From positions 1 through 34,767 of the forward strand of contig PEWR01000020.1 in the NCBI GenBank assembly GCA_002779395.1: a DNA stretch of 34,767 nucleotides. The letters are read 5' to 3'. The position numbers and the translations under genes are program-made. A model generated the notes under the pieces. It did no database searches. It was not told the DNA's origin and worked only from the letters and a program-made list of their open reading frames with translations. Positions 1-34,767 of the stretch are shown in pieces. Numbering within the stretch: the stretch's first letter is position 1; the number at the start of each line of letters is the position of its first letter. Origin of the DNA: Ignavibacteriales bacterium CG07_land_8_20_14_0_80_59_12 (lineage in GTDB: Bacteria; Bacteroidota; Ignavibacteria; 0-14-0-80-59-12).

Positions 1-55
1 AGAGGAGGCCGCTCCTGAGGTGAGCATGACATGAAGCTGGAGCGCCGGACGGGCC

Positions 56-799
56 TCATACGTTATCAAGCAGCATGAAACGGTGCTCCCCCGGAGTACG
101 GGACGACGGGAGCGTTCTGCTCCTTCCCTCCTCTTTCCCCGGAAACTCGCAGACCGTGTACAGCGGGCAGCTCCCGCAAAGGGGTTTTTGTGCCCTGCAG
201 ATCAACCTCCCGAAGCGGATGAGGTTCGTATGGAGGGAATAAGACGTGCCGGGCGGTACGAGACCACGCATTTCCCTGAATGTCTTCTCCGGGGTCTTCG
301 TTGTCACAACACCGAGCCGGTTGAGAACGCGGTGCACATGCGTGTCGACGGGGAAGACTTCGCGCCGCAGCGAGAAAAGAAAGACGCAGGCGGCCGTCTT
401 CACTCCCACGCCTTTGAGGGATTGAAGCTCTTCCAGCCCCCGGTCAACATCCATGTCGCGGAGAACGCTAAGGTCAACTGATCCGTATCGCTTTTTCAGG
501 ACGCGAAGGATCTCTTTGATGCGCAGGCTTTTCTGATCTGCCATCCCACCGATGCGAATTGCGGAGGCGATCCTCTTCGCAGGCGCGGCAAGGACGTCGT
601 TCCAGTCCGGGAACTCTTTCTTCAGGGATACAAAAGCCCTGTGACTGTTTCTATCGTTGGTGTGCTGGGAGAGCAGTGTTGCGATGAGGAGTTCGACAGG
701 GTCAGGGTGCTCTCTCTTCTGCTTCGGGACCCCGAGCAGTTCCTCGAGTGCTCCGATGATCACACCAACCTTTGCGCGCGCGCTGTCATCGTAAGCCAC
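56..799 (-). CDS. nth: Endonuclease III (HhH-GPD DNA glycosylase/AP lyase)
   Basis: Base-excision repair enzyme that removes oxidised pyrimidines and nicks the abasic site. The helix-hairpin-helix LKGVGVKTA lies at about residues 128-136 and carries the catalytic lysine (K134). The catalytic aspartate is in VDTHVHRV (D152), 18 residues later as in E. coli Nth. A 4Fe-4S cluster motif C-X6-C-X2-C-X5-C is at C201, C208, C211 and C217. I chose a GTG start at 799 because the near-perfect Shine-Dalgarno AAGGAGGTGA sits 10 bases upstream. The open frame runs further up to 928, but that part overlaps the response-regulator relic in another frame and is low complexity. The resulting 247 residues include a C-terminal tail of about 25 residues of no clear function. 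The family call is firm; the exact start is less so. Confidence 0.92.
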   Translation of the reverse strand: MAYDDSARAKVGVIIGALEELLGVPKQKREHPDPVELLIATLLSQHTNDRNSHRAFVSLKKEFPDWNDVLAAPAKRIASAIRIGGMADQKSLRIKEILRVLKKRYGSVDLSVLRDMDVDRGLEELQSLKGVGVKTAACVFLFSLRREVFPVDTHVHRVLNRLGVVTTKTPEKTFREMRGLVPPGTSYSLHTNLIRFGRLICRAQKPLCGSCPLYTVCEFPGKEEGRSRTLPSSRTPGEHRFMLLDNV

Positions 800-857
800 C
801 GGCCTAACGTCACCTCCTTCCGTTTCATCTTCCTCTCCGCTTTCCCCGCATGCAAAA

Positions 858-953
858 CTACTTGATGAATTTGTACCCCGCGGTGTGGACCGTGATGATG
901 TGTTTCGGCTTCGATGGATTATCCTCAATCTTCCTTCGCAGTGAGAGGATGTA
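858..953 (-). pseudogene. C-terminal relic of an OmpR-family response regulator
   Basis: Thirty-one codons ending in TAG at 860-858 read as the end of a winged-helix DNA-binding domain. They contain the recognition-helix part ([17 protein letters not shown]) followed by the wing hairpin [12 protein letters not shown], which matches the usual end of OmpR/PhoB regulators. In the same frame a TAG stop lies directly upstream, so there is no receiver domain and no start. The fragment overlaps the PDZ-type relic in a different frame and lies 59 bases upstream of the nth start. I read it as the remnant left by a deletion or frameshift. Identification rests on motif recognition only. Confidence 0.7.
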
Positions 954-1236
954 AGACTACACTCTCACCGATCGGGAGTGCATCGAGGACGAACTCAATC
1001 TCATCGGGGCTTGAGACCTGGGAACCATTCACCGTGCGGACAGTGTCCCCCGGTGAAAACCCGCCTGCGGTCTCAGGATCGAGGACCTCCTGCACGACGA
1101 CTCGCTCCCCTGCCTGCGCGAAGACGACACGCACGTCCGCCTTCTCAGCAAGCCGGTAAACGCCGAGGAGAGAGAGGATAATCAGGATCGCGTCGATCGC
1201 ACCGTAGCGCGCGATATTGGAGTTCCTGAGGCCCAG
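925..1236 (-). pseudogene. Truncated membrane-anchored PDZ-like fragment
   Basis: The open frame encodes a hydrophobic stretch (AIDAILIILSLLGVY), then about 70 residues resembling a PDZ domain, including GGFSPGDTVRTVNG and a closing strand IGESVVL. It stops at 925 a few residues after that strand, exactly where the response-regulator relic begins in another frame. There is no ATG. The nearest conserved-looking beginning (LGLRNSNIARYG) is preceded only by a CTG and no Shine-Dalgarno, so the gene seems to lack both a proper start and its output domain. Membrane-plus-PDZ modules occur at the front of some bacterial sensor kinases and phosphatases, which could be the parent, but no such domain remains. 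The whole 800-1322 stretch holds only these two relics. Confidence 0.5.
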
Positions 1237-1322
1237 AGCCGAACCCCCTGCTGTGGTCTGCCTTCCTTCAGGAGGGGAAAATGTGGAATTGCCGGAGGAA
1301 TAGCAATCCGCGGAATCATCCC

Positions 1323-2549
1323 TCAGTAGCTTCCGGCCTTCAGAGTCCTTCCGAAGATATCGTAGTCCTTCTTGAACTCTCCCCAACTCGACCAGACGAC
1401 GAACAGAGAGCTGTCATTCGTCTCGATGACGTCAGGCTCCCACTGGTAGTTGTCGGTGTATTCGTTTACCTGGGTCTCAGGCGAGACTCTCGCCCCGGTC
1501 GAGTCGAGGCACTGGAGGTACACCCCCTCCCTGCTTCCGTCCTGCAGCCAGCTTGACCAGACGACGGCAACGCGCTTCTTATCGAGCGCAACGATCCTGG
1601 GAAGCCACTGGTAGTGTTTTGTTGTCGTGTTGACCTGCACTTCACTCCCGCTTCTTGCGCCTCCGGGATCGAACCTCTGCAGGTAGATGCCTCCCTCATC
1701 CCCATCTTCCCCCCAGCTGCACCAGGTGACCGTGAAGCTGCCGTCGCTGAAGGCGGCAATGTCACCAAACCACTGGTTGTCCTCGGTGTACGTGTTCACG
1801 CGGAACTCACCTGACAACGGGATGCCTTCCGGCGTGAAGATCCTCGCGAAGAGATCATATCCCGTGCCCGGCCGGGCCTCCTCGAGCCAGCTCTCCCAGA
1901 CAACAATGAAGTCACCGTTGGAAAGGTACTTCACACGCGGCCGTGCCTGACTGTACGAGGTGACCTCGTTGACGCGGAACTCACCGCTGTGCGGCGTTCC
2001 GCTCGTATCGAAGAGCCGGGCATAGACTCCGCGGTCGCTCCCGTCCTGAAGCCACGACTCCCACACCACGATGAAGTGCCCGGCAGTGTCTGCGGCAACG
2101 TCGGGGGAACACTGCGAATTGGCAATAGTCGAATTCACAAGGAACTCCGTGCCAGCGGCCCCATTGCCATTCAGCAGTCTCCCCTTGATGTCATACGAAG
2201 AGTCAAGCGATGTGAGAGACTCATAGACGATGATGATGGTACCCTCTTCCCCGAATGCCAGAGCGGGGCGCTTCTGGTCTCCAGCGGTCACGGCGTTGAC
2301 AAGAATCTCGTTTCCTATCCTCTCTCCTCCGGAGTTGAATCTCTGGAGGTAGATGTCATTCTGCGAGGCGGGTCCGGCCTGGTTGATGGATTGCCAGACG
2401 ACGGCGCAATTGCCCTTGATGTCACGGGCAATGCGCGGCGCGCGCTGCGTCGAGTCCCTGAACGTGTTGACAGGGAACTCGTGCTGGCCGAGGCTGACAG
2501 CCGTCCCCAGGAGGAGGAGAAAGAGCAGCATTCTCACATCCCGCTTCAC
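1323..2549 (-). CDS. Secreted seven-repeat protein, probable beta-propeller
   Basis: The protein begins with a short basic segment and a hydrophobic signal peptide (LLFLLLLGTAVSLG). It then consists of seven tandem units of about 54-58 residues. Each opens with an [F/V]xVN motif, continues with Q..P, a strand ending VVW.SW..DG, a strand of the type GVYxRxF, and closes with G.E before the next VN. Seven such units suggest a seven-bladed propeller; the ligand is unknown. A GTG start at 2549 shares bases with the TGA stop of the upstream dipeptidase (GTGA), implying translational coupling. An ATG at 2531 is the alternative and would remove the basic residues before the signal segment. The open frame reaches back to 2984, but that extension is antisense-like shadow of the dipeptidase. 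There is no type IX sorting tail and no enzyme motif. Confidence 0.75.
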   Translation of the reverse strand: MKRDVRMLLFLLLLGTAVSLGQHEFPVNTFRDSTQRAPRIARDIKGNCAVVWQSINQAGPASQNDIYLQRFNSGGERIGNEILVNAVTAGDQKRPALAFGEEGTIIIVYESLTSLDSSYDIKGRLLNGNGAAGTEFLVNSTIANSQCSPDVAADTAGHFIVVWESWLQDGSDRGVYARLFDTSGTPHSGEFRVNEVTSYSQARPRVKYLSNGDFIVVWESWLEEARPGTGYDLFARIFTPEGIPLSGEFRVNTYTEDNQWFGDIAAFSDGSFTVTWCSWGEDGDEGGIYLQRFDPGGARSGSEVQVNTTTKHYQWLPRIVALDKKRVAVVWSSWLQDGSREGVYLQCLDSTGARVSPETQVNEYTDNYQWEPDVIETNDSSLFVVWSSWGEFKKDYDIFGRTLKAGSY

Positions 2550-3160
2550 CTCATCTGGAAATCGCACAGCGGAAACCTCCGGCCGGGAGGATAAACGTAG
2601 TGCCACCATTCGGCCTCGTACGATTCGAATCCCCCGACGTCGACCATGAGACGCTGCAGCAGCTCGCGGTTGGCGATGACATCCGGAGGGAGGTTTGGGG
2701 ACCCCTGTGAGGCCGCCTCGCCGAAGAAATCGAACGGCGTCGGCATTCTGAGCTCTCTTCCCGTGACGAGGTCGACGAGGGTGAGGTCGACTGCGGCTCC
2801 CCGGTTGTGCAGAGACCCTCTCTTCGGATCGGCGACAAAATTGGAGTCGGGGTAAATGTCGAACATCAGGAACTGGATTGTGCGCGGTCGGTAGCCATCC
2901 CAGACTTTCAATCCAAGTCTGCGCCGGCGGAGGCTGTCCTGCACAACGGCGAGCCGCCGAACGGCGCCGGCTGAAAGAAGGCACTCATCCGTCGAGTAGA
3001 GCTTCTGGTGAGTGAAGTTGTCCGTTGTGTTGTACTTCAGGTCGATGACAATGTCGGGAATTAGCTCTCGAACGTTGACAAGCTCGCGTTCCCCCGTTTG
3101 CGCAGAGCCTGAAACGCTGAGGGCGACGAGAAGAGTGATGACGGCTGACAATTGCTTCAT
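2546..3160 (-). CDS. D-alanyl-D-alanine dipeptidase, VanX/DdpX-like (M15D)
   Basis: Zinc metallopeptidase expected to split D-Ala-D-Ala in the periplasm, for cell-wall dipeptide turnover. Signatures are SLHNRGAAVDLTLVD (zinc His and Asp in the SxHxxGxAxD motif) and EWWHYV, which supplies the catalytic Glu and the third zinc ligand. WDGYRPRTIQ is also family-typical. I chose the ATG at 3160 because it gives a clean signal peptide (MKQLSAVITLLVALSVSGSAQT); the upstream frame to 3220 runs through a terminator hairpin. Without vancomycin-resistance partners here, a role in peptidoglycan recycling or nutrition is more likely than resistance. The stop overlaps the start of the secreted repeat protein, so the two are probably made together. 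Confidence 0.9.
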   Translation of the reverse strand: MKQLSAVITLLVALSVSGSAQTGERELVNVRELIPDIVIDLKYNTTDNFTHQKLYSTDECLLSAGAVRRLAVVQDSLRRRRLGLKVWDGYRPRTIQFLMFDIYPDSNFVADPKRGSLHNRGAAVDLTLVDLVTGRELRMPTPFDFFGEAASQGSPNLPPDVIANRELLQRLMVDVGGFESYEAEWWHYVYPPGRRFPLCDFQMR

Positions 3161-3188
3161 GAGAGGATGCCTTGCGTCCGAAAAGCGC

Positions 3189-3210
3189 GAGGCCCGCCGA
3201 GGCGGGCCTC
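3189..3210 (-). terminator. Intrinsic terminator after the S46 peptidase gene
   Basis: A perfect GC-rich inverted repeat, GAGGCCCGC/GCGGGCCTC with a 4-base loop, lies 21 bases downstream of the peptidase stop. On the minus strand it is followed by CGCTTTT. The T run is short (four), so termination may be incomplete and allow some read-through into the dipeptidase. Confidence 0.65.
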
Positions 3211-3231
3211 TGCCACGCATGCGTTGACAGA

Positions 3232-5337
3232 TTACTTCGTTCCGGCACTTCCCTCAAGCTCGTCGGCGAGTGCACCTGCGTCGTAGAGGTTGCGCAGCGC
3301 GTAGATCATAGCACCGCTGTGGACGGCCACGGCACGGTTCGAAGTCTCATCGTACACGAAGCGTCCGACGAGGCTTTCGATGTTCCCGTCAAAGATGAGC
3401 CCGACAAGCTCGCCTTCCTTGTTGATCACCGGCGATCCGGAGTTGCCGCCGATGATGTCGCACGTGCTGACAAAATCGAGCGGCATGGAGAGATCGAGTT
3501 TGTCCTTCCGTTCCACGTAGCGGCTCGGAAGGTTGAACGGCGGCTTCTGGTCGAAGCCGAGCCAGCGGTCGTAGAGCCCATAGAAGGTCGTCTTGTACGG
3601 GGCCTTTGTGCCGTTCAAAGGATACCCCTTCACTGCACCATAGGAGAGGCGAAGCGTGAAGGTCGCATCGGGTGGAAGCGTTTTTCCGTACGCCACGAAG
3701 CGAGCCTTTCCGATCTTCCCACCGGCGGCCGTCTCGACGCTCGCGATGTTGTCCTCCATCCATTTGCGAGCATCACGTGCCATCGGGTCGTACTTGCGCG
3801 CGTAGACGACGAGCGGGTCGGTCGAAGCTTCGACGGCCGTCTCTCCCCCGTCGACAAGTGACTTCCGGAAGGCGGGGTCGGCGAGTTTCGTCCCGCCGAT
3901 CAGCTCCTTGGCCGCCTCAGCGGGCGTCTCCCCGTCCAGGGCGATCTTAATAAACGAGTCATCGGGCCCGAGTCCTTCGAGCGACTCCTGGAGACCGTCG
4001 GCCATCATCATCTCTTCGAGCTGCGGGTAGATGGGAGCCGGGGAAAAGAGGCGGAACTTCAGCGATTCGAGTTGCGAGTCATGGAATCCGTCAAGCCTCT
4101 TCGCGTCGGGCTTCTTCACTTCCGCTACGTACTGGATAATGGTGAGAGCAAGTCCGGCGAGCCGCGAGCCGCGCAGGCCGCGGTACCGGTAGATGTTGAT
4201 CACATCGAGCTGCTTCTTCTCGGCCTGCGCAATAGCATCCCAGGCGCCGCCGTACTCCTTCTCCCATTCCGGCTTGCTCGCCACGAGCGCGCGGAATTCC
4301 TTCTCCTCTTTCTCCCTCTTTGCCATCAGGTTCTTGTCAAGGAGCCCCTGGTATTCCCCGTCCCACGCCTTCAGGGCGTTCTCGAGTCCGAAGATCTGGC
4401 CCGCGGCCTGGCGCCGTTGCTCGGGTCCGATCGCTGAGTACTTCCTGAGAACCTCAAGCATCCGCTTCACGCTCTTGATGCGCAGCGGGTAGGAGTAGTC
4501 GCGCTGCATTTCAAGCTGGGAGTAGGTTTGAAGACGGTTCGTCGAGCCGGGGTTCCCCGACACGAAGACAAGTTCGCCGTCCCCGGCACCGTTCTTGTTC
4601 CACTTCAAGTAGTCTTTCGTCTGGAGAGGTTTGCCATTCTCGTAGACACGGAAGAGCGCCATGTCGAGGTCGTACCGCGGATAGGTGAAGTTGTCCGGGT
4701 CGCCGCCGTAGAACGCAATCTGCTGCTCAGGGGCGAAGACGAGCCGGATGTCCGTATACTTCTTGTAGCAGTAGAGCCAGTACTCGCTACTCTGGTAGAA
4801 CGAGATCACGTCGGACCGGAGTCCTGTCGCCTTGAGACTTTCGTCTTCGATTTTTGTGATCTCTGCCTTCCGGGCTTGAAGCGCCTGCTCGTCGTTCATC
4901 CCCGCCTTCACCGCCCCCTGGACGCGGGCCGTGACGTTCTCCATGGAGATGAGGACGTTGATCTCGAGGTCCGGACACTTCAGCTCCTCATCGTAGGTCT
5001 TCGCGTAGAAGCCGTCCTTCACATAGTCCTTCTGCGGCGAGGAGACTTTTTGAAGCTGTCCGCGCGCCACGTGGTGGTTCGTGAGAACGAGCCCGTTCGG
5101 ACTGACAAAAGAGCCTGAGCCGCCGTCGCCGATGCGGACGCTCGACAGCCTCACGTGGTCGAGCCATTGCTGGGTCGGAATGAACCCGTACTTCTCTTTC
5201 AACTGCTTGAGCGGCGGATTGTCGAACGTCCACATCCCTTCGTCGGCACGGGCGACGGGTCCGGCAGGGAAAAGCAGCGTGGAGGAAAGGAAGAGAAAGA
5301 CGAGCAGAGTGGTACGAACTTTGCTACGTGCACCCAT
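3232..5337 (-). CDS. S46 family dipeptidyl-peptidase (DPP7/DPP11 type)
   Basis: Periplasmic serine exopeptidase that removes dipeptides from the N-terminus of oligopeptides, supporting peptide nutrition. A signal peptide ends near ARA-DEG (about residue 31). The chymotrypsin-like triad is visible: His in TNHHV (residues 88-89), Asp225 in YDLDMALFR and Ser633 in GGNSGSPV. The helical insert between Asp and Ser is typical of S46, as is the length of 701 residues. The residue 18 positions after the catalytic Ser, which family literature links to specificity (Arg in DPP11, Gly in DPP7), is Gly651 in FDGN. This suggests preference for hydrophobic rather than acidic P1 residues. The ATG has an excellent Shine-Dalgarno (GAGGTGATC) five bases upstream or less. 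The gene ends before a hairpin terminator. Confidence 0.93.
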   Translation of the reverse strand: MGARSKVRTTLLVFLFLSSTLLFPAGPVARADEGMWTFDNPPLKQLKEKYGFIPTQQWLDHVRLSSVRIGDGGSGSFVSPNGLVLTNHHVARGQLQKVSSPQKDYVKDGFYAKTYDEELKCPDLEINVLISMENVTARVQGAVKAGMNDEQALQARKAEITKIEDESLKATGLRSDVISFYQSSEYWLYCYKKYTDIRLVFAPEQQIAFYGGDPDNFTYPRYDLDMALFRVYENGKPLQTKDYLKWNKNGAGDGELVFVSGNPGSTNRLQTYSQLEMQRDYSYPLRIKSVKRMLEVLRKYSAIGPEQRRQAAGQIFGLENALKAWDGEYQGLLDKNLMAKREKEEKEFRALVASKPEWEKEYGGAWDAIAQAEKKQLDVINIYRYRGLRGSRLAGLALTIIQYVAEVKKPDAKRLDGFHDSQLESLKFRLFSPAPIYPQLEEMMMADGLQESLEGLGPDDSFIKIALDGETPAEAAKELIGGTKLADPAFRKSLVDGGETAVEASTDPLVVYARKYDPMARDARKWMEDNIASVETAAGGKIGKARFVAYGKTLPPDATFTLRLSYGAVKGYPLNGTKAPYKTTFYGLYDRWLGFDQKPPFNLPSRYVERKDKLDLSMPLDFVSTCDIIGGNSGSPVINKEGELVGLIFDGNIESLVGRFVYDETSNRAVAVHSGAMIYALRNLYDAGALADELEGSAGTK

Positions 5338-5425
5338 GGATCACCTCAATCCTCGTGGAAGTTCAAGTGACGATGTTGAAAAGCTACCGATTCAAAGTCT
5401 TAATTGCAAGAACAGCTTGCGCCCG

Positions 5426-5731
5426 TTACTCGGAGTCATTTCTCGTAACGCGGACGGTCTGCACCGGGACCGGGAAGGGGATGTTCTCCCGGCGGAAGCG
5501 TGACAGGATCCGCTTTCGGATCTCGTGCTGAACCAGGTACTGGTCCGAGAATTCCTTAACCTGGCAGATCAGTGTGAGCTTCAGGGAGTATTCGCCGAAG
5601 CCAGGATTCAGCCGCACTACAGGCGTTGGCTCAGCGACGAGACCCCCTGCGAGAGTCGCCACAAGGATGCCTGCGGAAACAATGTAGTCGGCGGCGGCTT
5701 GTCTCCAGTGGGTGAGTTCATGGAGGGTATC
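5426..5731 (-). pseudogene. Orphan C-terminal fragment of an MscS-type channel
   Basis: The last 70 or so residues (PTPVVRLNPGFGEYSLKLTL to ENIPFPVPVQTVRV) resemble the cytoplasmic C-terminal domain of small-conductance mechanosensitive channels, where a FGxxSL strand and a final IPFP-type motif are characteristic. No pore helix or membrane segment precedes it, and no ATG lies in the meaningful part of the frame. The frame runs upstream through the tRNA-Ala terminator and the tRNA itself, which cannot be coding. I therefore call it a gene remnant left next to the tRNA, possibly after recombination at the tRNA. It could still be expressed as a small soluble domain from a GTG or TTG, but I see no supporting ribosome-binding site. 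Confidence 0.55.
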
Positions 5732-5754
5732 TTTCGATGGACTGGAGAAACGGA

Positions 5755-5788
5755 AAAGCCTGCAGGGGCAGCAGCATCCGCAGGCTTT
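5755..5788 (-). terminator. Intrinsic terminator of tRNA-Ala
   Basis: A 9-bp perfect stem AAAGCCTGC/GCAGGCTTT with a 16-base loop starts 21 bases after the tRNA 3' end on the minus strand and is followed by a TTTT-containing tract. Position and form fit Rho-independent termination of the single-gene tRNA transcript. Confidence 0.65.
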
Positions 5789-5809
5789 CTGTCGAGTTGT
5801 CAATTCACG

Positions 5810-5882
5810 TGGAGCTGATGGGAGTCGAACCCACGACCTCCTGAATGCCATTCAGGCGCTCTCCCAACTGAGCTACAGCCCC
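5810..5882 (-). tRNA. tRNA-Ala (anticodon GGC)
   Basis: Seventy-three bases fold as a standard cloverleaf. The acceptor GGGGCTG pairs with CAGCTCC, the D arm contains AGCTCAGTTGGGAGAGC, and the anticodon stem CCTGA/TCAGG encloses the loop ATGGCAT with anticodon GGC. The T arm is GTGGGTTCGACTCCCAT-like. The discriminator base is A and the 3' CCA is not encoded. A promoter lies just upstream and a hairpin terminator just downstream. Confidence 0.97.
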
Positions 5883-5893
5883 AATACGTAGAA

Positions 5894-5922
5894 AGTATAC
5901 GCCATTCAGCTCAAAAATGCAA
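5894..5922 (-). promoter_or_regulatory. Promoter of tRNA-Ala
   Basis: Minus-strand TTGCAT (5922-5917) and TATACT (5899-5894) are separated by exactly 17 bases, placing transcription start a few bases before the tRNA 5' end at 5882. The -35 box is one arm of an inverted repeat shared with the divergent promoter for the 5'-nucleotidase. Confidence 0.6.
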
Positions 5923-5930
5923 TGCATGGA

Positions 5931-5959
5931 TTGCATTGGATGGCTCATCTTCGTAACAT
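5931..5959 (+). promoter_or_regulatory. Divergent promoter for the 5'-nucleotidase gene
   Basis: Plus-strand TTGCAT (5931-5936) and TAACAT (5954-5959) are 17 bases apart. This would start transcription near 5966, about 18 bases before the ATG and just ahead of the GGAGG ribosome-binding site. The -35 hexamer is identical to that of the tRNA promoter and only eight bases from it. Confidence 0.45.
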
Positions 5960-5983
5960 GTCATTCAGCCGGAGGGTAGACTG

Positions 5984-7543
5984 ATGCAAAAGCCGTCACC
6001 TGATTCCATACGAACGAAGACCCGGGTTCTCATCCTTCTCGCCGCTGCGGTTGCAGCGTGGTCTTCCCCGCTCACCGCACAGACGCGTCATCTCACCATC
6101 CTTCACTGGAATGACTTCCACTCGCAGGACTCCCCCTTCAAGGTCGATGCCGTCGATTCGTCCACGGGTGTTAAGACATCCTACCTCGTCGGCGGCTCGG
6201 CGGTCCTCTTCGGCCTCATCGACTCGCTCCGTGGTTCACGGAGAGATCTACTCGTCTTGAATGCAGGTGACGATTTTCAAGGGACACCGATATCGACCGT
6301 CACGAAGGGAAGATCGCAGATTGAACTCATGAACATCATTCATCCCGATGCCGTGACTCTCGGGAACCATGAGTTTGATTATGACTACTCCTCCCTCCGG
6401 AAACAGCTGCGATTGGCGAAGTACCCGATCGTGGTCGCGAATCTCCTGAATTCCGCGACCCGGAGACGTGTCTACCGTTCTTGCCTTGTGAAGGACGTGA
6501 ACGGACTCAGGGTGGCAGTCATCGGGGTGACGACGCCCGAATTGCCTCAGCTTACACTTCCGAAGAACATCATCGGACTCAGCGTTGTGTCACCCGTTCC
6601 GGTCGTGCGGGCCATCATAGATTCCCTGCGCCGGGTCCGGCACCCGAACCTTGTGGTTGTGCTGAGTCACATGGGCGTGGATGCTGACAGGATGCTCGCC
6701 GATTCCGTTGAGACGATCGACGTCATCATCGGGGGACACTCGCATACGGCCCTCTTCCGTCCGGTGAAGCAGAAGCGGACCATCATCTGCCAGGCAGGCT
6801 CACGGGGGCGGTACCTCGGGCGGCTGGATCTCACAGTCGACGTGACTGGCGATTCCGTCCAGAGCTACCAGGGGACGCTTATCGAGACGCGCAACGGGAC
6901 GGTCACTCCTGACACAGCGGCAGCGAGACTCGTCGCGTCGTTTGAAAGGCGCATCGATGCCAGTTTCAACCGGCCTATCGGGACGGTCACAGCCGACTGG
7001 ACCGTCACCCACGGCGAAGAATCGAGCCTTGGGGACTGGGAAGCGGACGTCATGCGGCGGTATTCAAAGACCGATATCGCGCTTCAAAACTCAGGGGGGA
7101 TCCGGAGGAGTATCAGCGCCGGGACGATACGCGTGAGAGACCTCTGGGAGGTCAATCCGTTCGACAACACGTTTGTGACATTCTCCGTCCGGGGTGACAC
7201 CCTCCGGATGATGATGGCAAAACAGGTGGAACGGAAGACGGAACTCATGCAGGTCTCGGGGCTTCGCTACTCCTTTTCTCTGGACAGCGCCGGAGGCAGG
7301 CTCATCGAACTCACCGTTGGAGACAAGCCGGTTGTCGACACGGCGCACTATTCCGTCGTGACGAACAACTTCGTTGGGGCCCACCTGGGGGATTTCTTCG
7401 GAGTCCCCGATTCGACACTCCGCGTCCGTGATCTCGGTGTGAGGGACAGGGACGTATTCATCGAGGCCGTCGAAAGGGATAAGGTCATTCATCCGTCGAC
7501 GGACGGACGCATCAAGCAGGTTTCAGAGGTCGAGAAGCGATGA
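5984..7543 (+). CDS. Secreted 5'-nucleotidase / 2',3'-cyclic phosphodiesterase (UshA family)
   Basis: Hydrolyses nucleotides outside the inner membrane to nucleosides and phosphate. After a signal peptide (basic start, LLAAAVAAWSSPLTAQT), the N-terminal metallophosphoesterase domain shows the full di-metal motif set: WNDFHSQ, NAGDDFQGT, GNHEFDYD, LSHMG and GGHSH. The C-terminal 5_nucleotid_C domain has QNSGGIRRSI and NPFDN, the substrate-binding part of the family. The 519-residue length is normal. The ATG is preceded by GGAGGG at 9 bases. The downstream lipoprotein gene overlaps by ATGA. The NupC-type transporter at 17.4-18.7 kb could take up the nucleosides released, a functional link inferred from family roles only. 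Confidence 0.92.
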   Translation: MQKPSPDSIRTKTRVLILLAAAVAAWSSPLTAQTRHLTILHWNDFHSQDSPFKVDAVDSSTGVKTSYLVGGSAVLFGLIDSLRGSRRDLLVLNAGDDFQGTPISTVTKGRSQIELMNIIHPDAVTLGNHEFDYDYSSLRKQLRLAKYPIVVANLLNSATRRRVYRSCLVKDVNGLRVAVIGVTTPELPQLTLPKNIIGLSVVSPVPVVRAIIDSLRRVRHPNLVVVLSHMGVDADRMLADSVETIDVIIGGHSHTALFRPVKQKRTIICQAGSRGRYLGRLDLTVDVTGDSVQSYQGTLIETRNGTVTPDTAAARLVASFERRIDASFNRPIGTVTADWTVTHGEESSLGDWEADVMRRYSKTDIALQNSGGIRRSISAGTIRVRDLWEVNPFDNTFVTFSVRGDTLRMMMAKQVERKTELMQVSGLRYSFSLDSAGGRLIELTVGDKPVVDTAHYSVVTNNFVGAHLGDFFGVPDSTLRVRDLGVRDRDVFIEAVERDKVIHPSTDGRIKQVSEVEKR

Positions 7544-7971
7544 GTTCGAATCCGATTGAGGAAGAACGGGGAAGCTGGGGAGGTGCCGTGTCGGCAGCGT
7601 TCCTTGTGGCGATTTCGCTTTTCTTCGCGGCATGCAGCGAGTCGACCGGTCCGGGCTCAAGCAATGACATCGTGTTCCCGGATAGGAACATAAAGTACTC
7701 CGTCTCCCTCCAGCCGCTTTTCAACCGCACCTGCGCCTTCTCGGGATGTCACGACGATGGGTCGCAGGCCGGCGGTTTGAGTCTGACCTCCTACTTCAAC
7801 GCGACGGCGCGCCCCGGGACCATAATCCCGGATGATCCGGACCACAGCATCCTCATTGAGAGGGTCGAAGGAAGGATACTGCCGCGAATGCCGTATGGAC
7901 GCGACACGCTCACGGCGAATCAGCAGCATGGTCTGCGGCAATGGGTACTCGAGGGGGCCAAGAACAACTGA
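7540..7971 (+). CDS. Small lipoprotein with cytochrome-c-like CxxxxCH motif
   Basis: A lipoprotein signal peptide ends in LFFAACSES (lipid-modified Cys after FAA). The mature part carries CAFSGCHDDG followed by GGLSLTSY, resembling the short cytochrome-c-like domain found in many Bacteroidota and planctomycete secreted proteins (LQPLF...C....CH, then G.L.L..Y). The C-terminal segment PRMPYGRDTLTANQQHGLRQWV is also typical of that domain, which normally ends with a helix containing I..WI..GA. The heme motif has four residues between the cysteines rather than two, as is common in this group, so covalent heme binding is uncertain. It overlaps the nucleotidase stop by four bases (ATGA) and should be co-translated. 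Role unknown; an outer-membrane or periplasmic electron carrier is one possibility. Confidence 0.65.
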   Translation: MSSNPIEEERGSWGGAVSAAFLVAISLFFAACSESTGPGSSNDIVFPDRNIKYSVSLQPLFNRTCAFSGCHDDGSQAGGLSLTSYFNATARPGTIIPDDPDHSILIERVEGRILPRMPYGRDTLTANQQHGLRQWVLEGAKNN

Positions 7972-8040
7972 CGCGCCGACATGACTTCCGTGCCGGGTTC
8001 TCACTCGCGTCGCTGCAGCCGCAAGGGGAGAGACGGGAGC

Positions 8041-8097
8041 ACGTCATCCTGGGGGAAGCGAAGGGTCCCCGCCGGGGCAAGGAAGAATCCCCGTCCC
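8041..8097. repeat. Degenerate VILSEAK/HPERSEGS-type intergenic repeat
   Basis: The stretch beginning cgtcatcctg and continuing gaagcgaaggg resembles a dispersed intergenic repeat of many bacteria that is often mistranslated as VILSEAK or HPERSEGS. Here one frame gives VILGEAKGPRRGKEES. It includes a small CCCC-GCC-GGGG hairpin (8067-8077) and lies exactly between two converging genes, where it may also act as a two-way terminator. The copy is diverged, and I saw no second copy in the window. Confidence 0.5.
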
Positions 8098-8610
8098 TTA
8101 ACCTCTCCGGGAGAGGATCTCGAGCATGTCCTGCTCGAGCGACTTCGCGGGGCTCTCGACGATGCGGCCGATTTCCCTGCCGTCGCGGAGAAAGATGAAG
8201 GTGGGGACTTTCTCGATACCGTTCGTTGAGGGGGTGGCGTCTGTCCCCTCCTTCTTCCGGTCGACCCCATACAGCTCAATCGACGCGGCAGGAAGCCCCG
8301 CCTGATCGACAATCTTGAAGAAGCGCGGCACCTCCCGCTTCGAGTCGCCGCACCACGTCCCCAGGACAATGAGGACCCTCGTGTCCCCCCACATCGCTCC
8401 GATTCCCCTCACGGCATCCACGTTCGGTGAATAGTCAGAATAGCCCTCTGCAAACCAGTGGAACGCCCCTTCACCGAGCCTCGCACGCGCGAGCGGGCCC
8501 ATCACAATCTCGTCCGCCTTTGCCGCGCTGGCTGATGAAGTGGAGCACCCCTGCAGTGAGACTGCGACGATGAGAACCGGTAAGAATATAAACGTGAGAA
8601 GGATCTTCAT
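8098..8610 (-). CDS. Thioredoxin-fold lipoprotein with monothiol CGDS site
   Basis: The signal peptide ends in VSLQGC, giving a lipidated Cys22. The rest is a thioredoxin fold: a strand VLIVLGTWCGDSKRE places the active-site Cys87 where thioredoxins have WCxxC, and KVPTFIF supplies the cis-proline (P136). The second active-site cysteine is replaced by Ser90, so the protein cannot run the usual dithiol cycle alone. It may work as a monothiol reductase, through mixed disulfides, or as a chaperone. The ATG has GGAGG seven bases upstream and overlaps the NAD kinase stop (ATGA), so it is the third gene of the DUF1844-nadK operon. Confidence 0.8.
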   Translation of the reverse strand: MKILLTFIFLPVLIVAVSLQGCSTSSASAAKADEIVMGPLARARLGEGAFHWFAEGYSDYSPNVDAVRGIGAMWGDTRVLIVLGTWCGDSKREVPRFFKIVDQAGLPAASIELYGVDRKKEGTDATPSTNGIEKVPTFIFLRDGREIGRIVESPAKSLEQDMLEILSRRG

Positions 8611-9500
8611 TGCTCTTCCTCCCTGTTTTCACGGACATCTCGCCCCCACATCAACTTCGTCCTGAGCAGATCATAGTATGAGTGCCCTTTGCGCTTTACA
8701 AGCTTGATGGTATACGGGGCTTTCTTGATGCGGACCTCCACGGGTGAAGCGTAGATTCGGTCCACCTGTCCATCCGCAGTGAAATGGATCGGCTGTCCCG
8801 AGAGGTCGGCAACGATGCGCATGGTCCTGTCATTGGGGATGACAACCGGGCGCGCCATCAGTGTGTGCGGTGCGATGGGTGTGAGAGTGAACACGGGCGA
8901 CTGCGGCACAACGATCGGTCCCCCGCTTGCGAGCGCGTACCCCGTCGATCCGGTAGGTGTCGAAACGACCAGGCCGTCTCCCGTGTACGTGATGAGGTAT
9001 TCCTCGTCCACGTACGTCTCCAGACGGATCGCGCGGAACGAGGGTCCCCGGTGGATCACGATGTCGTTGAGCCCGACGAACTCTTCCGTTTCCCCCCCTG
9101 TCACCCGAGCCGCCAAGACGGATCGCTCCTCCACGTCGAAGTTGCCTTTGAGAAGCTCCTCGATGCAGATGCCGAGGTCCGTGACGGATACCTCGGCAAG
9201 GAAGCCGAGTTTGCCCAGGTTGACGCCAAGCACCGGCGTGCCGCTCGCCCCGACACGACGGGCCGCAGAGAGGATCGTCCCGTCGCCACCGAGCGCGATG
9301 ACGACATCAAGATGCAGCCCCGGGGAAGACAGCGAGCCGGGCAGCGTCGCGACTTTCACGCCGTCGGGAACTCTCACCTGTTCGAGGAGATCGGCGTCAA
9401 GAAAGGTCGTGACATCTCTTCCACGGAAGCGTGAGAGGACCTCACGTACTGCCGGGATAAGCTCTGCCTTCGTCAAGTTGCCGATGATGCCTGTGTTCAT
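8607..9500 (-). CDS. nadK: NAD kinase
   Basis: Phosphorylates NAD to NADP with ATP or polyphosphate in the cytoplasm. The N-terminus MNTGIIGN is a Rossmann-like start. The hallmark GGDGT motif is at residues 71-75 (VVIALGGDGTIL). The C-terminal domain has GLVVSTPTGSTGYALASGGPI, the second family signature, and TLMARPVVI. The length of 297 residues is normal. It starts four bases inside the DUF1844 gene (ATGA) and ends overlapping the thioredoxin-like gene, so it sits in the middle of a coupled operon. Confidence 0.96.
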   Translation of the reverse strand: MNTGIIGNLTKAELIPAVREVLSRFRGRDVTTFLDADLLEQVRVPDGVKVATLPGSLSSPGLHLDVVIALGGDGTILSAARRVGASGTPVLGVNLGKLGFLAEVSVTDLGICIEELLKGNFDVEERSVLAARVTGGETEEFVGLNDIVIHRGPSFRAIRLETYVDEEYLITYTGDGLVVSTPTGSTGYALASGGPIVVPQSPVFTLTPIAPHTLMARPVVIPNDRTMRIVADLSGQPIHFTADGQVDRIYASPVEVRIKKAPYTIKLVKRKGHSYYDLLRTKLMWGRDVRENREEEQ

Positions 9501-9817
9501 GTGTTCTGACCTGCAGCCTCCTGTGATGGCTGAGGACGAGCGGCCGCTTCGTCCTTCGCTACTTCCTCGACGTAGTTGAGGCGGAGATCCCTGAGTGTCG
9601 TGTCGAGATAGCGCTGCTCATCCGGGCTCAGGTTCCCCTTCGTCTTCTCGCTGAGCATTTCAAGGAAGTCGATTGATATACGCGCCTCGTCGAGGTCTCG
9701 TTCGATCTTGTCCCTGAGAGGGTTCTTCAATTTCCCCATGTGCTGCATTGCGGCCGTCTGGAACATGAGGACCAGCTGGGCGAACAGCATGTCATGCCTG
9801 GAGGGCCCGTCTTCCAT
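9497..9817 (-). CDS. DUF1844 protein
   Basis: A 106-residue, mostly helical cytosolic protein. The core FAQLVLMFQTAAMQHMGKL, then an Asp/Glu-rich helix ARISIDFLEMLSEKTKGNL and RYLDTTLRDLRLNYVEE, matches the DUF1844 family, which has no settled function and is common in Bacteroidota, Acidobacteria and deltaproteobacteria. I chose the ATG at 9817 because AGGAG lies six bases upstream. A GTG at 9832 would add five residues and include the Shine-Dalgarno in the coding region. It is first in an operon with nadK and the thioredoxin-like lipoprotein. Confidence 0.85.
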   Translation of the reverse strand: MEDGPSRHDMLFAQLVLMFQTAAMQHMGKLKNPLRDKIERDLDEARISIDFLEMLSEKTKGNLSPDEQRYLDTTLRDLRLNYVEEVAKDEAAARPQPSQEAAGQNT

Positions 9818-9848
9818 TTCTTTCTCCTGCACGTACCGTGCCGATTGA

Positions 9849-9865
9849 GACTGAAGCGTTCAGTC
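9849..9865. promoter_or_regulatory. Perfect inverted repeat in the leader of the DUF1844-nadK operon
   Basis: GACTGAA and TTCAGTC are perfect 7-base arms around GCG. They lie 32-48 bases upstream of the DUF1844 start and downstream of the predicted promoter, so the element would be in the 5' leader. It could be an operator or an RNA hairpin; no T run follows, so it is not an intrinsic terminator. Confidence 0.4.
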
Positions 9866-9908
9866 GATAAGCATCCCCATCGTACATGGCGTACCACAAC
9901 TGCATGGT

Positions 9909-9937
9909 AATGTAGCAATTATTCCGGCGAGCATCAA
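9909..9937 (-). promoter_or_regulatory. Candidate promoter of the DUF1844-nadK operon
   Basis: Minus-strand TTGATG (9937-9932) and TACATT (9914-9909) are 17 bases apart, each matching the sigma-70 consensus at four of six positions. Start of transcription would be near 9902, giving a leader of about 85 bases that contains the inverted repeat. Confidence 0.35.
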
Positions 9938-11166
9938 CCCGCCCGCTCCGGTGCGGCCGAGCAATGGAGGACTCTGTACCCTTCCTTCGCGCCAATTGCG
10001 AAGCCGATCCAGAGAAAGACTGAGAACATAGCATCGGTGACAATATTCGCAAGCTGCGCGCTCACGAGGTACACGAGGCCTGCTGCGAGCAGAAACGCCA
10101 TGAGCAGCCGGTCGTCATTCATGCCCGCCTTGTCGGCCTTCCGACCGGCTACGGCCTGGCGCGTCGCGCGCCAGGCAGCAAGGATCCGAAAGCATAGGAG
10201 CAGAAGGATCACCAGGAACAGTGCTGAGGCGATCCAGCCGCTCTCGATCGTCAGATGGATGAAGTCGTTGTGCCACCCGTGGACCCGCTGATCCGGGAGG
10301 TCGTGCCGCATTCCGGCAGTCACGAGGGAATCGAACGACATCGGTCCATATCCGAAGAGAGGAAGGTGTGCGATGAATCCGCGCGCCATGCCCCAGAGAA
10401 CGAGCCTTCCCGAGCTTCCCTCCTGCGTGAACATCGCTGCAAGACGCTCAATGAGATGGTGGGGAGCCAGAATCGCCGCGACGAAAATGACGGCACCGAA
10501 GATCAACAGGTATCGCGGTCTTCCTCTGAAGACCAGAAGCACACAGACACCAAGGAGGACCGCAAGAAGCGAAGCCCTCACGAAGGTGAGGAAGAGGGCC
10601 TCGATGAGAACCGCGATGGCGAGGATGAGTGCCGCTTTCTGCCACAACGGACGCGGTCTGAAGAGGGCCGCAACGCCGACGAGAATCCCCATCGAGACAA
10701 AGAGGGCGAGCGTGTAGTAACCGCTTGAGGCGGATGAGATGCGCTCTTCGAGGCCATATGCATATTTCCCAATCCCATACACTGCAGCGAGGGTGACCGA
10801 GAGGAGGAAGACGAATCCCAGCCTCCTGATCTGGTCCGGCCTGATGTCCATGCTGTAAACGACAAAGAAGAGAAAAACGTGCAGCCACAGCTTCTGGAAG
10901 TATGTGAGACTCGCAGAGGGAAATGGTGAGACGAGCGCTGAGACGCTTGTAGCGGCGAGGTACAGCAGGACTGCGATGAGAATTGGATCTCTCGGGAGGG
11001 CGATTCCTCTTCGTGCAATTCCGCCTGCAATGAAAAAGAGGACGAGGAGAACGGTGACCCCTTCGATGACGGCGATCGACCAGACCATGACGCCAGCAAG
11101 CGCGAACAAAGCACCGGTCATCAGGCTTCTCAGGAGAGGCGCCTCTGCGCGCCGCTCCGCGCCCAT
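9934..11166 (-). CDS. O-antigen ligase family membrane protein (WaaL/Wzy_C)
   Basis: Inner-membrane protein of about 10-12 hydrophobic helices, expected to join or polymerise undecaprenyl-linked glycan in the periplasm. The Wzy_C region is seen as a conserved arginine in LTFVRASLLAV, then RLVLWGMARGFIAHLPLFGYGP and the large periplasmic loop with GWHNDFIHLTIESG, whose His is important in WaaL ligases. I prefer the ATG at 11166, with AAAGG five bases upstream. A GTG at 11205 overlapping the upstream glycosyltransferase stop is possible and adds 13 residues. It follows an MsbA-type exporter and glycosyltransferases, so the product probably acts on lipopolysaccharide. Ligase versus polymerase cannot be told from sequence alone. 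Confidence 0.82.
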   Translation of the reverse strand: MGAERRAEAPLLRSLMTGALFALAGVMVWSIAVIEGVTVLLVLFFIAGGIARRGIALPRDPILIAVLLYLAATSVSALVSPFPSASLTYFQKLWLHVFLFFVVYSMDIRPDQIRRLGFVFLLSVTLAAVYGIGKYAYGLEERISSASSGYYTLALFVSMGILVGVAALFRPRPLWQKAALILAIAVLIEALFLTFVRASLLAVLLGVCVLLVFRGRPRYLLIFGAVIFVAAILAPHHLIERLAAMFTQEGSSGRLVLWGMARGFIAHLPLFGYGPMSFDSLVTAGMRHDLPDQRVHGWHNDFIHLTIESGWIASALFLVILLLLCFRILAAWRATRQAVAGRKADKAGMNDDRLLMAFLLAAGLVYLVSAQLANIVTDAMFSVFLWIGFAIGAKEGYRVLHCSAAPERAG

Positions 11167-11197
11167 CTTGGCCTTTATCACGGCACGGTTGCTGGCG

Positions 11198-12058
11198 TCA
11201 CACACGGGGCCCCACCAGCTTCTTGATTCTCTTGGTCAAGGGGTCCATGAAGATCTTGATCCGGCGAACCCATGTCGGTGGTTGGTCTTCGAGTCTGGGA
11301 TGGAAACTCCAATCGCAGGCCTCCACCCTTTCCCTCATGACGGCCGGGTGTGTGCCGTTGAAGGGGACGAGGTTCCCGAGATCGTCATACGCACGCATTT
11401 GTTCCGCGAACCTCAAGGTCTCTTCGTCGTTATGGTACAACTTGTGAAAGTCTTTCCTCTTGCGATCAAGGACTGACGGCGGACGAACCCAGCCGTAGTG
11501 GTAGACCTCGGCATCGATGTCCTTTGAGCGAATCGGCGATCCGTCCGTGTGCTTGAATCCCATGGCGTCGCCCCAGGAGACGATGCCTCGCCCATTCTTG
11601 ATGATCCTGACTTCCCGCAAGTACCATTTCCTGTAGTTGTCTTGAACATAGTCGTAGCTGCCGTAGAAATGCTTGTAGCGAAACCGCAGCCCTTCGGCAC
11701 GATCGTCATTCTGATACCTCTGAAGGGCCGAAAGGATCCTCGTATGGAAAGCCTCATGGACTACTTCGTCGGCCTGTACGTAGAAGCACCACCTCCCCCG
11801 GCACTCGGAGAGGGCGTGATTGGTCTCAACTGACAGCAGTCGGCCCCCTTCACGCAGACTCATGTCCCATCGGCGACGGATGATTCTCATGCGGCCGTCG
11901 TCGATCGAGCGTATGACCTCCAGTGTGTCATCATCGGAGTCGCCCAAGTTGACGATGAACTCATCGCACAGCGGCAAGACGGAGAGAATCGCCTCCATGA
12001 ACGGATAGGAATACAACACTCCGTTCCGCACGAGAGAGAAGCCCGATACGTTGATCAT
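11198..12058 (-). CDS. Glycosyltransferase, GT2-like
   Basis: A cytosolic or membrane-associated glycosyltransferase of the GT-A fold. The N-terminus VSGFSLVRNG resembles the nucleotide-binding opening of GT2 enzymes. FIVNLGDSDDDTLEVI follows, and CFYVQADEVVHE supplies the DxD-like acidic site. The middle region is rich in aromatic residues (KHFYGSYDYVQDNYRKWY). Sugar donor and acceptor cannot be named. It overlaps the stop of the MsbA-type gene by four bases (ATGA) and precedes the O-antigen ligase gene, which supports a role in cell-surface glycan assembly. A basic C-terminus (RRIKIFMDPLTKRIKKL) may contact the membrane. Confidence 0.8.
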   Translation of the reverse strand: MINVSGFSLVRNGVLYSYPFMEAILSVLPLCDEFIVNLGDSDDDTLEVIRSIDDGRMRIIRRRWDMSLREGGRLLSVETNHALSECRGRWCFYVQADEVVHEAFHTRILSALQRYQNDDRAEGLRFRYKHFYGSYDYVQDNYRKWYLREVRIIKNGRGIVSWGDAMGFKHTDGSPIRSKDIDAEVYHYGWVRPPSVLDRKRKDFHKLYHNDEETLRFAEQMRAYDDLGNLVPFNGTHPAVMRERVEACDWSFHPRLEDQPPTWVRRIKIFMDPLTKRIKKLVGPRV

Positions 12059-13881
12059 GCTCTCTCCATGAATTGCAGTTCGTGGAGTCGCCGGTAGAGC
12101 CCGTCCTGGTTCACAAGTTGTTCATGAGTGCCCCTGCTGACGATTCTTCCGTCGTCGAGCACAAGGATAAGGTCTGCATGTTGGATCGTGGACAGCCGGT
12201 GCGCAATGACGATTGAAGTCCTGCCTTGCATAAGGCTGTCGATTGCCTGCTGGACCAGGATTTCCGACTCGGAATCAAGGGCGGACGTTGCCTCGTCAAG
12301 GATGAGGATCGGGGGATTGCGCAGAACGGTCCGGGCAATCGAGACTCGCTGTCGCTCTCCCCCTGACAGCTTCATGCCTCTCTCGCCTATGACAGTGTCG
12401 TACCCATGGTCTAGATCCATGATGAAGTCATGCGCGTTTGCCGCTTTCGCGGCGGCCGCGATCGAATCGAACGGGCAATCCGGCAGGCCGTAGGCGATAT
12501 TGTTTCGCACCGTGTCGTTGAAGAGTATCGTTTCCTGCGTGACGACTCCGATGAGCGAGCGCAGTGAACGCAGCCGGAGCCGGCGTACATCGATGCCGTC
12601 GATCGTTATCGATCCGCCCGTCACATCGTAGAAACGCGGAACTAGGTCTGCAACGGTGGTCTTGCCCGCACCGCTCGGACCGACGAGAGCCACCAGGCTC
12701 CCTTTCTTGACCACACAGTCGATGTCCTTCAGTACTTCTCCTCCCGTATCGTACCGGAATGAGACGTTCTTGAAAACGATGCTGTCCTTAAACTCCGGTA
12801 TGTCGACTGCACCGGGTGAATCCACAATCTTCGACTTGATGTCAAGGATCCGAAAAACACGCTCCCCGGCGCCGGCTCCTTCCTTTGCACTGTTGAACAT
12901 TTGACCGAACAGTTTCACGGGCGGCATGAGCTGCAGGATTGCCGTAAGGTAGAGCAGGAACACGCCCGGAGTCATTTCGCTCTTCCCGCCGATAGTCTCA
13001 TAGCCAACGTAGTAGAGGATAACAGTCGCCGTGAGAACACCGAGGTATTCAGTGATCGGCGCGGCGATCGCTCTTCGCCGTGTGAGGCTCACCTGAAGAG
13101 CGTAGTACCTGTCATTCTCCCTGAGGAACCGTTCCACCTCATACCGCTCCGTGCCGAACGCCTTGACGACTCTCATTCCGGAGAGGATTTCATCCAGGAT
13201 CGTCGTGAGGTCGCCGATTTTCTCCTGCACCTTGATGCTTCGCCGCTTCAGGGAATCACCGATCTTGCTGAGCACCAGCGCCATCACGGGAAAGAGGACA
13301 AATATGCCGAGCGTGAGCTGCCAGTTGAATATTAAAAGAATGAGCGTGAAGGCGATGATTTGGGGGGGATCACGAAAGATGCTGTTGATAATGGCGATGA
13401 CAGAATCATTGATGACCCGTACATCGTTGAGAAGATGAGAGATCAGCACCCCCTTCCGCTCCTCGGTAAAAAAATCCAGCGAGAGATCATGAAGGTGCGC
13501 ATAGAAGTCGAATCGGATGTCTCGAACGATTCCCTGCTCCACAATGGACATGAAATAGGTCTGAAGGAACATGAAGACGTTCTTAAGAAGGAATGTGGCA
13601 AGAATAAGGAGACAAAGAATCTGCAAGAGAAACAATCGATCATGCCCGGCAATGATCACCGAGAACTTCTCGATGATAAGACCCTTGAGATCAAGCAGCC
13701 CTCGTGGTTGAGCCGGCAGGATCTTGGTAGGCGGTTGCTGGAAGAGCAGATCAACGAAGGGCATAACGAGCCCTATGGAGAGGACGCTGAACGCCACAAA
13801 AAGGAGCATAAACAGATTCGACCACACGAGGGGCTTCCAGTGCGGTCGGACGTACTTCAGAATCCGGAGATAGATTCTCAT
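12055..13881 (-). CDS. ABC exporter, lipid A/lipopolysaccharide flippase type (MsbA-like)
   Basis: A half-transporter of 608 residues with an N-terminal six-helix membrane domain and a C-terminal ATPase. The ATPase is complete: Walker A GPSGAGKTT, Q-loop VVTQETILFND, signature LSGGERQRVSIART, Walker B ILILDEATSALD and switch histidine IVIAHRLST. Family members flip lipid A-core or lipid-linked glycans across the inner membrane as homodimers. The neighbours (O-antigen ligase, GT2 and WaaE-like enzymes) favour lipopolysaccharide as cargo, though multidrug export cannot be excluded by sequence. The stop overlaps the next gene by ATGA. The ATG at 13881 has only a weak ribosome-binding site. Confidence 0.9.
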   Translation of the reverse strand: MRIYLRILKYVRPHWKPLVWSNLFMLLFVAFSVLSIGLVMPFVDLLFQQPPTKILPAQPRGLLDLKGLIIEKFSVIIAGHDRLFLLQILCLLILATFLLKNVFMFLQTYFMSIVEQGIVRDIRFDFYAHLHDLSLDFFTEERKGVLISHLLNDVRVINDSVIAIINSIFRDPPQIIAFTLILLIFNWQLTLGIFVLFPVMALVLSKIGDSLKRRSIKVQEKIGDLTTILDEILSGMRVVKAFGTERYEVERFLRENDRYYALQVSLTRRRAIAAPITEYLGVLTATVILYYVGYETIGGKSEMTPGVFLLYLTAILQLMPPVKLFGQMFNSAKEGAGAGERVFRILDIKSKIVDSPGAVDIPEFKDSIVFKNVSFRYDTGGEVLKDIDCVVKKGSLVALVGPSGAGKTTVADLVPRFYDVTGGSITIDGIDVRRLRLRSLRSLIGVVTQETILFNDTVRNNIAYGLPDCPFDSIAAAAKAANAHDFIMDLDHGYDTVIGERGMKLSGGERQRVSIARTVLRNPPILILDEATSALDSESEILVQQAIDSLMQGRTSIVIAHRLSTIQHADLILVLDDGRIVSRGTHEQLVNQDGLYRRLHELQFMERA

Positions 13882-13928
13882 GGCGCTTGAGACTTCAGAA
13901 ATGAGCTCCTGCTGCGGACCGTCTCATT

Positions 13929-14735
13929 TCAAACAGACGGATGCGGCGGTTCCGGACTCTTCTGCCGGTTTCGCTTGACATTCTGCAGCTCCCAGATCTT
14001 CATGTACGTCTGCGCATCCGTCATCGCGTGGATGAGCGAGACCATGAGACCGTGTACGCCTTCAACGAAGCCCCTCCGCAGGATATAGTGGTGGAGAAAC
14101 TCCCAGAGCGGGTGAAGGACAAGGGTGATCCCGGAGGGATGCTTGCGCATAGACTTCTCGGCGGCGCGAAGCGTCGAATACTCGTTGATCTTCCTCAGAG
14201 TCCCTTCGACGGTCGGATGCGTGAAGTGAAGGAGCTCGCCCCGAAGGCGCGATGTCCGTCCCTCGACGACGAAGCGCTCATGGACCTTGCGGCCCGTGAC
14301 GTGCGTCACAGATTTCCGGAACAAGCGGAGCTGGTAGTCCGGCGACCATCCGCACGTTCGGATAACGCGGTCGAGAAAGAAGTTGCGCCTCGGGATGAAA
14401 AAGCCGTCGGCCTTTGAGAAATCAAGCGAAGAGATCTCGGCCTTCAGCTCTGGGGAGACGCGTTCGTCCGCGTCAAGGCTCAGGACCCATTCGTGCGTGG
14501 CAAGGGAGAGACCGAAGGTCTTCTGTCGTGCGTACCCCTCCCAGGGATGTGAAACCACGTGCAGCGTGCAGCGGGATGCGACTTCTTTCGTCCTGTCGTT
14601 GCTTCCGGAATCAACAACGATGATTTCATCGACCCACGAAACGCTCTCGAGGCATTCGGCGATATTCGCCTCCTCATTCGCGGCGATGATGGTCACCGAA
14701 AGGGGAAAACGATCTGTGCCGGTCCCGTCCCCCAC
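13929..14735 (-). CDS. Glycosyltransferase family 2, WaaE/KdtX-like
   Basis: GT2 enzyme of the kind that adds a hexose to the lipopolysaccharide inner core. The N-terminal VTIIAANEEANIAECLESV and WVDEIIVVDSGSNDRT form the nucleotide-sugar site, and WVLSLDADERV holds the DxD metal site. HPWEGYARQKTFGLS and the late segment KINEYSTLRAAE resemble the WaaE subgroup. The start is a GTG at 14735, two bases after the leuS stop, without a clear Shine-Dalgarno, so translation may be coupled to leuS. The exact sugar added is not predictable. Confidence 0.85.
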   Translation of the reverse strand: MGDGTGTDRFPLSVTIIAANEEANIAECLESVSWVDEIIVVDSGSNDRTKEVASRCTLHVVSHPWEGYARQKTFGLSLATHEWVLSLDADERVSPELKAEISSLDFSKADGFFIPRRNFFLDRVIRTCGWSPDYQLRLFRKSVTHVTGRKVHERFVVEGRTSRLRGELLHFTHPTVEGTLRKINEYSTLRAAEKSMRKHPSGITLVLHPLWEFLHHYILRRGFVEGVHGLMVSLIHAMTDAQTYMKIWELQNVKRNRQKSPEPPHPSV

Positions 14736-14739
14736 TGGG

Positions 14740-17217
14740 TCACTTCACGACAATGTTGACGAGCTTGTTCTTCACGACGATCGTCCGGACAACCTGCTTT
14801 CCCTCGATCCATCGTTTCACCTTCGCGTCCTCGAACGCACGCTGCTTCAGGGATTCCTCCCCCTCCCCCACAGGCACGTCAAACTTTGAGCGAATCTTCC
14901 CGTTCACCTGTGCGACGACCGTGACAGCCTCCGCAGCGGTGGCCGCCTCGTCACACGCCGGCCATCCGCGTGATGCGAAGATGCTCTTCTCGCCTCCAAT
15001 TGCCTCATGGAGCTCTTCCGAGAGATGCGGCGCGTACGGTGCGAGAAGAAGGAGGAACCTTCGGATGACATAGGCGGTGAACTCAGGAGAAATCGCGGCA
15101 CCGTCTCCGGCCGCGAGCGCGCTCGAGAACTCGTTGCTCATCTCCATAAGCGCCGCGACGGCGGTGTTGAAGCGGAAGGCTTCGGTGTCCTCCGTCACTT
15201 TCTTGATTGTTTGATGGAGCTTCCGGTAGAGATGACGCTCTCCGGATTTCACGATGTCGGGGGTCATCTCCCTGTCGGGCATGCTCCTGAGAAGGTCTTC
15301 GCGCTCCAGCACCATGTCGTGGATCCGGTTCAGGAACCTGTGGAGCCCGACGATCCCCTTGTCGTTCCAGTCGCCCCCCTCGTCGTACGGCCCCATGAAC
15401 ATCAGGTACATGCGAAACGTGTCGCTGCCGTACCGCTCGATGAACGAGTCGGGGTTCACCACGTTCCCGCGCGATTTCGACATCTTCGCCCCGTTGTTCG
15501 TGATGGTCCCCTGGTGGACAAGGCTCGTGAAAGGCTCGTCAAAAGTCAGCCAACCGGCATCCCGCAGCGCCTTCGTCACGAAACGCGCGTAGAGAAGGTG
15601 CATCACGGCATGCTCCGCCCCGCCGATGTATTTATCGACCGGAAGCCATTTCCTGACGAGCTCCCTGTCGAACGGCGCCGAGTCGAGGTGTGGTGAAACA
15701 TATCGGAGGAAGTACCACGACGAGCAGACAAACGTGTCCATGGTATCGACATCGCGCCTCGCCGGGCCGCCGCATTTTGGGCATGTTGTGTTCACAAATT
15801 CTGCAGAGCGCGCAAGGGGCGATTCGCCCGTCGGCTTGAAGTCGACGTTGTACGGCAAGACGACGGGAAGTTGGTTATCCGGAACGGGGAGCTCTCCGCA
15901 ACCAGGACAGTAGACGATTGGGATCGGCGCGCCCCAGTACCGCTGTCGCGAGAGCAGCCAATCACGGAGACGGTAGTTGACCGTGCGCTTGCCGAGTCCG
16001 ACCCGCTCAAGATCCTCAGCGACGTGCTCGATGCCGGCCTTCGATTTCTCGCCGCGGTACTTGCCGGAGTTGATCATGGTCCCCGGGTCCGTGTACGCCG
16101 CCTCAAGCGGGTCATCGGGAGACGTCCCGGGCTGAAGGATCACCTTCCGTATCGGGAGGCTGTACTTCTTCGCGAACTCGAAATCACGCTCGTCGTGAGC
16201 GGGGACGGCCATCACTGCGCCGGTGCCGTAGCGCGCGAGGACGTAGTCGGCGGTCCAGATTGGCACCTCCTCCCCGCTAATTGGATTGATCGCATGTGCG
16301 CCGGTGAAGACGCCCGTTTTCACCCTGATGGTAGAAGTGCGTTCGATTTCTGTTTCGTGGGCCACAAGCTCGGCGTACGCGGAGACAACCGCACGATAGT
16401 CCGGTGTTGTAATCTTCCGCAGAAACGGGTGCTCCGGTGCGAGGACGACATAGGTGACGCCGAAGAGCGTGTCGGGGCGTGTCGTGAAAACGGAGAACTC
16501 GTCCCCGGTCTCCTTCACTCTGAACTTGATGTCAACGCCGATGCTCTTCCCAATCCAATTTCTCTGCATGGTCACGGTCTTGTCCGGCCAGTCAAGCTTG
16601 TCGAGATCGCGGAGAAGCTCCTCGGCGTACGCGGTGATGCGGAAGAACCACTGCGTCATCGTCTTCTGGATGACGGGAGTGTCGCAGCGCTCGCATGCTC
16701 CGTCGACCACCTGTTCGTTTGCGAGGACGGTCTGGCAGCTCGGACACCAGTTCACGGGCGCCGCAGAGCGGTACGCGAGACCCATTCTGTAGAGCTGGAG
16801 AAAGACCCACTGGGTCCACCGGTAGTACCCCGGAGCGGAGGTATTGACCTCGTGGTCCCAGTCATACATGGCACCCATCGACTTGAGCTGCTCGCGGATG
16901 TGGGCGATGTTGGCGCTGGTGCTGTCCCCGGGGTGGATGCCGGTCTTCACCGCGTAGTTCTCGGCCGGGAGGCCGAAGGCGTCGTACCCCATCGGCTCAA
17001 AAACGTTGTAGCCAAGAAGACGCTTAAAACGAGCCCATGTGTCGGCAGGGCCGTAGTTGTACCAGTGGCCGATGTGAAGTTTATCCCCCGACGGGTAGAG
17101 GAACATGACGAGTGCGTAGAGCTTGCATGCCGTATTCGAGAGATCGACCTTGTAGATCCCCTCTTCCTCCCACCGCTTCTGCCATTTCGCTTCGATTTCC
17201 TTGAAGGGGTACTTCAT
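14740..17217 (-). CDS. leuS: Leucyl-tRNA synthetase
   Basis: Class I synthetase that charges tRNA-Leu. Visible parts are the HIGH-type motif PSGDKLHIGHWYNYGP near residue 45, a zinc-ribbon with CPSC and CERC, and the CP1 editing domain with TTRPDTLFGVTYVVLAPEHP and AHDERDFEFAKKY. A second CPGC/CPKC zinc element follows, then KMSKSRGNV and the C-terminal anticodon-binding domain ending in IVVK. At 825 residues it is full length. The start MKYPFKEIEAKWQKRWEE is characteristic of the family. AAGGAG lies 13 bases before the ATG, wider than usual. It stands upstream of a glycosyltransferase with a four-base gap. Confidence 0.98.
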   Translation of the reverse strand: MKYPFKEIEAKWQKRWEEEGIYKVDLSNTACKLYALVMFLYPSGDKLHIGHWYNYGPADTWARFKRLLGYNVFEPMGYDAFGLPAENYAVKTGIHPGDSTSANIAHIREQLKSMGAMYDWDHEVNTSAPGYYRWTQWVFLQLYRMGLAYRSAAPVNWCPSCQTVLANEQVVDGACERCDTPVIQKTMTQWFFRITAYAEELLRDLDKLDWPDKTVTMQRNWIGKSIGVDIKFRVKETGDEFSVFTTRPDTLFGVTYVVLAPEHPFLRKITTPDYRAVVSAYAELVAHETEIERTSTIRVKTGVFTGAHAINPISGEEVPIWTADYVLARYGTGAVMAVPAHDERDFEFAKKYSLPIRKVILQPGTSPDDPLEAAYTDPGTMINSGKYRGEKSKAGIEHVAEDLERVGLGKRTVNYRLRDWLLSRQRYWGAPIPIVYCPGCGELPVPDNQLPVVLPYNVDFKPTGESPLARSAEFVNTTCPKCGGPARRDVDTMDTFVCSSWYFLRYVSPHLDSAPFDRELVRKWLPVDKYIGGAEHAVMHLLYARFVTKALRDAGWLTFDEPFTSLVHQGTITNNGAKMSKSRGNVVNPDSFIERYGSDTFRMYLMFMGPYDEGGDWNDKGIVGLHRFLNRIHDMVLEREDLLRSMPDREMTPDIVKSGERHLYRKLHQTIKKVTEDTEAFRFNTAVAALMEMSNEFSSALAAGDGAAISPEFTAYVIRRFLLLLAPYAPHLSEELHEAIGGEKSIFASRGWPACDEAATAAEAVTVVAQVNGKIRSKFDVPVGEGEESLKQRAFEDAKVKRWIEGKQVVRTIVVKNKLVNIVVK

Positions 17218-17245
17218 GAGACCGATTGTGCTCCTTGAAGCTCAG

Positions 17246-17274
17246 AGTGTCGTCGAAAGAGACAAGAATGTCAA
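17246..17274 (-). promoter_or_regulatory. Candidate promoter of leuS
   Basis: A perfect minus-strand TTGACA (17274-17269) is followed after 17 bases by GACACT (17251-17246), a weak -10. It is in the gap between nupC and leuS. I saw no T-box specifier or leader hairpin. The rest of the 17218-17396 gap shows nothing I can name. Confidence 0.35.
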
Positions 17275-17396
17275 ATTTTAATTTATCGATTTGTCAGCCG
17301 AGAATCAATGAGATCGGAGGAGCGGGCCGGGTGACAACGAGATGAGGCGAAGAAGATATGGTCCGGCTTTGAGGTGGATGCCCTCGGGCTGCGGCG

Positions 17397-18719
17397 TCAG
17401 TTCACAAGGAGCCCGGCAATCGAGGCTGTCATCCAGGTGGCGATCGTGCCTCCGAGCACAGCCCTCAGACCGAACTTCGCGATGTCTCCCCGCCGGTTCT
17501 CCGCCAGCGGACTGATCCCTCCAATCTGGATCGCTATCGAAGCGAAGTTTGCGAAACCGCAGAGCGAATAGGTGGCAATGACGATTGCCTTCTCCGAAAG
17601 CATCTGAGAGCCCACCATCTTCGCCATCTCCGAATATGCCACGAACTCGTTGAGGGTGAGCTTGATGCCCATGAGGCTCCCGACGTTCAGTGCATCCTTC
17701 CACGGCACGCCGATCGCATAGGCAACAAATTGGAACACGAGTCCAAATATGAGTTCGAGTGACAGCGGTTTCCCGAAGAACCTCTGGCAGACCTCGTTCA
17801 GGCCGCTGACGTTCCCGAGCGCTCCCAGACCGTAGTTCAGCAGTGCGATGAGTGCGATGAAGGCGATGAGCATGCCCGCAACGTTCAGGGCCAGTTGAAC
17901 GCCGGTCGACGCCCCTCCTGCCGCCGCCTCGATTACATTTGAGTGTGTCTTCTCAATCTTCAGCTTCACGGTCCCCATCGTGAGGGGCTCCCCGGTTTCG
18001 GGGTACAGCATCTTCGCGACGACGATCGTGGCGGGCGCCGCCATGATGCTCGCTGCGAGGAAATGGCCGGTGAAGTACATTTGCGCAGGCTCAAGTAGCA
18101 TCCCTTTCGCTTTCGCGTACGCGGAGCCGAGCAACAGGACGTACGCCGCCATGACGCCGACGGAGATGTGCGCCATCCCTCCCGTCATGATCGTGAGAAG
18201 CTCCGACTGTGTCATGGGAGCGATATACGGCCGGATGACGAGAGGCGCTTCCGTTTGCCCGACGAACACGTTTGCCGCGACGGAGAGCGTCTCCGCTCCG
18301 CTCGAGCGGAGAAGCGTCTTCATCACCCACGCCATCCCCTGCACCACCCGCTGCATGATCCCGAGATAGTACAAGAGTGACATGAGCGACGCGAAGAATA
18401 TGATCGTCGGCAGGACTTGAAAAGCGAAGAAAAAACCGAGGCTCCCCTGCGTGTCGGGGGACTTGCCGAGCGCCCCGAAGACGAATTGAGCGCCGACGGT
18501 TGCGAAGCCGAAGAGGACGACGAAGAACTTGCTGATCTCGTTGAAGATGTCCCGTCCGACTGTAGTGCGCAAGACGACAAAGGCGAAGACGAACTGGAAC
18601 ACGATTCCAACCACGACGAGCCGCCAGTTAATGGCGCGTTTATTCCCGGAGAAGAGGAACGCCAAGCCCGTCACGATGAGGAGGCCGATAAACCCCCGAA
18701 CTACTGAGAGGACATCCAT
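17397..18719 (-). CDS. Concentrative nucleoside transporter, NupC/CNT family
   Basis: Inner-membrane cation-coupled nucleoside symporter of 440 residues with the usual multi-helix plan. The family signatures are VFVGQTEAPLVIRPY in the first half and LTLNEFVAYSEM in the second, which contribute to the nucleoside site. The N-terminal gate region and the final helices (ATYSLCGFANFASIAIQIGG) also fit. No Shine-Dalgarno is evident before the ATG. It is a monocistronic-looking gene; the 210-base gap upstream (18720-18929) contains only a weak GGGGC/GCCCC hairpin at 18747-18761. Together with the secreted 5'-nucleotidase it would allow scavenging of extracellular nucleotides. Confidence 0.93.
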   Translation of the reverse strand: MDVLSVVRGFIGLLIVTGLAFLFSGNKRAINWRLVVVGIVFQFVFAFVVLRTTVGRDIFNEISKFFVVLFGFATVGAQFVFGALGKSPDTQGSLGFFFAFQVLPTIIFFASLMSLLYYLGIMQRVVQGMAWVMKTLLRSSGAETLSVAANVFVGQTEAPLVIRPYIAPMTQSELLTIMTGGMAHISVGVMAAYVLLLGSAYAKAKGMLLEPAQMYFTGHFLAASIMAAPATIVVAKMLYPETGEPLTMGTVKLKIEKTHSNVIEAAAGGASTGVQLALNVAGMLIAFIALIALLNYGLGALGNVSGLNEVCQRFFGKPLSLELIFGLVFQFVAYAIGVPWKDALNVGSLMGIKLTLNEFVAYSEMAKMVGSQMLSEKAIVIATYSLCGFANFASIAIQIGGISPLAENRRGDIAKFGLRAVLGGTIATWMTASIAGLLVN

Positions 18720-18929
18720 TGGTCAGCCGTGCGTTAGTGCGTGAGTGGGGCGGCCTGCCCCGACGTTTCATCGGTCGAGGCGATGCCGGGAATTGTGAAT
18801 GTTCAATGATACCGAGTTCCCGTCACATTTTCCACCCCCGGGTCACACGAGCGACAGGAACGACCTGATGCTGCGGCAGGGAGAGACTTGAGCCGGTGGA
18901 GTGCCGGAAAAGGCGTAGGGAGAAAAGCG

Positions 18930-20624
18930 TCAGGAGCCCTTCAGGACGACAACTGTGATATCATCTGCCTGCGGCATGCCGCTCGCGAATTCAGCAACAT
19001 GGCACTGGATACCGTCGGCGATTTCCGCCGCAGGCCGGCCCGAGAGACTGTTGATGAGTGAGATCAGCCGTTCCTCGCCGAACTCCTCTCCGCTCGACGC
19101 GACGGCCTCGGTCACACCGTCCGTGAAGAGAACGAGCGTGTCATCGTGCCCGAAGGGCGATTCCCCCATTTCATACACGCCATCGCGAAGCACACCGAGA
19201 ATGAGTCCGCCCGCTTCAAGCCGCTCAACGACTCCGTCCCTCCGCAGAATGATAGGTTGGTTGTGCCCGGCGTTCACGTAGCGCACGAAGCCGTAGCGGG
19301 TATCAATGATACCCCAGAAAAATGTGATGAACCGGTCAACCGGTGTGTTGTCGAAGATCATCTCGTTGATGCGCCGCGTCTCATGGACGAGATCGAGCTT
19401 CTCGTCGACAATCGTATGAACCGCTGCCTGAAGGTTCGCCATGAGAATGGCCCCCGGCACACCTTTGCCCGAGACGTCGGCGACGGCGACCACGAGATGA
19501 TCATCATCGATGCGAATGAGGTCGAAGTAGTCACCCCCGACCTGCTTCGATGAGATACAGCGTGCGCCAATATCGAGCCTTTCGAGGTGCGGGAACGTCG
19601 TGGGGAGGAGCTGTTCCTGAATTGAGTGGGCAATCCAGAGCTCCTCTTCAAGTCGCTTTCTCTCAACGGCTTCCTCAAAAAGGACCGCGTTCTCGAGCGC
19701 ACCCGCCGTGATGCTCACAAGTGCATAGAGGAATTCGAGATCGGATGCAGAGTACGATCCTTTCCTCACCGGCTTACCGAGGAGCACAAGCCCTTTCACA
19801 TGTTCCTCCTGAGGCATCGGGACGACAGCAGACGCCGACAGTTCGGTCAGGGCCCGGAGTGCGTCGTCACTCAGGCTTCCGGAGGGGAGTGTCTCGAGCG
19901 CGACAGCCCTGCCGAGCGTGGAGAGCTCCTTGAGGACCGTTCCGGCAGGGAGCGCCCCCCAGCGCCCGCCGAGATTGATCCATTGCTCCCGCTCGAAGAG
20001 AGCCACAGCGAACTGCTGCACACCGAGCTGACCCATGAGCCCGAAGCCGAAGAGCTTGACGATCTGCGGTCGCGACACGAGTCCAGCGAACTCTTTGCCC
20101 AGATCGAAGAGAGTGTTGAGCTGCTGCACCTTGAGTCCGAGAGCACGGTTCGCATCGCGAAGCTCGTCCACAAAGAGTCCCCGCTCGATTGCCGACGCTG
20201 CAATCTCCAGGAGGATGTTGAGCGCCTCCTGCTCATCCGGGGACAGCTCGTCGTTCATTGCGCGCCCGCCGAGACCAACATACCCCAGCGTGCAGTTCGC
20301 AGTGCGGAGCGGGAATATCTCCGACAGGCCAAGCTCCGCGAGCGTTGTGCCTTCGCCCGCGGTGTCTGCCTCCTCTCGGACGGGCATGCCGGGGTTCACG
20401 CCCGGCATACCCTTCGCGATGGCGATGACAAGCTTCCCATCCCTGCTCTCGCGAACGACCGCCCCGCGCCGGTACAGCAGTTTCCCCATGAGTGTGAGAA
20501 GGAGATCTGAGAGGATAAAGGAGAGATCGTCGGACTGGTTGATCGACTTAAGGAACCGGAGGATCGGTTTGAGGTCGAGGAGCCGCCGCAATGGAGCGGC
20601 GGAGATGTGTGTCCTCCGCGTCAT
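18930..20624 (-). CDS. Soluble GAF-PP2C (SpoIIE/RsbU-type) serine phosphatase
   Basis: A 564-residue cytosolic regulator. The N-terminal half contains two GAF-like segments (about 20-150 and 175-310), joined by a coiled-coil-like stretch LRDANRALGLKVQQLNTLFDLG. The C-terminal SpoIIE-type PP2C domain is complete: QVGGDYFDL, VADVSGKGVPGA, YVNAGHNQPI, VLFTDGVTEA and ADDITVVVL, which together bind the metal ions. Such enzymes remove phosphate from the STAS anti-anti-sigma partner. The ATG overlaps the kinase gene stop (ATGA). It is last in the operon and, unlike the first phosphatase, has no membrane segment, so it probably senses a cytosolic cue. Confidence 0.9.
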   Translation of the reverse strand: MTRRTHISAAPLRRLLDLKPILRFLKSINQSDDLSFILSDLLLTLMGKLLYRRGAVVRESRDGKLVIAIAKGMPGVNPGMPVREEADTAGEGTTLAELGLSEIFPLRTANCTLGYVGLGGRAMNDELSPDEQEALNILLEIAASAIERGLFVDELRDANRALGLKVQQLNTLFDLGKEFAGLVSRPQIVKLFGFGLMGQLGVQQFAVALFEREQWINLGGRWGALPAGTVLKELSTLGRAVALETLPSGSLSDDALRALTELSASAVVPMPQEEHVKGLVLLGKPVRKGSYSASDLEFLYALVSITAGALENAVLFEEAVERKRLEEELWIAHSIQEQLLPTTFPHLERLDIGARCISSKQVGGDYFDLIRIDDDHLVVAVADVSGKGVPGAILMANLQAAVHTIVDEKLDLVHETRRINEMIFDNTPVDRFITFFWGIIDTRYGFVRYVNAGHNQPIILRRDGVVERLEAGGLILGVLRDGVYEMGESPFGHDDTLVLFTDGVTEAVASSGEEFGEERLISLINSLSGRPAAEIADGIQCHVAEFASGMPQADDITVVVLKGS

Positions 20625-21034
20625 GCGACCTTGCGGCGCTTCCTCAACCGGATGACGTTCCGCACACCCGGACGAATGTCAAACTCGACCGCATCGAGGA
20701 GGCGCTCCATGAGAGGGATGCCGAGCCCGCCGCGGTGCTTCGGAAGCTCCTTGTAGTGCTGCGCGGCTGAGACCACCGGGTCAGGGTCGAACGCGTCGCC
20801 GTAGTCGGTGATCTCGGCGTACGCCTCGTCTGACTGCATGCTGAGGTGGATCTCGATCGGGTGTCCCGGCTGAGAGTGATACGCATGTTTGATGATGTTG
20901 GTAAGGGCCTCATCGAGCGCAAGGATGAACTCCGAGGCGGCTGCGCGGTCGAACCCCACGGAGTCAGCCCTCTCTTCGATGAGGCTCCGCACACGAGCAA
21001 GGTGCCTGAACTCGCTCGTGATATTGACGTCCAT
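20621..21034 (-). CDS. RsbW-like anti-sigma factor / serine kinase (HATPase_c_2)
   Basis: Small GHKL ATPase expected to phosphorylate its STAS partner and to bind an output protein. The N box is DEALTNIIKHAY, the G1 box ITDYGDAFDP and the G2 region GGLGIPLMERL. These fit the anti-sigma group, which lacks the histidine phospho-acceptor domain of sensor kinases. I chose the ATG at 21034, with AGAGG six bases upstream; a GTG at 21064 overlapping the STAS stop (GTGA) is a real alternative. Neighbours are STAS upstream and a phosphatase downstream, the standard partner-switching set. No sigma factor gene is beside it, so the output target is unknown. Confidence 0.9.
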   Translation of the reverse strand: MDVNITSEFRHLARVRSLIEERADSVGFDRAAASEFILALDEALTNIIKHAYHSQPGHPIEIHLSMQSDEAYAEITDYGDAFDPDPVVSAAQHYKELPKHRGGLGIPLMERLLDAVEFDIRPGVRNVIRLRKRRKVA

Positions 21035-21060
21035 TGTGGCCTCTCTGTCGGACGGCACGG

Positions 21061-21435
21061 TCACGCTCGACCCCTATCTGCCGAGTCCGCGTGCGGGAAC
21101 CGTTTGACGGCTTCTCCCGTCTCAGGAAAGAATTCGTAGAGGATGGGGAATCCGAGGAGGTCGAACACCGTGTAGACACGCGGCGTGAGACTTGAAAACT
21201 TGATGTCTCCTCCTCTTCCCCTTACCTCGTCAACGTAGGCCATGAAGACGCCGAGTCCGGCGCTGCTGATGTATTCAAGCTCGGCGAGTTCCATGACCAA
21301 GCGCACCCTGTCTTGGGAAATGAGCTCCTGCATTCTCTTTTCGAGCTCGGGAGCGGTGTGCGCATCGAGGTATCCCTTGACGCGAAGCACACTGACATCT
21401 CCCTGTTGACTGACCTTGATGCCAAACTCATCCAT
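21061..21435 (-). CDS. STAS-domain anti-anti-sigma factor (RsbV/SpoIIAA-like)
   Basis: A 124-residue STAS protein. The motif EYISSAGLGVFMAYVDEV contains the serine that is phosphorylated by RsbW-type kinases and restored by PP2C phosphatases; the dephosphorylated form sequesters the kinase. The N-terminal VSVLRVKGYLDAHTAPELEKRM is standard for the fold. It begins three bases after the stop of the membrane phosphatase and ends overlapping the kinase frame, so dosage is probably coupled. The C-terminal tail after the STAS core (GEAVKRFPHADSADRGRA) is unstructured. Confidence 0.92.
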   Translation of the reverse strand: MDEFGIKVSQQGDVSVLRVKGYLDAHTAPELEKRMQELISQDRVRLVMELAELEYISSAGLGVFMAYVDEVRGRGGDIKFSSLTPRVYTVFDLLGFPILYEFFPETGEAVKRFPHADSADRGRA

Positions 21436-21438
21436 ACG

Positions 21439-23571
21439 TCAATCTCCGATCTTCTCAATGGCGGTTGATACCTCCCCGCATCCGACGAAGCGGAGTACAA
21501 GAACGGTCATGTCGTCGATGTATCCCCCCTCGGGAGCGAACTGCCGCAACGACTGGAGAACGGCGGATGCTGTCGCTTCCGCGGACGAGTAGGACGTGCC
21601 GCGGAGAAGCTCCTCCATCCGCCGAATGCCGAACTCCTCTCCCCCGGGACGGCGGAGCTCAGTGACACCGTCAGTGAAGAACACGTACGTGTCTCCCGGC
21701 ACGCATGGGACCGTGACTTCTTCAAGAGAATCGGAAAAAACATCATCCGATGCAAGTCCGAGCCCCATCCCGCGTGGAACAAGGAGCTCGACGCGGCTGT
21801 CTCTCACGCGCGCGATCGGGCAATGGCCCGCCCGCGCGAAGCTCATCGTCCTGTCCGACGGATTGATGATGGCATGCACCATGGTAACAAACGAGTGCGA
21901 ATCGAGGCTTCCGCGGAGCGCCTCGTTCGCGTTGACAAGGAATTCACGGGGAGAGCGCGCGTTCTGCCCAACCGCCTGGAAAACCCCCTTTACCACTGCC
22001 ATGTAGAACGCGGCGGTGATCCCCTTCCCGGAGACGTCCCCTACAACGATGGAGAGGTTGCCGTGCGCATTGTGGACGATATCGTAGTAGTCGCCGCCGA
22101 CCTCCGTCGCAGGGATCGATGTCGCGAAGAGGTCAATCCCCGGAAGGCGCGGAAGCTCGCGAGGGAGCAGGCGCGTCTGCATCGACTGGGCGAGGAGCAG
22201 TTCGCGCTCCAGTCTCTCCTTCTCGATCATCTCCCGGAGGAGGCGGCTGTTCTCGAGCGCCATCGCGGCGCTATCGGCGAGTGCCGTCACGGTCGCGATG
22301 TCGTGCCGGTCGAACGACTCGCCCGCCGGCTTCGCCAGGTACAGCATGCCACGAGTCTCATTGTGGACACGCAGGGGGACGGCAAGAAAGGAGTTCTGCA
22401 CGGCGGCGAGCTTTGGCATGAATCGGCGAAGGCCCTTCGGCTCGCCGCGCAGGTTGCCGCCGCGAAGCGTAACGGAGCTCGATGCCAGCGCCTCGGCACG
22501 GAGTTCATCAAACGGAAGGCCCGATCCAGCATCGAGCGCTCCGTTCTCAGAGAGACGCTCCCAGCCGGCTTGCCCGTGACCCTCGACAACCGCCCCGGGA
22601 AGCTCAAGCCATGCGCCACGCGCACCTCCCATTTCCCGGGCGAGCTTCAGGACTGTTTGCGCAAGCTGATCCTTGTCAAGGATCTGTGTGCTGATGTTCC
22701 CGAAGTCCCTCAGCGAGGAAATCTGCGCGACACGCCGTTCGTAAATGTCGGAGGTCGGAAGATGAAAGAGCGTCCCTGCAAATGCAGCACTGAAGTAGAC
22801 GCAGCCAAGGACGACGAGCTGATACGTGAACGTGCCGAGCGGCGCGGAAAAGTAGGCGATCGACCGTGCAGGAAACGTCTCGCCCCCCAGGAGACCCGCG
22901 AGGCCGCCGAGAAAGGCGACCAGCATGAGCTCGTAACCGAGTGCGACCAGCTTCTCCTTTCGCCTGAGCTCGATGAGCCACGGGAGACGGAACGAGAGCA
23001 GCACAGTAATGACGATCGCCACGATGAAGAATGCCGACTGGAAGAAGCTTCCGGTCGCCGGCGCGCCGCCGACCCTGCTGAGCGCGTCGACGATAAGGAG
23101 GACAACGAGGACGTTCGCGAGGATCCGTGTTCCGCGCTTCCCGGTACCGATGAGAAGCCCGTACAGCGAAAGAAACACGAAGAGCGCGGCGACGCTCGTG
23201 ACCGTGCCTATGATGAGAGAGAGAAAGACGGCGTTATAGCTGTGCGGAACAAGCCAGCCGCTGACGGTTTGGAACTGTTCGGAGGGGAAAAGGAATACAC
23301 AAACGAGGACAATGACAAAAACGATTCCGGCGGCGATGACGAGCGTGAGAAGGAGGCGAAGCGGATCTTCCCTCCTTTCGGTCACCACATTCTGGAGCAG
23401 CGGAAAGAGGAGAAAGAGCGCACCGATGGAAAGGACGTCGACGACGAAGTTCGATTGCAAGAATGTCGGTGCGACGTTCTTCCGCGCGACGTCAATGAGA
23501 AGTACAAGGACGAAGAGGAATCCCGCTCCTCCGAGCGCGATGGCCCTGGTCCAAGATGGTCTGTCCTGCAC
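21439..23571 (-). CDS. Membrane-bound GAF-PP2C (SpoIIE/RsbU-type) serine phosphatase
   Basis: A 710-residue integral membrane regulator. About the first 270 residues form roughly eight hydrophobic helices of no family I recognise. A GAF-like domain follows (about 280-430), then a coiled-coil linker ENSRLLREMIEKERLERELLLAQ, then a full SpoIIE-type PP2C domain with EVGGDYYDI, VGDVSGKGITAA, FARAGHCPIA, FFTDGVTEL and DDMTVLVL. It would dephosphorylate the STAS protein in response to a membrane or GAF-sensed signal. The start is a GTG directly after the TAG stop of the TPR gene, so translation is likely coupled. The linker before PP2C resembles that of RsbU-like enzymes. Confidence 0.9.
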   Translation of the reverse strand: MQDRPSWTRAIALGGAGFLFVLVLLIDVARKNVAPTFLQSNFVVDVLSIGALFLLFPLLQNVVTERREDPLRLLLTLVIAAGIVFVIVLVCVFLFPSEQFQTVSGWLVPHSYNAVFLSLIIGTVTSVAALFVFLSLYGLLIGTGKRGTRILANVLVVLLIVDALSRVGGAPATGSFFQSAFFIVAIVITVLLSFRLPWLIELRRKEKLVALGYELMLVAFLGGLAGLLGGETFPARSIAYFSAPLGTFTYQLVVLGCVYFSAAFAGTLFHLPTSDIYERRVAQISSLRDFGNISTQILDKDQLAQTVLKLAREMGGARGAWLELPGAVVEGHGQAGWERLSENGALDAGSGLPFDELRAEALASSSVTLRGGNLRGEPKGLRRFMPKLAAVQNSFLAVPLRVHNETRGMLYLAKPAGESFDRHDIATVTALADSAAMALENSRLLREMIEKERLERELLLAQSMQTRLLPRELPRLPGIDLFATSIPATEVGGDYYDIVHNAHGNLSIVVGDVSGKGITAAFYMAVVKGVFQAVGQNARSPREFLVNANEALRGSLDSHSFVTMVHAIINPSDRTMSFARAGHCPIARVRDSRVELLVPRGMGLGLASDDVFSDSLEEVTVPCVPGDTYVFFTDGVTELRRPGGEEFGIRRMEELLRGTSYSSAEATASAVLQSLRQFAPEGGYIDDMTVLVLRFVGCGEVSTAIEKIGD

Positions 23572-24261
23572 CTACACCCCAAGCTCGCCGATGTAGAAAT
23601 CGACCCTCCGGGTCTCTTCAGCCTTCGGGTACTCTTGCTTTAGCTTCCTGAAGAGCTCAAGAGCTTTTTCCTTGTCGCCGGCCAGCTTGTAGTCTATCCC
23701 GGCCCGGAGAAGGTGGTTTGCCGCGTTCACCCCCTTTGGATCCTTCCCCGCCGCCTTGAGGAGAGCCTCCGCCGCCTCTTTGTAGTTCTTCTTCATCTCG
23801 TAACACCCAGCCTCTCCCGCCATGCGGGCTGCCTGCATCGGCTTGTCAGGGCCGCCGAAGTCCTCATAGAGCTTCAGCGCTTTGTCAGCTTCGCCAAGGT
23901 AGAGGTAGCAGTTCGCGGCATAGAGCCTCGCGAGGTCGCCCGAACGCGACCCGCCGTAGTTGTCGACAATCGCCTGCAGCCCCATGACATTCTGCTCGGG
24001 GATCCCGCTGAGCGCCAGCCCGTAGTCACCACGATCGTATATTGAAATGATCTGTCCGAGAGCTGTCGAGGCCCGCTGGTCGGCGTTCCGACGGTTGTTC
24101 GAATAGACGACAACGGCGAGGACCAGCACCGCGATGCCGGCGACGCCCCAGAGAACGTATCGCTTGTACTCCTCGTACCAGCCAACCACCTTGAAATACC
24201 AGGTGACAATTGTGTCTTCCTTCAGCTCACGCTTCGTGATCTTCTTCCTTGCCTTCAGCAT
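23572..24261 (-). CDS. Single-pass membrane protein with TPR-type repeats
   Basis: A 229-residue protein with a basic cytosolic tail (MLKARKKITKRELKEDT), one membrane helix (VLWGVAGIAVLVLAVVVY, about 38-55) and a helical region of TPR-like repeats. The best of these are SGDLARLYAANCYLYLGEADKALKLYEDF and LLRAGIDYKLAGDKEKALELFRKL. Topology and length resemble YfgM-like periplasmic TPR proteins. AAAGGG lies seven bases before the ATG. It is the first gene of the phosphatase/STAS/kinase operon, 40 bases after tRNA-Arg, and its TAG stop abuts the next start. Whether it takes part in signalling is unknown. Confidence 0.82.
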   Translation of the reverse strand: MLKARKKITKRELKEDTIVTWYFKVVGWYEEYKRYVLWGVAGIAVLVLAVVVYSNNRRNADQRASTALGQIISIYDRGDYGLALSGIPEQNVMGLQAIVDNYGGSRSGDLARLYAANCYLYLGEADKALKLYEDFGGPDKPMQAARMAGEAGCYEMKKNYKEAAEALLKAAGKDPKGVNAANHLLRAGIDYKLAGDKEKALELFRKLKQEYPKAEETRRVDFYIGELGV

Positions 24262-24300
24262 GGGGTCCCTTTCGGAGTGGAAACGTTCTCGAACTCTTCG

Positions 24301-24374
24301 TACGCCCGGCGCGATTCGAACGCGCGACCTACAGCTCCGGAGGCTGTCGCTCTATCCAGCTGAGCTACGGGCGC
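24301..24374 (-). tRNA. tRNA-Arg (anticodon CCG)
   Basis: Seventy-four bases fold as a cloverleaf. The acceptor GCGCCCG pairs with CGGGCGT (one G-U at the end), the D arm has AGCTCAGCTGGATAGAGC, and anticodon stem ACAGC/GCTGT encloses CTCCGGA with anticodon CCG. The T arm is GCGCGTTCGAATCGCGC. The discriminator is A; CCA is not encoded. It lies just upstream of the TPR gene on the same strand and may share its transcript. Confidence 0.96.
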
Positions 24375-24425
24375 ATGCGGACGCAGCGACGCCGTGATCC
24401 GGTTCCTGCGGTCGCCGCAAACTTC

Positions 24426-24454
24426 AATATAGCAAACTCGGCGTACTAAGACAA
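24426..24454 (-). promoter_or_regulatory. Promoter of tRNA-Arg, possibly also of the TPR/phosphatase operon
   Basis: Minus-strand TTGTCT (24454-24449) and TATATT (24431-24426) are separated by 17 bases. The predicted start near 24419 leaves a 45-base leader before the tRNA. No terminator is evident between the tRNA and the TPR gene, so transcription may continue into the operon. Confidence 0.5.
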
Positions 24455-24534
24455 CAACACACAGATCAAACGCACACTTCGCCTCCTCACCGCCCGCGTG
24501 ACAACCCCCTGATGATTTCGGGTCGCTCCGGACT

Positions 24535-26436
24535 TCAACGAACGACTACCATCTCTTTCGCTAGAATCAATCCTTCGGCCGCCATCATGCAGAAGTAGGT
24601 TCCACTGGCCACCGCTACTCCATGCTCGTTCGTTCCGTCCCAGCGAAGCCCGTGCGCGCCGGAGGAGAACTCGCCGTCAGTTAGAACCCTGACCAGTCTG
24701 CCGAATGTGTCATAGACCGAGATGCGGACGTGTGTCACATGCGGCACGGCGAACGTCACCTCCGTCGATGGGTTGAATGGATTGGGATGGTTTTGATGCA
24801 AGCGGTATCCGGAAGCGAGAGGTGTGACGTCAGGCACGGATGCGGAGGGCGCATCGTGCATCTCGCGATACCGGTAGGGTGCATAGTCGGTGAGATTAGT
24901 GTAGCTGTACTGTCGGTACGACACGCGCCAATCTTTTCCAGAGGATTCAACGACGTAGACAGTCCCCGTGAGGTTGTTCGCGACGTACATCCGGACATGG
25001 CCTATTCTGTGGATGGCGTCACCAGGCTTCAAGTCACTCCAGGACGCGAGCGGAATCAGAATCGCAGGCATCATGTACGTGGAGTAGTGTGAAGAGAGCT
25101 TCCAGCATCGCGACACAAACCCGGAGCAGTCAACCCCGACGGCAAGAGGGCTCCCGCTTCCGGTGCAAACGTCGTCACCTGCATATTTCCCTCCGAGAAG
25201 GCCTGCGTCAAATTCGGGGATCGTACTGAATCCTCCCCATTGATACGGCACCTTCACGTTCATCCCGACGGTGATCCAATCCGGCGTGTGGACTCGCTTC
25301 CCGTTCGGATCGATCACGATCCCGTTCGTGAGATTCCTCGCCTCGCAGTTCCAGGTATGCCGGACATACGTGCCTGCAATCTGAAGCGCCTCATCGCGAT
25401 TGACAGCAAGAAGCTGAGGTGACGGAGATGTTGCTTCGCCGCGGAATTCGTCGCCCGCTGCGTTGTTGTCGTTGTAGTGGTACTCGCGTTCGTATTCGCG
25501 CGGATAGCACGGGGGCGCGCCAGGCCCGGTTGACGGCGTGCTTCTCCAGCGCACTATCCCAACACCGGAGCTGTCGGCGAGAAGGTGATACACATCGCCG
25601 TTCGGCGCAACCCTGATGTCACGTCCCAATTCGCAATAGTAGATGTTCGGCAGACGGATCTTCGCAACGATCTCCCCTTTGCCGGTGCATTTCACGACGA
25701 ATCGGTCCACGCGGCATGGGACTTCCGTCTTGAACACTTCCTCGTTGATGAACAGATGTCCCAAAGAATCAGTGCCGAGAATATCGACAGATGCAAGTCT
25801 CTGTGACTCCTCGCGGAACGAAAAGAGTGCGCTCATTGCACCGGAGGGCTCTCGCGCCCTGATAAGCGCCTGCGAGGAGCTCATCCTCACAGCATCATAG
25901 GCTTCCGTCCGAGGGCCGCCGAGACGGAGGGATGCTGCTCCATGCGCGCCGAGCGGCACTGTACTCCGATCCCCTCTCGCATCGAGCAGTTCAATACCGC
26001 TCTCTGTCACACCGGCAATACGAACCTGGGGGACACCGTCTGCACGTGCGACGCGGTAGCTCCCCACGACTGCAGCCGAAGGGACATCGACAACCGAGAG
26101 GCCGTTTCCGCCATCAAGAACGTACATCCGATCATCGGCGACGTGGATATCGACAGGAAGCGGCGCCGTGGGGACTTGCATCACGAAGCGGCCGTCGCGT
26201 GTGAACAACTCCACCCTCGCTCCCTCGGAATCGAGGATGAAGATGATGTCCTCGCTGACGGCAAAACTGGAGGGACCGTACGTTCCGTCCGGCTCTCTCC
26301 GGATTGTGACCTGCCCCGGCGCGGAGCCGTACGGCACGGAGAATACCTTCTCAATGGAATATTGGGACTCGCACGGCTGCGCCCGAAGCGCAACGAAACC
26401 GGCTGCGAGTCCGACAATCAGAGAGAGTCGTGTCAT
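24535..26436 (-). CDS. Secreted propeller-NlpC/P60-like protein with type IX sorting tail
   Basis: A 633-residue exported protein. A short signal peptide (SLIVGLAAGFVALRAQP) is followed by propeller-like repeats (FAVSEDIIFILDSEGARVELF, IHVADDRMYVLDGGNG). A papain-like NlpC/P60-type domain around 400-530 has the nucleophile in GVDCSGFVSRCW, the histidine in IGHVRMYV and ESSGKDW as possible third-residue region. The end, HPNPFNPSTEVTFAVP to the last strand AEGLILAKEMVVVR, is the FlgD-like C-terminal signal used by type IX secretion. The ATG has AAGGAGG nine bases upstream. It is likely a secreted or surface-attached peptidoglycan or amide hydrolase. The 5' gap to the divergent SpoIID gene is 176 bases. 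Confidence 0.8.
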   Translation of the reverse strand: MTRLSLIVGLAAGFVALRAQPCESQYSIEKVFSVPYGSAPGQVTIRREPDGTYGPSSFAVSEDIIFILDSEGARVELFTRDGRFVMQVPTAPLPVDIHVADDRMYVLDGGNGLSVVDVPSAAVVGSYRVARADGVPQVRIAGVTESGIELLDARGDRSTVPLGAHGAASLRLGGPRTEAYDAVRMSSSQALIRAREPSGAMSALFSFREESQRLASVDILGTDSLGHLFINEEVFKTEVPCRVDRFVVKCTGKGEIVAKIRLPNIYYCELGRDIRVAPNGDVYHLLADSSGVGIVRWRSTPSTGPGAPPCYPREYEREYHYNDNNAAGDEFRGEATSPSPQLLAVNRDEALQIAGTYVRHTWNCEARNLTNGIVIDPNGKRVHTPDWITVGMNVKVPYQWGGFSTIPEFDAGLLGGKYAGDDVCTGSGSPLAVGVDCSGFVSRCWKLSSHYSTYMMPAILIPLASWSDLKPGDAIHRIGHVRMYVANNLTGTVYVVESSGKDWRVSYRQYSYTNLTDYAPYRYREMHDAPSASVPDVTPLASGYRLHQNHPNPFNPSTEVTFAVPHVTHVRISVYDTFGRLVRVLTDGEFSSGAHGLRWDGTNEHGVAVASGTYFCMMAAEGLILAKEMVVVR

Positions 26437-26612
26437 AGGCCTCAGCCTCCTTCCCCAATATCGTGAACGCGGCTTCAGGTTTCAAGTGAGCTCCCGAAAA
26501 GCGCGGACGGATTTGCAGTTCTGTCCCTTTGCTGCTACTTTTCCTCGTCTGCAGCGGCCATGCGGCTCAACTGCATTGCCTCGATGACGCGTAGCAGGAA
26601 GGAAAGCAAAGA

Positions 26613-27956
26613 ATGACTGAACCTGTTTTGAATGTCGGAATACTCGTGGAAAGCGAGATTTCCTTCGAATTGTCCGGGGCGTACACATGCTCAACCGATG
26701 GTTCGAGACTCAGCGGCAGGTTTCGTGCGCGGCCGCGGGACGGAGGGATCGTCCTTGAAGGCCAGGGGGCGCACATCGAAGGACGCGAGGAGATTCTTCT
26801 CCAGCCCGCCATCGGCGGAGAGGCGGCTTGCTTCGTCATCAGCGGCGTGACGATCGGCGTGAAGTTTCACTGGGAGCGGAAGGAGGACCAGCGGTTCCGC
26901 GGGGCGCTCAAGCTCGTCGGGACGGGGGACCTGATTGCGGGAATCAACGTCGTCCCGATCGAGCAGTACCTCATGAGCGTCATATCGTCGGAGATGAGCG
27001 CCGGAAGCTCACTTGAACTCCTGAAAGCGCACGCTATCACCTCGAGGAGCTGGCTCCTTGCGCAACTCGAGAAATCACGGAAAATCAAGGCCGAAGGGAA
27101 GCGGTACCAGACCGCCTTTGAAGATGAGAACGAACGTACACGCTGGTATGACCGCGAAGACCACGACCTGTTCGACGTGTGCGCGGACGACCACTGCCAG
27201 AGGTACCAGGGGATAACGAAGGCGTACACATCTGCCGTGGAGCAGGCGGTGAACGCGACGCGAGGGAAGGTGGTTCTGTTTGACGGCCAAATATGCGACG
27301 CGCGCTTCTCGAAGTCGTGCGGCGGGGTCTCAGAGGCATTCGAGAACGTCTGGGAGCCCGTTCACTACGGGTACCTCTCCCCCGTCCCGGATTTCGCCTC
27401 TCCTCCTGAGGGCTACTCGCTAGATCTGAAGGATGAGAAAAACGCCGAGAGGTGGATTCGAAGCGCGCCGCCGGCATTCTGCAACACTGACGACAGAGCC
27501 ATCCTTTCACAGGTGCTCGTGAAGTTCGACCAGGAGACAACGGACTTCTACCGCTGGAGGGTCGAGTACGCGCAGGAGGAAATCTCAGACATCGTTCGCA
27601 AGAAGAGCGGGATCGACTTCGGAAGTATAGCGGACCTTATCCCTGTCGAGCGCGGTGCGTCGGGGAGATTGATCAAGCTCAGAATCGTCGGCACAAAGAG
27701 ATCGCTGACGATCGGAAAGGAGCTCGAAATCCGGCGGAGCCTCTCCCCTTCGCATCTCTACAGCTCGGCGTTCGTTGTGGACAAGCTGGAGGTGCAGGGA
27801 AACCTCCCCGGACGCTTCGTGCTCACGGGTGCGGGCTGGGGGCACGGTGTCGGGTTGTGCCAGATCGGCGCCGCAGTGATGGGAGAACGGGGATACTTGT
27901 TCGACGAGATACTCCGGCACTACTTCACAGGCGCCGAGATACGAGAGATCTACTGA
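26613..27956 (+). CDS. SpoIID/LytB-domain protein without signal peptide
   Basis: SpoIID-family proteins cleave or help cleave denuded glycan strands. Here the core is clear: VVPIEQYLMSVISSEMSAGS (with the catalytic-type Glu), LLKAHAITSRSWLL, KSCGGVSE, and the closing GWGHGVGLCQIGAAVMGERG then EILRHYFTGAEI. Between them is an insert with conserved-looking His and Cys residues (HDLFDVCADDHCQRYQG). The N-terminus begins MTEPVLNVGILVESE with no hydrophobic segment, so no Sec route is visible although the substrate would be extracytoplasmic. AAGGA is nine bases before the ATG. The 3' end overlaps the convergent aldo/keto reductase by seven bases. Confidence 0.88.
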   Translation: MTEPVLNVGILVESEISFELSGAYTCSTDGSRLSGRFRARPRDGGIVLEGQGAHIEGREEILLQPAIGGEAACFVISGVTIGVKFHWERKEDQRFRGALKLVGTGDLIAGINVVPIEQYLMSVISSEMSAGSSLELLKAHAITSRSWLLAQLEKSRKIKAEGKRYQTAFEDENERTRWYDREDHDLFDVCADDHCQRYQGITKAYTSAVEQAVNATRGKVVLFDGQICDARFSKSCGGVSEAFENVWEPVHYGYLSPVPDFASPPEGYSLDLKDEKNAERWIRSAPPAFCNTDDRAILSQVLVKFDQETTDFYRWRVEYAQEEISDIVRKKSGIDFGSIADLIPVERGASGRLIKLRIVGTKRSLTIGKELEIRRSLSPSHLYSSAFVVDKLEVQGNLPGRFVLTGAGWGHGVGLCQIGAAVMGERGYLFDEILRHYFTGAEIREIY

Positions 27957-28939
27957 CGGGGGGAAGAGAGATTTTGGAAGAGCGAACGCACATAGTTGAA
28001 CTCCTCGTCGGTCAGGGGTCGGTCTGCTCCCCTCAAGTTCACCTTCACCTGTTGCAGATTCCGGAATCCCGGGATCACAGCCGCGACGACTTGGTAGTGG
28101 AGCATGTACTGGAGTGCGACGCGGGCAAGCTCTTCCGTGCCCGCACCGAAACGGCTCCTCAGCCTCTCGATCTTCGGTTCGAGCTTTGCGATGTTCTCCG
28201 GGCTGAAGCGCTGTGCGTTCGCGCGGTGATCCCCCGGCTCAAACTTCGGCGGGTTCTTCGAGCTGTACTTCCCGAGCAGCAGCCCCTGTTCGAGGGGACC
28301 GAACGCCACAAAGGACATCTTCCTCTCCTCAAGAAGCCTTCGTACCGGAGTCCCGTCGGCGACGAGCCTCTCGTCCAGGATATTCTCGTGGCTCTGGAGT
28401 ACGTCCGGCTTCACTCTCGGGAGGAGCCGCAGGAAGTCCTCTGTGGAGTAAGCCGATTGTCCGATAGCCCTGATCTTTCCCCCATCCTTCAAGCGGTATA
28501 TCATCTCGACGGCGTCATCGAGGTACCGGTCGTTTTCGCCGAAATTCCCATGATGAAAATAGTAAAGGTCGATGTAGTCACGCCGCAGGTTCTTCAGCGA
28601 TTGTTCGCACTGGTGCCGGATGTGGAGCGGGTCGTACGCATGCTCGGCAGTCCCCTTGAACCAGCCGACTTTCGTGGCAATGACCACGCTCTTCGTTCGC
28701 TTTCCGAGAATCCGTGCAAGCATGCGCTCGGCGCGGCCGTTGCCGTAGACATCCGCATTGTCGAAATGGTTTACGCCGTGATCGATCGCGTAGTCGATCG
28801 CCTCTGCGACCTCCTTTTCATCGACGTTCGCCCAACCGTTCGGCGTCCCGTCGACCCAGTTCAATCCGCCCAAGGTCCAGCAACCAAGACTGATCTCCGA
28901 CACCTTGATGCCCGTCGTCCCAAGAGTCCGGTAGTTCAT
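27950..28939 (-). CDS. Aldo/keto reductase
   Basis: NADPH-dependent TIM-barrel oxidoreductase. The start MNYRTLGTTGIKVSEISLGCW is typical. The catalytic tetrad is seen as Asp in FDNADVYGNGRAE (with Tyr in the same segment), Lys in VVIATKVGW and His in DLYYFHH. NADP-binding C-terminal elements include AAVIPGFRNLQQVKVNL. The annotated ATG at 28939 is preceded by AGGGGG; the longer frame to 28981 lacks support. The substrate cannot be named; close relatives are called YajO/tas-like or general stress reductases. It is monocistronic, ending tail to tail with the SpoIID gene. Confidence 0.92.
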   Translation of the reverse strand: MNYRTLGTTGIKVSEISLGCWTLGGLNWVDGTPNGWANVDEKEVAEAIDYAIDHGVNHFDNADVYGNGRAERMLARILGKRTKSVVIATKVGWFKGTAEHAYDPLHIRHQCEQSLKNLRRDYIDLYYFHHGNFGENDRYLDDAVEMIYRLKDGGKIRAIGQSAYSTEDFLRLLPRVKPDVLQSHENILDERLVADGTPVRRLLEERKMSFVAFGPLEQGLLLGKYSSKNPPKFEPGDHRANAQRFSPENIAKLEPKIERLRSRFGAGTEELARVALQYMLHYQVVAAVIPGFRNLQQVKVNLRGADRPLTDEEFNYVRSLFQNLSSPRQ

Positions 28940-28984
28940 TCGTATCCCCCTGAAGCTATTCCTGATACATGAGACACTCAATCC

Positions 28985-29006
28985 GCCGGCGCAGGGAAAC
29001 GCCGGC
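28985..29006. repeat. GC-rich hairpin upstream of the aldo/keto reductase
   Basis: GCCGGCG and CGCCGGC are perfect 7-base arms with the loop CAGGGAAA. On the minus strand it lies between the end of the NlpC/P60 gene and the aldo/keto reductase start. No T run follows on either strand, so it is a weak terminator candidate at most. Confidence 0.4.
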
Positions 29007-29026
29007 CGAGGCGAGGCGAGCCCCTC

Positions 29027-29067
29027 GCACTCTCAGAAAGTCGCGGTTCGATTCCCGCTCGGAACCT
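29027..29067 (+). pseudogene. tRNA-like 3' fragment
   Basis: Plus-strand sequence reads like the right half of a tRNA. GCACTCTCAGAAAGT could be an anticodon arm (loop CTCAGAA, anticodon CAG), followed by a T-arm-like CGCGGTTCGATTCCCGC and an acceptor-like CGGAACCT. One G is missing from the T stem and no 5' acceptor GGTTCCG exists upstream, so it is not a functional tRNA. It touches the stop codon of the NlpC/P60 gene. A chance resemblance is possible. Confidence 0.3.
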
Positions 29068-30253
29068 ACTTTGTGTCGCTGAGGACTCTCCTGACCCCGA
29101 TCAACCTCTTCAGCAGGCTGCCGTTGAAATCCGAACGCGTTGAGTCGAAGCTGTTGATCCGCACCATCCCCGAGCAGTGGATGTAGCGGCTGCTGTCTTC
29201 GTATATGCCGACGTGCGTCACCTCAGGCGGCTTCTCCCCTTCTCCTTTCCCCCCAAAAAACAAGAGGTCCCCCTTCTTCAGGTTCTCAAGGTGCGCACCC
29301 GGGTCAATGAGTGTCCCGCTCCCGGATTTGTACTGCTGGTCGGCATCACGCGGCAGTGCGATTCCTTCGATTGAATAAACCGTCTTGACGAAACCGGAGC
29401 AATCAAGTCCCTTCGGCGAAGTACCTCCCCACAGGTAGGGCACTCCCATGAACAACTCCGCTCTCGCGATGATCGATCCGGGGGTGGGGTTGCGGCTCGC
29501 TTTCCATTTCTCCAGGGGCGTGGCATCGGCCTCACGGATGTACCCCTGTCTGCTGTCAGGAAGGGCCACCTGTCGCCAGCCGTCCGATGCAGGCGCGCTC
29601 TCCTTCAAGAGGCAACCGGTGACAACGTCGCTGACAGGAAGGGAGCCGTTATCGGGCTTCGAACGTACGGCAGTGTACATGGGAGCAACATAGAGGAGCG
29701 GGCCACCCTGCCATGCCGCCGCCTCCTCCGCATTGCTACGTACGATGCTCGATGACTCAATCCAGCCGACATAGCGGTCGGGTGCATGGACCAGGTAGAA
29801 GCCCTGATCAGACCGCAGGATTTCCACCACCATCCCCATGAGAACCTGCGTTACCATCTCCGCCGTATGGTCGGGCATGCCGCGGAGGTTCCCCACGCTC
29901 ACCCTCACGATGCCGTACTTGTCCGCCCCAATCCTGGCATCCGGAACCACAACGATACTGTCGACAACTTCTTTCGCGACCTTGTGAACAGCACTAAGAA
30001 CGGCGGAACGAGCCTGAACTGATTCCACCATGCCGCTCAAGGTTACCTTCCCCTGAGCCTGGTGCACCTGAACTCGAAAGAGCGTCAGCTTGGGATCAGG
30101 AGCGATCTGCTTTCCAACCTCGGCGACCGCCTTCTCGGCCGATGAAACCGGCAACGGCATCTTCCTCTGCGCGAGAATTGAACTGGTCCCCACGATAAGG
30201 GTGGCCATGAGAAGCAGAAAAAGCGGCACCGAGACTCGACATCGGATTTGCAT
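29066..30253 (-). CDS. BON-SH3-NlpC/P60 endopeptidase
   Basis: An exported 395-residue protein. A signal peptide (VSVPLFLLLMATLIVGTSSILAQ) precedes a BON-like domain (about 38-105; LFRVQVHQAQGKVTLSGMV). Two bacterial SH3-like segments follow (about 112-250; VRVSVGNLRGMPDH, VAPMYTAVRSKPD), and then a C-terminal NlpC/P60 domain with nucleophile LDCSGFV, histidine VTHVGIYE and third residue in YIHCSG. The SH3-plus-NlpC plan fits gamma-D-glutamyl-diamino-acid endopeptidases that cut peptidoglycan stem peptides; the BON domain, usually membrane or lipid related, is an uncommon addition. The ATG has AGGAGG eight bases upstream. It is the last gene of the LpxL-GT9-TsaC cluster. Confidence 0.88.
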   Translation of the reverse strand: MQIRCRVSVPLFLLLMATLIVGTSSILAQRKMPLPVSSAEKAVAEVGKQIAPDPKLTLFRVQVHQAQGKVTLSGMVESVQARSAVLSAVHKVAKEVVDSIVVVPDARIGADKYGIVRVSVGNLRGMPDHTAEMVTQVLMGMVVEILRSDQGFYLVHAPDRYVGWIESSSIVRSNAEEAAAWQGGPLLYVAPMYTAVRSKPDNGSLPVSDVVTGCLLKESAPASDGWRQVALPDSRQGYIREADATPLEKWKASRNPTPGSIIARAELFMGVPYLWGGTSPKGLDCSGFVKTVYSIEGIALPRDADQQYKSGSGTLIDPGAHLENLKKGDLLFFGGKGEGEKPPEVTHVGIYEDSSRYIHCSGMVRINSFDSTRSDFNGSLLKRLIGVRRVLSDTK

Positions 30254-30265
30254 GAGCTAATCCTC

Positions 30266-30919
30266 CTAAGCTCTCGATATAACGCGGGTTTGAAGAACTG
30301 CTTCAAGTTGTTCCTGTGTGATTTGCCCTTCGCGCAGTATGCAGACGTTTTCACGTGTGCAGTCCACAACAGTGGAGGGTCGCGCGTCCGCTGAATCCCC
30401 TGTGTCAACGATCATGTCGACTGAGTCCGCGAACGCGTCGCGGATGTCGTTTATTCTCTGAAGCGGCGGCTCTCCGCTGAGATTGACGCTCGTCGATGTA
30501 ATGGGAAAGCCTGTGCAACGGAGAAGCTCTCTGCAGAACGGCTCGGGCGAGATCCGAACCCCAATTGTGCCTCTGTGCCCGGTCAACTCCGGTGCCAGAG
30601 CGTGACGTGCCCTGAGAATCAACGCAAGAGGCCCCGGCCAAAAGGCGTTCATAAGCCGTCGCGCCCCTTGCGGCACATGTCGGGCAATTCCGGTCAGCGC
30701 CCATTCCCCGGGGATGAGTAGAAGCATTCCCTTCCCTTCGTCACGCCCTTTTATCTCAACAATTCGTTGGATCGCCCCGCGGTTCATGCAATTGGCCCCG
30801 AAGCCATAGACTGTTTCCGTCGGATAGATGATGACACCGCCGCGGCGCAGTTCCTCGGCGCAGACTCTCGCGGCCTCGGCGGAAGGATGTTGCCGGTCAA
30901 CCTCAAGGACCCTAGCCAT
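30266..30919 (-). CDS. tsaC: L-threonylcarbamoyladenylate synthase (TsaC/Sua5/YrdC)
   Basis: Makes threonylcarbamoyl-AMP for the t6A37 modification of ANN-reading tRNAs. The signatures are GGVIIYPTETVYGFGANC and VEIKGRDEGKGMLLLI (the KGR lysine and arginine bind substrates). GTIGVRISPEPFC and ITSTSVNLSGEPP follow, completing the YrdC fold. The 217-residue length means a TsaC-type protein without the extra Sua5 C-terminal domain. The ATG directly follows the TAG stop of the heptosyltransferase gene, so translation is coupled. Confidence 0.93.
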   Translation of the reverse strand: MARVLEVDRQHPSAEAARVCAEELRRGGVIIYPTETVYGFGANCMNRGAIQRIVEIKGRDEGKGMLLLIPGEWALTGIARHVPQGARRLMNAFWPGPLALILRARHALAPELTGHRGTIGVRISPEPFCRELLRCTGFPITSTSVNLSGEPPLQRINDIRDAFADSVDMIVDTGDSADARPSTVVDCTRENVCILREGQITQEQLEAVLQTRVISRA

Positions 30920-31984
30920 CTACGTCATCCGTCGTGCGTTGACCGCTGGTTCCTGGATGGCGCCTTGCGCCTGCGAGTAGACATCGCGCGCCTCGATATC
31001 GAGCATGCACTCAAAGGTCCCGATCGGGCATTTTGCCGATCCGTGGATGCTGCAGGGACGACAGCTCAGCCCTTTTGTCTCGACGACCCGGTCATGATCC
31101 CCGTATGGGTTGAAACCGAACGATGGGACGGTCGGGCCGAATATCGCAACCACCGGCGTCCGGACCGCAACCGCCATGTGCATCGGGGCCGTGTCGTTTG
31201 TCACGAGGAGCTTCGACCGGCGGACTAGTTCCGCCGACTGAAGGAGGCTCATTTTCCCGGCAGCGTCGTACACTTCCTTCATTCTTACTGACCGAACAAT
31301 GTCCGCACAAAGACCTGCGTCGGCTTCCCCTCCCACGAGGACAACCTCGTAGTCGTCATGGATGAAGAGCTGGATGAGTTGCACGAAGCGATCTTTCGGC
31401 CACCGCTTCGTGTTCCAGACCGATCCCGGAGCGATCGCTATGAGCCGGTCCGAATCGCTGACTTCGTGTTCGACGAGGAACCTGCGGACCTGCGCTCTGT
31501 CCTCCTCGTCCGGGTAAAGACTCGGGAGTTCTCGCCCGCACCAGGCAACGCCAAGTGCTGTGATCAGCTTGAGGTCGCGCTCGATCTCATGGACTGAGGT
31601 GTCGTACGTGATGAGTGAAGTGAAGAGGTAACGGCCTGCACTCTTGTCGAACCCGATCCTCCTTGAGATACCGCTGAGCCGCGCAAGAAGGGCGCTCCTG
31701 AACGACCGGTGAGGGACGAACACGACGTCGTATTTCTCGTGCTTGATCCGCCGCGCCATCGACATGATTCCCAGGAGTCCTGAGTCCACACCTCGCTTGT
31801 CAAAAACATGCACCTTCCGCACGTCCGGATGGTTCTCCAGAAGTCCGGAGGCACGCGGTGCGGCAAGAAAATCAACCGGCGATGAAGGGTAGAGCTTACG
31901 CAATACCTGGACGAGCGGCAGAGCGAGGACGACATCACCCACAAATGCCGTTTGAAGAACGAGGATCTTTCGCGGACCCGTCAT
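30920..31984 (-). CDS. Heptosyltransferase-type glycosyltransferase (GT9)
   Basis: GT9 enzyme of the WaaF/WaaC family, expected to transfer L-glycero-D-manno-heptose from ADP-heptose to the lipopolysaccharide inner core. The N-terminal ILVLQTAFVGDVVLALPL is the acceptor-side signature and IAIAPGSVWNTKRWPKDRF is a donor-binding loop. LLVTNDTAPMHMAVAVRTPVVAIFGPT is the classical GT9 motif. A short Cys-containing segment (CRPCSIHGSAKCPIGTFECM) is common in WaaF-like proteins. The gene starts 9 bases after the acyltransferase stop and runs into tsaC. Confidence 0.9.
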   Translation of the reverse strand: MTGPRKILVLQTAFVGDVVLALPLVQVLRKLYPSSPVDFLAAPRASGLLENHPDVRKVHVFDKRGVDSGLLGIMSMARRIKHEKYDVVFVPHRSFRSALLARLSGISRRIGFDKSAGRYLFTSLITYDTSVHEIERDLKLITALGVAWCGRELPSLYPDEEDRAQVRRFLVEHEVSDSDRLIAIAPGSVWNTKRWPKDRFVQLIQLFIHDDYEVVLVGGEADAGLCADIVRSVRMKEVYDAAGKMSLLQSAELVRRSKLLVTNDTAPMHMAVAVRTPVVAIFGPTVPSFGFNPYGDHDRVVETKGLSCRPCSIHGSAKCPIGTFECMLDIEARDVYSQAQGAIQEPAVNARRMT

Positions 31985-31993
31985 CTGTTTTGC

Positions 31994-32950
31994 TCAGTGT
32001 GGTTCCCCGGCGTAAACTGTTTGCGCTTTGTGCTTCCTCGTTTGAGTTCCCACAGGCGCATCGTTCGGCAGCACATGCTTCCAGCGTCGGTGCAGCCACA
32101 GCCACTGCTCCGGGTGGAGCCTGATCGCATGCTCGAGCATCTCCACGTGACGGCGCGTAAGCTGACGTATCCGTCCGTCTTGGTCGTCGGGGAGCCCGGA
32201 CTGGTCGACCTCCTCAAAATGAAACACGTAGTTGCCGTCCGGCTGGCGGACGGGTAGGCCAAAGAGGATCGGTGCGTCGGACCGAAGGCTCAAACGCGCC
32301 GGACCGTCGTGCGTCGAAGTCATCCGGCCCATGAACTCCGTATAGAGTCCGTCCTCCGGCCCGCTCTGATCCCCGAGGATTGCCACCAGCCCTCCCCGCC
32401 TCAGAACTGTCAATGCCCGTTTCGCCGCTTTTCCCGTCTGGACGAGACTGTTCCCGAGCCTGCAGCGCAACTTGTGTGTGAAGCGGTCGACGTATCGGTT
32501 GCGCTGCTCCTGGACGATGAGTGTGAGCCGCTGCGGGTAAGCATGTCCGAGCCCGAGCGCCATGTACTCCCAGTTCCCAAAATGAGCCGACAGAACTAGC
32601 GCGCCCCTCCCTCGTTCGAGAACTCTGTCAACAAGATCAAGGTTGTCGAAGACCATGACACGTTCGACTTCCTCTGCCGACAGCCTCCACATCCCCATGA
32701 ACTCGAACATCACGACGCCGAAGTTCTCATACGCCCCACGAGCGGTCGCGAGCACTTCCTTCGCGGACTTCTCCGGGTAAGCGCAACGGAGGTTGTCGAT
32801 CGTGGCCTTCCGGCGCATACGCACGAATGAAAACGCAAACCGTCCGGCGATCGCTCCAAGCCGCCGGACAAGCGCAAGGGGAAGGAGACCGAGGAGACGG
32901 CTCGCACCCCCGAATGCCACGTATTCTATGAAATCGCGCACGAAGACCAT
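31994..32950 (-). CDS. Lipid A-type late acyltransferase (LpxL/HtrB family)
   Basis: Membrane-associated lysophospholipid-type acyltransferase that adds a secondary acyl chain to lipid A. The catalytic HX4[DE]-type motif is SAHFGNWEYM. GDQSGPEDGLYTEFMGR is a second conserved block and LTRRHVEMLEHAIRLHPEQWLWLHRRWK the characteristic end. An N-terminal hydrophobic patch (LLGLLPLALVRRLGAIAGRFAF) anchors it at the inner membrane. At 318 residues the length is typical. Located between the GWxTD gene and a heptosyltransferase, it supports an inner-core/lipid A function for this operon. The Shine-Dalgarno before the ATG is weak. Confidence 0.9.
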   Translation of the reverse strand: MVFVRDFIEYVAFGGASRLLGLLPLALVRRLGAIAGRFAFSFVRMRRKATIDNLRCAYPEKSAKEVLATARGAYENFGVVMFEFMGMWRLSAEEVERVMVFDNLDLVDRVLERGRGALVLSAHFGNWEYMALGLGHAYPQRLTLIVQEQRNRYVDRFTHKLRCRLGNSLVQTGKAAKRALTVLRRGGLVAILGDQSGPEDGLYTEFMGRMTSTHDGPARLSLRSDAPILFGLPVRQPDGNYVFHFEEVDQSGLPDDQDGRIRQLTRRHVEMLEHAIRLHPEQWLWLHRRWKHVLPNDAPVGTQTRKHKAQTVYAGEPH

Positions 32951-32980
32951 ATGCCCGGATAGGGGGATGCGTGCCGGGGT

Positions 32981-34393
32981 TTAGTAGTAACGGGCTTGAT
33001 TCATCCAGTTCTCATCGTGGAGCTCGTCGCGGTGCGTCGAGTGAACGAGGATGTAGTCGGAGAACCCCGACCGGTCGACGAAGATGAACTGGACGCCCCC
33101 CTGTATGCTGTTGTAGTACCAGATCTCGTAAGGTTTCATGTCGCTTTCATTGGGGTGCCGCTCGATCTCATCCGGCTTCCCGTAGACAACGTAGACACGT
33201 CCGCGGTCGGTCTTCCAGCCCGGTCGATTCCCTGTGCCGAACTGCTGGTTGACGAAGGCGACCCGTTCCATGTACTCGGTCTTCAACTCGTTTACGGCCG
33301 TCAGCGGATCGGTGTCCCTCACCTTCCAGAAGTTATAGAGGAACTCCCGCTTGGCTTCCACAGTGTGGAGCTCATCGTACTGCTTGATCTCCTCGGGAGC
33401 AGCCGTGTAGCGGTCCAACTCGAACTCATGGTCGAGATCAGCCTCCGGCATCACCCCGTACTCCGACTGCAAGTACACCTTCTCTCGGGATGCAGGGATC
33501 GTGTCAGTCCGCGCGACGCCGGGGTTGTAAACGAAGAACTTCCGGGCCCCACCCGCGAGAAGCCCGTGCGAGGAGTCGCTCACCGTCAATTTGAGAACGT
33601 AGACGCCGGAAGGAAGCGTCGAGATGTCGAACAACCCTACCTCGACAGTCGCCGAGGGGCCGACCGACTTCTTTTTCTCGCGCTTGAGTACGACCCGCTG
33701 CGCACTGTTGAGCACCTGTGCCGAAAGCGCGTACCTCCCAGCCGGGAGGTTGTTGAGGCCGTAGAGCTCCGTGTAGTAGTAAATGCGCGAAAGGCTGCCT
33801 CCGCCGAACGTAGCGCTTGGATTCGGAACGACCTCAAACGTGTTCTTGTAGAATATGCCCTTCGCATCCCCCTCGGCATCGCGCAGCGAGGCACAAAGCT
33901 CAACGTCGCTCATCGTGACGGAGTCGGGCTGGAAGGCCGGCACCACCATCTTGAACGAGACGGAATCCTGGCGCGCAGCCTCGTTCACGTCGGCGGCGGT
34001 GAGACGCACGCTGTACGATCCCTGAGGAAGGTGAAAGCGAAGCAGCCCGACAACGGTGTGCCCGGATCTTTCTATCCCTGTTGTGTCGCGGATGACCCGC
34101 GGGATCAGCCCCACTTTGTTGATCACGATCGTGTCAGACTCGCGGATGTCACATTGAAGGAGATTCCCCCCCTTGAAAACGGTATCTGACTTCACGTAGC
34201 GCAGGAGAGCATCTGGAAAGCTGTACACAAACTCAACGTACGCTCGACCTGAGTCTCCCCGGAACATGAGCACGTCGAATCGGAGCCCGGTCGACTGCCG
34301 GGTGGACGTGATCCCGATCCCCCCTGCTCCCGCGGTCCCGATGAGAAGAAAAAGCGCCGCCGCCAAGGCGAGGAAGTTACATATCTTTCGCAT
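32981..34393 (-). CDS. GWxTD domain-containing secreted protein
   Basis: A signal peptide (MRKICNFLALAAALFLLIGTAGAG) starts the protein. The C-terminal block PGWKTDRGRVYVVYGKPDEI carries the GWxTD motif that names the family, followed by YEIWYYNSIQGGVQFIFVDRSGFSDY. Upstream are Ig-like beta-rich segments (for example ALSAQVLNSAQRVVLKREKK). The family is common in FCB-group and Acidobacteria genomes and has no settled biochemical role. I chose the ATG at 34393, one base after the YjbQ stop; a GTG at 34402 is possible. The gene is 470 residues from this start. It sits in an envelope operon with the acyltransferase and heptosyltransferase. Confidence 0.88.
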   Translation of the reverse strand: MRKICNFLALAAALFLLIGTAGAGGIGITSTRQSTGLRFDVLMFRGDSGRAYVEFVYSFPDALLRYVKSDTVFKGGNLLQCDIRESDTIVINKVGLIPRVIRDTTGIERSGHTVVGLLRFHLPQGSYSVRLTAADVNEAARQDSVSFKMVVPAFQPDSVTMSDVELCASLRDAEGDAKGIFYKNTFEVVPNPSATFGGGSLSRIYYYTELYGLNNLPAGRYALSAQVLNSAQRVVLKREKKKSVGPSATVEVGLFDISTLPSGVYVLKLTVSDSSHGLLAGGARKFFVYNPGVARTDTIPASREKVYLQSEYGVMPEADLDHEFELDRYTAAPEEIKQYDELHTVEAKREFLYNFWKVRDTDPLTAVNELKTEYMERVAFVNQQFGTGNRPGWKTDRGRVYVVYGKPDEIERHPNESDMKPYEIWYYNSIQGGVQFIFVDRSGFSDYILVHSTHRDELHDENWMNQARYY

Positions 34394-34394
34394 G

Positions 34395-34767
34395 TCACTC
34401 ACCCATTACCTTGACAATGACTCGTTTCCGGCGCCGGCCGTCGAACTCAGCATAGTAGAGCTGCTGCCAGGGTCCGAAGTCAAGCTTCCCTGCCGTGACG
34501 GGGATGGTCACCTCGTGGTGGACGAGGAGGCTCTTCAGGTGCGAGTCGCCGTTGGTTTCCCCCGTCCGGTGGTGCCGGTACCCCGGGTTGAACGGTGCAA
34601 GCTTTTCAAGCCATTCGTCGATGTCCTGGATCAACCCCTCCTCTGCATCGTTGACGTATACCCCCGCGGTTATGTGCATGGCGGAAACAAGGACAAACCC
34701 CTCCCTGACGCCACTCTTCGCGACGATCTCCTCCACCTGTTCTGTGATATTGATGTACTGGCGGTGA
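34395..34767 (-). CDS. YjbQ/UPF0047 protein, partial at window edge
   Basis: Small cytosolic protein of the YjbQ family, some members of which have weak thiamine-phosphate synthase activity; the true role is unsettled. Seen are [37 protein letters not shown] and the end [21 protein letters not shown], all family signatures. The frame stays open to the window edge, with [13 protein letters not shown] preceding the first in-frame GTG at 34736. The start is therefore beyond base 34767 and the gene is cut. The stop is one base before the GWxTD ATG, which puts the two in one operon. Confidence 0.88.

Follow-up and report, generated by a model that had tools for sequence, protein, structure and literature searches.

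Partner switches for which no output has been identified keep turning up in bacteria, and an operon on a 34,767-nucleotide stretch of DNA from an Ignavibacteriales bacterium (PEWR01000020.1, positions 1 to 34,767, referred to as the window) adds another: five contiguous genes on the minus strand, running from 24261 to 18930, encode a TPR protein, a membrane phosphatase (PPm), a STAS protein, an RsbW-like kinase and a soluble phosphatase (PPs), and no sigma factor gene adjoins them within the window. We favour the reading, at a probability of roughly 0.55, that the operon encodes a complete two-input partner switch of the RsbU/V/W type acting through one STAS protein, with a sigma factor as its most likely target.

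A compact operon with the parts of a partner switch

The five genes had been described from the letters alone as an array with overlaps or gaps of a few bases, and the junctions bear this out (Table 1). The stop codon of the TPR gene abuts the GTG start of PPm (0 bp), a gap of 3 bp separates PPm from the STAS gene, and 4-bp overlaps join STAS to kinase and kinase to PPs. The TPR gene was recognised by the Pfam profiles TPR_6 (E=8e-10) and TPR_21. A tRNA-Arg(CCG) gene lies directly upstream of it, an arrangement repeated in 14 of 15 relatives, so that transcription of the operon may start from the promoter of the tRNA; the candidate found in the window reads TTGTCT-N17-TATATT, with a TG before the second hexamer. 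On the 3' side, about 210 bp lead to a gene for a NupC-type nucleoside transporter, with the LeuS gene next. Farther out, the operon is flanked at 9934-14735 and 30920-32950 by genes for lipid A acyltransferase, heptosyltransferase, glycosyltransferase, ABC transporter and O-antigen ligase, and similar flanks are found in families f2 and f4.

Table 1 Features of the operon and its upstream region in the window
Feature	Position	Strand	Basis
Promoter match, sigma-70-like, ahead of tRNA and operon	24426..24454	-	consensus match only
tRNA-Arg (CCG), 38 bp upstream of the TPR gene	24300..24374	-	ARAGORN
TPR protein with N-terminal TM helix, 229 aa, TPR_21/TPR_6	23572..24261	-	Pfam
PPm, 8-TM sensor + GAF + SpoIIE/PP2C phosphatase, 710 aa	21439..23571	-	Pfam, alignment, AlphaFold2
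8-TM sensor domain of PPm, residues 1-300	22672..23571	-	AlphaFold2 model
STAS switch protein, RsbV/SpoIIAA-like, 124 aa, predicted phosphosite Ser58	21061..21435	-	
RsbW/SpoIIAB-like serine kinase, 147 aa, intact N, G1 and G2 boxes	20621..21064	-	
PPs, soluble GAF + SpoIIE/PP2C phosphatase, 564 aa	18930..20624	-	

Conserved active sites and a membrane sensor without a described family

The predicted phosphosite of the STAS protein (Pfam STAS, E=3e-17) is in register with Ser58 of SpoIIAA and is a serine in 127 of 127 aligned rows. In the kinase (Pfam HATPase_c_2, E=8e-24), E52, N56 of the N box and G115 are found in 100% of 125 rows, D87 and G89 in 93-95%, and the group G112, G113 and G115 in 98-100%. 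The nearest solved structures are RsbW (best PDB match 6m36) and SpoIIAB for the kinase and SpoIIAA and RsbV for the STAS protein, and they include the RsbW-RsbV and SpoIIAB-SpoIIAA pairs. Both phosphatases match the SpoIIE profile (E=2e-41 for PPm and 9e-46 for PPs) and contain a GAF domain recognised by Pfam, that of PPs scoring below the curated cut-off; on the phosphatase side, the nearest solved structures are of the SpoIIE/RssB type. As predicted, all PP2C motifs are kept in both: the metal-binding aspartates are 100% conserved in PPm (D494, D497, D512, D634, D686 and D687; 129 rows) and in PPs (D365, D368, D383, D502, D554 and D555; 80 rows). Judged by sequence, the locus has the phosphorylatable serine, the GHKL boxes and the PP2C aspartates by which an RsbU/V/W-type module is recognised.

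The AlphaFold2 model of PPm residues 1-300 (mean pLDDT 94.4) contains eight predicted transmembrane helices, and its continuous, 57-residue exit helix (residues 243-299) leads to the GAF domain; W198, K207, P272 and T273 are invariant or nearly so. The first impression that this sensor comes from no recognised family stands, as none of the Pfam families was hit by two or more of 60 aligned members, no PDB fold was found (best E 0.12, TM-score ≤0.29) and PHROGs held no relatives. Searched by itself, the domain turned up in 153 of the phylum's 396 sampled genomes, and no full-length PPm was found on plasmids; the sensor is a phylum-wide membrane domain with neither a described family nor a solved fold. 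As modelled, the long exit helix would be compatible with the linker-driven (coiled-coil) dimerisation described for RsbU, RsbP and RsbZ (PMC12143880).

These parts, their intact active sites and their conserved linkage can be read directly from the DNA, and the two-input switch that they would form is well supported by the sequence. At rest, the kinase would phosphorylate Ser58 of the STAS protein and stay free to hold its target. An envelope signal perceived by the 8-TM sensor of PPm, or a cytosolic signal perceived by the GAF part of PPs, would activate the phosphatase domain of the same protein, probably by way of a helical linker that brings the PP2C domains together as a dimer; the dephosphorylated STAS protein would then bind the kinase, and the target would be released. 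Their linkage to this STAS protein suggests that it is the substrate of both phosphatases.

The operon is a widely conserved signalling unit

Relatives of PPm were searched in 396 genomes drawn from the phylum, and the neighbourhoods of ~100 genes were labelled by similarity. The search returned relatives in 284 genomes, many of the matches covering the phosphatase end alone, and the named relatives are Ignavibacteria, Rhodothermales, Pontibacter, Hymenobacter, Adhaeribacter, a Caldithrix and KSB1. Across 84 genomes of the class Ignavibacteria, PPm is followed by the STAS gene in 81, the kinase gene in 78 and PPs in 67, and is preceded by a TPR gene in 12, a MATE transporter gene in 12 and an ECF sigma factor gene in 36, proportions that describe this sample and not the phylum because the loci were picked mostly from the best PPm matches. 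The corresponding counts for 17 genomes of other classes are 16 for STAS, 16 for the kinase, two for PPs and zero for ECF. Since the order PPm-STAS-kinase recurs in more than 90% of about 100 independent loci, the operon is not a product of chance: it is a real, widely conserved bacterial signalling unit.

Whether the TPR gene and both phosphatases stay together, a question attached to the original prediction, receives a divided answer. The phosphatases do, PPs being linked at the frequency given above; the TPR gene joins them inconstantly, and its linkage in 12 of the 84 class genomes rules it out as an obligate partner. A MATE transporter gene lies between the TPR gene and PPm in many relatives. 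Family f18 (L072, L141 and L145) has PPm without a STAS or kinase gene beside it, and in two of these loci (L141 and L145) the gene that follows PPm instead encodes a 3-hydroxyacyl-CoA dehydrogenase.

Candidate targets in the genome of the window

Five proteins of this genome contain Sigma70 region 2, namely one primary sigma factor (regions 1.2, 2, 3 and 4), which is the only protein with region 3, and four ECF factors; one sigma-54 is encoded as well. No sigma-B/F-type (group-3) factor was found, an absence that is not absolute because the genome is 95% complete, and with this reservation a target of that type was ruled out here. Since none was found, the kinase would most likely sequester an ECF or the primary sigma factor. 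Linkage does not make a sigma target general, because the window's own family and all 17 loci of other classes lack a linked sigma gene. The same genome carries a second type of STAS gene between secDF and purA (L099:3389-7938) and a second RsbW-like kinase gene (L091:5440-5904) behind that of a 644-aa protein without a Pfam match.

The output could instead be something other than a sigma factor, with the free STAS protein or the free kinase acting on another protein, be it an enzyme or one that takes part in envelope assembly, along the lines of SypA, SiaC/SiaD and Bordetella Btr. We regard this as a real possibility: the window and most families show no linkage of the operon to a sigma gene, no factor of the sigma-B/F type was found in the genome, and in the window, as in families f2, f4, f14 and f20, the operon is surrounded by genes for lipid A acyltransferase, heptosyltransferase, MATE, glycosyltransferase and ABC transporter proteins. 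It is weakened by the lack of any single non-sigma neighbour that is constant across families, whereas an ECF sigma factor is the one regulatory neighbour found to approach constancy in any clade. No diguanylate cyclase, which would point to a c-di-GMP output of the SiaABCD kind, was recognised beside the operon among the Pfam-annotated neighbours of the window and selected loci.

An ECF sigma factor joined the operon in a sister clade

In the sister clade formed by families f12, f16 and f3, an ECF sigma gene lies directly upstream of the operon in 36 of 37 genomes, usually accompanied by the gene of a membrane protein, F42, with both upstream of PPm. The claim that the operon has no sigma factor thus holds for the window and fails as a general rule. 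A sigma factor or diguanylate cyclase as a constant neighbour elsewhere had been named as what would speak against the original prediction; an almost constant sigma factor was found, in the sister clade only, so that the objection applies in part, and the search for a cyclase gave the result stated above.

F42 is a predicted membrane anti-sigma protein. An N-terminal anti-sigma domain was assigned to it in f12 and in the window's genome on the strength of a match to the RsiW profile (E=0.006), and the model of the protein resembles RsiW (probability 0.98) and MucA in structure over ~65 residues, the rest being of low confidence; zf-HC2 was detected in 9 of 18 F42 members. The window's genome has its own ECF-F42 pair on contig C38, apart from the operon, and there the anti-sigma domain is kept, which weighs against a sigma target. 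In f3 and f16, F42 is without the domain (24 of the 36 ECF-linked genomes); in one f3 locus (L137) F42 is gone and the ECF gene remains, and in one f12 locus (L129) both are gone. The ECF gene and its promoter are kept in all 25 genomes whose F42 lacks the domain (24) or that have no F42 (one), and mean pairwise identity in this domain-loss clade is 70% for the ECF factor, 77% for STAS, 60% for the kinase and 55% for PPm. A tree built from PPm, STAS and kinase places the loss of the domain as a single event; the window locus forms a long branch in it, and its placement is not fixed. The operon of the sister clade took in an ECF sigma factor whose own inhibitor domain was later lost.

We looked for a substitute inhibitor. 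The three coding-strand frames of the 272-bp ECF-F42 gap of L050 contain no replacement anti-sigma ORF, which rules out a hidden one on that strand, and the other ECF-F42 gaps are ≤50 bp. A search of f3 genomes with the F42 profile found the linked, domain-less protein alone in most of them, and three (G062, G066 and G124) gave further weak matches to the anti-sigma domain elsewhere in the genome. In the kinase of the domain-loss clade only two residues are fixed for that clade, too few to show as the footprint of a new interface, which tells against a sigma target. In the f3 genomes, the ECF operon is situated between a STAS gene of the second type and secF.

The likely target in f12, f16 and f3 would be the ECF sigma factor encoded at the head of the operon. 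More specifically, and tentatively, we propose from these comparisons that in f3 and f16 the RsbW-type kinase may have replaced the membrane anti-sigma domain as inhibitor of the ECF factor, which would place this factor under a STAS/SpoIIE switch with a new 8-TM sensor and make the window the form without a linked sigma gene. If this is true, GHKL/STAS switches would extend to ECF sigma factors; the question of the output is narrowed to a testable pair, the kinase and an ECF factor whose gene and promoter persisted in 25 genomes after the anti-sigma domain had disappeared.

The ECF factor of the sister clade might also do no more than transcribe the operon from its promoter, GGAAC-N16/17-CGTCTAA, and, once the domain had been lost, be kept in check by its own abundance or by proteolysis rather than by the kinase. 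This motif directly precedes the ECF gene in nearly all linked loci, and the F42-PPm gap, which measures 124-261 bp with the domain (12 loci), is shorter in its absence (-4 to 105 bp, 23 loci), suggesting one transcript; the associated Mann-Whitney p=2e-6 overstates the evidence because the loci share a single loss event and are not independent. Yet an autoregulated ECF factor without an inhibitor would be expected to run away, and RsbW-like kinases are anti-sigma factors in the best-studied relatives; we hold this explanation to be rather less likely than not.

The same promoter motif stands ahead of several unlinked ECF genes, including the one in the window's genome. Over 2.38 Mb of loci it has 60 matches, compared with 13 in mononucleotide shuffles, and 38 of the 60 lie ahead of an ECF gene, an enrichment that arises partly by construction because the pattern was derived from the same upstream regions. 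The window contains no strict match, a further point against a sigma target. A looser pattern gave 39 matches in the window's genome against 24 in a reversed control, most of which are accordingly background, and an ECF regulon drawn from it was set aside; four of these matches end in CGTCTA, and one of the four, on C38, precedes the ECF gene.

Relation to known systems

The two-input switch proposed here has a close counterpart in the RsbU/RsbP-RsbV-RsbW system of Bacillus subtilis, in which two PP2C phosphatases with different sensors act on one STAS protein and the output is sigma-B. Shared parts are a STAS protein with a serine phosphosite, predicted for the window, a GHKL serine kinase and a pair of PP2C phosphatases that differ in their sensors; the systems differ in that sigma-B was found here in neither operon nor genome, and in that the membrane phosphatase has an 8-TM sensor, both phosphatases carry a GAF domain and the two share one operon. 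In the SiaABCD system of Pseudomonas aeruginosa, too, a membrane PP2C phosphatase acts on a STAS protein. Similarity to NF038263 is confined to the PP2C part (53 and 41 against a family cut-off of 700 bits), and no diguanylate cyclase was recognised among the annotated neighbours of the operon. That PPm and PPs serve different STAS proteins is improbable, for although the genome encodes four STAS domains and PPM phosphatases can be highly substrate-specific (PMC11418112), a 4-bp overlap ties the PPs gene to that of the kinase, PPs is linked in 67 of the 84 class genomes, and the other three STAS genes are on other contigs.

Precedents for the output point in both directions. The kinase of the RsbU-RsbV1-RsbW switch of Chlamydia trachomatis binds the primary sigma factor, sigma-66 (PMC4552016), a target that for the window is no more than a possibility; unlike that switch, the present one has a second, soluble phosphatase linked to it. 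As a counter-precedent, RbaW of Rhodobacter capsulatus bound none of the sigma factors tested, in a report that also cites SypA and Bordetella (PMC3999984). The RbaV-RbaW-RbaY system resembles ours in having no linked sigma gene and no established output target, and differs in its one, unlinked REC-type phosphatase, where the operon described here has two linked GAF-type phosphatases and the 8-TM sensor. Among ECF factors, a review names partner switching for EcfG only (PMC8103513); the EcfG-NepR-PhyR case uses a sigma-mimicking response regulator and NepR in place of a GHKL kinase and a STAS protein.

Two further arrangements came to light in the survey. In a Calditrichota locus (L279:5950-10673), genes for a different SpoIIE phosphatase, an RsbW-like kinase and a STAS protein precede mlaE, an ABC gene and mlaD, and L269 and L287 have a similar layout, with Pfam domains assigned for L279 only. 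In 34 of the 84 class genomes, the operon ends with a third phosphatase that combines PDZ, GAF and SpoIIE domains (L052:7053-9551 and equivalents).
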